This document shows positions 1 through 64,000 of a stretch of 64,000 bases of DNA, piece after piece (positions within the stretch are counted from its first letter, which is position 1; each line of letters begins with the position of its first letter). The notes under the pieces were generated by a model that saw only the letters and a program-made list of their open reading frames with translations, had not been told where the DNA came from and searched no databases. The stretch covers positions 4,069,524 to 4,133,523 of the forward strand of contig NZ_AP027042.1 of assembly GCF_027924605.1 (NCBI RefSeq), read 5' to 3'. A program made the translations under genes and the position numbers. The DNA comes from Dyella sp. GSA-30 (GTDB taxonomy: Bacteria; Pseudomonadota; Gammaproteobacteria; Xanthomonadales; Rhodanobacteraceae).

Positions 1-386
1 CCGAACAGACTGATGGTCTTGGCGCCCGGCGTAAAGCCGCCGGTGAACTGCGGGTCCTGCACCGAGCCATTGGCGATCGGCAAGGCACGCAAGGCTTCGA
101 ACGTGTCGGCAAAACCCTGACGATCGATATCCTTGGCGGTAATCGTGGTCTGCGGCGACGGGCCTTCGATCTGCGCACGCGGAATCAGGGAGCCCGTAAC
201 CTGCACGGCCTCCAGCTTCTTGACCTTCTTGTCGTCGGCGCTGCTCGTGGTGCTGCTGTCATCCTGCGTGGCGGTCTGGCCATTGCCGGCAGGCGGTTGC
301 GCCGGCGGTGCATCGCCAGCCAGGGCCTGCGCAATGGACAACGCCAGGATGGACGTTGCAAATGCGTATACGAATTTCGGTTTCAT
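1..386 (-). CDS. TonB-dependent receptor, N-terminal part (cut by window edge)
   Basis: The first 128 codons of an outer-membrane TonB-dependent receptor; the rest lies beyond the left edge. The protein opens with a signal peptide (MKPK, then FVYAFATSILALSIAQALA, cleavage near ALA-GD). A Pro/Gln and Ser/Thr-rich linker follows, then EAVQVTGSLIPR, which has the look of a TonB box leading into the plug domain (TTITAKDIDRQGFADTFEALRALP). It sits 167 bp downstream of two GH92 mannosidase genes on the same strand, so it probably imports the oligosaccharides they release or trim. Receptor class is clear; the substrate is inferred from context only. Confidence 0.85.
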   Translation of the reverse strand, partial: MKPKFVYAFATSILALSIAQALAGDAPPAQPPAGNGQTATQDDSSTTSSADDKKVKKLEAVQVTGSLIPRAQIEGPSPQTTITAKDIDRQGFADTFEALRALPIANGSVQDPQFTGGFTPGAKTISLF

Positions 387-553
387 AAAACGACGGTACT
401 CCCCAATAACGTGTCGAAAAGGCCGTCTATGCGACGGCACCACCACGAACAACGTCCTTTTATTGGCCGCAACACAGCGAGCAGCACGATCGAGTCGCAC
501 TACCCAGGGCGTCCCCTGCGGCCTCCAGCTCCTGTCCTATAGCGACCCGGTTC

Positions 554-3500
554 CTAAGATGGATTCCCGAGCCACTCGATTTCTGCAACCACCACGCCAT
601 GCGCGCCTTGCACGTGCCAGCGGTAGTAGCTGTAGTTCCCCGGATGGGCGACCCCGAAGGCACGCGTCTGTCGACGCCATGCGAACTGCTCGCCCTGCCG
701 CTTGTCGATCACCGTCCAGTGCTTGCCGTCGGTCGAACCCTCCAACACCCAATCGGAAGGATCGCTACCGGCCTTGGCCGAGGACGTCAGCGTGTACATC
801 TGCACCTGTTGCGCGGCGGGCAGCTGCAACCGCACCTCGCCGTTCTTCAGACTCGCTTCGGTATCGGACGTGTTGTCGCTGATCGCCTTGGCCGCGGCGG
901 CATCGCCATCGACTGTGACCTGCGCACCGCTCACATCGGCAAGGTCGGTCATCGGCGACGGAGCGCCGTTGCCGTTAGTCAACGATGGCAGACGAGCATC
1001 GTCACCGGTGCCCCAACGCGATGGCGTCGGGCCCATGTCAAACACCAGGTGCGCGCCGTGGGCCAAGTCATCCTGGCCGATCCAGGTCTTGTCGTAAGGT
1101 TTGCCGTTGAGCGTGACGCTCTGGATATACCGGTTGCGATCGCTGACCTGAGGTGCATCGATCACAATCTCCGCACCGCCTTGCACGTGAATCTGCATAT
1201 GCGGGAAATACGGTGCGCCGATCGCATAGGTCGCCGTGCCGGCACGCAGCGGATAGAAGCCCGCCGCACTGAACACCCACCAGCCCGACATCTCGCCGTT
1301 GTCCTCGTCGCCCGGATAACCCTGGCCGATCTCGCTACCCACATACAGACGCGACAGCGCATCGCGCACCTTATCCTGCGTTTTCCACGGTTGGCCGGCG
1401 ACGTCGTACATGTAGAGGATGTGATGCGACGGCTGGTTGCTGTGGCCATACTGGCCCATGCGCACGTCGCGCGCTTCGAGCATCTCGTGGATCACGCCGC
1501 CGTATTCGCCGACGTGGAAGTAGCCCGGCGCACCGAAAAATGCGTCGAGTTTCTTGGCCAGGCCGTCGAAACCACCGTACAGATTGGCCAGGCCCTGCCC
1601 ATCCTGCACGCCGCTGTCGAAGGCCATGTTCCATGCATTGGTTTCGGTATAGTCGCCACCCCAGGCAAAAGGATCGAAGTTCTTGGCGTCGATGCGCCAC
1701 TGACCATCGGGTTTGCGTCCCATGAAGAAGCCGGCGTCGCGATTGAACAAACGCACATAGTTGCGCGCACGGCTGCTGAAATAGCGCGCGTCATCGGCGT
1801 AGCCGCGATAGGTATCGCCGGGCACGGGATGTTCGGCGAGGTTCTTCGCCAGTTCGGCGATGCCGAAATCGTTGAGGTAACCGGCCATCGACCACGACAG
1901 GCCTTCATCGGTCGAGTTATCGGTATAGCCGGTAAAGATCGAACGCTGCACGCCCTTGCGCCCGGCGCCGGCGATATCGCTGACGACGGTCGCATCCTTC
2001 AGGGCCGCCTGATAGAACGAGCGCACGTCGAAACCATGGATGCCCTTGTTCCAGGCATCGGCAAATGCCACGTCCGCACTGGTACCGACCATCAGGTCGG
2101 CATAGCCGGGCGACGACCAGCGCGCGATCCAGCCACCGTCACGGTACTGCTGCACGAAACCGTCGATCAAATGGGCAGCGTCATGGGGCGTGAGCAAGGT
2201 ATAGGCCGGCCACGCGGTGCGGTAGGTGTCCCACAGACCGTTATTGACATACGGCTTGCCCGTGACGATGCGCGCACCCGTCTTCGTCGGCGTGTTCTCG
2301 CCCGTCGCTGAGGAGAACGGACTCGCATAGCGATAGTCCGGCTTCGCTGCGGTACCGACGTTTTCGAACGCCTCGTTCGGATACATGAAGAGGCGATACA
2401 GATTCGAATAGAGCACGGTCTTGTCGCGGCCGCCGGCACCGGGGATCTCGACAATGTTCAGCAGCTTGTCCCAGCTAGCAGCCGCGGCGGCCTGCACACC
2501 TGCAAAGGTCGCGTCGGCAGGCAACTCCATATCGAGATTGTGCTTTGCCTGATCCACGCTGATCAGCGAAGTCGCAATGCGCATGCTCACGGTCTTGTTC
2601 GCATGCGTATCGAAGCCGAACCAGGCCGCGACATGGTCCCTGCCCTGCCCGGTCAATCGACCGCTTTCCTTGACCGGCTGATCGAACACGGCATAGAAGA
2701 ACATGCGCGTCGCGCCGGTCGACAACTGGCTGGCAACATCCGAGTAACCGCTGATGCTCGCATGCGCGGCATCGAGCTCGATGCCACCCTTGTCGTTGCG
2801 GTTGTCGAATACCAGCTGCGAACGGTCGCCGGCAAAGCTGAATTGCATCATCGCCGCGTGATCGGTCGGCGTCATCCTGGTGACGATGCCATTGTCGAAC
2901 GTGACCTGATAAAGGTCGGCACGCGCGATTTCGTTGTCGTGCGAGAAGCTCATCGCACGCTTGGCGCGGTCGAGCGTCGGCTCGCCGCTGGCAGCGGCCG
3001 CCGGCATCACCTGGAAGGTCTGGCGATCGCCCATCCAGGGGCTGGGCTCGTGGCTGAGCGAGAAGGCTTCGATGCGCGGACGGTTATCCGCGCCATTGTG
3101 GTCCTGGTACTGATACATCCAATCCGAGCTGGCCACCGTCACCGGCGTCCAGAAATTGAAACCATGCGGCACGGTAGCCGCCGGAATGTTATTGCCACGC
3201 GAGAAGTGTGCGTTGGCATTCGTGCCACGCCGCGTATCGACATATTCGTGCGGCGCGAGCGCATCGCCCGGCGCGGTCGATGTCCCCAGCCGGATATCGT
3301 CGATATAGCCGTGAAAGGCCGGACTGCCTGCAGGGGCATCTTCCACCAGTTCGATCGCGGCGATCTTTCGGCCCGCAGCAACGGCACCGATATCGATGTC
3401 CACCATGTTCCACTGATTGCCATGCAGGATGCGCGCATCGCCTTGTGCAGCCGCCTGCGCGGCCGTGCGATGCTGATCGGTCGCGCCCAGGCCGGAGAGA

Positions 3501-3964
3501 CGCTTGCCGTCGGTGAACAACACATCGACCGCCACGTGCTGCGCCGGCGCGGCCGTGTCGTCTTCGACCATGACCGGAAAGATCAGATAGGACAGATGCA
3601 AACCCGAAGCGGCGCTCAGACCTTCGGGCTTGAACAGCGTCGTACGCCGCTCGGCGCGTTGCGCCACCGCGTCCGCGTCGTAGCGCAGCGCGTGCAAACC
3701 GGTAAAACCGGCCCCCGGTTTCGCCGTCAACACTTCGTTCTTGGCCGGACCGGCCACTACCGAAGTACGCCACCCGGCTACTGTCTTTGATGCCAAGGCC
3801 GGCTGGCCGTCTTCGAACGAATCGAAGAACGCGGCCTTCGCCGTCTCGGCATAGGCAGGCAGCGATGGCAACGAGACCAACGCCATGGCGATGCCTAGCG
3901 TCAACGACGACCAGCGCGTGCCCATCCCGGTGTTGCTGTTTTGTAGCTGCAGCCGCTTACCCAT
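554..3964 (-). CDS. GH92 alpha-mannosidase, secreted, with C-terminal discoidin-like domain
   Basis: A 1136-residue family GH92 glycosidase, a calcium-dependent exo-alpha-mannosidase family acting on N-glycans or mannans. The start at 3964 (MGKRLQLQ) is chosen because GGGGAGAG lies 5-6 bases upstream and a signal peptide ending SLPAYAE follows; longer in-frame starts lack this. An N-terminal beta-sandwich (FFDSFEDGQ...) precedes the GH92 core. The family's acidic motif is present as GDEDNGEMSG (about residues 885-894), with HSNQPSHHILYMYD before it. The last ~130 residues (VTVDGDAAAAK... WVLEGSTDGKHWTVID) resemble an F5/8 type C (discoidin) carbohydrate-binding fold, absent from the neighbouring GH92. 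The subsite motif differs from the neighbour (SNQP against DNEP), suggesting a different linkage preference; this is inference. Confidence 0.9.
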   Translation of the reverse strand: MGKRLQLQNSNTGMGTRWSSLTLGIAMALVSLPSLPAYAETAKAAFFDSFEDGQPALASKTVAGWRTSVVAGPAKNEVLTAKPGAGFTGLHALRYDADAVAQRAERRTTLFKPEGLSAASGLHLSYLIFPVMVEDDTAAPAQHVAVDVLFTDGKRLSGLGATDQHRTAAQAAAQGDARILHGNQWNMVDIDIGAVAAGRKIAAIELVEDAPAGSPAFHGYIDDIRLGTSTAPGDALAPHEYVDTRRGTNANAHFSRGNNIPAATVPHGFNFWTPVTVASSDWMYQYQDHNGADNRPRIEAFSLSHEPSPWMGDRQTFQVMPAAAASGEPTLDRAKRAMSFSHDNEIARADLYQVTFDNGIVTRMTPTDHAAMMQFSFAGDRSQLVFDNRNDKGGIELDAAHASISGYSDVASQLSTGATRMFFYAVFDQPVKESGRLTGQGRDHVAAWFGFDTHANKTVSMRIATSLISVDQAKHNLDMELPADATFAGVQAAAAASWDKLLNIVEIPGAGGRDKTVLYSNLYRLFMYPNEAFENVGTAAKPDYRYASPFSSATGENTPTKTGARIVTGKPYVNNGLWDTYRTAWPAYTLLTPHDAAHLIDGFVQQYRDGGWIARWSSPGYADLMVGTSADVAFADAWNKGIHGFDVRSFYQAALKDATVVSDIAGAGRKGVQRSIFTGYTDNSTDEGLSWSMAGYLNDFGIAELAKNLAEHPVPGDTYRGYADDARYFSSRARNYVRLFNRDAGFFMGRKPDGQWRIDAKNFDPFAWGGDYTETNAWNMAFDSGVQDGQGLANLYGGFDGLAKKLDAFFGAPGYFHVGEYGGVIHEMLEARDVRMGQYGHSNQPSHHILYMYDVAGQPWKTQDKVRDALSRLYVGSEIGQGYPGDEDNGEMSGWWVFSAAGFYPLRAGTATYAIGAPYFPHMQIHVQGGAEIVIDAPQVSDRNRYIQSVTLNGKPYDKTWIGQDDLAHGAHLVFDMGPTPSRWGTGDDARLPSLTNGNGAPSPMTDLADVSGAQVTVDGDAAAAKAISDNTSDTEASLKNGEVRLQLPAAQQVQMYTLTSSAKAGSDPSDWVLEGSTDGKHWTVIDKRQGEQFAWRRQTRAFGVAHPGNYSYYRWHVQGAHGVVVAEIEWLGNPS

Positions 3965-4057
3965 CCAGCTCTCTCCCCGTGCGATGCGGCGTCTGCTCTC
4001 CCCAGGCGCCGCATGCGATCGATTCAAATCAGGTGTCAATGAAAATCCGCGCGGTGA

Positions 4058-6466
4058 TCACGAATGCGGTGGCGAGAACGACGGCGGCACATACTTGAGA
4101 TCGCTGCCCCAGCTCGTGTCGGCGCTGCTTTGCAAACTGAAATTCAAATGGCCACCATGCTCGACCACGCTCGCCGGCAGCCAGGGTTTGACATGCGCCT
4201 TGCCATTGAACGTCAGCGCATGCACGAACGGCACATCGGTACCGGCCTGCGGCGCGTCGATCACCAGATCGCCGCCGGCGCGATGCACCACCGCGTGCGT
4301 GAACAAGGGGCTGCCCAGCATCAGCTCGGCGCGACCGGGAATTTCCGGATACATGCCAAGCGCCGACCATACGTACCAGGACGACATCTCGCCAAGATCG
4401 TCATTGCCCGGAATGCCGTCAGGCGTGTTCTTCCACAGCGTGTTCACCACGATGCGCACCGACTCCTGCGTCTTCGACGGCTGACCGGCGAAGTCGTAGA
4501 GCCACGGCGCGGCGACCGACGGTTCGTTATCCAGCTCCGAATGCAGCGGACCGGCCTTGGTCAGCGCCCACTTGCCGCTGTCGTCATGGAAGAAACGATC
4601 CAGGCGCGCGCTGGCTTTCTGATAGCCGCCCAGTTCATCGAACAGACCATGCACGTCGAACGGGATCATCCACAGGTAAACGGCAGCGCTGGCTTCGACA
4701 AAACCATCGTCGGTTTCCGGCTTGAATGCCGGCCAGCTACCGTCCGCGTTGCGGTTCTGGATATAGCCGCCCTCTGGCGTCGCGTTCGGATTGAAGATAT
4801 TGCGCCAATAGCCCGCGCGGGTCAGGAACTGCTTCTCGCCCGCCTTGTCGCCCACCTGGGCAGCAAGCTGGGAGAGCGCAAAGTCCGCGGTGACGTCTTC
4901 GAGCGTTTCGGCCGCACCACCCCAAGCGTGCGACTGCGTCGCGATGTAATGCAGCTTCAGCCACTGGTCCAGCGATGGGCGCTGGCCCACGCACTCCACA
5001 TTGCAACCATCGTCGGAGCTGTCGTGTGCGGTCGGCACGGTGGCCGCCTTGACCAGCGAGGCGTACGCACCCTTGAGATCGAAATCGCGCCCGCCGAACG
5101 CGTAGATATCCGCCAGCGCCGGCACGGCCGGGTCACCACTCATGACGTGGGTGCCACCGCTGTTGTGCGTCCAACGATCCCACTCGCCATCGTTCTGCCT
5201 GGCCTGGTTGTACAGCGACTGTGCGATATCGCTGCCGATCTTGGGATTGATCCAGGTCACCAATTGGAGATGCGAACGATAGATATCCCAGCCTGAGAAA
5301 TTGGCGTATTGGATTTTCTGGCTGCCATCGACGCGATGGGTCTGCTGGTCGAAACCGCGGTACTCGCCGTTGACGTCGCTATAGACGTTCGGATGCATCA
5401 GCACGTGATACAGCGCGGTGTAGAACGTGGCGCGCTGATCGGGTGTACCGCCGTCGACGGCGATACGGCCCAGCGCATCGTTCCACGCCGTGCGCGCCGC
5501 GTCATGCACATGCGCGAGACTCGTGCCCTTGGGGATTTCCGCTTCCAGGTTCGCCTTGGCATTGGCGAGGCTGACATAGGAGATGCCGACGCGGACCGTT
5601 ACCGGCCCCTTGGCCGGATCAAACGCCAGCCATACGCCCGAACCCTTGCCGGGCTCCGGAAAACCCTTGTCGCCGTAACCTGTGCCGCCCTTGGCAGAGG
5701 TCGAACCCGGCTTGACCTGATCGTTCTCCCACGCGCCGACATCGCCGATCGGCTGGTCGAAACTGGCGACGTAGTAAAGCGTGTAGTAGCTGCGCTGGTC
5801 GGCCTTGGCGAGGTAGCCACAGAAGTTGCCGCTGGTGACCGAACCGCTGACCGTGTTGGCCGCCTTGTCGACCTGCACCTGCGAATCGCTCGAGCCGACT
5901 TCGGAATCCGAAGCGCGAATCAGCAGGTTCGCCGGCTTGCCTGCCGGAAAGCTAAAACTCGCCATGCCGCTGCGCATGGCCGCACCCAGTTCGACCTTGA
6001 CGCCGTCGGCCAGCGTCACGCGATAGTCGCCGGCCTTGGCCATCTCGTTGGCGTGCGTGAAGTCGCTGGCGTACGTGCCGTCTTTCAGATCGGCCGACGG
6101 CGAACTCGTCACCGCTTGCGTGATCGGCATGAACGGCACATCGCCGCTGGCACCCGCACAACCAGCGCCGGACAGATGCGTCAGGCTGAAGCCGCGGATA
6201 CGTGTGGCCTTGTACTCGTAACCGCTGGGCGACGCCGTATGCGTGTGCTTGCCGCGCGTGTTTTCCGGACTCCACTGCAGCATGCCAAAGGGCATCACCG
6301 CACCGGGGAACGTATCGCCACCGTTGGTCGTACCGATCAACGGGTTGACGGCGTCGGCGGGGGACACGGCGCTTTGCGCCCATGCACTGCCAGCCATCGC
6401 CAGGGAAACGCTGGCGCACAGAACGAGGGACTTTATCGATGCAACGGAACGGGACATAGGCGACAT
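4058..6466 (-). CDS. GH92 alpha-mannosidase, secreted
   Basis: An 802-residue GH92 exo-alpha-mannosidase, the first gene of the operon. Start at 6466 (MSPMSRS) or 6457 (MSRSVAS); both give a signal peptide ending GSAWAQS, and longer frames add an implausible N-terminus. The core begins at DAVNPLIGTTNGGDTFPGAVMP, the canonical GH92 opening (substrate-site residues, N-terminal sandwich). The carboxylate motif GNDDLGEMSSW is at about residues 687-697, and LDNEPSVAAPWLYDFAGQP precedes it. It is compact, without the extra C-terminal domain of the next gene. The 93-bp gap to the second GH92 and the same orientation support co-transcription towards the TonB receptor. Linkage specificity cannot be read safely from sequence alone. 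Confidence 0.9.
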   Translation of the reverse strand: MSPMSRSVASIKSLVLCASVSLAMAGSAWAQSAVSPADAVNPLIGTTNGGDTFPGAVMPFGMLQWSPENTRGKHTHTASPSGYEYKATRIRGFSLTHLSGAGCAGASGDVPFMPITQAVTSSPSADLKDGTYASDFTHANEMAKAGDYRVTLADGVKVELGAAMRSGMASFSFPAGKPANLLIRASDSEVGSSDSQVQVDKAANTVSGSVTSGNFCGYLAKADQRSYYTLYYVASFDQPIGDVGAWENDQVKPGSTSAKGGTGYGDKGFPEPGKGSGVWLAFDPAKGPVTVRVGISYVSLANAKANLEAEIPKGTSLAHVHDAARTAWNDALGRIAVDGGTPDQRATFYTALYHVLMHPNVYSDVNGEYRGFDQQTHRVDGSQKIQYANFSGWDIYRSHLQLVTWINPKIGSDIAQSLYNQARQNDGEWDRWTHNSGGTHVMSGDPAVPALADIYAFGGRDFDLKGAYASLVKAATVPTAHDSSDDGCNVECVGQRPSLDQWLKLHYIATQSHAWGGAAETLEDVTADFALSQLAAQVGDKAGEKQFLTRAGYWRNIFNPNATPEGGYIQNRNADGSWPAFKPETDDGFVEASAAVYLWMIPFDVHGLFDELGGYQKASARLDRFFHDDSGKWALTKAGPLHSELDNEPSVAAPWLYDFAGQPSKTQESVRIVVNTLWKNTPDGIPGNDDLGEMSSWYVWSALGMYPEIPGRAELMLGSPLFTHAVVHRAGGDLVIDAPQAGTDVPFVHALTFNGKAHVKPWLPASVVEHGGHLNFSLQSSADTSWGSDLKYVPPSFSPPHS

Positions 6467-6890
6467 CACGGACTCAGACGAAGGGGGGAATGCCAAACAC
6501 CGCTCGCGCGGCTTGGCCCTTGGCCGGGTTCGTCGCAAATTCGCCAACATTTTCTGTTGCCATACGACGGTCCCGACTCGGTTGATCCAAGACAACTGAC
6601 ACGCGGCCTCGAGAGGCCCCTGCAACTCAAACGCCTGGCCGCAACCGGGCCGTGTATGCGTGGCCGGAAGCACCCAGACAAAAATTTAGATCGATCCAAA
6701 TTTCGTGCGGAAAAATGTGCGGTTAGGTCTTCTGTAGTCTGGAATGTCCCCGGGAATCGATGGTGGCGATGCGAAAGACGCAGCTGGATAAACACCGTCA
6801 GCCTGCGTGTGGCGGCGACTCTACATCGAAATTTAACGGACGGCTATGCCCCCAAACGATGTTGCGTTGCGGCAACGAAAACGATTGCTG
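6467..6890. other. 424-bp intergenic region upstream of the GH92 operon
   Basis: No convincing gene lies here. It separates the 3' end of the LysR gene from the GH92 operon, both on the minus strand, so it should hold the operon promoter. It contains the 22-bp palindrome described separately and a long leader of about 215 bases between that palindrome and the GH92 start. Short open frames crossing it are cysteine-rich by composition and match nothing. Confidence 0.6.
6682..6703. promoter_or_regulatory. Near-perfect palindrome, candidate operator of the GH92-TonB receptor operon
   Basis: Arms AAATTT-(A)-GATC and GATC-(C)-AAATTT meet at a central CG; ten of eleven base pairs are symmetric, the one mismatch being 6688 against 6697. 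It stands about 216 bp upstream of the first GH92 start in an otherwise GC-rich region, with a further AAATTT half near 6831-6836. Form and place fit a dimeric repressor site (LacI or similar). The regulator is not in this window, and no known consensus is claimed. Confidence 0.55.
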
Positions 6891-7784
6891 TCAAAGCGCC
6901 CGCGTCGGCGCCGCAAAGCAGCCGCGCAGAAAGTCAGCGAAGGTGTGGATCAATAACGAGGTTTGCCGGTGTTGCGGATAGACCGTATGTACAGCAGCCA
7001 CCGGCGGTCGCCATGCATCCAGCACGGTGACCAACTTCCCCGCTTCGATCGCGGCGCCCACAATGAAAGTCGGTAGATAGGCAATGCCGAGATCTTGAAT
7101 CGCTGCATCACGCACCAGTTCACCGTTGTTCGCACGCATGCGTCCGTTCACCGTGATACGCGTTGGCGACGCACCGCCAAACAACCATTCGACGTGGCGG
7201 CCGTGCCCGTAAAGCAGACAGTCGTGCGTGGCCAGATCAGCCGGATGCTCCGGCGCACCATGCCGCTGCAAATACGCAGGGCTGCAACACGTAACGATCG
7301 TCATCGGTGCGATGCTGCGCGCGATCAGCGACGAATCGGCCAGGCTGCCGATGCGCACGGCGAGGTCGTAGCCTTCACCAAGCAGATCGACTGTGCGATC
7401 GCTCAAGTCGAGTTCAATCGATACCTCAGGATAGGCCACGAGGAACTTCGGTATGACCGGACTAAGGTGCATCGTGCCGAACGACATCGGCGCGGTAACG
7501 CGCAGCCTGCCGCGCGGTATGCGATTGGTACCGGAAATGCGCTGCTCCAGACCGTCGACATCCTGCAGGATGCTGCGTGCCTGTTCTTCGTAAGCACGCC
7601 CCAGGTCGGTCGTGCGCAAATGCCGCGTACTGCGCGTCAGCAGCCGCACGCCCAGGCGCGCTTCCAGCGCCATGATGCGTTTACTCAGGAACTGCTTCGA
7701 TAGCCCCGCTTTTTCGGCCGCGGCCGTAAAGCTCCCCGCATCAACAACCTCGATAAACAGCCGCATGTCTTCGAGCTGGCTCAT
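6891..7784 (-). CDS. LysR-family transcriptional regulator (CrgA/DmlR-like)
   Basis: A 297-residue LysR regulator. The start at 7784 (MSQLEDMRLF) is set by a GGAG six bases upstream and by the position of the winged helix-turn-helix (FIEVVDAGSFTAAAEKAGL-S-KQFLSKRIMALE, residues ~8-45); upstream in-frame starts only add junk. The C-terminal two-thirds is the substrate-binding fold (RLRVTAPMSFG..., ELDLSDRTVDLLGEGYDLAVRIG). The gene is divergent from DoxX and pirin genes with 124 bp between starts, the usual arrangement for a LysR protein controlling the neighbouring operon. By analogy with E. coli YhaJ, which acts on a DoxX-like gene and neighbours pirin yhaK, a redox or electrophile signal is possible, but this is inference. 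Confidence 0.88.
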   Translation of the reverse strand: MSQLEDMRLFIEVVDAGSFTAAAEKAGLSKQFLSKRIMALEARLGVRLLTRSTRHLRTTDLGRAYEEQARSILQDVDGLEQRISGTNRIPRGRLRVTAPMSFGTMHLSPVIPKFLVAYPEVSIELDLSDRTVDLLGEGYDLAVRIGSLADSSLIARSIAPMTIVTCCSPAYLQRHGAPEHPADLATHDCLLYGHGRHVEWLFGGASPTRITVNGRMRANNGELVRDAAIQDLGIAYLPTFIVGAAIEAGKLVTVLDAWRPPVAAVHTVYPQHRQTSLLIHTFADFLRGCFAAPTRAL

Positions 7785-7908
7785 TGTCAACTCCATGGCG
7801 ACAGTGTCGCGCATTCTACGTGGTTTATCAGCCCCTGGGGCGACATTAGCATGTGCTTCAACAGATCCGCCGGACATCCCGGCCCCAGACACCAAGGACA
7901 CCGCGCTC

Positions 7909-8319
7909 ATGAACACTCGCAACCTGCCAGCCGTCGCCCTCATCGGCCGCGTATTGCTCTCCACCCTTTTCCTGATCAGCGGCTTCGGCAAACTTGCCGC
8001 ACCCGCAGCGACCAAGGCTTACATCGCCTCCGCTGGCCTGCCCTTGCCAGACCTGGCCTATATCGTGGCGGTCATTGTCGAAGTGGGCTTCGGCCTGGCG
8101 CTGCTGGTGGGCTATCGCAGCCGCATCGTCGCTACGGTCATGGCGCTGTTTACCCTGGCTGCCGCCTTCGGTTTTCACGCTCACTTCAATGACCTCAATC
8201 AGCAGATTCATTTCCTGAAGAACTTCGCCATCGCCGGTGGCCTGTTGCAGATCGCAGCGCTTGGCGCAGGCGCCTGGACCATCGATGGCCTGCTTGCACG
8301 TCGTAGCACTTCGCACTGA
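7909..8319 (+). CDS. DoxX family membrane protein
   Basis: A 136-residue integral membrane protein of the DoxX family. The start at 7909 (MNTRNLPAVALIGR) has AAGGA about ten bases upstream; the longer frame overlaps the divergent LysR promoter. Four hydrophobic segments are visible (VALIGRVLLSTLFLISGFG, LAYIVAVIVEVGFGLALLVG, IVATVMALFTLAAAFGF, FAIAGGLLQIAALGAG), with the family signature LISGFGKL at the end of helix 1. It is followed after 38 bp by a pirin gene. DoxX-like proteins associate with quinone or thiol redox processes in several bacteria; no precise reaction can be assigned here. Confidence 0.88.
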   Translation: MNTRNLPAVALIGRVLLSTLFLISGFGKLAAPAATKAYIASAGLPLPDLAYIVAVIVEVGFGLALLVGYRSRIVATVMALFTLAAAFGFHAHFNDLNQQIHFLKNFAIAGGLLQIAALGAGAWTIDGLLARRSTSH

Positions 8320-8357
8320 TCGATCCAAACCGATACTTACTTATTACGGAGAACGCC

Positions 8358-9080
8358 ATGTTCGATATTCTCAAAGCCAATGCTCGCGGCGTCGCCAATC
8401 ACGGCTGGTTGAATTCACGTCATAGCTTTTCGTTCGGCCACTACTACAACCCCGAACAGATCGGCTTTTCCGACCTTCGCGTGATCAATGACGACCGCGT
8501 CGCACCGGCGCAGGGCTTCGGCCAGCATCCGCACCGCGATATGGAAATCTTTTCCTATGTGCTCGAAGGCAGCCTGGAACATAAGGACAGCATGGGCACC
8601 GGCTCGGTGATCCGCCCGGGCGATGTGCAGCTGATGAGCGCCGGTAGCGGCGTGACGCACAGCGAGTTCAATCACTCCAAGAACGAGCCGGTGCACTTCA
8701 TGCAGATCTGGCTGATGCCCGCGGAGCTCAATGCCGCGCCGCGATACCAGCAGGAGCATTACGCCGATGAAGAAAAGCGTGGTCGTCTGCGCCTGATCAT
8801 TTCGCCGGATGGTGCGGAAGGTTCGCTGAAAGCGCGTCAGGATGCGCGTGTTTATGCCGGCTTGTTTGATGGTACGGAATCGGCCACGTTGACGTTGCAG
8901 GCGAACCGCTACGCTTATATCCAGGTGGCTCGCGGCAGCGTCACGGTGAATGGGCAGCGCTTGAATGAAGGTGACGGCGCGCGTGTTCGCAAGGTCAATA
9001 GTTTGAGCTTCAGTGATGGCGATAAGGCCGAGGTGCTGGTGTTTGACTTGCGGCCGAATGAGTTGCCGCAGATGGGGTGA
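8358..9080 (+). CDS. Pirin family protein (YhaK/quercetinase-like bicupin)
   Basis: A 240-residue pirin: two cupin barrels with the N-terminal metal site. The ligands are visible in QHPHRDMEIFSYVLEGSLEHKDS (residues ~55-77) and GSGVTHSEFNH (~96-106), giving the His-His-His/Glu set expected for Fe binding. GGAG stands seven bases before the ATG. Some pirins have quercetin 2,3-dioxygenase activity in vitro, others act as redox sensors; E. coli YhaK is the nearest well-known type. Co-transcription with doxX, and the divergent LysR gene, suggest an oxidative or electrophile stress role (inference). Confidence 0.9.
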   Translation: MFDILKANARGVANHGWLNSRHSFSFGHYYNPEQIGFSDLRVINDDRVAPAQGFGQHPHRDMEIFSYVLEGSLEHKDSMGTGSVIRPGDVQLMSAGSGVTHSEFNHSKNEPVHFMQIWLMPAELNAAPRYQQEHYADEEKRGRLRLIISPDGAEGSLKARQDARVYAGLFDGTESATLTLQANRYAYIQVARGSVTVNGQRLNEGDGARVRKVNSLSFSDGDKAEVLVFDLRPNELPQMG

Positions 9081-9107
9081 GTTTTGGGGTGGCACGAAGA
9101 TCAAGAG

Positions 9108-9244
9108 CCCCCTCACCCCAGCCCTCTCCCCCGGCAGAGCCAGGGGAGAGGGAGCCTACTGAGGCAACCTCAAAGGTCCGCACTTGCGCAACGCAAGCCT
9201 CCTCTCCCCTGGCTTCGCCGGGGGAGAGGGTTGGGGTGAGGGGG
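9108..9244. repeat. Double-hairpin intergenic repeat, copy A
   Basis: Outer arms CCCCCTCACCCCA and its complement TGGGGTGAGGGGG bracket two inner hairpins of the form CCCTCTCCCC...GGGGAGAGGG, around a short AT-richer core containing CTTGCGCAA. The whole element is thus an inverted repeat made of hairpins, and could fold into a cruciform or a multi-stem RNA. It lies between the pirin and HAD genes, both plus strand. Two further copies occur at 26649-26808 and 43155-43282. Confidence 0.9.
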
Positions 9245-9338
9245 CCGGGGACTCGCGAAATCCCCAGCAAAAGCTTGAAAACCCCGCTTTTCGCCCCTTC
9301 TATACTGTTATCCCATTCCAAAAAACAGACCCAGCCCC

Positions 9339-10055
9339 ATGATCGAACTAGTCGGCTTCGATGGCGACGATACGCTGTGGCATAGCGAAGGCTATTACCA
9401 GAGCGCGCATGCCGAATTCGAACGTATCGTCGGTCGCTATGCCGACCTGGAAAACCTGCGCCTGCACGAGCGTTTGCTGGAAACGGAGCGACGCAACATC
9501 AAGCTGTTCGGCTATGGCGCCAAGGGCATGACCTTGTCGATGCTCGAAGCGGCGATCGACGTGACCGACTCGCGCATCAGCGCTACGGATCTGCATCGCA
9601 TCATCGCCATCGGCAAGGATGTGCTGGCGCATCCGGTGGAGCTTCTGCCCGATATCCGCGCCGCCGTCGAAGCCGTCGCCGGACGCTATCGTGTCGTGCT
9701 GATCACCAAGGGCGATCTGTTCCACCAGGAGCAGAAAGTCGCCAGTTGTGGCCTGGCCGATCTGTTCCAGCGCATCGAGATCGTGTCCGAGAAAGACGAG
9801 CGCGCCTATCGCCGCGTGCTCGGTGAATGCGCGGTGCCGATGCAGTCCTTCGCCATGGTCGGCAATTCGCTCCGCTCGGATATCGCACCGGTCGTCACCC
9901 TTGGCGGCTGGGGCGTGTATATGCCGTATCACGTCACCTGGGCACACGAAGCCGATACCGATTTTGCGGACAGCTCGCCGCGTGTCATGCGCGTGGACGG
10001 TGCAAAAGATATCGTCGGCGCACTCGACGAACTCGATCGGCGCGCTGCGGCATGA
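9339..10055 (+). CDS. HAD-superfamily hydrolase
   Basis: A 238-residue haloacid-dehalogenase-fold phosphatase. Motif I is GFDGDDTLW (nucleophile Asp8, acid/base Asp10), motif II VLITKGD, motif III Lys in the EKD region, motif IV GNSLRSDI (Asp for Mg). A helical cap lies between motifs I and II. Substrates of this YjjG/PSP-like group are usually small phosphate esters or nucleotides; none can be named. Its stop overlaps the start of the sirtuin gene as ATGA, so the two are translationally coupled. Confidence 0.9.
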   Translation: MIELVGFDGDDTLWHSEGYYQSAHAEFERIVGRYADLENLRLHERLLETERRNIKLFGYGAKGMTLSMLEAAIDVTDSRISATDLHRIIAIGKDVLAHPVELLPDIRAAVEAVAGRYRVVLITKGDLFHQEQKVASCGLADLFQRIEIVSEKDERAYRRVLGECAVPMQSFAMVGNSLRSDIAPVVTLGGWGVYMPYHVTWAHEADTDFADSSPRVMRVDGAKDIVGALDELDRRAAA

Positions 10056-10897
10056 ACACCACTGCCACGGCCATGCTCGACAGTCTGGAGCGCGATCGCG
10101 CACGACTCGCGCAATTCATCGAACGCCATCCCCGCCTGTTCGTGCTCACCGGCGCCGGTTGCAGCACGGACTCGGGTATTCCGGACTATCGCGATACCGA
10201 TGGTGGCTGGAAGCGACCGCCACCGGTCACGTTCCAGGCCTTCATGGGTGAGGAATCCACGCGCCGGCGTTACTGGGCTCGCAGCCTGGTCGGCTGGCGG
10301 CGCTTTGGTCGCGCTCATCCCAACGATACCCACCGCGCCCTGGCGAAGCTGGAGCAAGACGGCAGGGTCGATATCCTGATCACCCAGAATGTCGACCGCC
10401 TGCATCAGGCCGCGGGCAGCGAGAACGTGGTCGACCTGCATGGCCGGCTGGATCTGGTGCGCTGCATGCACTGCGAAACACGTAGCTCCCGTAGTGATTT
10501 CCAGCATGCCCTGGAACACAGCAACCCGGACTGGCTGCATCTGGAAGCCACCGACGCCCCCGACGGCGACGCCGATCTGGACGGCCTGGATTTCTCCGGG
10601 TTTCACGTACCGCCCTGCCCACGCTGCCAGGGCATCCTGAAGCCCGACGTGGTGTTTTTCGGCGAGAACGTGCCGCGCGAGCGCGTCGACGCCGGCATGC
10701 GCGCTGTACAGGACGCCGATGCCCTGTTGGTGGTCGGCTCGTCCCTAATGGTCTACTCCGGCTATCGCTTTGCCTATGCCGCCTCGCGGGCTGGCAAGCC
10801 CATAGCCGCGCTCAACCTGGGCCGGACCCGTGCCGACCCTCTGTTGACCCTCAAAATCGACCAGCCTTGTGCAGCAGCCCTGGGTTTCGTCATATAG
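10052..10897 (+). CDS. NAD-dependent protein deacylase, Sir2 family (SIRT4-like class II)
   Basis: A 281-residue sirtuin. The NAD-binding motif LTGAGCSTDSGIPDYRD is at residues ~31-47, TQNVDRLH at ~110-117, and the catalytic His in VDLHGRLD. A zinc ribbon is formed by RCMHC and PPCPRCQG, with an insert typical of class II (SIRT4-like) enzymes between the pairs. GSSLMV and NLGRTRAD complete the Rossmann fold. The longer upstream frame is rejected because the ATG at 10052 overlaps the HAD stop in the coupled ATGA arrangement. Activity could be deacetylation, lipoamidase-like or other deacylation; sequence does not decide. Confidence 0.93.
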   Translation: MNTTATAMLDSLERDRARLAQFIERHPRLFVLTGAGCSTDSGIPDYRDTDGGWKRPPPVTFQAFMGEESTRRRYWARSLVGWRRFGRAHPNDTHRALAKLEQDGRVDILITQNVDRLHQAAGSENVVDLHGRLDLVRCMHCETRSSRSDFQHALEHSNPDWLHLEATDAPDGDADLDGLDFSGFHVPPCPRCQGILKPDVVFFGENVPRERVDAGMRAVQDADALLVVGSSLMVYSGYRFAYAASRAGKPIAALNLGRTRADPLLTLKIDQPCAAALGFVI

Positions 10898-10946
10898 TCG
10901 ACCTCCGATCTGCGTTCCTGTCGTTCTCCGGTCGAGACGAAATCGT

Positions 10947-11828
10947 ATGAATGCACAGAAGTCCCTGGTAGCTGGTCCGGATCATTCCAACGGCGAGTTT
11001 CGCCGTTGCTGCCGCGCTATCGAGGGCTATCTGCAAAAAGCCGAGCAGGCGCGCATCGATCTGCTGCTGCAGTACGACGCCAAGCGACTGCATAGCTGGC
11101 GCGTGAACCTGCGTCGCGTAACGGCCACCCTGGACAAGCTGATCCATATCCACGGCGGCGATGAAGCGAACGTCTTGCTGGAAACGCTCAAGCAACATCG
11201 TGACGCCACCGGCTCCAGTCGTGACCTGGATATTCTTGCCGAAGAAACATTGCCTGCGTTTGCCACCGAACATCCCGGCAGCATCCCGACACCCGCGTTG
11301 TGGCAAAAACTGGAGCAGCAACGTAATCAGGCGCGCCATGACATGCTCGAGGCGCTGCGTGAGCATTCATTGACCCCATGGATCGCCGACTTCAACGCCT
11401 GGTCGCAGAAACATGATGCGCCCAGCGACAAGACACTGCGACACGCAGCGTCCGCGGCGATCGAATCGGCACATCGCAAACTTTCCAGACGCGCGGACAA
11501 ACTCGACGGCGGCCGCAAACCCTTGCATCGCATGCGCACGGCAACGAAAAAGCTTCGCTATACCATCGAACTTTTTCAGCATGCGTTTCCGCATAAGGCC
11601 GCACAAGCATGGCTTGAAGCGCTGACCGATCTGCAAGGTCAGCTGGGCAAGGCGCACGATCGGATGACGGGACGCAATCTGGGCAGCGTATTGCTCGCCG
11701 ATCAAAGCGACGAGAAATTCGTCAAGCAGTTGCGTCGCTGGAGCAAACGCACGGCGCATCGCGCGACCATTCATGCCGACACCTCATACAAACACCTTTC
11801 CAAATTGGAACCGTACTGGCGTGGTTGA
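10947..11828 (+). CDS. CHAD domain protein
   Basis: A 293-residue helical protein of the CHAD type (conserved histidine alpha-helical domain), which binds inorganic polyphosphate. Conserved His/Arg/Lys patches are visible in AKRLHSWRVNLRRVTATLDKL (broken here: RLHSWRVNLRR at ~35-45), SSRDLDIL, and LHRMRTATKKLRYTIELF (~190-207), the two halves being an internal duplication. No CYTH domain precedes it, so it is a stand-alone CHAD. The start at 10947 (MNAQKS) is 49 bp after the sirtuin stop, on the same strand. Role likely at polyphosphate granules (family knowledge), not proven by context. Confidence 0.85.
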   Translation: MNAQKSLVAGPDHSNGEFRRCCRAIEGYLQKAEQARIDLLLQYDAKRLHSWRVNLRRVTATLDKLIHIHGGDEANVLLETLKQHRDATGSSRDLDILAEETLPAFATEHPGSIPTPALWQKLEQQRNQARHDMLEALREHSLTPWIADFNAWSQKHDAPSDKTLRHAASAAIESAHRKLSRRADKLDGGRKPLHRMRTATKKLRYTIELFQHAFPHKAAQAWLEALTDLQGQLGKAHDRMTGRNLGSVLLADQSDEKFVKQLRRWSKRTAHRATIHADTSYKHLSKLEPYWRG

Positions 11829-11945
11829 TGGCTGAAACAGAGAGGCTGTTTAAATAAATTTTCATGTGCATGGCGGCGTGCCCGCCCTTGCAATCAGGCA
11901 AGCCAGCGCCATTCCATTGTTTTTACCTCACTGGCAGGAGTTCAC

Positions 11946-12977
11946 ATGGAATTTAGACGTCTAGGTGCATCGGGCTTCAAAGTCCCCGTCTTGAGTTTCG
12001 GTACCGGCACGTTCGGCGGCAAAGGCGAGTTCTTTCAGGCCTGGGGCCAGACCGATGTGGCGGAAGCCAAACGCTTGGTCGACATCTGCCTCGACGCCGG
12101 CCTGAACATGTTCGACAGCGCCGACATTTATTCCGGCGGCGCCGCCGAGTCGGTACTCGGCGAGGCGATCAAGGGCCGCCGCGACAAGATCCTGATTTCG
12201 ACCAAGGCCACCTTCCGCTTCAGCGACGAACCGAACGACGTGGGCTCGTCGCGCTTCCATCTGATCAACGCCGTGGATGCTGCGCTCAAGCGACTGGGCA
12301 CCGACTACATCGATCTGTTCCAGCTACATGGTTTCGATGCGCTGACCCCGGTCGAGGAAACCTTGTCGACGTTGGACAATCTCGTGCGTGCGGGCAAGAT
12401 CCGCTATCTGGGCGTATCGAATTTCTCCGGTTGGCACCTGATGAAATCCTTGGCCGTGGCCGACCGCTATGGCTACACCCGCTATGTCGCCAATCAGGCG
12501 TATTACTCGCTGATCGGGCGCGACTACGAATGGGAACAGATGCCGTTGGCCGTCGACCAGGGTGTGGGCGCCGTCGTCTGGAGCCCGTTGGGCTGGGGTC
12601 GTCTCACCGGCAAGATTCGTCGTGGCCAGCCGCTGCCGGAAACCAGCCGTCTGCACAAGACCGGCGACATGGGTCCGCAGATGCCCGACGAACTGCTCTA
12701 TCGCGTGGTCGATGCGCTGGACGACATCGCCAAGGAGACCGGTAAGACCGTCCCGCAGATCGCCTTGAACTGGTTGCTGCAGCGTCCCACCGTCTCGACC
12801 GTCGTCATCGGTGCGCGCAATGAGGAACAGCTCAAGCAGAACCTCGGCGCCGTCGGCTGGAATCTCACCACCGAACAGGTAGCCAAGCTCGATGCGGCCA
12901 GCGAAGTCACGCCGGCGTATCCGTATTGGCATCAGAAGGGATTTGGCGAGCGCAATCCGTTTCCGGTGAAGGTGTGA
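11946..12977 (+). CDS. Aldo/keto reductase
   Basis: A 343-residue NADPH-dependent aldo/keto reductase of the YghZ/Tas-like group. The catalytic tetrad is in place: Asp and Tyr in MFDSADIYSGG (~residues 55-65), Lys in ISTKATF (~84), His in FQLHGFD (~125). The C-terminal cofactor loop (VVIGARNEEQLKQNL) is conserved. A GGCAGGAG stands before the ATG. Substrate is unknown; the group reduces methylglyoxal and other small aldehydes. It is followed by a palindrome shared with the end of tadA on the other strand. Confidence 0.92.
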   Translation: MEFRRLGASGFKVPVLSFGTGTFGGKGEFFQAWGQTDVAEAKRLVDICLDAGLNMFDSADIYSGGAAESVLGEAIKGRRDKILISTKATFRFSDEPNDVGSSRFHLINAVDAALKRLGTDYIDLFQLHGFDALTPVEETLSTLDNLVRAGKIRYLGVSNFSGWHLMKSLAVADRYGYTRYVANQAYYSLIGRDYEWEQMPLAVDQGVGAVVWSPLGWGRLTGKIRRGQPLPETSRLHKTGDMGPQMPDELLYRVVDALDDIAKETGKTVPQIALNWLLQRPTVSTVVIGARNEEQLKQNLGAVGWNLTTEQVAKLDAASEVTPAYPYWHQKGFGERNPFPVKV

Positions 12978-13002
12978 GGGTCTAAAGCCGCCCGCCACCA
13001 AG

Positions 13003-13637
<635 letters not shown>

Positions 13638-14690
13638 TCAAGACGGACGCTTTTCACGGGTCAACAGAAGCAGCAGGCGATCGCGTACATCGCGAACCAA
13701 GGCGCTTCCGCCTACCGCACTTATCGCATGTCGATCGTTATCGAATGCGTCGGCCAGCCTGGCGAGCGGACGCCAGGTAAAGAACCATTGCAACCACACA
13801 TACAGGGCCGCGCATACAGCAAAAAACGCGATCCCGACGATCGACCAGAAGGCCTCCTGGTCGATCCCACGATCGGAACGAGTCGACGGATTCAGTGCAA
13901 CCAGTGCGGCGTGGCCACTGCTCAGCTTGAGCGGCGTGACCCAGATATCGGCCGACTGCAAACGCATCCCCGTGCCCTGTTCGCTGCCTGCGGCAAGAAT
14001 CTCCTGGCGATGCGCGCCCAACAATTCGACAAGACCCGCATCGAGGCCACTCGAATAGGACACCGGCTGCGGCGAAGCATCGAGCACCAGCGCGACATCG
14101 CCATGTACCAGGTGCCCAACCTTGGCGAAGAAGCTCTCGCTGGCATGCGAGGCGGTAATCAAATACCCCTGCGGCGTGCGGCCCCGCAGCAACGGGCTCA
14201 CGACGACCCAAAGCAGATCGCCCTGATCGAGCCATGCGCCCTGCACCGTCGTGAGCTGGCTGATCGATGCCACGACCAGCGGGTCGTGCGAAATGCTCGC
14301 GCGGTCCTTGCCCAACGTACCGATCGCGGTAATCGGCGTACCGGTCGGATCGAGAAGCATGACGATATCGTCGCCATGGCGGCGCTGCTTCAGCAAATCG
14401 CTGATCGACAGATTGTCGACCGCGCCCCCAAGCTGCGGATTGGGTACCAACGATTGGGTGACATAGTCGACGAAGGCAGGATCGCCGGCCAGCGTCTGTG
14501 CACGAAGCTGTAGCATTTCCAACTCCTGTGCCTGCAAGTCATGCACGATCTCGCTGGACGTCTGCAAACGCGCCAGGGCACGCGCCCGCTCTCCCCGATG
14601 GGCGTTCCATAGCGCGGCGGCCGTGGCCAAGGCTGCGCAAACGATCACAAGAATCCATCCACCCCATAACGCTTTGGTCGCGGGCTTCAT
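13638..14690 (-). CDS. Membrane sensor protein with periplasmic Cache-like domain and no output domain
   Basis: A 350-residue protein with two membrane helices: residues ~8-28 (GGWILVIVCAALATAAALWN) and ~280-302 (FWSIVGIAFFAVCAALYVWL). Between them is a periplasmic region of about 245 residues with double-Cache character (DIVMLLDPTGTPITAIGTLG, GAWLDQGDLLWVVVSPLL, PQGYLITASHA). After helix 2 only ~45 residues remain, HAMP-like at RPLARLADAF and then KRPS stop; no kinase, GGDEF or chemotaxis domain is present. Its ATG overlaps the cupredoxin stop (ATGA), so both are made together. Either it passes the signal to a separate partner or it has lost its output domain. Confidence 0.75.
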   Translation of the reverse strand: MKPATKALWGGWILVIVCAALATAAALWNAHRGERARALARLQTSSEIVHDLQAQELEMLQLRAQTLAGDPAFVDYVTQSLVPNPQLGGAVDNLSISDLLKQRRHGDDIVMLLDPTGTPITAIGTLGKDRASISHDPLVVASISQLTTVQGAWLDQGDLLWVVVSPLLRGRTPQGYLITASHASESFFAKVGHLVHGDVALVLDASPQPVSYSSGLDAGLVELLGAHRQEILAAGSEQGTGMRLQSADIWVTPLKLSSGHAALVALNPSTRSDRGIDQEAFWSIVGIAFFAVCAALYVWLQWFFTWRPLARLADAFDNDRHAISAVGGSALVRDVRDRLLLLLTREKRPS

Positions 14691-15361
14691 GGATGCGCGG
14701 CCTGATTCAATTCCGTGGCGACGCGCGGCTTGATCGCGACCAGTTGCAACGAGACATCTTTTTGCGGCGCACCGACAGGCTGGCTTTTAAGGGTTCCGCG
14801 AGGATTCCAGGCATACAGAGTCCCGGGACCCGGCGGCAAACCATGGAGCGAGAAACTCCCGTCGGCTGCTACCGCCGCCATGTATGGCGTGGGCACGACC
14901 AACAGGTCCAGCTCCATGAAGTGATGCACATTGCAGCTCACCAGCACGGGGCCTGGCTGAGTAAAGCGGTGACTCAATACTTCGCCGACTTTCTGAAACT
15001 GGTAGTTGAAAACCGATCCCGGCGTGGACGAATACAGGTTGTGCAGCACCTGGTCCAGGTTGGCGAACTTCACCGTGCTGCCGGCAGGGATCGCCATCGC
15101 CGCGGGGCGAAAATCCTGATCGACCGAATACACCGTGTAAGTCCCCGGCCGTACTTTGGCCTTGCCCGACTTGGGCACGAAATAGACGAGCGTGTCGGTC
15201 ACTTCGCCAGCGGCGAGGACCTGCCCCGGATTGGCGACCAGCTCCACGTGGCCGGAAATCTCCGATCCCGTGGATGCGTGCATTTGATGCGCAGTGGCGG
15301 CGCTGGCCGTCGCGGCCAGCCCGCCCAGTGCCATGGCAAGGCACAGACGAAGAACGAACAT
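14687..15361 (-). CDS. Secreted cupredoxin-like protein ('methylamine utilization'-type)
   Basis: A 224-residue exported protein. Start at 15361 (MFVLRLCLAMALGG) gives a signal peptide ending near ATASAATA. Residues ~75-155 form a cupredoxin fold with plausible type-1 copper ligands His107 (LDQVLHNLY), Cys143, His146 and Met149 (SCNVHHFM). Residues ~160-215 (AADGSFSLHGLPPGPGTLYAWNP) form a carboxypeptidase-regulatory-like beta-sandwich. Proteins of this build are often named methylamine utilization proteins, but no mau genes are near. It is translationally coupled to the Cache sensor, suggesting that copper or redox state of the cupredoxin is what the sensor reads (inference). Confidence 0.8.
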   Translation of the reverse strand: MFVLRLCLAMALGGLAATASAATAHQMHASTGSEISGHVELVANPGQVLAAGEVTDTLVYFVPKSGKAKVRPGTYTVYSVDQDFRPAAMAIPAGSTVKFANLDQVLHNLYSSTPGSVFNYQFQKVGEVLSHRFTQPGPVLVSCNVHHFMELDLLVVPTPYMAAVAADGSFSLHGLPPGPGTLYAWNPRGTLKSQPVGAPQKDVSLQLVAIKPRVATELNQAAHP

Positions 15362-15413
15362 GTAGCCCCCTGAAGTTGCGTCGACGATTGTCTGGAATGC
15401 AAACCCGTCGCAG

Positions 15414-15465
15414 CTTATAGAGTGGAGCAACATCAATCTAATTGATTGATGAAATGAAGTTCATT
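15414..15465 (-). promoter_or_regulatory. Possible promoter and paired small palindromes before the cupredoxin gene
   Basis: On the minus strand a TATAAG (15414-15419) stands 16 bp from TTAGAT, a plausible sigma-70 pair. The -35 part overlaps the palindrome TCAAT-CTA-ATTGA, and a second palindrome AATGAA-G-TTCATT is at 15453-15465. The AT-rich block contrasts with its surroundings. Regulator unknown. Confidence 0.4.
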
Positions 15466-15502
15466 CGTTTGGCCTATGGCAGATCCGTTACATATCCTTG
15501 AA

Positions 15503-16477
15503 TTACGCCGGTAGCGATACGCCGGTAAGTTTCTCGCTCAAGACCCAAAGCTGTTCGGCCTCGTCGTGATCGATCGCCCATGGGCGCACGCCAAGCGAGG
15601 CTTCCGAATCGGCTGCTACGGCCTGTGCGATATCGCTGTTCTCGCAATACAGGCCACCCATGCCATCGAGTTGTGGACTGGTGGCACACCACACGCTGGT
15701 CGCCGCACCCTGCGGTGGCGACTTCATATCACGCGATGGATCAAAAACAGGCGTGCCATCCTCTCTGACGAAACCGGTAGCGACCAATTCCTGCTTGCTC
15801 AAATGCCGCGCCAGTTCCGTGACGATACCGCCCGGGTGCAAGGCAAATGCGCGGATGCCATAAGGCTGACCGAGCTGATCGAGCTTGATCGCAAACAACG
15901 CGTTGGCTGTTTTCGACTGACCATAGGCCACGCGCTTATCGTAGTCACGATGCTCGAACTGCGGATCGTTGAAATCCACCGGCGAAATACGATGGCCACG
16001 AGATGACACCGATACGACGCGCGCGCCGCCGGCCCGGCGCAATGCCGGCCATAGACGCAGCGTCAGTTGATAGTGGCCAAGGTGATTGGTGGCGAACTGC
16101 GATTCATAGCCGCGTGCATCGCGTGTCAGCGGATTCATCATCACCCCGGCGCTGTTGATCAGAATGTGCAGCGGCTGTCCGGTTGTCAGAAACCGCTCGG
16201 CAAACGCATCGATGGACGCCGGATCTATCAGGTCGAGCGATTCGACCGTGACATGGGCGATGCCATCGAGGTTCTTGTGTGCGCGTTCGAGATCGCGCGC
16301 CGGCACGATGACCTTGGCACCAGCCGAGGCCAGGGCCTTAACCGTATCGATGCCGATGCCCGAATAGCCGCCAGTCACGATGGCGACCTTGCCGCTGAGA
16401 TCGATGCCCGCGATAACGTCATAGGCCGTCGAGGCCGGGCCGAAGCCCGAGGAAATGGGGGATTGCTGGTGGGACAT
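15503..16477 (-). CDS. Short-chain dehydrogenase/reductase
   Basis: A 324-residue SDR of the retinol-dehydrogenase/WWOX-like group. The cofactor motif is TGGYSGIGIDT (~residues 35-45), the structural NSAG at ~108-111, the catalytic Ser in SVSSRGHR and the YGQSK pair (Tyr-x3-Lys) at ~185-189. The substrate is not predictable. It is divergent from an AraC-type regulator with 95 bp between the starts, and that gap carries three copies of a CGGATTT half-site, so the regulator probably controls this gene. Confidence 0.9.
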   Translation of the reverse strand: MSHQQSPISSGFGPASTAYDVIAGIDLSGKVAIVTGGYSGIGIDTVKALASAGAKVIVPARDLERAHKNLDGIAHVTVESLDLIDPASIDAFAERFLTTGQPLHILINSAGVMMNPLTRDARGYESQFATNHLGHYQLTLRLWPALRRAGGARVVSVSSRGHRISPVDFNDPQFEHRDYDKRVAYGQSKTANALFAIKLDQLGQPYGIRAFALHPGGIVTELARHLSKQELVATGFVREDGTPVFDPSRDMKSPPQGAATSVWCATSPQLDGMGGLYCENSDIAQAVAADSEASLGVRPWAIDHDEAEQLWVLSEKLTGVSLPA

Positions 16478-16522
16478 GGATGACTCCCGTTCGAAGTGGC
16501 GCTCACTATGCGCCGCCGGGAC

Positions 16523-16569
16523 CGGATTTCGAATGCTTGTTCATACGGATTTCTTGCGCCAAAATCCGG
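16523..16569. promoter_or_regulatory. Three CGGATTT half-sites between SDR and AraC genes
   Basis: CCGGATTTC at 16522-16530 and ACGGATTTC at 16545-16553 are direct repeats spaced 23 bp apart (about two helical turns), and AAATCCGG at 16562-16569 is the inverted form. Two direct half-sites are the usual target of AraC-type proteins; the third, just ahead of the araC-type ATG, could serve autoregulation. Function is inferred from pattern and place. Confidence 0.55.
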
Positions 16570-16572
16570 ACC

Positions 16573-17511
16573 ATGGCCGATCCACTCTCCGATATCCTCG
16601 AACTGGTCGACGCTCAGTGCGCCATGAGCGGCGGCTTCCGTGCCGGTACGCGCTGGTCCCTGCGCTATCCGCCGCCGACCCAGATCAAGTTCTGCGCCAT
16701 GATGAAAGGCCATGGCTGGTTCATGCTCGACGACGGCGCCCTGCCGATCGAGCTCGATACCGGCGACGTAGTGCTGATCAATAGCGACAAGCCGTTTATC
16801 CTGACCAGCGATCCGGCACTCGATCCGATCGACGCCACCACGATATTCGCGCGCAAGGTCGATGGCATCACCCGCTACGACGATGGTGACGACACGTTCA
16901 TCCTCGGTGGCCACGTCACGCTCGACGAAACACGTGGGCATCTGCTGCGCGACGCTTTACCACCCGCGCTTCATGTCAGCGCGGCCTCCAGCGAAGCGGC
17001 CATTCTGCGCGGGTTGTTGCAGCAACTCGTCGGCGAAATCGCCCAACGTCAACCTGGCTCCGCGCTGGCTTCGGCCAATCTTGCACAACTGATGTTCGTG
17101 CAGATGTTGCGTGCGCATCTGGAATCGAACGATCGACTGGTCAGCGGTTGGCTGCAGGCGCTGGCCGATGGGCGTATCGCGCCGACACTGCAGCTGATGC
17201 ACGGCGACCCAGGCCGCAACTGGGGCCTGGAAGAACTGGCCAGGGAGGCCAACATGTCGCGCACGACCTTCGCCGAGCGCTTCAAACAGGTCGTCGGCAT
17301 GGCACCGCTGGCCTATCTCACCCGCTGGCGCATGTACCTGGCCGAGCGCGCCTTGATCGAAGAAGACACACCCGTCGCCCAGCTCGCCTTCTCGCTTGGC
17401 TACACCTCCGAAAGCGCTTTCAGCAATGCGTTCAAGCGCACCATGGGGCTGGCGCCGAAGCGCTACCGTTCGCGCGCGAAGCCGGCAGCAGATGTGCTCG
17501 ACTCCGTCTGA
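16573..17511 (+). CDS. AraC-family transcriptional regulator with cupin sensor domain
   Basis: A 312-residue regulator. Residues ~1-180 are the AraC-type cupin domain (MADPLSDILELVDAQCAMSG, WFMLDDGALPIELDTGDVVL), residues ~205-305 the double helix-turn-helix (WGLEELAREANMSRTTFAER, VAQLAFSLGYTSESAFSNAF, LAPKRYR). The start at 16573 (MADPLSD) is preferred over a longer frame that overlaps the divergent SDR promoter. This cupin_6-type group commonly controls an adjacent oxidoreductase in response to small aromatic or aldehyde compounds. It converges with the next gene (6 bp apart). Confidence 0.9.
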   Translation: MADPLSDILELVDAQCAMSGGFRAGTRWSLRYPPPTQIKFCAMMKGHGWFMLDDGALPIELDTGDVVLINSDKPFILTSDPALDPIDATTIFARKVDGITRYDDGDDTFILGGHVTLDETRGHLLRDALPPALHVSAASSEAAILRGLLQQLVGEIAQRQPGSALASANLAQLMFVQMLRAHLESNDRLVSGWLQALADGRIAPTLQLMHGDPGRNWGLEELAREANMSRTTFAERFKQVVGMAPLAYLTRWRMYLAERALIEEDTPVAQLAFSLGYTSESAFSNAFKRTMGLAPKRYRSRAKPAADVLDSV

Positions 17512-17517
17512 CGCAAC

Positions 17518-18501
17518 TCACATCACGGGATACGGCCCGTCGGTAAACACCGTGTCGTGATATCCCTTGCTGCCCACCTCGCGGGCGAGCGGGCTGCGGA
17601 TATCCGTGCCGTTACGTAGAGTGTCCAGCACATGTTGAAAACCGTAACGCGGTTGCCAACCCAGCGCCTCTCTGGCGCGCGTATTGACGTAGACGCGATC
17701 GAGCCCGTCGAGAAGGTGCCAGCCTTGCGCTGCGTAAAGCGATGCGCATGCCGGAAAGCGCGCCTGCACTACCTGATCGGCATGTAACCTGATGCTCGCC
17801 AGGTCACCGGGCTCGAATGGCGTCGTCGCCGAAACGATGTAGCGGCCAAAACCCAGCCTGGGTGCCGCGTCCAGCGCCAGAAGATGCGCGCTGACGACAT
17901 CCTCGATATCGGCTCGCCGATACAACAGCTCATTGGCCTGCGCATTGTCCGGCGCAAAAGCCGAGCGCACCTGCGGATCGTCATCGGCCTCGGGGAAAAA
18001 GCGCGATGTGCGCAGCACGATCGCTGGAAGTCGATGCCGCCTCGCAAACAGTTCGCACAGATTCTCCGCCGCGAGCTTGCTCACGCCATAGATATTCTTC
18101 GGCACCGGAACAACGTCTTCCGTGATCCATGCCGCCGGCTCGCCGGCTGGTGGAACGAGCGCCGATCCAAATACGCTTGTTGTGCTTGTAAATACAAACG
18201 CACCGACCTTGCGACTTGCCGCCTCTTCAAGAAGATTGAGCGTGCCGGTGATATTGGTATCGATAAAATCCTGATATGCATGCGTGGCGACGTGCGGTTT
18301 GTGCAGCGTTGCCGTGTGGATGATCTGGTCGATACCAGCCAAGCACTCGCGCACGAAAGTGCGGTCGCTGATCGACCCCACTCGGTCCGTGAACGGTGAC
18401 GGCTTGAGATCGATGCCAAGTACGTCTCGGCCTGCTTTTCTCAACGTACGCATCAGCGCTTCGCCAAGATGGCCCGCGCTGCCGGTGACCAATATCTTCA
18501 T
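17518..18501 (-). CDS. NAD-dependent epimerase/dehydratase family protein
   Basis: A 327-residue extended SDR. The Rossmann motif TGSAGHLGEAL is at residues 6-16, DIDLKP-type acidic residue after strand 2 (GIDLKPSPF), catalytic Ser/Thr in FTSTTSVFG and Tyr-x3-Lys in YGVSK (~140). The C-terminal half (GWQPRYGFQHVLDTL) is the usual sugar-epimerase substrate domain. No sugar-nucleotide operon surrounds it, so the substrate is open. It is divergent from a small Xre-type regulator with 116 bp between starts. Confidence 0.88.
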   Translation of the reverse strand: MKILVTGSAGHLGEALMRTLRKAGRDVLGIDLKPSPFTDRVGSISDRTFVRECLAGIDQIIHTATLHKPHVATHAYQDFIDTNITGTLNLLEEAASRKVGAFVFTSTTSVFGSALVPPAGEPAAWITEDVVPVPKNIYGVSKLAAENLCELFARRHRLPAIVLRTSRFFPEADDDPQVRSAFAPDNAQANELLYRRADIEDVVSAHLLALDAAPRLGFGRYIVSATTPFEPGDLASIRLHADQVVQARFPACASLYAAQGWHLLDGLDRVYVNTRAREALGWQPRYGFQHVLDTLRNGTDIRSPLAREVGSKGYHDTVFTDGPYPVM

Positions 18502-18581
18502 GTGCGTCCTCTTGCCTGGGGAGGTCGCGGTCGCGACCGTCCCGCCACATCACGTTAGCAGCCACAGCCAGCGCGATATAC

Positions 18582-18594
18582 GCATAAAATATGC
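18582..18594. promoter_or_regulatory. Small palindrome upstream of the Xre-type regulator
   Basis: GCATA-AAA-TATGC, 24 bp before the start codon of the Xre gene and in the divergent gap to the epimerase-family gene. An autoregulatory operator is plausible by position; this is the only support. Confidence 0.35.
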
Positions 18595-18617
18595 ACGGCA
18601 TCCCAAGGAGCACGCTC

Positions 18618-19163
18618 ATGGGCACGATCAACGCTTTCGGCTTCGACATGCGCCGCATGCGCCTGCTGCGCGGCATGAAACAGCAACACCTGGCGCAACT
18701 GCTCGGCGTGGACCAGGCAACGATATCGCGCTGGGAACGCGGCACGCTCTCACCCTCGAAAAAGCAAGGCGACGCCGCGCGCCGTCTGCTGGTGGACACA
18801 CCGGCGCCGACGCAAGACGCAGCGCTGAAACGCCTGGTCGAATCATCGACGCAAAAAGTGCATCTGATCTGCAGCCGCAGCCATCGCCTGCTCGCCGCAT
18901 CCCCTGCCCGCACGGCCGCATGGCAAGTCGATGCCACCACACTGCTCGGCACCTCCATGCTCGGCTACGCCAGCGACGATATCCTGCAGGCCGAGGCGAG
19001 CTTGAACGAACTCGGCTGGCACGAGGGCGAGATCGCCGCGCTCGAAGTGCGCACCGGCGCAAACCGCGACCCGCACGTACCGATCGTGCCTGGAACGATG
19101 CTGTGGGAACGCATCGTGCTGGCGGATGGCACGATCGGGCGCCTGGTCACTACGCTGGCGTGA
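18618..19163 (+). CDS. Xre-family regulator with C-terminal PAS-like domain
   Basis: A 181-residue DNA-binding protein. Start at 18618 (MGTINAFGFD) has AAGGAG seven bases upstream; the ATG at 18591 lies inside a palindrome and has no such site. Residues ~8-55 are a Xre helix-turn-helix (MRLLRGMKQQHLAQLLG-VDQATISRWERG). Residues ~80-180 (VHLICSRSHRLLAASPARTA... LLGTSMLGYASDDIL... ERIVLADGTIGRLVTTLA) have PAS-like character, suggesting a small-molecule or redox input. It faces the GST gene (6 bp between stops). Targets unknown. Confidence 0.75.
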   Translation: MGTINAFGFDMRRMRLLRGMKQQHLAQLLGVDQATISRWERGTLSPSKKQGDAARRLLVDTPAPTQDAALKRLVESSTQKVHLICSRSHRLLAASPARTAAWQVDATTLLGTSMLGYASDDILQAEASLNELGWHEGEIAALEVRTGANRDPHVPIVPGTMLWERIVLADGTIGRLVTTLA

Positions 19164-19169
19164 GCCGGA

Positions 19170-19823
19170 TCAGCTCGCTTGCCGGGCAGCGGTGTTGACC
19201 GCCAATTGAGCCGCGAAAGCCCGTTGATAAGCAGGCCGCGCTTCGCCGCGGGCGACATAGGCAGCCAGGTTCGGAAATTCACCCAGGATGCCCGACGGCC
19301 GGGTCCTGAGCAGCACCGATACCATGATCAGATCGCCCACGCTGAATGCACCATCGAGCCACTCGGCATCGCCCAGGCGAACCGAAAGCTGACCTAACCG
19401 CTGACGGATACGGTCCGCCACTAGCGGCACGCGTTCCGCGCTCCAGGGCTTGTCACCTTCCGCAAACTTGGCGTTCGAGAGTTCGAGGATCGGCGGTTCC
19501 ACCGTGCTGAGCGCGGCAAACATCCAGGTAATGGCGCGCGCCCGGGCATCGGGATCGGTCGGCAGCAGCCCCGTATGACGCTCGGCGATATGGAAGACGA
19601 TCGCGCCGGTCTCAAATAGCGCAAGAGTGCCTTCTTCATACGTTGGAATCTGGCCAAACGGGTGAAGGCGCAGATGCGCGGGTGCCTTCATCGCCTGCGG
19701 CGAAACGAGGCGAACCTCATAGGGTTGGCCAGCCTCTTCAAGCGCCCAGCGAACGCGCGTGTCGCGTGCCAGTCCCTTGCCACCATCGGGCGAGCATTCA
19801 AAAGCGGTAATCGTGATCGTCAT
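19170..19823 (-). CDS. Glutathione S-transferase family protein
   Basis: A 217-residue GST. The thioredoxin-like N-domain contains the cis-Pro/glutathione motif in FGQIPTYEEG and LFETGAIVFHIAE (~residues 55-80); the helical C-domain contains EWLDGAFSVGDLIMVSVL with the conserved N-capping Asp (~155-172). The active-site region near residues 9-20 (CSPDGGKGLARD) differs from classical Cys/Ser enzymes. It follows the YCII gene on the same strand with 45 bp between, likely one operon. Confidence 0.88.
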   Translation of the reverse strand: MTITITAFECSPDGGKGLARDTRVRWALEEAGQPYEVRLVSPQAMKAPAHLRLHPFGQIPTYEEGTLALFETGAIVFHIAERHTGLLPTDPDARARAITWMFAALSTVEPPILELSNAKFAEGDKPWSAERVPLVADRIRQRLGQLSVRLGDAEWLDGAFSVGDLIMVSVLLRTRPSGILGEFPNLAAYVARGEARPAYQRAFAAQLAVNTAARQAS

Positions 19824-19868
19824 CGAATGGCTCCTCTAGACCAGCATCGGTAGCTGTGGGTTCTGAGC

Positions 19869-20219
19869 TTAGTTAAATGGCCGAATCTCGATCTCACTCG
19901 GGCCGGGCATGGGATTCGGGCAGCGCTTCACCCAGGCGAGCGCCTCGTCCATGTCCCTGACGTCCCAGATCCAGAAGCCGGCGACCAGTTCATGGGTTTC
20001 GGCAAAGGGCCCATCGATCACCCTGCGACTGGGACCGTCGAATGCGACACGCTTGGCCTGCGAGGTGGGCTGGAGGCCCTCGGCCATGAGCAGAACGCCA
20101 GCCTCGCGCAGCTCGTCGTTGAACCTGCCCATCGCCGCCATCATCCCGGCCACCCACTCCGCCGAGGCCGTCCCGTTTTCGCTCTGGTCGGTTGCCTTCA
20201 CGAATACCATCACGCGCAT
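19869..20219 (-). CDS. YCII/DGPF-domain protein
   Basis: A 116-residue protein of the YCII-related (DGPF) family, a dimeric ferredoxin-like fold often found next to sigma factors or oxidoreductases. The signature DGPFAETHELVAGFWIWDV is at residues ~69-87, and the N-terminal MRVMVFVKATDQSENG is typical. Enzymatic role of the family is largely unknown. It is the first gene of a likely two-gene unit with the GST; no sigma-factor partner is adjacent. Confidence 0.85.
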   Translation of the reverse strand: MRVMVFVKATDQSENGTASAEWVAGMMAAMGRFNDELREAGVLLMAEGLQPTSQAKRVAFDGPSRRVIDGPFAETHELVAGFWIWDVRDMDEALAWVKRCPNPMPGPSEIEIRPFN

Positions 20220-20694
20220 CGCCTTTCTCCCACCCTGGAGCCGGCTTTACCGGCTTGATATAGGAACGACGAACAAGGCTTTAGAAAATCGACAGCATCC
20301 CGAGAATTTTTTCTGCGCTCGAGACTTAACCGGATCGAGCCTCTTTGGAACCCGGAAAATTTCAGCGTTCTCCAGACTGCACACGGACACAGGTATACCC
20401 CAGACGCAGATCCGACGTCCCTGCCTCCGCGGCGCCTTCAGGGTCGAAAGAAGCCATGTCGTTCGACGTTCGCGGATCATCGAAATGCCCCGGATGAGCC
20501 GCTGGCGTTTGAGGGGCTAGTGGGTACTGCTGCGCCGGCTCTCGGACATGCTTGCCCGAGAGCTCGGTTTCCCGCATAGGAAAGAAACAGTAGCAGTAGC
20601 GCGCAAGCTCCGATCGAGGCGGGTTTTCGGTGCACGAGATGCGCTTTACCTGGTGGGCTGGGACCGCTTTAGCACCCAGTGTATCTCGCGTCCG
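20220..20694. other. 475-bp intergenic region between guaA and the YCII gene
   Basis: No coding region is convincing; open frames here are short and without recognisable content. It follows the guaA stop on the minus strand and must hold the promoter of the YCII-GST pair. A hairpin GCTCTCGG / CCGAGAGC with a ten-base loop is at 20538-20563 and could mark the end of the gua transcript, but no T-run follows. I looked for tRNA, 6S or tmRNA features and did not find them. Confidence 0.5.
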
Positions 20695-22278
<1,584 letters not shown>

Positions 22279-22315
22279 GGGGGCCAGTACATGCAAACGA
22301 AAAATGGGAGCAGCG

Positions 22316-22407
22316 AGGAATCAGTAGATAGTCAAAAGGAGCAAGAAACGAGCATCAAGGCGTCCGCCCTGCACTCTTTTCTCACTCCTCTTCACTCACT
22401 ACTCGCC
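22316..22407. repeat. Degenerate inverted repeat between guaB and guaA
   Basis: The right arm (CTCACTCCTCTTCACTCACT region, 22381-22400) closely resembles the arms of the well-kept element at 60777-60868; the left arm is decayed. It fills most of the 130-bp gap between guaB and guaA, inside the presumed operon. Membership in the same family is by eye. Confidence 0.55.
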
Positions 22408-22408
22408 T

Positions 22409-23893
<1,485 letters not shown>

Positions 23894-23942
23894 TTATACG
23901 CGCCATCCCGATGGTGCGCCACACCATCGGTACCGGGCTGCG

Positions 23943-24797
23943 TCAATCCGTCCGCGCCTCGGCAGCCTCGAGGGTATTTTCCATCAGCGTGGCCACGGTC
24001 ATCGGGCCGACACCGCCGGGGACCGGCGTGATCCAGCTGGCGCGCTCGGCAGCGGGCTCGAATTCCACGTCGCCGATCAGGCGTCCGTCGTCCAACCGGT
24101 TGATGCCGACGTCGATCACCACCGCACCAGGCTTGATCCATTCGCCCTTGACCAGACCGGGGCGGCCGACGGCAACGATCACGATATCCGCCTGCCGGAC
24201 AAACCCTTCCAGATCCTGGGTGAATTTGTGGCAGGTGGTGGTGGTGCAGCCGGCGATGAGCAGTTCCAGCACCAGCGGTCGACCAACATGGTTGGACACG
24301 CCCACGACCACGGCGTGCTGGCCGCGCACCGGGCGATCGGTATGCCCCAGCAGGGTCATCACTCCCTTGGGAGTACACGGGCGCAGACCGAAGCGGCGCA
24401 ACGCCAGGCGGCCGAGATTGACGGCCTGGAAACCGTCCACGTCCTTGTTGGGGTCGATGCGGTCGACCAGCGCGTCTTCGTCAATATGGTCGGGCAGCGG
24501 CGACTGCACCAGGATGCCGTGCACCGCGGGGTCGGCATTGAGCCGGTCGATCAGGGCGAAGAGTTCTTCCTGACTGGTACTGGCCGGCAGGTCGAAGTCG
24601 AAGGAGCGGAACCCGACCTGATGGCAGGCCTTGCGCTTGTTGCGCACATAGACCGACGAACTGGCGTCGCTGCCGACCAGCACCACGGCCAGCCCCGGCT
24701 CGGCCAGCCCCTTGGCTTTGCGCTCGGCTACACGCTTGGCAATGCGGTCCAGCAGTTCCTGGGCTATCCGCTTACCGTCGAGGATGCGAGCGCTCAT
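23943..24797 (-). CDS. folD: Bifunctional methylenetetrahydrofolate dehydrogenase/cyclohydrolase
   Basis: A 284-residue cytosolic enzyme interconverting 5,10-methylene-, methenyl- and 10-formyl-tetrahydrofolate. Signatures: [17 protein letters not shown] (catalytic Tyr and Lys), [25 protein letters not shown], and the NADP site [13 protein letters not shown]. In many FolD proteins this last motif reads GRSxxVGxP; here GVSNHVGRP replaces the Arg, worth noting for cofactor preference. Start at 24797 ([12 protein letters not shown]) has AAGGA upstream. One-carbon supply fits the adjacent purine genes. Confidence 0.96.
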
Positions 24798-24887
24798 GGC
24801 ATTTTCCTTATCCTGCAAAGCGCGACATTATCCTGACTCGACCTTGGCCGCACAAACGATGTCGGCTATTTACCAACAAGAGTCATC

Positions 24888-25487
24888 ATGGCCACTGTTT
24901 CCGTACCCGTCCCCACCCCGTTGCATGCCCCGCCGCTACTGTTACGTCCCTGGCAGGACGACGATGCGCCGGCACTGTACGAAGCCATTCGCGAGTCGAT
25001 CGAGAGCGTCGGGCGCTTCATGCCCTGGTGCCATCCCGAGTACCGCCTGGACGAAGCCCAGGCATGGACGGCCCATTGCCGCGCCAGCTGGCTCGAAGGC
25101 AGCATGCACGACTTTGCGATCCTGACGACGGAAGGCCGCCTGCTCGGTGCGGTCGGGCTCAACCAGCTCGACTATCGCAATTTTCGCGCGAACCTGGGCT
25201 ACTGGATCCGCGATTCGGCCCGCGGCCAGGGCTATACGGCACTGGCTGCACGCACGGTGGCGGCGTTTGGCTTCGGGTCGCTTGCTCTACAGCGCATCGA
25301 AATTGTTGCCGCCGTGGACAACCTGGCCAGCCAGCGATGCGCCGAGAAGATCGGCGGTCAACGCGAAGGGATCGCACGTCGGCGTATCTGGATGCATGAC
25401 GAGGCGCACAACGCCGTGGTCTACGGACTCGTCCCCGACGACCTGATTCAGCCGGCCGCGGCGCACCAGCGCACGATGTCTTCGTAG
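24888..25487 (+). CDS. GNAT N-acetyltransferase (RimJ/RimL-like)
   Basis: A 199-residue acetyltransferase of the RimJ/RimL type. The acetyl-CoA motif A is IRDSARGQGYTALAARTVAAFGF (pyrophosphate loop RGQGYT, ~residues 107-120), and motif B is LQRIEIVAAVDNLASQRCAEKIG. The N-terminal LLLRPWQDDDAPALYEAI is typical. Substrate (protein N-terminus or small molecule) is unknown. Its last 40 bases overlap the 3' end of the convergent moeB-like gene. Confidence 0.9.
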   Translation: MATVSVPVPTPLHAPPLLLRPWQDDDAPALYEAIRESIESVGRFMPWCHPEYRLDEAQAWTAHCRASWLEGSMHDFAILTTEGRLLGAVGLNQLDYRNFRANLGYWIRDSARGQGYTALAARTVAAFGFGSLALQRIEIVAAVDNLASQRCAEKIGGQREGIARRRIWMHDEAHNAVVYGLVPDDLIQPAAAHQRTMSS

Positions 25488-26617
25488 CCTTCGAAGATCG
25501 CCTGCGGCCCGCAGCCCGGGCATTCCGGATCGCGCCGCAAGCGGGTTTCGCGAAAACGCATGCCCAGAGCATCGAACGACAACAAGCGTCCGACCAACGG
25601 TTCGCCGAGCGCCAGGATCAGTTTCAAGGCCTCGGTCGCCTGTAGCAGACCGACGATGCCGGGCAGCACGCCAAGCACGCCCGCCTCGCTGCAATTGGGC
25701 GCATCGGCCGCTGCGGGTGGCTCGGGGAACAGACAGCGATAGCACGGCGAATCGGCACGGCGTGGATCGAACACGCTGACCTGGCCGGTGAAGCGTTCGA
25801 CTGCGCCGTAGATCATTGGCATTTTCAGACGCTGGACGGCGGCGGCAATCAGGTAACGCGCGGCAAAGTTGTCCGCGCCATCGATGACGAGGTCGTGGCC
25901 TTGCAGCAAACGTTCGACGCTATCGGCCTGCAGGCGCTCGCTATGCAGATGCACTTTGATGCGCGGATTGAGCGCCGCCAGCGTCAGTTGCGCCGACTCG
26001 GTTTTCAGCATGCCCACGCGCGCGTCGGCATGGATGATCTGGCGATGCAGATTGGAACGTTCGACACGGTCGTCGTCGATCAACGTGATTTCGCCCACAC
26101 CCGCCGCTGCCAGATAAAGCGCCGCGGGAGCGCCCAGGCCACCGGCGCCAAGCAGCGCGACTTTCGCCTTGCCGAGCTTGGACTGCCCTGCTTCGCCCAC
26201 CTGGGGCAAACGCAGCTGGCGCGCATAGCGCTCGGCCGCGTCGCTATCGATGGTGCCGGCGGTGACCGGCAGGCCCTCGGTTTTCCAGCGCGTGAACCCG
26301 CCGGCGATCGAGGCAACCTTGCTGTAGCCCATGCGTTGCAGGGCTTCGGCCGCGAGCAGCGAGCGTTGTCCGCTGCCACAGATCAGCAGGATCGGTCGAT
26401 CACGATCGGCCTCCTGCTGTTCGATGCGCAATTCGAGAAAGCCGCGTGAGATGCCCAGCGCACCGGTGGCGATACCGCTGGCGCGTTCGTCGTCTTCGCG
26501 TACGTCGATCAGCAACGCACCATGCGCTTGACGTGCGATGGCTTGGGCGGGGGTGATTTCTTCGACTTGCTGACGGAGGGCGGCGAGCCAGCTGTCGCGG
26601 TTTAGGGCGTCGGTCAT
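25448..26617 (-). CDS. moeB: Rhodanese-ThiF/MoeB fusion (molybdopterin-synthase adenylyltransferase type)
   Basis: A 389-residue fusion. Residues ~15-115 are a rhodanese domain with active-site loop CGSGQRS (persulfide Cys ~80). Residues ~125-389 are a ThiF/MoeB E1-like adenylyltransferase: GAGGLGAPAALYLAAAGVG (ATP site), DDDRVERSNLHRQ, and two zinc pairs PCYRC and CPGC, with a Cys in NCSEAGVLG. The rhodanese is at the N-terminus, the reverse of eukaryotic MOCS3. It likely activates a MoaD/ThiS-like carrier and supplies sulfur. No moa genes adjoin, so molybdenum cofactor, thiamine or tRNA thiolation remain possible. Confidence 0.85.
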   Translation of the reverse strand: MTDALNRDSWLAALRQQVEEITPAQAIARQAHGALLIDVREDDERASGIATGALGISRGFLELRIEQQEADRDRPILLICGSGQRSLLAAEALQRMGYSKVASIAGGFTRWKTEGLPVTAGTIDSDAAERYARQLRLPQVGEAGQSKLGKAKVALLGAGGLGAPAALYLAAAGVGEITLIDDDRVERSNLHRQIIHADARVGMLKTESAQLTLAALNPRIKVHLHSERLQADSVERLLQGHDLVIDGADNFAARYLIAAAVQRLKMPMIYGAVERFTGQVSVFDPRRADSPCYRCLFPEPPAAADAPNCSEAGVLGVLPGIVGLLQATEALKLILALGEPLVGRLLSFDALGMRFRETRLRRDPECPGCGPQAIFEGYEDIVRWCAAAG

Positions 26618-26648
26618 GGGGTTAGTTTACGCCGCTGGAACGAGAGCG

Positions 26649-26808
26649 CCCCCTCACCCCAACCCTCTCCCCCGGCAAAGCCGGGGAGAGGGAGTTGAGT
26701 GAGGAGAGCTTCAGTGTTTCGATCTTGCGCAACATAGCTCCCTCTCCCCTGCCTTCGCCGGGGGAGAGGGTTGGAGCCTGCCCCGGACTTGATCCGGGGG
26801 TGAGGGGG
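26649..26808. repeat. Double-hairpin intergenic repeat, copy B, with internal insertion
   Basis: Same build as copy A: outer CCCCCTCACCCC arms, inner CCCTCTCCCC hairpins, and a core with TTTCGATCTTGCGCAACA. The right arm is interrupted at about 26775-26796 by a small palindrome (CCCCGGACTT-GATCCGGGG type), itself of a common bacterial repeat form. It lies between moeB and der, both minus strand. Confidence 0.9.
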
Positions 26809-26823
26809 CTTTAGAGCAAGCGC

Positions 26824-28218
26824 CTACTTGCGCTTCTTCATCTCGCGAATCATGCGCTGACGCTTGCGCATCTGCCCTTCGGTCAGCACGTTCTTCTTGC
26901 CGGCATACGGGTTCTCGCCATCACGGAAGCTGATGCGAATCGGCGTGCCTTCCAGCTTGAAACGCTGGCGGAAGAAGTTTTCCAGATAGCGGCGATATGC
27001 CGGTGCAATGTGCTTGGTGCGGCTGCCGTGAATGACGATGGTCGGCGGATTGCTGCCGCCGGGATGTGCAAAACGCAGCTTGGGCGCATGCCCGCGCACC
27101 AACGGCGGCTGATAGCCTTCGTAGGCGCGTTCGAGCGTCTTGGTCAGCTCGGACGAACCCAGCTCCTTGGTGGCGGCAGCATGCGCACGCACCACGGCGC
27201 GCATCAGTTCGCGCAAACCCGAACCATGCAGAGCCGAAATGAATACGCGCTTGGACCACTCGACGAACTGCAGTCGGCGCTCCAACGCACGCTCGCACTG
27301 TTCGCGCTGATACGCATCCATGCCGTCCCACTTGTTGACGGCAATGACCAGCGCCCTGCCCTCATCGATGGCATGACCGATCAGGGTGAGATCCTGGTCC
27401 GCAAGATTTTCGCGTGCATCGACCATCACTACGACGACTTGCGCGGCAGCCATCGATTGCAGCGTCTTGATCACGCTGAACTTCTCGACGGATTCTTCGA
27501 CACGCGCCTTGCGCCGCACGCCGGCGGTATCGATCAGGGTGTAACGCTTACCGTCGCGCTCGACCGGCACGCGAATGGGATCGCGCGTCGTGCCGGCAAC
27601 GTCGGAAACGATCAGGCGATCTTCGCCAAGCAGACGGTTGATCAAGGTCGACTTGCCGGCATTCGGACGGCCGACGATGGCGACACGAATACTGCCGTCT
27701 TCGCCTTCGACCGCTTCTTCCGACTCCGGCGGCAACAGCGGCAGCGTTGCCTCGATCAGCTCTTCGGTTCCGCGGTTATGCGCGGCGGACAAAGGCAAGG
27801 TCGTACCGATGCCGAAGACCGAGAACTCGGACAGCGAGGTCTGGATATCCAGGCCATCGGTCTTGTTGACTGCGGCAATGATCGGCTTGCCGCTGCGGCG
27901 CAGCTCGTCGAGGATGCTGCGATCCTGCGGCAGCAGGCCGTCGCGCGCGTCCACCACAAACACGAGCACGTTCGCCTCGGCGATGGCCAGGCGAACTTGT
28001 TGCGCAGTCAGACCTTCGAGACCTTCTTCGGTACCGGACAAACCACCGGTATCCACTACCACGAAGGGCCTCTCGCCAGTACGGCAGATACCGTAGTGGC
28101 GATCGCGGGTGACACCTGGCATATCGGCTACCAGGGCATCACGGCTGCGCGTCAGCGCGTTGAACAGGGTCGATTTACCGACGTTGGGGCGACCGACCAG
28201 AGCGACGACGGGCAGCAT
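26824..28218 (-). CDS. der: Ribosome-associated GTPase Der (EngA)
   Basis: A 464-residue essential GTPase of 50S subunit assembly. Two tandem G domains: first GRPNVGKSTLFN, DTGG and NKTD (~residues 9-120); second GRPNAGKSTLIN, DTAGVRRKA and NKWD (~180-300). The C-terminal KH-like domain ends in a basic tail (RKRQRMIREMKKRK). Length is normal. It follows bamB by 22 bp, the conserved yfgM-bamB-der order. Confidence 0.98.
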   Translation of the reverse strand: MLPVVALVGRPNVGKSTLFNALTRSRDALVADMPGVTRDRHYGICRTGERPFVVVDTGGLSGTEEGLEGLTAQQVRLAIAEANVLVFVVDARDGLLPQDRSILDELRRSGKPIIAAVNKTDGLDIQTSLSEFSVFGIGTTLPLSAAHNRGTEELIEATLPLLPPESEEAVEGEDGSIRVAIVGRPNAGKSTLINRLLGEDRLIVSDVAGTTRDPIRVPVERDGKRYTLIDTAGVRRKARVEESVEKFSVIKTLQSMAAAQVVVVMVDARENLADQDLTLIGHAIDEGRALVIAVNKWDGMDAYQREQCERALERRLQFVEWSKRVFISALHGSGLRELMRAVVRAHAAATKELGSSELTKTLERAYEGYQPPLVRGHAPKLRFAHPGGSNPPTIVIHGSRTKHIAPAYRRYLENFFRQRFKLEGTPIRISFRDGENPYAGKKNVLTEGQMRKRQRMIREMKKRK

Positions 28219-28240
28219 GGGGAATCATCGGCCTCGGGGA

Positions 28241-29446
28241 TCAATGTCCGCCGAGACGATAGGCGCCAATACGGCCCTTCACGTCTTCGACGTACACGAC
28301 ATCGCCCACGACCAGCGGCTGAGCGCGGATGGCCTTCTTGGACAGGCGCTCGCGAGCGGCCAATGCACCGTCGCCGGTCTGCAGCCAGTGCACGTAGCCC
28401 TCCATATCGCCAGCGACGATATAGTCGGCCTGCACGGCCGGCGCGGTCAGCCAGCGGTACTTGAGCTTGTCGTTCTTCCAGATGTCGGCGCCACCGCTCT
28501 TGTCGAAGCTCCACACCTGCGAGTCGTCGCCAACGCCGTAAAGCGCATTGCCTTTGACATCGATCGAGGTGAAGGTAGAGAACGGACGCGACCACAACGG
28601 GCGACCGCTGGGACCGTCTACGGCCACCAGGTTGCCGTGAAACGCTGCGCCATACAGCGTGTTGCCGTCGATCAGGATGGCGCCGTCGGCATCGTTCAGG
28701 CGGTCGATTTCGGTACGGCCTTCACCGCTGGCGAGCGACTGCTCCCACAGCTTGTCGCCGTTATCCATGCGCAGCGCCACCAGCTTGCCAGCATCGCTAC
28801 CGAAGAACACCACGCCGTTGGCGCCCAGCAGCGGGCCGTTGCCGCGCAGGCTGAGCAGCGGCACGGTGCTCTGGTCGTAGGCCCAGCGACGCTCGCCGGT
28901 ACCGCTGTCGAAGCCATACAGGCGGCCGTCACCGGTACGGGCAACCACCAAGTTACCGACGATGGTCGGCGCGGTCAGCACTTCGGAATTGATCGTGGCC
29001 GACCAGCGCTCGCTGCCGTCCTTTGCATTCAGGCCATAGACGTGACCGTCGAGGGTGCCCACGACCAGCAGGTCGCCGGAAACCGCCGGACCGCCGGCGT
29101 AGTACGAATCGTAGCGCTGCTTCTTGGTGTCGCCCCAGCCGAACCAGCCATGCTGGCGCGAGCTCTTGCTCCACAGGGTCTTGCCGGTCTGCGCGTCGAA
29201 CGCGGCCAGATGGCCATCCGTGCTGGCGGCGTAAAGCACGCCATCGGCATAGGCCGGACGCAGGCGCAGACCGCTGTCGCCCGCCCCCTTGCCGACACTG
29301 CTGCGCCACAGGCGCGTGACCTGCACGGACGACTTGAAGCCCTTCTCAAGCGGTGTGGGCGGCTGAACGTTCTCTTTCTTGAAAGAGTGGCAGCCAGCGA
29401 GCGCTACCAAAGACGTCAGCGCGATCAGCAAAAAACGACGGTTCAT
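28241..29446 (-). CDS. bamB: Outer membrane assembly lipoprotein BamB
   Basis: A 401-residue lipoprotein of the BAM complex, which inserts beta-barrel proteins into the outer membrane. Lipobox LVALAGC puts the lipidated Cys at ~19. The rest is an eight-bladed PQQ-like propeller with repeated blade motifs such as AFDAQTGKTLW, GLNAKDGSERW, GFDSGTGERRW and AVDGPSGRPLW. The ATG overlaps the yfgM stop (ATGA), so the two are coupled. Length and composition are normal for the family. Confidence 0.97.
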   Translation of the reverse strand: MNRRFLLIALTSLVALAGCHSFKKENVQPPTPLEKGFKSSVQVTRLWRSSVGKGAGDSGLRLRPAYADGVLYAASTDGHLAAFDAQTGKTLWSKSSRQHGWFGWGDTKKQRYDSYYAGGPAVSGDLLVVGTLDGHVYGLNAKDGSERWSATINSEVLTAPTIVGNLVVARTGDGRLYGFDSGTGERRWAYDQSTVPLLSLRGNGPLLGANGVVFFGSDAGKLVALRMDNGDKLWEQSLASGEGRTEIDRLNDADGAILIDGNTLYGAAFHGNLVAVDGPSGRPLWSRPFSTFTSIDVKGNALYGVGDDSQVWSFDKSGGADIWKNDKLKYRWLTAPAVQADYIVAGDMEGYVHWLQTGDGALAARERLSKKAIRAQPLVVGDVVYVEDVKGRIGAYRLGGH

Positions 29447-30096
29447 GCACCCTGCTTCCCGGCCACTGCCAGATCATCGATTTTGTTCTGCAACAAGGCA
29501 CCGCCCTGTGGCGCGTTTTGACCCAGGATCGCTTTAGCGGCCTCATAGGCCTTGCGCGCTTCCTCGGGGTGACCAAGCTTGACCTGCGCATCGCCGCGTA
29601 GTTCCTGGCTGATGCCTTCGTAGCTCTTTGCGGGCATGCGACCCAGGGTGGCGATGGCGTCATCGGCCTTGCCCTGCGCCAGCTGCACCTGCGCGGTACG
29701 GAACTGCATCAGCGCCTTCAATTGCGCGTCGCCGGCGTATTTCTCGGCATCGCCGAGCGCGGCCACGGCCTTGTCCAGCTGATTGGCCTGCACCAGGCGC
29801 TGCGCACGCTCGCTGGCGGCAAAGCTGGCGTAGGCGGTATCGCTATAGTCCTTGAGCAGGCTGTCGGTCAGCGTTTCGGCCAGATCGTTCTTTTTGGTCA
29901 GCACCGCCATCTGCATCTGCTGATAAAGCTCGGAGGCCTGTTCCTGGTGGCCTACGCGATGCGCGCGCCACTGCTGCCAACCGAAGATGCCCACCAGGCC
30001 GATGGCAATACCGACGATGATCGACAAGCCGTTCTGGCGCAGCCACTTCTGTACGCGTTCGCTCTGTTCGTAATCGTCGTACGCTTCAAATGCCAT
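29443..30096 (-). CDS. yfgM: YfgM-like periplasmic TPR protein
   Basis: A 217-residue inner-membrane-anchored protein. An N-terminal cytosolic stub (MAFEAYDDYEQSERVQKWLRQNG) precedes one membrane helix (LSIIVGIAIGLVGIFGWQQW), then a periplasmic TPR-like helical region (ALMQFRTAQVQLAQGKADDAI, GDAQVKLGHPEEARKAYEAA). In E. coli YfgM pairs with PpiD at the SecYEG translocon and its cytosolic part affects RcsB. It precedes bamB with a 4-bp overlap. Confidence 0.92.
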   Translation of the reverse strand: MAFEAYDDYEQSERVQKWLRQNGLSIIVGIAIGLVGIFGWQQWRAHRVGHQEQASELYQQMQMAVLTKKNDLAETLTDSLLKDYSDTAYASFAASERAQRLVQANQLDKAVAALGDAEKYAGDAQLKALMQFRTAQVQLAQGKADDAIATLGRMPAKSYEGISQELRGDAQVKLGHPEEARKAYEAAKAILGQNAPQGGALLQNKIDDLAVAGKQGA

Positions 30097-30261
30097 GCTT
30101 AAAGTTCACCGTTGAAAAGACCACGCAGGACCAGCGCCGGCAGACAGCGCCTGTTGCGGAAAAAGTCGAGCCTCGCCCGGCGGAAGGCCGGCGGGCGGAC
30201 AATACCCAAGCATAACGTAACTTGCCCCCGGCCGCGTAGCCGGCGGGCAAGCGGGAGCCGA

Positions 30262-31299
30262 TCAGAAGTTGGCGGGACTGGCCTTGCCGTCCTGCACTTC
30301 GATACGGAAATGCGCCACATTGGCGCGGCGATAGCTGTCCAGCGGCATCGGCTGGCCATCGAGCGTCACCTGTGCGCCGTTGGCATTGCCGATACGTACA
30401 TCCAGCGGCTGATCGCTCTGATAGGTCTTGCTGGTGCCCGCACGAAGCAGGCCGTATTCGAGCTTTGAGCCATCCTTGCGGATGATCTCCACCCAGCTGT
30501 CGCTGGGTAGGCTCAGCACGAGGCTGTGCGCACCGGAACCGGCGACCTGCGGCGCGGCGATCTCCGGCTTGGCGGTCGCGTTGTCGTTGCTCAGGTTCGG
30601 GAACGGCGCCATGGATGCCAACAGCGGCTGCTGGTCGTCCTGGCGCTGCGGCTGCGCTGCTGCCGCCGGCGTGGTCGCCGTGCTGCTGGACGCGGGATTG
30701 GCCGACGCCATCGTGGTAGCCGTCGTGATCGCGCTGCTGCCCGATGCGGCCGGCAGCACCTGCTCCTGCTGCGCCACCGGCGTTGCATCGAGCGGGGCCA
30801 GATGGCTGACATCGCGATCGAACGCCCCGCGCATGCCCAGCCAGATCGCCGGCACGGCGATCACGCCGGTCAGCACCACGTAGGTTGCCGCGCGAAGGTA
30901 GTTTTCAAGCAGATAGCGCGAATGCGAAATGCCGCCGGTCGCCACCAGCGTGGGCTGGACCTGGCTCGGCTTCAGGCGCTGGATTTCAGCCTGGATCGCC
31001 GATTCTTCGACACCTACGTGCTGACCGTACTTGGTCAGGTAGCCGGCCAGATAAACCTGGTAGTCGATGCCGCTGTAATCGCCGCTTTCGAGTTGGCGAA
31101 CAACCCGAATCGGCAGACGCAACGTATGAGCGCAAGCTTCTACGCTCAGGCCACGTGCTTCGCGGGCCGCGCGCAGGCGGGCACCAAAGGATTCAGTCGC
31201 TTCATGCGTCGTCGATGTGCCCACGCCCGTCGCGGACGTGTTGAACAGATCAATGTCGCCCTGAGCGTGTTCGGCCGGTTGTGACGGATTGGAAGTCAT
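30262..31299 (-). CDS. rodZ: Cytoskeletal protein RodZ
   Basis: A 345-residue bitopic protein linking MreB to the cell-wall elongation machine. Residues ~35-105 are a Xre-like helix-turn-helix (FGARLRAAREARGLSVEACA... GYLTKYGQHVG), residues ~133-155 a membrane helix (AATYVVLTGVIAVPAIWLG). An Ala/Thr/Gln-rich periplasmic linker follows, then the C-terminal DUF4115 beta domain (LVLSLPSDSWVEIIRKDGSK). The ATG overlaps the pilW stop (ATGA). Downstream, ispG and hisS, often present before yfgM, are absent. Confidence 0.95.
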   Translation of the reverse strand: MTSNPSQPAEHAQGDIDLFNTSATGVGTSTTHEATESFGARLRAAREARGLSVEACAHTLRLPIRVVRQLESGDYSGIDYQVYLAGYLTKYGQHVGVEESAIQAEIQRLKPSQVQPTLVATGGISHSRYLLENYLRAATYVVLTGVIAVPAIWLGMRGAFDRDVSHLAPLDATPVAQQEQVLPAASGSSAITTATTMASANPASSSTATTPAAAAQPQRQDDQQPLLASMAPFPNLSNDNATAKPEIAAPQVAGSGAHSLVLSLPSDSWVEIIRKDGSKLEYGLLRAGTSKTYQSDQPLDVRIGNANGAQVTLDGQPMPLDSYRRANVAHFRIEVQDGKASPANF

Positions 31300-32084
31300 G
31301 GGCTAGCAGTAGTATCGAGGGCACGCGCCTGTTCCGAGTCCGGGAACTGGGTCTGAAGTCGCCTGCTGTAATTAAGGGCCGCATCCCTGTTGCCCAGGCG
31401 GGATTCGATGTCGTGACCGAGCTTGAGTGCCTGCGGGCTGCTGCTGGATGGCCCAAGGGCATCGTAGCGCTGCATGAAAGCACGTGCACGGAACGCATCG
31501 TTACGCTGATAAAGCATGTTGGCGAGCTGATAGAGCGCCTCGCCATTGTTCGAATCGATCGCCAACGCCTTGCGGAAAGATTCTTCCGCGCCGGCAACAT
31601 CGCCATTGCGCGATTGACAGCTACCGGCATTCGTCCAGGCCAGCGACGGCGTCTGATAGAACGGATCGGCAACGGCTTTCTGGAAATACGGCATGGCTTC
31701 GGCCGCGCGACCGGAGTTGCACAGGAATACACCCAGATTGTTGTTCGGGCCCCCGCGAGCCGGGTCGATTTCCAGCGCCTTGCGGTAGTGCAGCTCGGCG
31801 TTGGGTTGATCCTTGATGCGCTCGTAAACCACGGCGATGACGGTTTGCGCCGGCTCGTAGTTGGGGTTGTACTTGAGCGCCTTGTTGAGTTGCTCCAACG
31901 CGCCCTGCAGATCGTTGTTCTGCATGTACTGCTGGCCGAGCTGAGTCAGGATGCGCGCGCCGTCCTCGTTCTTGTTGGACTTGGTTTCACGCAAACGGCT
32001 TTCGGGTGTGTCAGGGCCGGTCGTCACGCAACCGGCAAGCGCCAGCATCAGTCCTACGGACAGAGCCGCACGATCAAGCCGCAT
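31296..32084 (-). CDS. pilW: Type IV pilus assembly lipoprotein PilW/PilF
   Basis: A 262-residue outer-membrane lipoprotein that helps the PilQ secretin form multimers. Lipobox LMLALAGC (Cys ~19) and about six TPR repeats ([60 protein letters not shown]). Start at 32084 (MRLDRAAL) is chosen because GAGGGG lies seven bases upstream; it overlaps the rlmN 3' end by 11 bp. The rlmN-pilW-rodZ order is conserved in gammaproteobacteria. Confidence 0.93.
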
Positions 32085-33216
32085 GGGCGGACCCCTCATC
32101 CAGACGCTTGCGGAATTCGGCCTGGCGACGCGTGCGATCGAGCACCTGCCCCTTCAACTGACCGCAAGCCGCATCGATGTCGTCGCCGCGCGTGCGACGC
32201 AGCATCGTCAGGATGCCGGCATTGAGCAACTGGGTCTGGAAAGCGCGAATGACTTCGACGTCCGAACGCTCGAAACGCGTACCGGGAAATGGATTGAAGG
32301 GAATCAGGTTGACCTTGCAATTGGGCAGGCGACGCATCAGCTTGATCAACTGGCGTGCATGCTCGGGCTGGTCGTTGATGCCCTTCATCAAGGTGTATTC
32401 GAAGGTGATCGACGTACGCGGCTTGCGTGCCAGCCAACGCAGGCAGGAGGCCACGAGTTCGGCGATCGGATACCGCTTGTTGAGCGGCACCAGTTCAGTG
32501 CGCAGTTCGTCGTTGGCCGCGTGCAGCGACACCGCCAGCGAGACATCAATGGATTCGGACAGCTTGTCGATCATCGGCACCAGGCCGGCGGTCGACAGGG
32601 TCACGCGCTTGGACGCCAGGCCAAAGCCGAAGTCGTCGCGCATCAGGCTCATCGCCTTGACCACGTTGTCGAAGTTCAGCAGCGGCTCGCCCATGCCCAT
32701 CATCACCACATTGGTGATGCGACGGTTCTGATGCGTGACATTGCCCAGGTGCTTGGCCGCCACCCACATCTGACCGATGATCTCGGACGTGGCGAGGTTG
32801 CGGTTGAAGCCCTGCGTCGCGGTAGAACAGAACTGGCAGTTGAGGCCGCAGCCGACCTGCGAGGACACGCACAGCGTGCCGCGCGTGGGCTCGGGAATAT
32901 AGACCGCTTCGACGGCATTGCCGCCGTCCATGCCCAACAGCCATTTGTGCGTGCCGTCGGCCGCGCCCTTGTCGAACATCGTCTTGGGCGGCCCGACATA
33001 GCAGGTCGCTTCGAGCTTGGCTCGAAGCGACCTGCCTACATCGGTCATGTTTTCGAAGTTGTCTTCCAGGCGGTGGTAGATCCACTTCATCACCTGATCG
33101 GCGCGATAAGGCTTCTCGCCGATACCGGCGAAGAAATCGCGCAGGCCCTGTCGATCGAAATCGAGCAGATTGACCTTGTCGTTGGGGGTGACTTCAACCT
33201 GGTTCACTTGCGTCAT
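32074..33216 (-). CDS. rlmN: Dual-specificity 23S rRNA/tRNA methyltransferase RlmN
   Basis: A 380-residue radical-SAM enzyme methylating C2 of A2503 in 23S rRNA and A37 of some tRNAs. The cluster motif is CGLNCQFCS, the SAM-binding GMGEPLLN follows, and the second catalytic Cys is in the C-terminal [14 protein letters not shown]. Start at 33216 (MTQVNQVEV). Odd point: codons for about residues 63-76 ([14 protein letters not shown]) are spelled by a 35-bp palindrome, and TCYVGPP stands where relatives usually have a sequence like EAEVRAP. Reading frame and length are kept, so the enzyme is probably functional. 4 bp after ndk. Confidence 0.96.
33001..33035. repeat. Perfect palindrome inside rlmN coding sequence
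   Basis: Arms GCAGGTCGCTTCGAGC and GCTCGAAGCGACCTGC pair over 16 bp with a 3-base loop; flanking ATAG/CTAC nearly extends the stem. It begins with a GTAGG-type end similar to REP-like elements. A 16-bp perfect stem is very unlikely by chance in 64 kb. It lies wholly within the rlmN frame. Confidence 0.9.
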
Positions 33217-33220
33217 GACC

Positions 33221-33646
33221 TCAGCGCGAAAAGACTTCCGTCTCGGCGAAGAAATAAGCGATTTCGACCTTGGCCGTCTCGGCCGCGTCCGAACCGTGCA
33301 CCGCATTGGCGTCGATCGAATCGGCGAAATCGGCGCGGATCGTACCCGGCGCAGCGTCCTTCGGATTGGTCGCACCCATCAGCTCACGATGCTTCAGGAT
33401 CGCGTTCTCGCCTTCCAACGCCTGGATGATCACCGGACCGGAGATCATGAACTCGACCAGCGCATTGAAGAACGGACGCTCGCGATGCACCGCGTAGAAG
33501 CCTTCGGCTTCACGACGCGACAGATGCTTCATCTTCGCAGCCACGACCTTCAGGCCGGCCTTTTCGAAGCGTGCGTAGATTTCACCGATCACGTTCTTGG
33601 CAACGGCGTCGGGCTTGATAATGGAAAGGGTGCGCTCCAGCGCCAT
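33221..33646 (-). CDS. ndk: Nucleoside diphosphate kinase
   Basis: A 141-residue cytosolic enzyme balancing NTP and dNTP pools by ping-pong phosphate transfer. The active-site His is in NAVHGSDA (~residue 117), and the N-terminal [23 protein letters not shown], and [18 protein letters not shown] are canonical. Length is normal. First gene of the ndk-rlmN-pilW-rodZ series, with 4 bp to rlmN. Confidence 0.98.
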
Positions 33647-33826
33647 AGTCGATCTGCTCCGGGAAACGGTTTTTGAGTTTTTGTGCTTGGGCGGTGCCGA
33701 CCCCCCGGCCGGCGGATTTTGGCCAAATCCGTCAAGAAATATGGATTTAGCGCGGGAAAGTCTGACAGATTCTAGCGGATACGCAAGTTGTACACATACA
33801 AGGGGACATGCTCTGTATGAAAGGTC

Positions 33827-33842
33827 TCAAACAAACGTTTGA
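33827..33842. promoter_or_regulatory. PsrA-type operator 1 (psrA promoter)
   Basis: TCAAAC-AAAC-GTTTGA: six-base arms symmetric around four bases, matching the published PsrA box form (G/C)AAAC-N2-4-GTTT(G/C). It overlaps the probable -35 element of the psrA promoter. Confidence 0.8.
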
Positions 33843-33865
33843 CGGAAGCGTTCGACCGATATAAT
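33839..33865 (+). promoter_or_regulatory. Probable sigma-70 promoter of psrA-fadB-fadA
   Basis: TTGACG at 33839-33844 and TATAAT at 33860-33865, spaced 15 bp (slightly short; TTTGAC gives 16). Operator 1 covers the -35 and operator 2 covers the expected start of transcription near 33872. This arrangement predicts repression of the operon by its own first product. Confidence 0.7.
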
Positions 33866-33866
33866 C

Positions 33867-33882
33867 TTAAACGATCGTTTGA
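33867..33882. promoter_or_regulatory. PsrA-type operator 2 (psrA promoter)
   Basis: TTAAAC-GATC-GTTTGA, with a perfect AAACGATCGTTT core. Its centre is 40 bp from that of operator 1 and it covers the predicted transcription start. Same arm and spacing pattern as operator 1 and as the site upstream of fadH. Confidence 0.8.
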
Positions 33883-33904
33883 CTCCTACCGCCCAGGCCA
33901 GAAC

Positions 33905-34522
33905 GTGCAGACATCACAGCAATCGACCAAAGAACGCATCCTCAGTGCCGCCGAAGTGTTGTTTGCAAGGCACGGATTCGACGGCGCTTCGCTGCGCCAA
34001 CTCACCGCCGCCGCCGGGGTCAACCTCGCCGCGGTCAATTACCACTTCGGCTCGAAGGACCGCCTCGTCGAAGAGGTCTTCCGGCGCCGGCTGGACGAGC
34101 TCAACAGCCGCCGCCTGAAGGCGCTATCGCGCATTTCCGGCGACCCCGGGACGACCCTCGAAGACGTGCTGGCTGCCTTTATCAAGCCCGCGCTGGAGCT
34201 GTCACACGATGGCAGCGGCACGCTGTTCATGCGCGTACTGGCTCGGGCCTTCGCCGAGCACGACGACACCCTGCGCAAATTCCTGTCGGAGAACTACGGC
34301 CATGTCATGCGCCAGTTCACCGCCGAATTCGCCCGCCTGCTCCCGCACCTGAGCAAGGAAGAGCTGTATTGGCGCGTCGACCTTGTCACCGGCGCCCTTA
34401 CCCACGCCATGTCGGGCTTCGGCATGATTCAGCGCAAGAGCGATGTCACCGAAACGGTCCATCGTGAGCAGACTGCCGCCCATCTGATTCGTTTTGCCGC
34501 CGCCGGCCTCAGCCATCCCTGA
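33905..34522 (+). CDS. psrA: TetR-family fatty-acid regulator, PsrA-like
   Basis: A 205-residue TetR protein. The helix-turn-helix region (ERILSAAEVLFARHGFDGAS, then AAAGVNLAAVNYHFGSKDRL) closely follows Pseudomonas PsrA, the long-chain acyl-CoA-responsive repressor of beta-oxidation genes. The C-terminal ligand domain contains LFMRVLARAFAEHDDTLRKFL and ELYWRVDLVTGALTHAMSG. The GTG at 33905 is chosen as start because the frame's first ATG (33839) lies within the promoter itself. First gene of the operon with the two beta-oxidation genes, and two PsrA-type boxes flank its promoter. Confidence 0.88.
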   Translation: MQTSQQSTKERILSAAEVLFARHGFDGASLRQLTAAAGVNLAAVNYHFGSKDRLVEEVFRRRLDELNSRRLKALSRISGDPGTTLEDVLAAFIKPALELSHDGSGTLFMRVLARAFAEHDDTLRKFLSENYGHVMRQFTAEFARLLPHLSKEELYWRVDLVTGALTHAMSGFGMIQRKSDVTETVHREQTAAHLIRFAAAGLSHP

Positions 34523-34586
34523 GTCGAGCCTGGCACCCGTCTTTAACGCAAGCACCTTCAGTGTCCGTACTTCGTCGGAGATCCCA

Positions 34587-36974
34587 ATGACTGCTCCATC
34601 TTCATCAACGTCCGCCCTACGAATTCGCAAAGCCGCGGTACTCGGCGCCGGTGTCATGGGCGCGCAGATTGCCGCGCACCTGACCAACGCCGGTGTCGAA
34701 ACCGTGCTGTTCGACCTGCCCGCCAAGGAAGGGCCCAAGAGCGGTATCGCCCTGAAGGCGATCGAGAACCTCAAGAAGTTGTCGCCTGCCCCGCTCGCCG
34801 AGAAGAACCTGGCCGCCGCGATCATCCCGGCCAACTACGACGAGGACATGGCGCACCTCAAGGACGTCGACCTGGTGATCGAAGCGATCGCCGAAAAGAT
34901 GGACTGGAAGCTGGATCTCTACACGAAGATCGCGCCGCATCTGTCCAAGACCGCGATCATCGCGTCCAATACCTCGGGCCTGTCGATCAACGGCTTGGCC
35001 GAAGCGCTGCCCGAAGACATGCGCCATCGTTTCAGCGGCGTGCATTTCTTCAATCCGCCGCGCTACATGCATCTGGTCGAACTGATCCCGACCAAACTCA
35101 CCGACAAGAACGTGCTGGACGGCCTTGAAGCCTTCCTGACCACGACCGTCGGCAAGGGCGTGGTCATCGCCAAGGACACACCGAACTTCATCGGCAACCG
35201 CATCGGCGTGTTCTCGATGCTGTCGACGATGTATCACACCGAACAGTTCAAGCTCGGCTTCGACACCGTCGATGCGCTGACCGGTCCAGCCGTGGGCCGT
35301 CCCAAGAGTGCGACCTACCGCACCGCCGACGTCGTCGGCCTGGACACCATGGCGCACGTGATCAAGACCATGGCCGATACGCTGGCCGACGATCCGTGGC
35401 ACGAGTTCTTCAAGGCACCGGCATGGCTGCAGGGCCTGATCGAGCAAGGTGCGCTCGGCCAGAAGACCGGCGCCGGTTTCTATCGCAAGGCGGGCAAGGA
35501 CATCGTGGTGCTCGATGTCGCCAAGAAGGACTACCGCCCCTCCGAGCAGAAAGCCTCGGACGAAGTGACTGCCATCCTCGCCATCAAGGACCCGGCCGAG
35601 AAGTTCGGCAAGCTGCGCGCGTCGAGTGATGCGCAGGCGCAGTTCCTGTGGGCGACGTTCCGCGACCTGTTCCACTACACCGCCTATCACCTGGCCGATA
35701 TCGCCGACACCGCACGCGATGTCGATTTCGCCATTCGCTGGGGTTACGGCTGGAAGCTCGGTCCGTTCGAAACCTGGCAGGCCGCCGGCTGGCAGCAGGT
35801 GGCCAAGTGGATCGAGGAAGACATCGCCGCCGGCAAGACCATGAGCAAGGCACCGCTGCCCAAGTGGGTGACCGACGGCCGCACTGGCGTGCACGGCAAG
35901 AGCGGCTCGTACTCGGCCAGCGCCAACGCCGACAAGCCGCGTTCGCAGCATCCGGTTTATCAGCGCCAGCTGTTCCCCGATCCGATCCTCGGCGAGAAAT
36001 TCGATCAGGGCACGACCGTGTGGGAAAACGACGGCGTTCGTTTGTGGACGCTGGGCGATGATGGCATCGGCATCATCTCGTTCAAGACCAAGATGAACAC
36101 GGTCAACGATTTCGTGCTCGACGGTATCCAGCATGCGATCGGCATTGCCGAGGAAAAGCTCAAGGGCGTGGTGATCTGGCAGACCGGCGAGCCGTTCTCG
36201 GCCGGTGCCGATCTGAAGGGCGCGCTGGGCTTGCTGCAGGCCGGCAAGTTCGACGACTTCGACAAGATGGTCGCCAACTTCCAGCGCACCAGCATGCGTA
36301 TCAAGCATTCGCTGGTGCCGGTCGTGTCGGCCGTGCGCGGCCTTGCCCTCGGTGGCGGCTGCGAATTCCAGATGCATTCGGCGCGCACCGTTGCCGCACT
36401 GGAAAGCTATATCGGTCTGGTTGAAGCCGGCGTCGGCCTGCTGCCGGCCGGCGGTGGTCTGCATGAGCTGGCCGTACGCGCCGCACAGCAGAATCCGAGC
36501 GACCCGTTCGAAGCCTTGAAGAAGGTGTTCGAAACCATCGCGATGGCCAAGGTGGCTGGCAGCGCGCTGGAAGCGAAGGAGATGGGCCTGATGCGCGACA
36601 GCGACGTGGTCGTGTTCAATGCCTATGAGCTGCTCTACGTCGCCAAGAAGGTCGCGGCCTCACTGGCCGAAAGCGGCTATCGCCCGCCGTTGCCGGCACG
36701 TGCGATTCCGGTCGCCGGCGATGTCGGCACGGCCACGTTCAAGGCGTCGCTGGCAAACATGCAGGCCGGTTACTTCGCGTCGGAGCACGACGTGGAGATC
36801 GCCTCGCGCATTGCCGACACCTTGTGCGGCGGCGTGATCGAGCGCGGCTCGCTGGTGGACGAGGAATGGCTGTTGGCGCTGGAGCGCAAGCATTTCGTCG
36901 AACTGGCGAAAACGGAAAAGACCCAGGCACGCATCGCACACACGATGACGACCGGCAAGCCGCTGCGTAACTAA
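34587..36974 (+). CDS. 3-hydroxyacyl-CoA dehydrogenase / enoyl-CoA hydratase (FadN-type)
   Basis: A 795-residue multifunctional beta-oxidation enzyme. The hydroxyacyl-CoA dehydrogenase is N-terminal (VLGAGVMGAQIAAHLTNAG, VHFFNPPRYMHLVE, GFYRKAGK, ~residues 12-410) and the crotonase-fold hydratase C-terminal (GEPFSAGADLKGAL, AVRGLALGGGCEFQMH, GLLPAGGG, ~490-700). This order is the reverse of E. coli FadB and matches the FadN type. GGAG precedes the ATG at 34587. It lies 64 bp after psrA and is followed by its thiolase, so the pair forms a complete beta-oxidation module. Confidence 0.95.
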   Translation: MTAPSSSTSALRIRKAAVLGAGVMGAQIAAHLTNAGVETVLFDLPAKEGPKSGIALKAIENLKKLSPAPLAEKNLAAAIIPANYDEDMAHLKDVDLVIEAIAEKMDWKLDLYTKIAPHLSKTAIIASNTSGLSINGLAEALPEDMRHRFSGVHFFNPPRYMHLVELIPTKLTDKNVLDGLEAFLTTTVGKGVVIAKDTPNFIGNRIGVFSMLSTMYHTEQFKLGFDTVDALTGPAVGRPKSATYRTADVVGLDTMAHVIKTMADTLADDPWHEFFKAPAWLQGLIEQGALGQKTGAGFYRKAGKDIVVLDVAKKDYRPSEQKASDEVTAILAIKDPAEKFGKLRASSDAQAQFLWATFRDLFHYTAYHLADIADTARDVDFAIRWGYGWKLGPFETWQAAGWQQVAKWIEEDIAAGKTMSKAPLPKWVTDGRTGVHGKSGSYSASANADKPRSQHPVYQRQLFPDPILGEKFDQGTTVWENDGVRLWTLGDDGIGIISFKTKMNTVNDFVLDGIQHAIGIAEEKLKGVVIWQTGEPFSAGADLKGALGLLQAGKFDDFDKMVANFQRTSMRIKHSLVPVVSAVRGLALGGGCEFQMHSARTVAALESYIGLVEAGVGLLPAGGGLHELAVRAAQQNPSDPFEALKKVFETIAMAKVAGSALEAKEMGLMRDSDVVVFNAYELLYVAKKVAASLAESGYRPPLPARAIPVAGDVGTATFKASLANMQAGYFASEHDVEIASRIADTLCGGVIERGSLVDEEWLLALERKHFVELAKTEKTQARIAHTMTTGKPLRN

Positions 36975-37029
36975 AAGCTCGTCGCTCCTGCTGACGCGGG
37001 AGCCCAGCGACTTCGTATCACTGCAAAGA

Positions 37030-37060
37030 CACTGGATCCCGGCCCACGCCGGGATGACGA
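37030..37060. repeat. GTCATCCCGG-type palindromic repeat (single unit)
   Basis: CACTGGATCCCGGCC-CAC-GCCGGGATGACGA, a common proteobacterial intergenic palindrome, lies between the fad genes in the middle of the operon. Two related units in opposite orientation are at 39506-39535 and 39603-39632. Confidence 0.85.
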
Positions 37061-37113
37061 ACAAAAAACCTAGCGCGTCGCAGCCTCGAAGCGCGACGCA
37101 ACGGAGCAAATCC

Positions 37114-38319
37114 ATGAGCAAGCAAGTGCAAGACGCTTATATCGTTGCCGCCATCCGCACACCCGTCGGCAAAGCGCCGCGCGGTGTCTTCCGCAACACC
37201 CGCCCGGACGACATGCTCGCCCACGTGATCCGTGCCGTGATGGCACAGGCACCGGGTATCGACCCGCACGAAATCGGCGACGCCATCATCGGCTGCGCCA
37301 TGCCCGAAGCCGAGCAAGGCATGAACGTGGCGCGCATCGGTGTGCTGCTGGCCGGCCTGCCGGACACCGTGCCGGGCGTCACCATCAACCGCTTCTGCTC
37401 GTCGGGCGTGCAGGCCATCGCCATGGCTGCCGATCGCATTCGCCTGGGCGAAGCGGACCTGATGATTGCCGGCGGCACCGAAAGCATGAGCATGGTGCCG
37501 ATGATGGGCCACAAGGTCGCGATGAATCCGGCGATCTTCAACAACGAGAACATCGGCATCGCCTACGGCATGGGCATCACCGCGGAAAACGTCGCCAAGC
37601 AGTGGAAGGTCAGCCGCGAAGAACAGGACACCTTCTCCGCCGCCAGCCACGACAAGGCGCTGGCTGCGATCAAGGCCGGCGAATTCAAGGACGAAATCAC
37701 CCCGTTCAAGCTCGACGATCACTACCCGGATCTGAAATCGCGCGGCATCAAGACCGATAGCCGCGTAATCGACACCGACGAAGGTCCGCGCCCGGGCAGC
37801 ACGGTCGAAGTGCTGGGCAAGCTCAAGCCGGTATTTCGCAATGGCCAGTTCGGCGGTTCGGTGACCGCGGGTAATTCGTCGCAGACCTCCGACGGTGCCG
37901 GCGCCTTGTTGCTGGCCAGTGAAGCTGCGATCAAGAAGTACAACCTGCAGCCGCTGGCGCGCTTTGTCGGCTTCTCGGTTGCCGGCGTCAAGCCGGAGAT
38001 CATGGGTATCGGCCCGAAGGAAGCGATTCCGAAGGCGCTCAAGCAGTGCGGCATGACCCAGGATCAGTTGGACTGGATCGAGCTCAACGAAGCGTTTGCC
38101 GCGCAGTCGCTGGCGGTGATCAAGGACCTGGGCCTGGATCCCTCCAAGGTCAACCCGCTCGGTGGTGCGATCGCACTCGGCCACCCGCTCGGCGCGACCG
38201 GTGCGATCCGTGCCGCCACGCTGATCCACGGTCTGCGTCGCCGCAAGCAGAAGTACGGCATGGTGACGATGTGCATCGGTACCGGCATGGGCGCGGCGGG
38301 GATTTTCGAAGCGCTTTGA
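37114..38319 (+). CDS. fadA: Acetyl-CoA acyltransferase (thiolase)
   Basis: A 401-residue thiolase catalysing the last step of beta-oxidation. The acyl-enzyme Cys is in NRFCSSGVQAIA (~residue 92), the active-site His in GGAIALGHPLGATG (~350), and the second Cys in MCIGTGMGAAG (~385). Start at 37114 (MSKQVQDAYIVAAIRTP) fits the family; longer frames pass through a palindromic repeat. It is the last gene of the psrA operon and is followed by a clear terminator. Confidence 0.95.
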   Translation: MSKQVQDAYIVAAIRTPVGKAPRGVFRNTRPDDMLAHVIRAVMAQAPGIDPHEIGDAIIGCAMPEAEQGMNVARIGVLLAGLPDTVPGVTINRFCSSGVQAIAMAADRIRLGEADLMIAGGTESMSMVPMMGHKVAMNPAIFNNENIGIAYGMGITAENVAKQWKVSREEQDTFSAASHDKALAAIKAGEFKDEITPFKLDDHYPDLKSRGIKTDSRVIDTDEGPRPGSTVEVLGKLKPVFRNGQFGGSVTAGNSSQTSDGAGALLLASEAAIKKYNLQPLARFVGFSVAGVKPEIMGIGPKEAIPKALKQCGMTQDQLDWIELNEAFAAQSLAVIKDLGLDPSKVNPLGGAIALGHPLGATGAIRAATLIHGLRRRKQKYGMVTMCIGTGMGAAGIFEAL

Positions 38320-38346
38320 TCCTTCGTTAGACGATGCTTCAAGTCC

Positions 38347-38378
38347 AGCGGCGGTGCGCAAGCATCGCCGCTTTTTAT
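38347..38378 (+). terminator. Intrinsic terminator of the psrA-fad operon
   Basis: Stem AGCGGCGGTGC / GCATCGCCGCT (10 of 11 pairs), tetraloop GCAA, then CTTTTTATT. It stands 28 bp after the thiolase stop. Confidence 0.9.
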
Positions 38379-38467
38379 TGCGTCGCGTTTGGGCGCGTGC
38401 TTTGACATTTCTGGAAGATGTCATCGTTCAAAATAACCGCCTTGCCGTTTGTCCAAGGAGCTATTCC

Positions 38468-39478
38468 GTGCCGTCCATGCAAGCCATCGAAATAAGCCAG
38501 CCCGGTCCGCCTGAGAACCTTCGTCTGACGACGCGGCCTCGCCCGCAACCTGGCAAAGGCGAGGTCTTGATCAAGGTGGCGGCATCCGGCGTGAATCGTC
38601 CGGATGTCTTTCAACGACAAGGCGCCTACCCGCCCCCGCCCGGCGCCTCGGACTTGCCCGGCCTCGAAGTCGCCGGCGTCATCGTCGAAGGCGATATCGA
38701 TCACGACAATCCATTCGGACTGAAAGTCGGCGACGAAGTCTGCGCACTGCTTGCCGGTGGCGGTTATGCGGAGTATGTCGTTGCGCCGCTTCCACAGTGT
38801 CTTCCGGTGCCACAAGGCTTTTCGGCAATCGAAGCGGCGGCCTTGCCGGAAAACTACTTTACGGTCTGGAGCAACGTCTTCGACCGCGGGCGCCTGGGAC
38901 AGGGCGAAGGCGGCGAGCATGAAAGCCTGTTGGTGCAAGGCGGCTCCAGCGGCATCGGTGTTACTGCGATCCAGCTTGCGCATGCGTTCGGGCATCGTGT
39001 GTTTGCTACGGCCGGCAGCGAAGAGAAATGCCGTGCCTGCGAAAAGCTGGGTGCCGAGAAAGCGATCAACTACAAGTCCGATGACTTCGTCAGCGCGATC
39101 CATGCATTGACCGACGGCCGTGGTGTCGACGTGATCCTGGATATGGTGGCCGGCGACTATGTGCCGCGCGAACTCGATGTACTGGCCGAAGGCGGCCGGT
39201 TGGTGGCCATCGCAACGCTGGGCGGCAACAAGGCGAATATCGATATCGCCAAGATCATGCGTCGGCGCATCACGATCACTGGCTCGACCTTGCGACCGCG
39301 TCCGGTTGCATTCAAAGGTGGCATTGCGCGTAGTTTGCACGAAAAGGTTTGGCCGCTACTCGCTGCAGGCACGGTTCGTCCGGTGATCCATCAGGTGTTT
39401 CCGGCCGCACAGGCGGCGGGTGCGCACGCCTTGATGGAGAGCAGCTCGCATATCGGGAAGATCATGTTGAGCTGGTAG
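38468..39478 (+). CDS. NAD(P)H:quinone oxidoreductase, zinc-type alcohol dehydrogenase-like (PIG3 group)
   Basis: A 336-residue medium-chain reductase of the quinone oxidoreductase type, without the zinc ligands of true alcohol dehydrogenases. GVNRPDVFQRQGAYPPPPG, LPGLEVAGVIVE and the nucleotide site VQGGSSGIGVTAIQLAH are typical of the TP53I3/PIG3 group. The GTG at 38468 is preferred because AAGGAG lies seven bases upstream, against sixteen for the next ATG. It is transcribed alone after the fad terminator. Confidence 0.9.
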   Translation: MPSMQAIEISQPGPPENLRLTTRPRPQPGKGEVLIKVAASGVNRPDVFQRQGAYPPPPGASDLPGLEVAGVIVEGDIDHDNPFGLKVGDEVCALLAGGGYAEYVVAPLPQCLPVPQGFSAIEAAALPENYFTVWSNVFDRGRLGQGEGGEHESLLVQGGSSGIGVTAIQLAHAFGHRVFATAGSEEKCRACEKLGAEKAINYKSDDFVSAIHALTDGRGVDVILDMVAGDYVPRELDVLAEGGRLVAIATLGGNKANIDIAKIMRRRITITGSTLRPRPVAFKGGIARSLHEKVWPLLAAGTVRPVIHQVFPAAQAAGAHALMESSSHIGKIMLSW

Positions 39479-39505
39479 CTCGCGCCTATAAAAACCCTTC
39501 CTATC

Positions 39506-39535
39506 CGTCATCCCGGCGAAGGCCGGGATCCAGTG
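39506..39535 (+). repeat. GTCATCCCGG-type palindromic repeat, unit 1 of inverted pair
   Basis: CGTCATCCCGGC-GAAG-GCCGGGATCCAGTG hairpin; pairs in reverse orientation with 39603-39632. The pair fills the gap between convergent genes, where it could block transcription from both sides. Confidence 0.88.
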
Positions 39536-39602
39536 GCGTCGGTTTCAGGTTTTCGCTATAGAGCAGAGGCTTGTTGTCCCTCGCGATAACCCATCACAAA
39601 AT

Positions 39603-39632
39603 CACTGGATCCCGGCCTGCGCCGGGATGACG
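39603..39632 (-). repeat. GTCATCCCGG-type palindromic repeat, unit 2 of inverted pair
   Basis: CACTGGATCCCGGCC-TGC-GCCGGGATGACG, inverted with respect to the unit at 39506-39535 and 67 bp from it; 21 bp after the stop of the GlxA-type gene. Confidence 0.88.
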
Positions 39633-39652
39633 ACTAGGGTGTTCGAGGTTCC

Positions 39653-40621
39653 TTACGTCCCACGAAAACTCCGCCGATAAGAAGCCGGCGACGTAGCAAA
39701 CGCCGCAACAAAATGCTGACGTAGCGATACGGTGGAACCGAAACCGCTCGACTCCGCAATACGATCCACGGTTTGATCGGTAGTCTCCAGCAACCGCTGT
39801 GCATGCGCCAGGCGCTGCGACAGCAGCCATTGCGTCACGCTCGTTCCCGTCGTGCGCTTGAAACGCCGGGTAAAGGTACGCCGGCTCATGGCGGCACGGT
39901 CGGCCAGTGCATCCAGGCAAAGTGGTTCACGCAGATTCGCCAGCGCCCACTCCAGGGTGCTGTTCAGACGGTCGGCATGATCCATCTTCGGCACGGGTTG
40001 TTCGATGTATTGCGCCTGCCCGCCATGACGATGCGGTGCCACCACCATGCGTCGAGCGACCCGATTGGCCACCTCGGCACCATGGTCGCGACGCAATAGA
40101 TACAGACAGCAATCGATGGCCGCGGCGGTACCTGCCGAGGTAATGATGTCGCCATCGTCCACGTACAGCACATCGCGCTTCAACAGCACCTGCGGATAGC
40201 GCTCGGCAAAATCCTCCATCCACACCCAATGCGTCGACGCGCTGCGTCCGTCGAGCAGCCCGGCTTCGGCCAGTACAAATGCCCCTAGGCACAAACCCAC
40301 GATGCGTGCGCCACGCGCATGGGCTGCCTGCAGCGCATCGAGCAAGGCTTGCGGTGGACGCTCTGTCGGATCGCGCCAGGCCGGGACAATGATCGTGTCA
40401 GCGTCAGCCAGCCGTTCCAGGCCATGCGGCGCATCGATCGAAAACCCCGCCATGGTCCGCAGAGGCCCAGGTTCGGCCGCGCAAACCACCAGCTCGTAGC
40501 GCGGCGCACCTAGCCGGGCCAGATCCTCGCCAAACACCATGCACGGCACAGCCAGGTGAAAGGGGCTGATCTGGTGGTAGGCGATCACCGCCACCGTGTT
40601 TTGTGGGCACTCCGGAGACAT
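39653..40621 (-). CDS. GlxA-family transcriptional regulator (DJ-1/PfpI + AraC domains)
   Basis: A 322-residue regulator. Residues ~8-175 are a DJ-1/PfpI amidotransferase-like sensor (VGLCLGAFVLAEAGLLDG, with the Cys at the usual nucleophile elbow; STHWVWMEDFAERYP), residues ~215-318 an AraC double helix-turn-helix (CLDALADRAAMSRRTFTRRF, VDRIAESSGFGSTVSLRQHF). GlxA-type proteins respond to amines such as glycine betaine, carnitine or arginine in Pseudomonas. It is divergent from a secreted hydrolase gene, the probable target. Confidence 0.9.
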   Translation of the reverse strand: MSPECPQNTVAVIAYHQISPFHLAVPCMVFGEDLARLGAPRYELVVCAAEPGPLRTMAGFSIDAPHGLERLADADTIIVPAWRDPTERPPQALLDALQAAHARGARIVGLCLGAFVLAEAGLLDGRSASTHWVWMEDFAERYPQVLLKRDVLYVDDGDIITSAGTAAAIDCCLYLLRRDHGAEVANRVARRMVVAPHRHGGQAQYIEQPVPKMDHADRLNSTLEWALANLREPLCLDALADRAAMSRRTFTRRFKRTTGTSVTQWLLSQRLAHAQRLLETTDQTVDRIAESSGFGSTVSLRQHFVAAFATSPASYRRSFRGT

Positions 40622-40769
40622 GGCCCGATTCTATCACTGAGTGTCCCGCGAGCCACTTCTGGGCGTTCCGCGATCGGCGAACAATGCACACCAAGCCGCC
40701 AGCTCGGCGGTATGGACTTCTCAGTACATATCAACTTGTGCTCGCAAACCTTTGATTAAGGAAATCAAT

Positions 40770-41450
40770 ATGAAAAACGCTTTGTTCGCTTCATTGGTCG
40801 CCATGACGGTCACCGGCCCGGTTGCCGCGGCAACCAACGATCACCCCACCCTGCGCGCCATCGGCGGTGCCACTGCACCGACGTCGCTCGACGCCAGGAC
40901 AACGGCCCTGCTGGTGATCGACTTCCAGAACGAGTATTTCTCGGGCAAGTTGCCGATTCCCGATGGCCGCAAGGCGCTCGACCAGGCCAGGAAGCTGGTG
41001 GGCTTCGCCGACCAGCACGGCATCGACGTGATCCACGTGCGTCACATCACGCCGGCTGGCTCACCGGTCTTCGCCGAAGGCAGTAACGGCGCCGAGATTG
41101 TCGACGGCATCAAGCCAGGCAAGAACCACACTCTACTGACCAAGAACCAGGTGAGCGTGTTCGCCAGCACGGACATCGATGCACGCCTGCGCGCCAAGGG
41201 CATCAAGACCCTGATCATCTCCGGCTTGATGACCCATGCCTGCGTTGCCGGCGCAGCGCGTGACGCGGTACCGCTGGGCTACAACGTGATCGTCGCGTCC
41301 GACGCGGTGGCTACGCGCCCGATCGATGCGTTCGACGGCAAGGGCGTGGTCTCCGCGCAGGATCTCCATCGCGCGGCGCTGACGGAAATCTCCGACGCGT
41401 TCGCCACGGTGGAACCGACAGGCGACATTCTCGCCCTGCCGGTGAACTAA
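40770..41450 (+). CDS. Secreted isochorismatase-fold cysteine hydrolase
   Basis: A 226-residue hydrolase with signal peptide (MKNALFASLVAMTVTGPVAA, cleavage near AAA-TND). The isochorismatase triad is visible: Asp in LLVIDFQNEY (~52), Lys in TLLTKNQVSVF and Cys in LMTHACVAGAARDA (~155). Family members cleave nicotinamide, N-carbamoylsarcosine, isochorismate or other amides; an exported form is uncommon. TAAGGAAA precedes the ATG. Divergent from the GlxA-type regulator; convergent with the next gene (6 bp). Confidence 0.88.
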   Translation: MKNALFASLVAMTVTGPVAAATNDHPTLRAIGGATAPTSLDARTTALLVIDFQNEYFSGKLPIPDGRKALDQARKLVGFADQHGIDVIHVRHITPAGSPVFAEGSNGAEIVDGIKPGKNHTLLTKNQVSVFASTDIDARLRAKGIKTLIISGLMTHACVAGAARDAVPLGYNVIVASDAVATRPIDAFDGKGVVSAQDLHRAALTEISDAFATVEPTGDILALPVN

Positions 41451-41456
41451 GGCCGG

Positions 41457-41813
41457 CTACGCCAGACGAGCTCCGTTGGGAACGCTGCGTTCAACCGTCG
41501 TCACCACGATGCCTTCGTCGGTATGAAAACCGGTCAGCAAAAACTGGGAACGGAACGGACCGATCTGCTTTTCGGGGAAGTTGATCACCCCGACGATCTG
41601 TCGCCCAAGCAGATCGTCGGGCTTGTAGATGCCGGCGATCTGCGCGCTGGTTTTCTTTTCGCCATACGGGCCGAAATCCACCCACACCTTCAATGCCGGC
41701 TTGCGTGCTTCGGGGAACGGTTCCACGCGCACCACGGTGCCGGCCACGATCAATACCTTTTCGAAATCGCCCCAGCTGATGGAATCGACCTCTTGTGCGA
41801 TAACGTTGCTCAT
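41457..41813 (-). CDS. CsaA-like tRNA-binding domain protein
   Basis: A 118-residue protein with the EMAP/CsaA-type tRNA-binding OB fold (ISWGDFEKVLIVAGTVVRVE, KPALKVWVDFG, SAQIAGIYKPDDLLGRQIVGVINF, RSQFLLTGF). CsaA has chaperone-like activity in Bacillus; YgjH is the E. coli relative. Its ATG overlaps the stop of the FAD oxidoreductase gene (ATGA) and GGAAGG abuts it, so translation is coupled to the upstream gene. Confidence 0.9.
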   Translation of the reverse strand: MSNVIAQEVDSISWGDFEKVLIVAGTVVRVEPFPEARKPALKVWVDFGPYGEKKTSAQIAGIYKPDDLLGRQIVGVINFPEKQIGPFRSQFLLTGFHTDEGIVVTTVERSVPNGARLA

Positions 41814-43099
41814 CCTTCCAGTCTCGTCTTGAACCAGTCTTTGCCCTGCTGCCACCAGTAGCCGGCCTGCGCCGCGAGGTAACCGATGGGGCGATAGGTA
41901 TTATCCAGGCCGTAGTGCGCAAACGGTTTCCATGCCTCGCTGCCTTCGGCTAATGCCGCCGCCAGCAGTTCGCCGGCGGCACAGGTCGGTGCCAGGCCGT
42001 GACCGCCAAAGGCCTGCGCCCACCATAGGCCATCGCCACGCGTGCCGATCTGCGGCATCTGATGACGTGCATAGCTCATCAGACCCGACCAAGCATAGTC
42101 GACGCGTGTACCTTTGAGCGACGGGAACACGCGCAGCAGATCGTTCATCAACAACCGCTGCACCCCTCGCGCGGAACGATCGCGCACCGAGATGCGTCCA
42201 CCCCACAACAAACGCGAGTCCGACAGCGGCCGGTAGTAGTCGAACGCAAACCGCGAGTCGTAGATGGCAGCGCGTGTACGAAGGATGTCACCTATCCGCT
42301 CACCCAAGGGCTCGGTGACCATCACATACGTAGCGATCGGCAGGATGGCGCGATCGATCTGGCGATGCAGACCGCCGAGATAACCGCCACAGGCCAGCAC
42401 GACCTGATCGGCCAGGATTTCTCCATGTGCCGCACTGATGCACCATCGCGCGCCCTCGCGCCGTACACGCCACACATCGGTTTCTTCATGAATACGCACG
42501 CCCTGCTCGCTCGCCGCCTTGGCCAGGCCAATGGCGAAATTGAGCGGATGCAGATGCAGCGCATTGCGCTCGTACAGGCCGTCGAAATAACGTTCGCTGC
42601 GTACCAGCTCGCGTAATCGGTCGCGTTCGAGCCAGGTCCAGTCCACGCCATAATGTTCGGCCAACAACTGCTGACGTTGGCGCAAGACACCCGGATCGCG
42701 GAACCAGTTCGCCCAGATCACGCCTTCATCGACCACGTCGCATGCGATGGCGTAACGGCGGGTCAGCTGCCGGATACGTTCTACTGCATCGGTCGTGCGC
42801 TGGAACATGGCTCGCGCCAGCTCCGCGCCATGTGCATCGAGCAGGGCTTGTTCGCCCAGCGAATAGCCGGCGAATACGAAACCGCCGTTGCGTCCCGAAG
42901 CGCCAAACCCGACCTGCTCGCGCTCCAGCAGAACCACATCGTGCACGCCGCGCTCGGCCAGTCCCAACGCCGTGTGCAGCCCGGCGAAACCGCCCCCAAT
43001 GATGGCCACCTTGGCTTCGCTACGGCCTTGCAACGGCGCGTACGCGGGATACGCGTTGGCCGTGGCGCGGTAGTAGGAAGCGGGGGACGTGTTCTTCAT
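41810..43099 (-). CDS. FAD-dependent oxidoreductase (glutamylputrescine-oxidase/OrdL-like)
   Basis: A 429-residue amine-oxidising flavoprotein of the DAO fold. The dinucleotide site is VAIIGGGFAGLHTALGLAERG (given here as GGGFAGLHTALGLA, ~residues 33-47), with GFGASGRNGGFVF downstream and WWAQAFGGHGLAP near the C-terminus. Relatives include PuuB and OrdL, which act on glutamyl-putrescine or related amines. The ATG at 43099 is taken; a TTG at 43123 would add eight residues. It is coupled to the CsaA gene. Substrate unproven. Confidence 0.88.
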   Translation of the reverse strand: MKNTSPASYYRATANAYPAYAPLQGRSEAKVAIIGGGFAGLHTALGLAERGVHDVVLLEREQVGFGASGRNGGFVFAGYSLGEQALLDAHGAELARAMFQRTTDAVERIRQLTRRYAIACDVVDEGVIWANWFRDPGVLRQRQQLLAEHYGVDWTWLERDRLRELVRSERYFDGLYERNALHLHPLNFAIGLAKAASEQGVRIHEETDVWRVRREGARWCISAAHGEILADQVVLACGGYLGGLHRQIDRAILPIATYVMVTEPLGERIGDILRTRAAIYDSRFAFDYYRPLSDSRLLWGGRISVRDRSARGVQRLLMNDLLRVFPSLKGTRVDYAWSGLMSYARHQMPQIGTRGDGLWWAQAFGGHGLAPTCAAGELLAAALAEGSEAWKPFAHYGLDNTYRPIGYLAAQAGYWWQQGKDWFKTRLEG

Positions 43100-43154
43100 T
43101 CGTGTCTGAGATGCTTGATGCAACGATAAGGTTGGGAGGATAGCGCCAAGAGCG

Positions 43155-43282
43155 CCCCCTCACCCCAACCCTCTCCCCCGGCAAGCCAGGGGAGAGGGAG
43201 CTAAAGCCGGCACGTTTCGATCTTGCCTCAAGCTGCTCCCTCTCCCCTGGCTCCGCCGGGGGAGAGGGCTGGGGTGAGGGGG
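43155..43282. repeat. Double-hairpin intergenic repeat, copy C
   Basis: Third copy: outer CCCCCTCACCCC arms, inner CCCTCTCCCC hairpins, core GTTTCGATCTTGC shared with copy B. It occupies most of the gap between the FAD oxidoreductase start and the pbpC stop, both minus strand. Confidence 0.9.
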
Positions 43283-43287
43283 TGCTC

Positions 43288-45681
43288 TTACTCCACCAGA
43301 CTCACACCAAGCGCCCGCTGATCACTCTGCCCCCGATCATCCACCACACGCACCGAATAATTCCCCGCCCCCGGCGCATCCCAGAACAGCAACTCGCCGG
43401 GCGCGCTATGCCCGATATAGGCATCGTTGACGAACCAATAAAGCTGACGCACGGCCGCATCGCTATTGGCACTGAAACCGATGCGATCGTCACCCTGCTT
43501 TTTCAGCCGCATGGTGTAGATACTTCCGCGCAAGGGCGAGGTGATTCTTGGCGGTTCGCCTTCGGCCGCGCCGCCATCGACGCAGGCATCGTTCTGCGGC
43601 GGCTTTCGGCGTGGCATACCGGCCTGCACGAAGACCCGTTGCAATTCGGACGGCCAGTATTCGTAGACCTCGATATGCGTGAGCTTGCCGGCATAGGGCG
43701 GACACGCCGGTTTGCCCGTGGCATCGTCGATCACCACCGGCCTGTGCACCTGACTGACACGAATCGGCGACTTGCCAGGAATGAACCAGGTGTAGCCCTT
43801 TTGCGGACACCACTGGTTAGGCAGATCGCCACTGGCCAGACAGATTTGCTCACGTTTCAGATTGGCCGGCATGTGGTGGATGGGCTCGGACATGCCCGGC
43901 CATTGCGCACGCATCGCGTCGACGATCTGAAAGAACAAAGGCGCTGCCGCTTCCACGCCGATAAAGGCCGGATTGCCGCTGCCGTCGAAATTGCCGACCC
44001 ACACGATCAATACATAGGGGCCGAAACTGCCGGACGTCCAGGCATCTCGAAACGCCCATGACGTGCCTGTTTTCCAGTAGACCGGTACGCGCGACGGATT
44101 CGCACCGGACGCCTCGTCCGGACGCGGATTCTGCCGCAGCATGTCCATCACCATGAAGCTGGCTTCTTCGCTGATCAGTCGCGTGCCGGTAGAGGCAGGA
44201 TCGGACGCAAGCCAGCGCAGCGGCTTCAGCTCACCGCGGTTGGCCAGCATCGCGTAGAGGCCCGCCTCTTCCTGCATGGTCACCTCGCCACCACCGAGCA
44301 CCAACGCCAGCCCATAGTGTTTTTCGCTGGCCATGCGGCTGATGCCTGCCGCACGCAGGAATTGATACAGGCTGGGCTGCTGCAGCTGCGACGCCACCCA
44401 GACAGCGGGAATATTACGACTGCGAATCAATGCATCGGTCGCAGTGATCGGCCCGAGGAAATGGCCGTCGAAATTTTCCGGCGTATACGGACCGAACGAG
44501 GTCGGCACATCGCGCAATACCGTCTGCGGATGCAGTACGCCCTGATCGAAGCCCAGCGCGTAGATGAAAGGTTTCAGAGTCGAACCGGGCGAACGCTTGG
44601 CCTGTGTCCCGTTGACCTGCCCCTGGATGCCCGCGTCCGCATAGTTGGCCGAACCGACCAATGCCTTGACGCTCATATCGCGCGTATCGACCAGGATGGC
44701 TGCTGCGTTGCGTATACCTTGCGCATCGCCACGCTGGACAAAATGAGCGACTTGGCGCTCCAGCGTGTGCTGCATATCCAGGTCCAGCGTCGTGGCGATA
44801 CGGCTGTCTACGGCGTCGCCTTCGACACGCCGTGTCGCCAGGATCTGTTCGACCGCGTGCGGCGCTTCGAACGGCAGCTGCGATAACGGGCGCAGATTGA
44901 GCGGCAACGAAAACAGCGGCTTCAATGCGGCGTCGCTTGGATGCCCATGCAGCCAGCGTTCGTAGAGTCGATTGCGCGAGTCGGCCAGATACTTGCTGAT
45001 GATGCCGATCGGTGCATCGCTATCGAGCGATGGCGCACGCAAGCGGCGACTCGGATCCTGCGGTATCACCGCCAGCGTCAATGCCTCGGGTAGATTCAAT
45101 GCCGCTGGCGATTTGTCGAAATACGCGAGACTGGCCGCACCTACACCTTCGACGTTGCGGCCATAAGGCGCGTAATTCAGATACGCCTCGAGGATCTGCT
45201 GCTTGGAGTAGAACATCTCCAGCCGCACCGCAAGACCAACCTGGCGCAGCTTGCCCCATGGCGAACGGGTGTTGAGGCGATACAGCAGGCGTGCCAGCTG
45301 CATGGTGATGGTCGAACCACCTTGTGGGTTACCGTGGCGCACATAGGTCACCCAGGCGCCGCGCAACAGACCATACGGATTGAAACCCGGATGCCAGCGA
45401 AACCAGCGGTCCTCGTGCAATTGCACGGCGTCGACCAGTGCCGGCGACATGTCTTTCAGCGGCACCCACAGACGATAACGATCATCGTCGGCCAGGGTCA
45501 GACGCATCAATCGGCCGCGATCGTCGTAGACCGCGGTCGATGACGGCAGGTAATCACGCAACGACTGATGCGGCCACACACGGATGCCGACCAGTACGCA
45601 CACGATCAACCCCGCGCCGACCAGCCAGTTCTGCCAGCGTTTGATCCAGCGGATGAACGCCTGGGTTATCGAGTACGGCAA
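43288..45681 (-). CDS. pbpC: Penicillin-binding protein 1C
   Basis: A 797-residue bifunctional peptidoglycan synthase-like protein. One N-terminal membrane helix (WLVGAGLIVCVLVGIRVW), the GT51 glycosyltransferase (HEDRWFRWHPGFNP, GGSTITMQLARLLY, ~residues 65-230), the transpeptidase (SPGSTLKPF active Ser, SRNIPA, KTGTSWAFRD, ~300-570) and a BiPBP_C domain. The start codon appears to be TTG at 45681; no ATG fits before the membrane helix. It follows yfhM by 56 bp, a conserved pair. Confidence 0.95.
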   Translation of the reverse strand: MPYSITQAFIRWIKRWQNWLVGAGLIVCVLVGIRVWPHQSLRDYLPSSTAVYDDRGRLMRLTLADDDRYRLWVPLKDMSPALVDAVQLHEDRWFRWHPGFNPYGLLRGAWVTYVRHGNPQGGSTITMQLARLLYRLNTRSPWGKLRQVGLAVRLEMFYSKQQILEAYLNYAPYGRNVEGVGAASLAYFDKSPAALNLPEALTLAVIPQDPSRRLRAPSLDSDAPIGIISKYLADSRNRLYERWLHGHPSDAALKPLFSLPLNLRPLSQLPFEAPHAVEQILATRRVEGDAVDSRIATTLDLDMQHTLERQVAHFVQRGDAQGIRNAAAILVDTRDMSVKALVGSANYADAGIQGQVNGTQAKRSPGSTLKPFIYALGFDQGVLHPQTVLRDVPTSFGPYTPENFDGHFLGPITATDALIRSRNIPAVWVASQLQQPSLYQFLRAAGISRMASEKHYGLALVLGGGEVTMQEEAGLYAMLANRGELKPLRWLASDPASTGTRLISEEASFMVMDMLRQNPRPDEASGANPSRVPVYWKTGTSWAFRDAWTSGSFGPYVLIVWVGNFDGSGNPAFIGVEAAAPLFFQIVDAMRAQWPGMSEPIHHMPANLKREQICLASGDLPNQWCPQKGYTWFIPGKSPIRVSQVHRPVVIDDATGKPACPPYAGKLTHIEVYEYWPSELQRVFVQAGMPRRKPPQNDACVDGGAAEGEPPRITSPLRGSIYTMRLKKQGDDRIGFSANSDAAVRQLYWFVNDAYIGHSAPGELLFWDAPGAGNYSVRVVDDRGQSDQRALGVSLVE

Positions 45682-45702
45682 CTTAGCTCACGCTCATTCG
45701 AT

Positions 45703-45729
45703 GCCGCTCTCCCAGGACGGGAGAGCGGC
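45703..45729 (-). terminator. Hairpin between yfhM and pbpC
   Basis: A perfect 11-bp stem (GCCGCTCTCCC / GGGAGAGCGGC) with loop AGGAC, 8 bp after the yfhM stop and 22 bp before the TTG of pbpC. No T-run follows, so it is more likely an attenuator, RNA-stability element or repeat remnant than a full terminator. It would lower pbpC relative to yfhM. Confidence 0.6.
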
Positions 45730-45737
45730 GCTGTCGC

Positions 45738-48700
45738 TTACGGTTTGCGTACGACGGTCAGGATGGCGCCACCGGGTGCGCGTGCCTGAATCTTGCGGTC
45801 GTACAAGGACTCGCCAAAGGCCGGCGGCACGATGAACTTGCCCGCATTGGTCGCCTTGATGCGATAGACGAACTCGCCCACATTGGGTGTGGCCTCGCCA
45901 TAGAGCACGACGCGGTCTTCGCGCACGTCCGCGTATTGCAAGGTCCAGCTCGATTGACCCACGCCGATCGGCGAACGCCATGCGCTGGCCGCGACGGTGC
46001 TGTCACCGCCCTGGTCGTTTTCGCTGTCGTCCGCGGCCTGTTGATCGGCGACGGGCGGTGGCGGCTGGATGACCGGCTCGAAGCCGCCCGGCAGCAGGTC
46101 GACAATGGCCAAGTCGCCAACGGAGACGTTGGTGGTGGAACGGATCTTCAGATGAACGTCGATTTCCTGACCGATGGTCACCTGATCCAGCGCCTTGCCG
46201 TTGGTGTCGGTGTAGTCGCGGGTGATCTCCACGCCCTCACGCTCGGCCTTGGTCGGGGCGTCACGATCGTAGCCACCCTGACTGACCACATACCATGCCG
46301 GCAAGGTGGTGCCGTTGGTGAAGCGCAGGCGTGCATCGGACGGTGTCCAGCTACCGTTCTGCAGCATGCCCTCGACCTTGCCGATGGATCTTACGTTGCC
46401 ATCGGCCTTGACCGCAGCGATATCCAGCTTCGCCACTTCGCCTTGCGCCTGATCGGCATAGGCATCGAGTGCAAGGATCGTCATCGACGAGGAATAGGTA
46501 TTGAACCACCCGTTCTGCAGCGGACGCACGATGTTCTCGAACGCTTGCGGCGGCAGGCTCTTGAGCTGGTCGGGGAAATGCTTGGCCAGCAGATAGAGCG
46601 TGATCGAATCGCGGGTCAGCGGATCGTAGTAGTAGTGATAACTCCAGGGCTCGCGACTGCCTTCGCTAGACAGCATCTTCAACGGACCGGCAAGCATCTG
46701 GCCAGCCAGCTTGTCCTGCTTGAGCAACTTGTAGGATGCAGCAATCCACGCCGCCGTCAGATCGTCCTTCCATTCCTTCGGCTGTGTTTCGCTCAGGCGC
46801 TTCTGCAACGACGCCAGATAGTTGGTGGTGACGTTGCCCTGGCGAGTCAGCAGATAGATGGCATAGGCACGCTGGCGCAAGGCTTCGATCGAGTCGCCAC
46901 TATCGTCGGCAGCGATCTGCTTCAGGAAACCATTGCCGGCGTCGAACATATCGCGCGGCACGGCCAGACCACGGTCGCGCGCTTCGAGCATGAAGTGCAT
47001 CGCGTAGTCGGTCAGGAAGGCATCGCCGTCCGGCGTCGCGGTCCACAGGCTGAAGCCACCCTGCCCGTTCTGGCGCGTATGCAGTGCGTCGTACAGGCTC
47101 GCCAACGACTCCGCTTGCGTCTTGCCACCAGTGTTCTGCGACGCCATCAGCACCTGCTTGAACTCCGGGCGCTGTCCAAATACCAGCGCCGGCATCGAGC
47201 TGCTGAGTATCTGCTCGGTGCAGTAGTGCTCGAAATCGACCAGATAGGACGTCAGGCCCTGGGCCAGCACGAGCGGCAGGTTCGACATCGCCACATTGCG
47301 TTTGGCATAGGCGTCGTACAACTTGCGCACGCCCGTGAAATCCGCCTTGTTGCCCGCTTCGACCTTGCCGATGCCGACTGTGGTGCGGAACGCGGCCGCC
47401 GGACGTACCGAAAGGTCAACGCTCTGCTTGGCCGACTTGTCACCGTAGGCCGCACTGAAGGTCAGGTTGCCCGAGCCCAGCTGATCGGTCGCCTTGACCC
47501 GGAACAGCGCCACGCCTTCGCGCATTTCGCCCAGACTGATGCTCTGCGTCGCATTGCCGACCAACTGCAATTGCGGGCCGGTCTTCAAGGTCACCGATAC
47601 CGGCACCTGCTTGCCGCCCAGCCCGGTGAGATTGTTTGCCACGCCGACGCTTACTTCGACTTCGTCGCCTGGTGCCAATGTGGTCGGCACGTTCGGCGAC
47701 AGCACGAAGTCGCCGCGCACCGTAGTGGCGCCTTCGAAGGTACCGATCTTTTCTGGCGAGACCGCCACGGCCATCACACGCAGCTTGCCGTTGAAGTAAT
47801 CGGGCACGTGATAGGTCACCTCCTTCTCGCCATCGACATCGACGATGCCGGACCAGTAGGCCACTGGCTTGTCGCGTTTGCGCTTGAACGGGTTCAGCTG
47901 ACGACCGATCGCACCATCCGCATCGCCGCCCGGCGCGGCCATCGCCATCAGTTTCTCGAAGTCCGGCAGGATCAGGTCGAGAATCTGCGAGGTGCCCACT
48001 TCCAGCATGCGCTTGCGAAAGAAGTACTTCAGCGGATCGCCCAGCTTGTAGCGCGCGACCTGCAGGATGCCTTCGTCCACGGCGAAGATCACCGCTTTGG
48101 TCGGCTGGGTCGAGGTCAGCTTCAAGGTGACGTCCTGCCCCGGCTTCACCATGGCCGGCGCATCGACCTTGATGTCGTTGCGGCGGGCATCGAGGTTGAC
48201 CGAGAACGGCACCACGCCGTAGCTCAGCGGGCTCATGAAGATTTCATCCGACGACGGATCGCGGATGTACTGCACGTTGATGTAACCGTTGCCTTCGAAA
48301 TCCGCTGGCACCGTGATGTGCTGGACCGAGCTGGTGGTATCGGCATGGAACCATGCATGCGCATAGACCTTGTCACGCTCGATGGTGATCAGGCCGCTAC
48401 CGGCATACGGTGCGCGCACCGCGATCTCAACCGACTCGCCCTGTGCATAGTCCTTCTTGCTGAGATTGAGCTGCAACTCGGCATTGCGGTCGAGCGAACG
48501 CGACACATTGGCGTCGCCCGCCACGCTGTATTCGACTCGGTTTACTTCCTTTCGGTCCGTACGAAGGATTACCAGCGCATAATTGCCTGGCTTGTCCGTC
48601 GGCAGAGTGTAGTCGGAGCCACCGGCGGGAATGGTCAGCGGCTGTTCGCTGATCGGTACTTCCTTGAGCTTGGACTCGTACTTGTAGACGCCCGAGTTCT

Positions 48701-51700
48701 GTTTGGTCAGCACGGAGATGTAACGGCGCTCGATCAACTGGGCTTTCAGATCGCCCAAGACCATCGACTTGGCCTGCGGGTCGATCGCGACCAGGTGCAC
48801 CGTACGGCTGGCATTACGGCTGACGTAATCGAGGTTGTCCTCTGCCTTGTAGCCAACCAGCCATTCGTTGCTCGACACCAGGGTCTGCGTCGCAGCGGCG
48901 ACATTGCGGCCGCCTTCGGCCTCGTACGCCTTGGCCAGGAAATACAGCTGGTAGGTCGCGTCGGCGTATTTTTTCAGATCGAGATCGAACTCGGCATGGC
49001 CCTTGTCGTCGGTCTTGCCGTCCTGAAGATTCTCTTCGTAACCTTCCTTCGCGCGCTTCACATCATAGAAGTGATAGTCGGGCCAGCTACGGAAGGCCGG
49101 GAAAGCCGGACGCAGTGTCAACGACGCCTCGACACGACGATCGGCGGCAGGCGTACCGAACAAGTTCTGCGCGTCAACCTCACCCTTCAATTGATCCGGC
49201 TTGACCCAGCCTTCGGCCACCTGCTGCGACAGCTTTGCGTCGACCTTCATGCGATCGGGGAGGAACTCCTTGACCTGCACGGTGGTGTTGCAGACCTGCG
49301 CGTTCGCCTTGCCGTCCTTGACGATGTAGAGATTGACCGTCCAGGTACCGGTCGGTGCGGTTTCAGCCGGCGCGTATTCCAGTTCGCCGAAGCCGGACGC
49401 ATCCATCGACAGCGGGATCTGCTTCACCGCCACGCCGCGCGGGTCGACGATTTCCGCCTGCAACGGAATACCCGCAACGCTACGCGTCCACGTCGCTGCA
49501 CGAACGATCAGACCGATGTGGAAGGTATCGCCCGGGCGATAGATACCGCGATCGGAGAACAGATAGCCCGACAACTGACCCTGGTTGATCGCATTGCGCT
49601 CGCCGCCGATATCGAAGCGCGAGAAGTCGAGCTGACGATCATAGGTGCCGATCGGCAGGAACGACAGGTCATCGCCTTTCTTGACCAGGTACAGCGTCGG
49701 CTTCTTGTCGCGGTCCAGACCCTTGAAGGTTGGAAAATGCACAACGCCGTCGGCGCTGGTGGTCTGCGTATAAAGCGTCTGGCCGTTGATCGCCATCACC
49801 GAAACGCTGGCGCCACCAACCGGCTGACCATTGCCGATCGACTGCACAAACACGTCCTGGCTGCCATCGACAGCCTTCTTTACCAACATGCCCAGATCGG
49901 TGACGACGACCAGACGGGTGTCCTGCGGCGTTACGCCGGTGTCCTCACTCGCCTCGCCACTGTCATCGCCATCGGCGGCACCATCGGGTTCATCACCGGT
50001 TGCCTCATCGCCTTCATGGGCGTTATCTGGCGCATAACCTTTTTCGGCATCCGCCGCGGCCTGCTTCTGTGCCTTTTCGCGCTTGGCTTCGGCCGCGGCA
50101 TCGTAGGAAGACAGATGCAGCATGAACACGCCGCGCTTGCCTTCCTTCAGATATTGGCCGAGGTCCACGCCTTCGTAATGTGCCTTGCCCGGATCGCCCT
50201 TGGGGAAGCTGCGCTTCACCTCGTAACGCTCAACGATATGGTCTTCGCTGAAGCCATAGGTCAGCTCGGGCTTGGTGTAGTTGCCCTGGTTGAGGCTGAC
50301 CAGATGCTGGATCTGATCGGGCAGCACGCGGCCGACTTCCACACGCATACCGGGCAGATTGCGCGACACGACCGAAATGCGCTTGCTGCCGCTCATCGAC
50401 AGCAACGAACCGTCCGCCATGAAGCGCAGCAGCTTCGGATAGTCAGGCACGGTGATGGCTTGCGCCGTCGCCTGCCCCGACAGATAGCCGCCGAACGATT
50501 TCAACCCTTTTTCGACACGCACATAAATGCGCTGGCCGGGTTCGGCGTGAAACTTGAAGCTTTGCAGCGACGCGTATTCGTTTTCCGTCGGCACCAGCTC
50601 CAGCTTCAGCGGCTGGGATTTTTTCAACAGCGATTCGCTGATTTCCGACGGCTGCCACTCATACGGTGCCGCATCTTCGTCATCGCTGTACTTCGGATTG
50701 CGCTTGGGCAGCACCCAGGCCTTGGTCAGGCCGGCGACTTCGCTGTCGCGCACGTTGTCGCTGACATCGACCAACAGCACCTGCTCGGGCTCGTACTTGT
50801 CGTTGTCGACCAAGGTCGGTTCGATACTGGTGATGGCAAGGCTGTACAGGCCCGGCACCGCGATGCTGGTCTCTTTCTTGTCGGCCGTAGCGTCGCCACC
50901 ACGCGAACTGCGCACGCCCTTGTCGATCGTGTAAGCCACTGCGCCGGCAGCGCTCGGCAAGGCCAGCGGCTGCGAATGAATCCAGGCGTGCAGCTTGTAT
51001 TGATCGTAGGTGACGGTGTACTTCAGATCGCCGCCCTTGCTACCTGGCTGGTTCAACTCCAGCCCGATGCGCTTTTCAAACTGCGCAGCATCCACCGGGT
51101 AATTGAAATCCACCGGCAGAATGGTTTTCTTGGCGGTGGCGTCCTGGGGATCCTGATAGAACTCGCCACGACCCACGGTCATGTCGAACGCCACGGTGTC
51201 GAACTCCACGTGGTCGTCTGCCATCAATACATGACCGGCAAACGCCTTGGGTACGTCAAAGCGGACCTCGAAATGTTTGCCGACCGGCCAGTCTTCGGCG
51301 GGAACGAAGCGCAGGTTTCGATCGTCGACCCAGCTCCATTGACCTTTGACGACAGGTTGCATGCTGATGCCCGTCGTCACCGTCTTGCCGACCTGCTCGA
51401 TCGGCGCGGCAGACTTGGAGAAGCGTATATCCAGCGGCGAGATGACGATCGGCTGCTTGGTGTAGTCGGTCAGCAGCGGCGCATGCGCAGTGATCGCGAT
51501 CTTGACCGGTTCCTCGGGCTTGGGCCGGTTCTTGTACCACTGCCACCCGTACCAGCCGCCAAAGCCCACCAGCAGCACGGCAATCAGCGCTCCTGCCGAC
51601 TGCAGCGGCCGGCGACGCACGGCGCCGGCTGTCGCCGGCGCCCAGGCGGGCGCGGACCAGGACACGTTGCCGATCAGCGGCTTGAGTATCAAGCCGATAA

Positions 51701-51761
51701 GGCCAAACAGGCCGCGCACGAGGCGCACAGGCAACAACAGCAAAAACCGCAGCAGATCCAT
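45738..51761 (-). CDS. yfhM: Bacterial alpha-2-macroglobulin (YfhM-type)
   Basis: A 2007-residue periplasmic protease-trapping protein, partner of PbpC. The thioester motif is present as CTEQ with Cys at residue 1514. MG domains fill the N-terminal ~1000 residues, then the alpha-2-macroglobulin and thioester (TED) domains and C-terminal receptor-like domain. Odd points: E. coli YfhM is a lipoprotein, but here there is no lipobox. Instead a hydrophobic stretch (residues 1-30) and a membrane helix at ~55-72 (ALIAVLLVGFGGWYGWQWY) anchor it. An Ala/Glu/Asp-rich insert at ~552-609 is not usual. An antisense frame of 1992 codons covers the gene and is a composition artefact. Confidence 0.94.
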   Translation of the reverse strand: MDLLRFLLLLPVRLVRGLFGLIGLILKPLIGNVSWSAPAWAPATAGAVRRRPLQSAGALIAVLLVGFGGWYGWQWYKNRPKPEEPVKIAITAHAPLLTDYTKQPIVISPLDIRFSKSAAPIEQVGKTVTTGISMQPVVKGQWSWVDDRNLRFVPAEDWPVGKHFEVRFDVPKAFAGHVLMADDHVEFDTVAFDMTVGRGEFYQDPQDATAKKTILPVDFNYPVDAAQFEKRIGLELNQPGSKGGDLKYTVTYDQYKLHAWIHSQPLALPSAAGAVAYTIDKGVRSSRGGDATADKKETSIAVPGLYSLAITSIEPTLVDNDKYEPEQVLLVDVSDNVRDSEVAGLTKAWVLPKRNPKYSDDEDAAPYEWQPSEISESLLKKSQPLKLELVPTENEYASLQSFKFHAEPGQRIYVRVEKGLKSFGGYLSGQATAQAITVPDYPKLLRFMADGSLLSMSGSKRISVVSRNLPGMRVEVGRVLPDQIQHLVSLNQGNYTKPELTYGFSEDHIVERYEVKRSFPKGDPGKAHYEGVDLGQYLKEGKRGVFMLHLSSYDAAAEAKREKAQKQAAADAEKGYAPDNAHEGDEATGDEPDGAADGDDSGEASEDTGVTPQDTRLVVVTDLGMLVKKAVDGSQDVFVQSIGNGQPVGGASVSVMAINGQTLYTQTTSADGVVHFPTFKGLDRDKKPTLYLVKKGDDLSFLPIGTYDRQLDFSRFDIGGERNAINQGQLSGYLFSDRGIYRPGDTFHIGLIVRAATWTRSVAGIPLQAEIVDPRGVAVKQIPLSMDASGFGELEYAPAETAPTGTWTVNLYIVKDGKANAQVCNTTVQVKEFLPDRMKVDAKLSQQVAEGWVKPDQLKGEVDAQNLFGTPAADRRVEASLTLRPAFPAFRSWPDYHFYDVKRAKEGYEENLQDGKTDDKGHAEFDLDLKKYADATYQLYFLAKAYEAEGGRNVAAATQTLVSSNEWLVGYKAEDNLDYVSRNASRTVHLVAIDPQAKSMVLGDLKAQLIERRYISVLTKQNSGVYKYESKLKEVPISEQPLTIPAGGSDYTLPTDKPGNYALVILRTDRKEVNRVEYSVAGDANVSRSLDRNAELQLNLSKKDYAQGESVEIAVRAPYAGSGLITIERDKVYAHAWFHADTTSSVQHITVPADFEGNGYINVQYIRDPSSDEIFMSPLSYGVVPFSVNLDARRNDIKVDAPAMVKPGQDVTLKLTSTQPTKAVIFAVDEGILQVARYKLGDPLKYFFRKRMLEVGTSQILDLILPDFEKLMAMAAPGGDADGAIGRQLNPFKRKRDKPVAYWSGIVDVDGEKEVTYHVPDYFNGKLRVMAVAVSPEKIGTFEGATTVRGDFVLSPNVPTTLAPGDEVEVSVGVANNLTGLGGKQVPVSVTLKTGPQLQLVGNATQSISLGEMREGVALFRVKATDQLGSGNLTFSAAYGDKSAKQSVDLSVRPAAAFRTTVGIGKVEAGNKADFTGVRKLYDAYAKRNVAMSNLPLVLAQGLTSYLVDFEHYCTEQILSSSMPALVFGQRPEFKQVLMASQNTGGKTQAESLASLYDALHTRQNGQGGFSLWTATPDGDAFLTDYAMHFMLEARDRGLAVPRDMFDAGNGFLKQIAADDSGDSIEALRQRAYAIYLLTRQGNVTTNYLASLQKRLSETQPKEWKDDLTAAWIAASYKLLKQDKLAGQMLAGPLKMLSSEGSREPWSYHYYYDPLTRDSITLYLLAKHFPDQLKSLPPQAFENIVRPLQNGWFNTYSSSMTILALDAYADQAQGEVAKLDIAAVKADGNVRSIGKVEGMLQNGSWTPSDARLRFTNGTTLPAWYVVSQGGYDRDAPTKAEREGVEITRDYTDTNGKALDQVTIGQEIDVHLKIRSTTNVSVGDLAIVDLLPGGFEPVIQPPPPVADQQAADDSENDQGGDSTVAASAWRSPIGVGQSSWTLQYADVREDRVVLYGEATPNVGEFVYRIKATNAGKFIVPPAFGESLYDRKIQARAPGGAILTVVRKP

Positions 51762-52064
51762 AGTGCTTTCCTGAGCTCATCCGATGAAACAAACGGCGGG
51801 GATCAGCCAAGCACATGCCAAAGCCGCCCGAACCACGGACGGCCAATGATCAAGCCAGCTTCCCCAATGCGAATCCTGCGCCCGAAAAATGGCAGGTTCG
51901 GGCGCAGATTGTGACATGTTGCCGCCTTCGGCGGAAACGGGGTGACGCCTGTTTAGAGGGGCGCAGGCAACCTTGTAGGAGCGACTTCAGTCGCGACCGG
52001 CCGTGACGTCACGGTGGGTCGCGACTGAAGTCGCTCCTACAGGCTTAGGCGGAGCTCTCCGGCT
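51762..52064. other. 303-bp intergenic region between galU and yfhM
   Basis: No gene. It holds the inverted repeat at 51974-52041 near the galU stop, and to its left about 200 bp that should contain the yfhM-pbpC promoter; no clear -35/-10 pair is evident. Confidence 0.5.
51974..52041. repeat. REP-like inverted repeat with nested palindrome
   Basis: Arms of 25 bp (TGTAGGAGCGACTTCAGTCG... and its exact complement ending ...GTCGCTCCTACA) enclose an 18-bp spacer that itself contains CCGTGACGTCACGG, a perfect palindrome. The TGTAGGAGCGACTTCAGTCGCGAC-type unit is widespread in pseudomonads and Xanthomonadales. It lies 23 bp after the galU stop and may end that transcript. Confidence 0.92.
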
Positions 52065-52937
52065 TCAGAGCGCTTTAATGAAGTCGCGCACGGTCGGCGC
52101 GAGCTTGGGGTCCTGCATTGCCATATGCATGGTGGCGCGCACCAGGCCGGCTTTGTTGCCGCAGTCGAAACGCGTACCTTCGAAGCGGTAGGCCAGGACC
52201 TTGCCCTGCTCCTTCAGCAACGCATCGATGGCATCGGTCAGCTGAATCTCGCCACCGGCACCAGGCGTGGTCTGCTCCAGCAACTGGAAGATGCGCCCGG
52301 GCAATACATAACGGCCGACCACGGCCAGGTTCGACGGCGCGTCGGCAGGCTTGGGCTTTTCCACCATATGGCGGATCTGCGCACTGCGCTCGTCGATCGG
52401 CGTGGCGTCGACGATGCCGTACTTGTCGGTGTCGTTCTGCGGTACTTCTTCCACCGCGATCACACCGGCACCCTGTGCCTGCGCAAGCTCGGCCATCTGG
52501 CGCAGTGCGCCCTTGCCCTTATTCCAGATCAGGTCGTCGGGCAGGATGATGCCGAACGGCTCATCGCCCACTACCGGCTTGGCGCACAGCACCGCATGCC
52601 CGAGGCCGAGGGCCTCCGGCTGCGTGACGAAGATCGCGCGAACGTGCCGCGGCAAGGTGCCCTGCACCAGCGCAAGCAGTTCGTCCTTGCCTTTCTCTTC
52701 GAGCTTCGCTTCCAGCTCGTAGGCCTTGTCGAAATAATCGGCAATGGCGTGTTTATAACGATTGGTGACAAACACCAGCGTATCGGCGCCGGCGTCGACA
52801 GCCTCGTCGACGGCGTACTGAATCAACGGGCGATCCAGTACCGGAAGCATTTCCTTGGCGACAACCTTGGTCGCGGGCAAAAAGCGTGTTCCCAAACCAG
52901 CAACGGGAAAAACCACCTTACGCAACGGCTTGCTCAC
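52065..52937 (-). CDS. galU: UTP-glucose-1-phosphate uridylyltransferase
   Basis: A 290-residue enzyme making UDP-glucose for surface polysaccharide synthesis. The nucleotidyl-transfer motif VVFPVAGLGTRFLPATK is at residues ~8-24; MLPVLDRPLIQYAVDEA, DDLIW and VEKPKP follow. The start codon is GTG at 52937, directly after the stop of the WbpM-like gene (TGA-GTG), so the two are coupled. Last gene of the lapA-lapB-glycosyltransferase-epimerase-galU series. Confidence 0.96.
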   Translation of the reverse strand: MSKPLRKVVFPVAGLGTRFLPATKVVAKEMLPVLDRPLIQYAVDEAVDAGADTLVFVTNRYKHAIADYFDKAYELEAKLEEKGKDELLALVQGTLPRHVRAIFVTQPEALGLGHAVLCAKPVVGDEPFGIILPDDLIWNKGKGALRQMAELAQAQGAGVIAVEEVPQNDTDKYGIVDATPIDERSAQIRHMVEKPKPADAPSNLAVVGRYVLPGRIFQLLEQTTPGAGGEIQLTDAIDALLKEQGKVLAYRFEGTRFDCGNKAGLVRATMHMAMQDPKLAPTVRDFIKAL

Positions 52938-54833
52938 TCACTTCTCTCCAGATTCAACGCGACGAATCGACACCACGTTTTCCGGCTGGCCGATATCGCT
53001 CCAGCGGAACGAAGGCAACAAGCCGGAGACACACGCACGAAGATTTTCTTCGTCGAAGGCAATGGTAGCGTCCGTCGCCTTGGTCAGCTGAACCTGCAAC
53101 AGATCCCACGAGACCTGACGATGCTGTGCCAGGAAGATCTTTGCGTGCGTGGTGGCGCTATAGTTTTCCAACGGATGAAACAGCTCTTCGAACAGCTTCT
53201 CACCCGAACGTAAGCCGGTATAAACGATCGGCACTTCGGTGCCCGGTTTCTTGCCGGCCAGACGAATCATCTGCTCGGCGAGATCGCGAATCTTCACCGG
53301 CTCGCCCATGTCGAGCGCGAAGATCTCGCCGCCATGCCCCAGACTCGCCGCCTGCAGAATCAGCTGGCAGGCTTCGGGAATGGTCATGAAGTAACGCGAG
53401 ATCTCCGGGTGCGTGATGGTCACCGGCCCGCCATTACGAATCTGCTGGCGGAACAGCGGCACGACCGAGCCGGCCGAATCCAGTACGTTGCCGAAACGCA
53501 CTGTGATATAGCGCGTATTCGACTTGGCGTTGAGATTCTGGCACCAGATTTCGGCGATGCGCTTGCAGGCGCCCATGACGCTGGTCGGGTTGACCGCCTT
53601 GTCCGTCGAGATCAATACGAAGCATTCGACCTTGTGCTGATCGGCCAGGTCGGCGATGTTGCGCGTAACCAGTACGTTGTTGCGGAAGGCCTGACGCAAC
53701 TGACCTTGCAGCATAGGCACGTGCTTATAGGCTGCCGCGTGGAAAACTACCTGCGGCTGATTTTCAGAAAACAACTTGCGCATGGCAGCCGCATCGCCGG
53801 CATCGGCCAGGATGCCCTCGAAAATCAGCTCGGGATATTCCGCGCGCAGTTCCTGAGAAATTTGATAGAGATTGAATTCGCTGTGATCGACGACTGCCAG
53901 CGAATGCGCGCCCAGGCGTGCCACTTGTCGGCACAGCTCCGAACCGATCGAACCACCGCCGCCCGTCACCAGCACACGGCGACCCGTCAGTGTTTCGCGA
54001 ATAGCCGTCCAATCCAACTCGACCGGATCGCGGCCAAGCAGATCTTCGATGGCCACTTCCTTGATCTCGTTGAACTGCGCGCGACCGGCGACGACGTCCT
54101 CCAGCTTGGGAACGGTGCGGTACGGCAAGCCGGTGAGATCGCACAGCTCCACGATGCGGCGCATTTCCGTGGTGGTCGCGCCAGGCATGGCGATCAGCAG
54201 CATCTGCACCGCCGCTTCGCGGGTCAACTCCGGCAACTGATCGATACGGCCCAAGACGGGACGTCCATTGATGCTGGCGCCACGCAGGCTTTCCTTGTCG
54301 TCGACAAAACCGACCACATTGAAACGCGCATCGCGATGCAGGTCGCGCGAGAGCGCCTCACCCGCCCGGTCGGCACCCACGATCAATACGCGCTGCGCAC
54401 CTTCGGCCGGAAACATGTCCAGGCGACTGTCCTTCCAGAAGCGGTAAGCGAGTCGGGGCGCACCGAGCAAAATCGACAGCACCACCGGATACAACAGAAG
54501 CACCGAGCGCGGAACGTCGTTGAGGCGGTTATATAAGAACAACGCCAGGCCGATGGCCAATGCGCCAATGATGGTTGCTCTCAGAATATTCCACAGATCG
54601 GGCAAGCTGGCGAAACGCCACACGCCACGATAAAGACCGGTCCAGCTAAGCACCGCCGCCTGCACCAGCAGCACCAGCGGAAACTCCAATGGATGAAAGG
54701 CGTAGTTCCCGTCATTGATCAGGTCGTAGCGCAGTGTCTTTGCGATCCACCAGGCCAATGCGGCCATCAGCAGATCGTGCAGCACGACCGCCGTACGTGG
54801 ATGAATGACACCGATTAATTTACGTAACGACAT
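52938..54833 (-). CDS. Membrane-bound UDP-sugar 4,6-dehydratase (WbpM/CapD-like)
   Basis: A 631-residue enzyme. Residues ~1-140 hold four membrane helices (TAVVLHDLLMAALAWW, FPLVLLVQAAVLSWTGLY, AIGLALFLYN, VLLLYPVVLSILLG). Then a nucleotide-binding region (VLIVGADRAGEALSRDL) and a Rossmann dehydratase domain with VLVTGGGGSIGSELCRQV (~285-302). The active-site STDKAVNPTSVMGACKR has Met in place of the usual Tyr, as in the WbpM group. Likely makes a UDP-4-keto-6-deoxy sugar for O-antigen or exopolysaccharide. Overlaps the preceding glycosyltransferase by 14 bp. Confidence 0.93.
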   Translation of the reverse strand: MSLRKLIGVIHPRTAVVLHDLLMAALAWWIAKTLRYDLINDGNYAFHPLEFPLVLLVQAAVLSWTGLYRGVWRFASLPDLWNILRATIIGALAIGLALFLYNRLNDVPRSVLLLYPVVLSILLGAPRLAYRFWKDSRLDMFPAEGAQRVLIVGADRAGEALSRDLHRDARFNVVGFVDDKESLRGASINGRPVLGRIDQLPELTREAAVQMLLIAMPGATTTEMRRIVELCDLTGLPYRTVPKLEDVVAGRAQFNEIKEVAIEDLLGRDPVELDWTAIRETLTGRRVLVTGGGGSIGSELCRQVARLGAHSLAVVDHSEFNLYQISQELRAEYPELIFEGILADAGDAAAMRKLFSENQPQVVFHAAAYKHVPMLQGQLRQAFRNNVLVTRNIADLADQHKVECFVLISTDKAVNPTSVMGACKRIAEIWCQNLNAKSNTRYITVRFGNVLDSAGSVVPLFRQQIRNGGPVTITHPEISRYFMTIPEACQLILQAASLGHGGEIFALDMGEPVKIRDLAEQMIRLAGKKPGTEVPIVYTGLRSGEKLFEELFHPLENYSATTHAKIFLAQHRQVSWDLLQVQLTKATDATIAFDEENLRACVSGLLPSFRWSDIGQPENVVSIRRVESGEK

Positions 54834-55854
54834 GACGGGCCTTGTGCGAAATGCGCCTCAGGCGTTGGCGCTTGACTAGCATCCATGCTGCGCTCGCAGC
54901 AAGGTAGACGAAAACGCAGATCGGGAATGCCAGCCGGGGATAAACCCATGCCAGTACTACCGAGGGCGCCACGACTAACGCATTCCAGATCAGATACCAC
55001 ATGCCCCCTGCTGCATGGGATAACCCGCTGCGAACCAACCATTGGTAGAGATGTTCGCGGTGCGCAGTGTACCAGCGCTTTCCTGCCAACATCCTGCTCA
55101 AAAGGGTAAGCGCAGCATCCACGACAAAAGATGAACTCAAGGTCAAAGCAGGCCAAACCAGCCCCGTTTCGACGCGCCACAGCATGACCGTGAGCACAAA
55201 AATCAGCAATCCTACGGTGCCGCTACCGACGTCCCCCATGAAAATGCGAGCACGGGGCCGATTGAAGAACCAGAAGCCCAGACTGGCCGAGGCCAGGCAA
55301 GCACCCGCCCCCGCCAGCGCCGACTGCCCTGCGGCCCAGGCCAGCCAGGACAGCCCCAGGCCGACGAAAATCGCTTGTTGCGCCAACAAACCGTCGATCC
55401 CATCCATGAAATTGTGCAGGTTGATGCTCCATGCGCCAGCCAGCATAAGCACCGGCAGCCACAGCATGGACAGGCTGCCATCGAACAAAATTACGACGGC
55501 GAACAGTGCACTGGCTAGAAGCTGAACGCCCAGCCTGGGAAGGATCGGTAAAGGGCGGTGATCGTCCCACCAGCCCACCCCCGCCGTGAGCAAGGTGGCC
55601 ACAGCCAGGGCCGCAGCTACCTGCCAGGACCACGCAGCGGGCAAAAGCAGCAGCGCGACCGGCATGGTCAGCACCGCCGAAATGATCAGACCTATGCCGC
55701 CACCGCGAGGCGTGGGGATGGTGTGCGAACGGCGCTGGCCCGGCTGGTCGAACATGCCGCGCCGATGGGCATAAGCGATCGCGCCACGCACCAGCGCAAC
55801 CGATATCAGCAAGGCCGCCAATGCCAGAACGAGAAGGCGCTCGAAACTCGGCAT
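54820..55854 (-). CDS. Glycosyltransferase family 4 (WecA/WbpL-like phosphosugar transferase)
   Basis: A 344-residue polytopic membrane enzyme that starts lipid-linked polysaccharide by moving a sugar-1-phosphate onto undecaprenyl phosphate. The family motifs are DDHRPLP, NLHNFMDGIDGLLA (catalytic Asp pair) and FMGDVGSGTVG, between about ten helices. Start at 55854 (MPSFERLLVL) with GAG upstream; 5 bp after the lapB stop. It and the WbpM-like enzyme resemble the wbpL-wbpM pair that initiates O-antigen in Pseudomonas. Confidence 0.92.
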   Translation of the reverse strand: MPSFERLLVLALAALLISVALVRGAIAYAHRRGMFDQPGQRRSHTIPTPRGGGIGLIISAVLTMPVALLLLPAAWSWQVAAALAVATLLTAGVGWWDDHRPLPILPRLGVQLLASALFAVVILFDGSLSMLWLPVLMLAGAWSINLHNFMDGIDGLLAQQAIFVGLGLSWLAWAAGQSALAGAGACLASASLGFWFFNRPRARIFMGDVGSGTVGLLIFVLTVMLWRVETGLVWPALTLSSSFVVDAALTLLSRMLAGKRWYTAHREHLYQWLVRSGLSHAAGGMWYLIWNALVVAPSVVLAWVYPRLAFPICVFVYLAASAAWMLVKRQRLRRISHKARHVVT

Positions 55855-55859
55855 GAAAC

Positions 55860-57032
55860 TCACTCGTTGGCTACGCCATGGATCGGGCGAATCGTGCTCC
55901 AGCTCTTGCAGCTCGGACACTGCCAATGATGTGCCTTGGCACCGAAGCCACAACGGCTGCAGCGATACATCGCCTGGCCTTCGAGCAACTTTTTGGTGAG
56001 GTCGCGCAGGATCAGGAAATTCTCCCTCGCCTCACCGTCGATCTTGTCCATGGTCGCATCGATCAAGGCCATCAGCCCACGTACCGACGGACGCTGACGC
56101 AACTGCGAGGTCAGGAAATCAATCGCCGTGCGTTCACCATCGCGCTGCTGATAAAGCTTGGTCAATGCCAGCACCGGCGAGATACCGTGATAACGGCCAA
56201 GCATGTCGCGCAGGAAATGCTCGGCGCGTTCCATCTGCTGCGAACGTGCATAGCTATTGAGCAAAGGCGGCAGGATTTCCGGCACAAAAGCGATATCCGC
56301 TTCGATCGCTTCTTCGTACACCTTGACCGCTTGCGCGTGCTCGCCTTCGTCGGCGAACAGGCGCCCCGTCAGCATGAAAGCGCGCACGCTACTGGGCTGG
56401 CTGGCGAATGCCTGCTGCAGATACTCGCGTGCTTCCTGACGTGCACCGTGCTGGCGTGACTGGTCGGCCAACTCGCAGTAGAACTGCGCGATCATGCCCG
56501 ACTCGTCTTCGCCGATCATTGCCTCGAGCCGGCGCGCATGTTCGATGGCTTTATGCCAATCGCGCTCGTGTTGATAGATCGCAATCAGATGACGCAAGGC
56601 CGATGGTGCATGTGCATCCATGGCCACCAGATCGGAGAACAGCGTTTCGGCGCGATCGAGCAGACCGGCACGCATATAGTCTTCGCCCAGCTCCAGCAGC
56701 GCGACGGTCTTCATCGCATCGGACAGGCCGGGACGCGATACCAGATGTTGATGCAGTCGAATGGCGCGATCGACCTCGCCCCGGCGGCGGAACAGATTAC
56801 CCAGCGCGAGATGGGTTTCGACCGTGTCGCGGTTGTATTCGGCCAAGCGCAGGAAAACTTCGATCGCCTTGTCCTGCTCCTCGTTGAGCAGGTAGTTCAG
56901 GCCGCGGAAGTAATCGGACGACAGCTCGCTGACCTGTGCCCCCGAGCGCCGGGCGCCCGATCGACGGGCACTCCACCACCCACTGGCAAAGGCCAAGGGA
57001 ACCAGCAGAGCAAGCACATAAAGCCCCGTCAT
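55860..57032 (-). CDS. lapB: LPS assembly protein LapB (YciM)
   Basis: A 390-residue inner-membrane protein. One N-terminal helix (YVLALLVPLAFASGWW), about nine TPR units (YFRGLNYLLNEEQDKAIEVF, THLALGNLFRRRGEVDRAIR...) and a C-terminal rubredoxin-like zinc domain (YRCSRCGF, WQCPSCKSW). It guides FtsH to degrade LpxC and so sets LPS amount. Start at 57032 (MTGLYVLA) overlaps the lapA stop (ATGA); longer frames are spurious. Confidence 0.96.
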   Translation of the reverse strand: MTGLYVLALLVPLAFASGWWSARRSGARRSGAQVSELSSDYFRGLNYLLNEEQDKAIEVFLRLAEYNRDTVETHLALGNLFRRRGEVDRAIRLHQHLVSRPGLSDAMKTVALLELGEDYMRAGLLDRAETLFSDLVAMDAHAPSALRHLIAIYQHERDWHKAIEHARRLEAMIGEDESGMIAQFYCELADQSRQHGARQEAREYLQQAFASQPSSVRAFMLTGRLFADEGEHAQAVKVYEEAIEADIAFVPEILPPLLNSYARSQQMERAEHFLRDMLGRYHGISPVLALTKLYQQRDGERTAIDFLTSQLRQRPSVRGLMALIDATMDKIDGEARENFLILRDLTKKLLEGQAMYRCSRCGFGAKAHHWQCPSCKSWSTIRPIHGVANE

Positions 57033-57292
57033 GTGCCGACCGTCTGCCCCGTCTTGTCCGTAGCCTTGCGCTCCCGACGGAGACGGCGGCGATGTTTCAT
57101 GCTCACGCCGAGCCAAGCGGTCAGGCCGCCGAGCAACCAGCCGATCACCAGGGCGGTCAGCAACGCGGCACCCTTGGGTAGCTGCACGTGGGCAAAAGCC
57201 AGGTCGTAACTGACGAAGTCGGCGTTGAGCGCCCCCAGGACAATGCCGGCGGCGACGAAGAACAGAAGGATCAGGATGACGAGCAGTCGCAT
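57029..57292 (-). CDS. lapA: Lipopolysaccharide assembly protein LapA
   Basis: An 87-residue inner-membrane protein with two helices (LVILILLFFVAAGIVLGALN and ALLTALVIGWLLGGLTAWLG) and a basic tail, the DUF1049 form. It works with LapB in LPS control. The 4-bp overlap with lapB shows coupling. Confidence 0.93.
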   Translation of the reverse strand: MRLLVILILLFFVAAGIVLGALNADFVSYDLAFAHVQLPKGAALLTALVIGWLLGGLTAWLGVSMKHRRRLRRERKATDKTGQTVGT

Positions 57293-57427
57293 CGCGTGAC
57301 TTTAGCTGATTGCCCGGCCCGGGCACAGCCGGGCGAGGAAGCGATGTTGTGATCGATGGCATACATATGCGCCCGGCCCATGCCCACCATGAGTGCCTTG
57401 GCAGCGCAGGAAGGTTTACCCGGGGCT

Positions 57428-57454
57428 AAAAAAAACGGCCGGCTTGCGCCGACC
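57428..57454 (-). terminator. Intrinsic terminator after ihfB
   Basis: In the minus direction GGTCGGC-GCAA-GCCGGCC is followed by G and eight T. It stands 39 bp after the ihfB stop and separates the rpsA-ihfB transcript from lapAB, which needs its own promoter or readthrough. Confidence 0.85.
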
Positions 57455-57492
57455 GCTTCTTGCTTTCTTTATAGCCACTGGACTCGACGGGC

Positions 57493-57795
57493 TCAGGCCG
57501 CGCCGGCTTGCTCCAGCAACATATTGACTCGCTCGCGCAATTCCTTGCCCGGCTTGAAATGCGGCACGTGCTTGCCCGGCAGCGCAACGGCGTCGCCAGT
57601 CTTGGGGTTGCGACCCATACGCGGCGGCCGATAGTGCAGCGCGAAGCTGCCAAAGCCGCGAACTTCGATCCTCTCACCATGAGCCAGCGCGTGGCTCATC
57701 TGTTCGATCACGCTTTTCACCGCGAGTTCGACGTCACCAAACGCAAGATGGGTTTGGCGCCGAGCCAGCGCTTCGATCAGTTCGGATTTGGTCAT
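57493..57795 (-). CDS. ihfB: Integration host factor subunit beta
   Basis: A 100-residue DNA-bending protein of the IHF/HU family. [19 protein letters not shown] and the DNA-binding arm ([21 protein letters not shown], broken here as [12 protein letters not shown]) are typical of IHF-beta. The place directly after rpsA (77 bp) also supports ihfB rather than hupB. Start at 57795; the longer frame is rejected. Confidence 0.96.
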
Positions 57796-57872
57796 GGGTC
57801 CCCAATGTCCGTGACATGAAAACACAACTATAACGTTGGAGCGGCGCAATGCCGCTCCAACGCCAGGCCTGA

Positions 57873-59546
57873 TTAGTCAGCCTTGTTCAACTGCTCTTTC
57901 AGCAACGCACCGAGCTTGGTCGTACCGCCGGAAGCGGACGAGTATTCGGCCATCGCATCCTGCAGATCTTCCTCGTCCTTCGCGCGGATCGACAGCTGCA
58001 GCTGGCGGCCCTTACGGTCCATGCCAGTGAACTTGGCTTCGACCTTGTCGCCCACCTTCAGATGCTGGGTAGCGTCGTCGATGCGCTCCTTGGCGATGTC
58101 GTTGGCGCGCAGGTAACCCTCGACGCCTTCGCCCAGGTCAATGACTGCACCCTTGGCGTCGACTTCCTTGACGACACCGTTGACGATGGTGCCGCGCGGG
58201 TTGGTCGCCATGAACTGACCAAACGGATCCTGCTCCATCTGCTTGATGCCGAGGGAGATGCGCTCGCGCTCCGGATCGACCGCCAGAACCACGGCTTCGA
58301 TCTCGTCGCCCTTCTTGAAGTTGCGAACGAGGTCTTCGCCCGACGCCTGCCAGGAGATATCGGACAGGTGAACCAGGCCGTCGATGCCGCCGTCCAGACC
58401 GATGAAGATGCCGAAATCGGTGATCGACTTGATCTGACCGGACACCTTGTCGTTCTTCTTGTGCATCGCTGCGAAGGCTTCCCACGGGTTCGAGCGGGTC
58501 TGCTTGATACCCAGCGAGATGCGGCGACGCTCTTCATCGACGTCCAGCACCATCACTTCGGTCTCGTCACCAACCTGCACGACCTTGGCCGGGTTGACGT
58601 TCTTGTTGGTCCAATCCATTTCGGACACGTGGACCAGGCCTTCGACGCCCGGCTCGATCTCGACGAAGCAGCCGTAATCGGTGACGTTGGAGACCTTGCC
58701 GAACAGGCGGCTGCCGACCGGGTAGCGGCGAGCGATGGCGACCCACGGGTCGTCGCCGAGCTGCTTCAGGCCCAGCGACACGCGGTTGCGCTCGCGGTCG
58801 TACTTCAGCACGCGGACGTCCAGCTCGTCGCCGACGTTGACGACTTCGGACGGATGACGCACGCGCTTCCACGCCATGTCGGTGATGTGCAGCAGGCCGT
58901 CGATACCGCCCAGGTCCACGAATGCGCCGTAGTCGGTGAGGTTCTTGACCGTACCCTTGACCACTGCACCTTCGGTCAGGCGCTCCAACAGCTTCTCGCG
59001 CTCCTCGGAGAACTCGGTCTCGACGACGGCGCGGCGGCTGACCACAACGTTGTTACGCTTGCGGTCGAGCTTGATGATCTTGAACTCGAGGTCCTTGCCT
59101 TCCAGGTAAACCGGATCGCGGACCGGACGCACGTCGACCAGCGAGCCCGGCAGGAATGCGCGGACGTCCTTGATGTCGACGGTGAAACCGCCCTTGACCT
59201 TGCCGGAGATCTTGCCGGTGATGGTCTCTTCCTTGTCGAACGCCTGCTCGAGGTCGTCCCACACCATCGAACGCTTGGCCTTCTCACGGGAGAGCTTGGT
59301 CTCGCCGAAACCGTCTTCCAGTGCGTCGAGGGCAACCTTCACCTCGTCGCCCACCTGCACTTCCAACTCTCCGCTCTCGTCCTTGAACTGCTCGATCGGG
59401 ACGATGCCTTCGCTCTTCAGGCCAGCGTTGATCACGACGACGTCGTTGCGGATTTCCACAACGATACCGGTGACGATCGCGCCCGGCTTCAGCTTGGAGA
59501 TGGCCTGTTGGCTCTGTTCAAACAGTTCGGCAAAACTTTCAGTCAT
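57873..59546 (-). CDS. rpsA: 30S ribosomal protein S1
   Basis: A 557-residue translation protein with six S1 (OB-fold) repeats; examples of repeat starts are [72 protein letters not shown] and [20 protein letters not shown]. It binds mRNA leaders on the 30S subunit. Length is normal. Position between cmk and ihfB is the classic cmk-rpsA-ihfB order. Confidence 0.98.
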
Positions 59547-59712
59547 GTTGATTCCAGAAATGGGAAAAGGCCGTAGACCCTCGTGCGTTATGACGAACGC
59601 TCGAGCATCTCATCGGCCCACCGGCTGTGGGTGTCTTTCGGATTGGCTACCGTCGAACACCGTTGACCAAAACTCCATGCCGTAGCACGGAGCACGAATG
59701 CCATCGGCAGCC

Positions 59713-60393
59713 TTATGGCTGCACGACGGCGAGTACTTTAGCGACCACGTCCCCGATGCTTAAGCCGGTGCTATCCACCAGAATCGCATCTTCGGCGGGC
59801 TTGAGCGGCGCGACGGCCCTCGATGCATCCCGGGCGTCACGCGCTTCAATTTCGCGCTGAAGGCTTGTAAGTGTAACGCTGAGTCCCTTTTCCTTCAACT
59901 GCTTATAGCGTCTTTTCGCGCGTTCGGCGGCACTGGCGGTCAGGAACACCTTGAACGGGGCATCCGGGAAGATCACCGTCCCCATGTCCCGGCCATCGGC
60001 CACCAGTCCCGGCGCCTTGCGGAAACCCAGCTGCATGGCAACCAGGGCCTCCCGGACCGAGGGTACGGAGGCGATGGCCGAGGCTGCAGCGCCGGCTGTC
60101 TCGGTCCGCAGCTCATCGGTAGCGTCATGCCCGTTCACGATGACCCGGGTGTCCTGCCCGTCGGGAGCGGCCCGAAACTGGATCTTGGTGGTCTGCGCGC
60201 AGCGGGTGACCGCTTCCACGTCGGACAGGTCCAGCCCGCCCGCGCCCGCGGCATAGCCGACGGCCCGGTACAGGGCACCCGAATCGAGCAGGCGCCAGCC
60301 CAGATGCTCGGCCACCAGGCGACTGATCGTGCCCTTGCCCGACCCGGACGGCCCATCGATGGTAAGTACAGGAACGGGGGTGGCAGGGGTCAT
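59713..60393 (-). CDS. cmk: Cytidylate kinase
   Basis: A 226-residue kinase phosphorylating CMP and dCMP. P-loop [13 protein letters not shown] (~residues 14-26), CMP-site [28 protein letters not shown], and the lid [13 protein letters not shown]. Start at 60393 ([14 protein letters not shown]); the longer frame is unlikely. Upstream of rpsA by 166 bp and divergent from the acyl-CoA-binding protein gene. Confidence 0.97.
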
Positions 60394-60502
60394 GACGGCT
60401 CCGGTCGGGCTAAACCACTTATGATATCGCGTTGACCCCCACGCCGAGCGCGTGGTATCAAGCCGCGCACCTTTCCGCAAGCTTTCCTAAAGTACAGACC
60501 CC

Positions 60503-60760
60503 ATGACCGATCTTCGTCCCGAGTTCGAACAGGCAGCCGAAGACATCCAGAAACTGGGGGAAAGGCCGGACAACGACACGCTGCTCAAGCTCTATGCCCT
60601 TTACAAGCAGGGCTCCGAGGGCGACGTCCACGGTCAGCAGCCTGGGTTTTTCGACTTTATCGGCACCGCCAAGTACGAAGCGTGGGCGAAGCTGCGTGGC
60701 GTGGATGGGGAAGAGGCTCGGCGGCGGTATATCGAGTTGGTGCGGGAGTTGCTGGGTTAG
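60503..60760 (+). CDS. Acyl-CoA-binding protein
   Basis: An 85-residue four-helix acyl-CoA-binding protein. The ligand site is evident in LYALYKQGSEGDV and the KYEAWAKLRGVDGEEA segment (Tyr, Lys and Trp). Bacterial ACBPs are small pools or carriers for long-chain acyl-CoA. It precedes fadH on the same strand, 175 bp away with a terminator between, and fits the PsrA/fatty-acid theme. Whether PsrA controls it is not shown: no box is seen upstream. Confidence 0.93.
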   Translation: MTDLRPEFEQAAEDIQKLGERPDNDTLLKLYALYKQGSEGDVHGQQPGFFDFIGTAKYEAWAKLRGVDGEEARRRYIELVRELLG

Positions 60761-60776
60761 GCCCTTCGGGCCTTTT
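60759..60776 (+). terminator. Compact terminator overlapping the ACBP stop codon
   Basis: GGCCC-TTC-GGGCC followed by TTTT, beginning within the TAG stop. A short stem with a TTCG-type loop. Confidence 0.75.
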
Positions 60777-60868
60777 AGGAGTGAGTGGAGAGGAGTGAGG
60801 AGTGAGAGAAAGCAAGCTCTCGCCGGCTCTTGCTCTCTCTAACTCATCACTCCTCTCCACTCACTCCT
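60777..60868. repeat. Inverted repeat of ~92 bp between ACBP and fadH genes
   Basis: Two 40-base arms (AGGAGTGAGTGGAGAGGAGT... at 60777-60816 and the inverse at 60829-60868) match at 37 of 40 positions, with a 12-base loop. Arms contain tandem GGAGTGAG-like units. A decayed relative is at 22316-22407. It would form a long stem in RNA ahead of the fadH promoter. Confidence 0.9.
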
Positions 60869-60901
60869 CGCTCTTGCTTTTCACCGTCCCGCCCGGCACA
60901 T

Positions 60902-60917
60902 TCATACGATCGTTTGA
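60902..60917. promoter_or_regulatory. PsrA-type operator 3, upstream of fadH
   Basis: TCATAC-GATC-GTTTGA: identical to psrA operators 1/2 in arm length and spacer length, with one departure in the left arm (T for A). The GATCGTTTGA half is identical to operator 2. It ends 18 bp before the fadH start codon, a place where a repressor would block early transcription. Confidence 0.72.
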
Positions 60918-62954
<2,037 letters not shown>

Positions 62955-63069
62955 ACGATAGCGAGGGGCGGAAAAAGAAAGCGCCCCGCTAGACGACGCG
63001 TCGATATCGGTTCGGGGGGAGAGAGACCGAGTATCGCGGGGATATAGCGTCGCTGCGGAGCGGGGGTCA

Positions 63070-63099
63070 CCGCCACCTGGGGGGAGGGGAAGGTGGCGG
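63070..63099. other. Hairpin in the fadH-LysR gap
   Basis: A 9-bp stem (CCGCCACCT / AGGTGGCGG) with a 12-base G-rich loop. It may help end the fadH transcript; another weaker hairpin (GGGGCG / CGCCCC) is at 62964-62987. The remaining gap to the LysR gene (to 63231) holds an AT-rich block (ATATATATTTAG near 63141) and TATAAG at 63172-63177, a possible -10. Confidence 0.5.
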
Positions 63100-63231
63100 G
63101 ACGATGCGTAGGATAGGATCGATCCAGGTCGTCGGCAAATATATATTTAGCGCTCCACTTATTCGTTTTGCGTATAAGATCACGCCCAACCGGCGAAAAA
63201 GCCGCTATCCACCTCTGCCCGGATCGCTCTC

Positions 63232-64000
63232 ATGTTCGATTTTCGCCAGCTGCGTTACTTCATCGCGGTCGCGGAAGAGCTGAGCTTCAGCCGCGCAGCC
63301 CAGCGCCTGCACCTCTCGCAGCCCCCTTTATCTCAGCAAATTCAAGCACTTGAACGTGATCTTGGCGTGCTTTTATTCAATCGGGACAAGCGCAACGTCG
63401 CACTGACCGAGCCCGGGCGGGTGTTTTTGGAACAGGCGCGACAGATCCTGGGGAAGGCAGAAGAAGCCCGCGGCCAAGTCGCCGAGGCGGCCGCCGGCTT
63501 TACCGGGCTCCTGCGCCTGGCCTACACCGTCTCGGTCACCTTTCATCCCGCCCTGCCCCACGCCCTGCTCCAACACCGCCAGATCGCCCCCAACGTGCGG
63601 GTCGCGCTGAGCGAGATGTACACCGAGCCCCAATTTGCCGCCTTGCTGACCGGTCAGATCGATGTCGGCTTTGTCCGCGACGAACCCAAGCATGAAGGCG
63701 ACCGCGAGGCCTTGCAGCTGGACATCATCGACCGAGAGCCGCTGGTACTTGCCCTGCCCGCCGGGCACCGCCTTGCGGGCCGTACCAGCGTCCGGCTGCA
63801 AGAGGTGGCGCGCGAATCCTTTGTAGTGCAGCCGCGCGAGTTGGCCGCCACGCTTTACGATCGCCTGGTACAACTGGCGATGAAAGCCGATTTTCACCCG
63901 CAGATCCGCCAGCACGCGCAGCAGATCAACGGCCTGCTGGTGCTGGTGGCCGCCGGTATGGGCCTGGCCCTGGTACCCGCTTCGATGCGTGCCGTCGGCC
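63232..64000 (+). CDS. LysR-family transcriptional regulator (partial, cut by window edge)
   Basis: The first 256 codons of a LysR regulator; the C-terminus is beyond the right edge. The N-terminal helix-turn-helix is MFDFRQLRYFIAVAEELSFS-RAAQRLHLSQPPLSQQI, with the SQPPLSQQI recognition helix typical of the BenM/CatM/CbbR-like branch. The effector domain follows (LLRLAYTVSVTFHPALPHAL, LTGQIDVGFVRDEP, LALPAGHRLAG). Targets unknown; no divergent partner is close. Confidence 0.9.
   Translation, partial: MFDFRQLRYFIAVAEELSFSRAAQRLHLSQPPLSQQIQALERDLGVLLFNRDKRNVALTEPGRVFLEQARQILGKAEEARGQVAEAAAGFTGLLRLAYTVSVTFHPALPHALLQHRQIAPNVRVALSEMYTEPQFAALLTGQIDVGFVRDEPKHEGDREALQLDIIDREPLVLALPAGHRLAGRTSVRLQEVARESFVVQPRELAATLYDRLVQLAMKADFHPQIRQHAQQINGLLVLVAAGMGLALVPASMRAVG

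Follow-up and report, generated by a model that had tools for sequence, protein, structure and literature searches.

The rlmN gene of Dyella sp. GSA-30 carries a hairpin in codons 58-75 that appears to be an old mRNA structure of the coding region. It was probably perfected here by template switching, and it is probably, though not certainly, kept for the RNA structure that it would form. Sequence comparisons lead us to favor this combined reading with modest confidence. Should it hold, a bacterial RNA stem is embedded in conserved protein codons in about thirty species, and it was apparently made perfect by template switching that copied one arm into the other. The feature belongs to known kinds, and the shared coding-region hairpin is the larger finding.

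The hairpin lies in a window of 64,000 nucleotides, the whole stretch of DNA that was analyzed (contig NZ_AP027042.1, positions 4,069,524 to 4,133,523). rlmN occupies 32074..33216 on the reverse strand, with its ATG at 33216 and its stop codon ending at 32074. It encodes 380 amino acids matching the Pfam families RlmN_N and Radical_SAM. The initial annotation had reported a perfect 16-bp palindrome with a 3-base loop inside this frame, and this was confirmed. The palindrome spans 33001..33035, from the second base of codon 61 to codon 72, and the forward strand reads GCAGGTCGCTTCGAGC-TTG-GCTCGAAGCGACCTGC. In mRNA sense the 5' arm is at 33035-33020, the loop at 33019-33017 and the 3' arm at 33016-33001. 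The arms (33001-33016 and 33020-33035) are 100% complementary and form 16 perfect pairs across a 3-nt loop. The residues encoded are G61 R62 S63 L64 R65 A66 K67 L68 E69 A70 T71 C72. The extended mRNA stem-loop (32993..33044, reverse strand) has 24 predicted pairs and one bulged base. Its core at codons 64-65 (33024..33029, reverse strand) consists of CTT (33027-33025 region) then CGA, both rare codons. Pausing at a domain border was also considered. The stem runs over the end of the RlmN_N match (residues 15-74), an overlap that speaks neither for nor against such pausing.

The palindrome exceeds chance expectation. Perfect inverted repeats with arms of at least 14 nt and loops of at most 12 nt were sought in 864 kb of the genome, comprising the window and 40 further 20-kb stretches (in all about 16% of the genome). 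Sixteen were found. Arms of at least 16 nt occur in four, including the rlmN palindrome. Eight of the remaining 15 lie inside complete open frames of at least 150 aa, and 0/8 of these frames have a Pfam match at E 0.001. The rlmN palindrome is the only 1/16 in a Pfam-supported frame, the frames listed being those that do not run off a stretch. When the codons were redrawn for the same protein from the gene's own usage, a mean of 9.2 of the 16 positions paired and all 16 paired in 0/5000 redraws. The observed folding energy was reached in 0/1000 such redraws (z -7.1), and a 161-nt fold gave z -6.8 relative to shuffles. The 54-nt window from codon 58 folds at -43.4 kcal/mol, the lowest of 362 windows in rlmN, and the same hairpin, in three registers, ranks top among 6339 hairpin placements tested in the gene.

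Other inverted repeats were seen during these scans. Elsewhere in the same genome, L251:15967-16006 and L266:5619-5664 contain perfect inverted repeats of 18 and 21 bp, each with a 4-nt loop, outside complete frames of at least 150 aa. A weaker shared hairpin candidate lies at about 32508-32543 (rlmN alignment index 673), with a mean of 12.7/16 pairs in 23 species and at least 14 pairs in 2/44 rows. On the strand opposite rlmN, a CTTGTCGATCATCGGC hairpin lies at about 32563-32599; many of the 30 scanned loci show 14-15/16 pairs in it when G-U is counted.

The distribution of the hairpin was examined among relatives. An rlmN match was present in 226/233 family genomes, about 160 of which were listed with places. 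The 110 rlmN genes aligned and tested comprise the gene in the window, the 29 next best with loci, and 80 from the listing, for which the next-best rows were taken first and then a hand-picked spread. A further 80 loci, some from repeat genomes and many distant, were aligned and kept out of the tree and the tests. The tree was of a quick kind, with SH-aLRT support only, and was built without the palindrome columns.

In the hairpin core, which is present in 30/110 genes, CTT CGA/CGG (codons 64-65) stands opposite CTC/CTT GAA/GAG (codons 68-69). Counting G-U, 31/110 genes have at least 14/16 pairs, each with p ≤0.0036 under same-protein codon redraw, the rows being related and not independent. 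Five genes reach 16/16 when G-U is allowed. With Watson-Crick pairs only there are two, the window genome and L122. The latter has a second perfect 16-bp palindrome (L122:1676-1710) at the same rlmN site with different arms (GCAAGACGCTTCGAGC), and it belongs to another lineage. The tree places L122 in a 19-row set (SH-aLRT 98) that excludes the window row, which pairs with L123 (SH-aLRT 97). This sister row has weaker pairing (14/16, MFE -29.3). Named carriers include Dyella tabacisoli (L035), D. sedimenti (L036), D. psychrodurans (L037) and Dyella sp. ASV24 (L034). The mean 54-nt fold is -35.2 kcal/mol in hairpin rows versus -23.8 in the other 80 rows, with overlapping ranges. RNAalifold predicted 22 pairs from 29 rows, with a bulge at V60 and a mismatch at S71. 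The hairpin state changed at least six times on the tree, which makes the hairpin dispensable. As judged from the alignment, this is an older hairpin common to about 30 related bacteria of Dyella-like genera, with its most complete form here.

The perfect form in the window genome probably arose by template switching of the arm-copying type. L118, the only relative within 3 mismatches, has the nearest sequence at the palindrome site. Relative to L118, two bases of the 5' arm differ in the window (A to G and G to T), as does one base of the 3' arm (T to A). All three differences change an amino acid, and together they turn a 15/16 RNA stem into 16 Watson-Crick pairs. The 5' arm is GCAGGTCGC in the window and GCAAGGCGC in L118, and at both changed positions the window has the base complementary to the 3' arm, GCGACCTGC. 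Lys62 is encoded by AAG or AAA in 108/110 genes, and AGG makes up 0.4% of the Arg codons in carriers. Seven residues are unique to the window genome in the 44-species clade, where its own genus is represented by one genome, and two of them are adjacent, at codons 62 and 63. Thr71 is common elsewhere in the family. Given ACC at this codon, a 5' arm rewritten from the 3' arm reads exactly GCAGGTCGC (K62R and A63S).

These differences suggest a route in which Ser71 would have become Thr, after which one template switch during replication would have overwritten the 5' arm with a copy of the 3' arm, producing K62R and A63S at once. The CTG CGC to CTT CGA change in the group also equals 3'-arm copying. 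A previous event of this type would account for it; we infer the direction and the number of such events. The stem-loop was perhaps born, as well as perfected, by template switching. In L122 the perfect form needs one change in each arm relative to its neighbors, and a single arm copy does not explain it. The initial annotation had offered two origins. The extension of a CTTCGAGC/GCTCGAAG quasi-palindrome by template switching gains from the core in 30/110 genes and from the two L118 differences in the 5' arm, and from these comparisons it may be called supported but not proven. The insertion of a mobile element fared poorly and is weighed below.

Synonymous sites in the stem look constrained, which, like the age and sharing of the hairpin, the initial annotation did not foresee. 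In the alignments, the signal is a matter of which bases appear to be allowed and not of a smaller number of changes. Summed over codons 61-72, third-position change is unexceptional, at 0.84 and 0.86 of expectation (rank about 122/356 and 92/349 windows). Among the rlmN genes with at least 14 pairs (31 rows), CTT makes up 2.0% of Leu codons and CGA and CGG 2.2% and 1.8% of Arg codons outside both sites. Across the 44-species clade, codon 64 is most often CTT (29/44), and it is the only Leu site counted for which this is so. Codon 65 is CGA in 19/44 and CGG in 11/44 (30/44 together), and it is the only Arg site counted with modal CGA. In an independent-pairs test linking CTT at codon 64 to CGR at codon 65, about 3/8 pairs agreed in direction and none was opposed, which is not significant (p 0.25).

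Within the 23-species clade, codon 65 changed four times, only between CGA and CGG. CGG is found in 9/23, and CGC and CGT are absent. Codon 68 alternates only between CTC and CTT, and codon 70 is GCG throughout. At V60 (bulge), A66 (loop) and S71, three or four different bases occur in the third position; the one at S71 faces an A of Lys62 and is unpaired in most rows. Among the 44 species, GCG at codon 70 is found in 28/29 hairpin rows versus 3/15 others. Ala63 is replaced by Thr in 8/30 hairpin rows and 0/80 others, a change that turns G-U into A-U. Across 28 distinct hairpin sequences, the only variation at pairs 20/36, 23/33 and 24/32 is an exchange of Watson-Crick for G-U pairing or the reverse. 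Because paired third positions change almost only to pairing bases, G-U included, the stem is probably kept for mRNA structure. The 30 hairpin rows contain 45 G-U cells in mRNA sense versus 16 A-C cells, which favors RNA over DNA. By our count, 11/16 of the A-C cells fall at one pair, the second base of Lys62 with the third base of Ser71. An antisense RNA was considered, and the excess of G-U over A-C is a moderate argument as to the strand. Covariation is thin. Two-sided changes were found at only two pairs, both from the window genome alone, and 14/500 shuffles did equally well. Compensatory covariation in several independent lineages was looked for in the 28 distinct hairpin sequences and was not found.

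Synonymous drift from an assumed hairpin ancestor was simulated with fitted rate variation and transition biases of about 1.7 and 3, the former being our estimate from a transition/transversion ratio of about 0.5 at four-fold sites. In the 23 species, 346 paired cells were observed versus a maximum of 343 in simulation (0/1000 runs at either bias), for a site that was chosen as striking and a clade that does not include the window genome itself. The number of rows with at least 14 pairs in these species was matched in 23 and 28/1000 runs. In the 44 species the paired cells were matched in 37 and 49/1000 runs, a borderline result. A cruder simulation at uniform rate gave 0/1000 at both biases for paired cells in the 23 species. 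In the 44 species it gave 2/1000 at bias 2 and 132/1000 at bias 5, the latter not significant.

Mutation alone is the main rival to selection on the RNA. A quasi-palindrome inherited by descent would act as a template-switch hotspot that homogenizes the arms without benefit, leaving a hairpin without a role. We consider this possible, though rather unlikely. It would explain why both 5'-arm changes match the other arm exactly even as they alter a nearly invariant Lys62, and why two perfect forms occur in separate lineages. One study in yeast reports that events of this type produce nonsynonymous and parallel changes with no adaptation involved (PMC8604942). The weak result of the 44-species simulation also fits. 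Arm copying would, however, revert CGG to CGA at codon 65, yet CGG is stable in 9/23 species without CGC or CGT appearing. Codon 70 remains GCG alongside the hairpin, and none of the 1000 drift runs kept as many pairs in the 23-species clade. Coincidence of protein sequence and codon choice is very improbable. A quasi-palindrome can encode the residues LRAKLEA, and family rows without the core still have about 10 pairs on average by codon redraw. This explanation was already disfavored by the absence of 16 pairs among the 5000 redraws here, and the core uses CTT and CGA/CGG, which are rare codons in these genes. A DNA-level dyad inside rlmN, such as a putative regulator binding site, is a shade less probable still. 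The symmetric core is conserved in 30/110 genes, but no further sites were found above control in the same genome, nor by the covariance model in 12 genomes, and the 45 cells counted above show tolerance of G-U type changes, by which symmetry in the DNA is lost.

Rickettsia palindromic elements and REP elements are palindromic, inserted and dispersed, and the Rickettsia ones lie in frame within genes. The rlmN hairpin is likewise palindromic and is neither inserted nor dispersed. In-frame insertion or replacement by such an element would account for the existence of the palindrome itself, and its probability is negligible. The rlmN homologues have equal length at the palindrome site and the same residue pattern, homologous throughout. 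TCYVGPP had been thought odd beside an EAEVRAP-like segment. That was a mistake, as it is an ordinary family form and (S/T/A)C(Y/H)(V/I)G(P/A)P is usual among near relatives. The family alignment contains no sudden insert, and the hairpin core recurs in the 30 genes. At up to 3 mismatches the full 35-mer was found in 2/233 family genomes (the same genome and G062), both times within rlmN, and no copy was found outside rlmN in the 233. A single arm at up to 3 mismatches gave 216 matches in the same genome versus 102 for a reversed control; among the matches listed only three had fewer than 2 mismatches, and two of these are the rlmN palindrome itself. With up to 2 mismatches allowed, the core CTTCGAGCNNNGCTCGAAG occurred in 4 places in the genome versus 7 for the reversed-pattern control, so there is no excess and no dispersed unit of the kind that had been suggested. 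A covariance model of the element matched rlmN in 12/12 genomes and nothing outside rlmN below E 0.29 in these genomes, with 150 first-look candidates scored per genome. Rfam 15 gave no match up to E 1 over 31900-33900. With no length change, no foreign segment and no dispersed copies, an in-frame REP-like insertion or replacement was rejected, the relatives having already refuted it.

If the stem is kept for an mRNA-level role, as is moderately likely, that role may be slower elongation, message stability, or the binding of a protein or RNase. A bolder proposal, in our view improbable, is that the hairpin is a cis-acting control element in Dyella-like rlmN mRNA. Its reader would be RlmN itself, the elongating ribosome or a double-strand RNase, and template switching would repair it time and again, such that mutation and selection jointly keep an RNA structure in conserved codons. 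Nothing on point appeared among the literature matches listed for RlmN autoregulation, an rlmN mRNA hairpin, Dyella mRNA hairpins or conserved coding RNA structure, as far as the text of those matches extends. The relatives provide a natural series, in which the hairpin is absent, has 14-15/16 pairs, or takes two different perfect forms. This series allows mutational drive to be separated from selection on mRNA structure.

Precedents for perfected arms come from template switching in other systems (PMC8794818 and PMC8604942). In quasipalindrome template switching, as described in PMC8604942 and PMC7202029, an imperfect inverted repeat is made perfect and the clustered substitutions are the reverse complement of the other arm. 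The rlmN case resembles it in the arm-copy substitutions, the amino-acid changes in coding DNA and the parallel cases in separate lineages. It differs in that the event is deduced by aligning different species instead of being observed directly as a mutation, and in that the stem also looks conserved in many species. Template switching that creates and maintains RNA hairpins likewise changes the arms of an RNA stem in one copying event, but in PMC8794818 it is described for rRNA and microRNA genes, whereas rlmN is a bacterial protein-coding gene. The coding palindromes of Nematomorpha mitochondria (PMC6649704) are also perfect inverted repeats within conserved codons. They are numerous and up to 284 bp long, whereas rlmN has one 16-bp palindrome (24 RNA pairs).

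Two further sets of repeats were noted in the window. Two similar composite palindromes lie at 9107-9245 and 43148-43289. Both contain a pair of CCCTCTCCCC..GGGGAGAGGG hairpins, their inverted arms measure 35-45 nt, and they likely form a dispersed repeat family. At 51969-52046 a 39-nt inverted pair (TGTAGGAGCGACTTCAGTCGCGACC... and its complement) is 90% complementary with no spacer, and it resembles a REP-type element.
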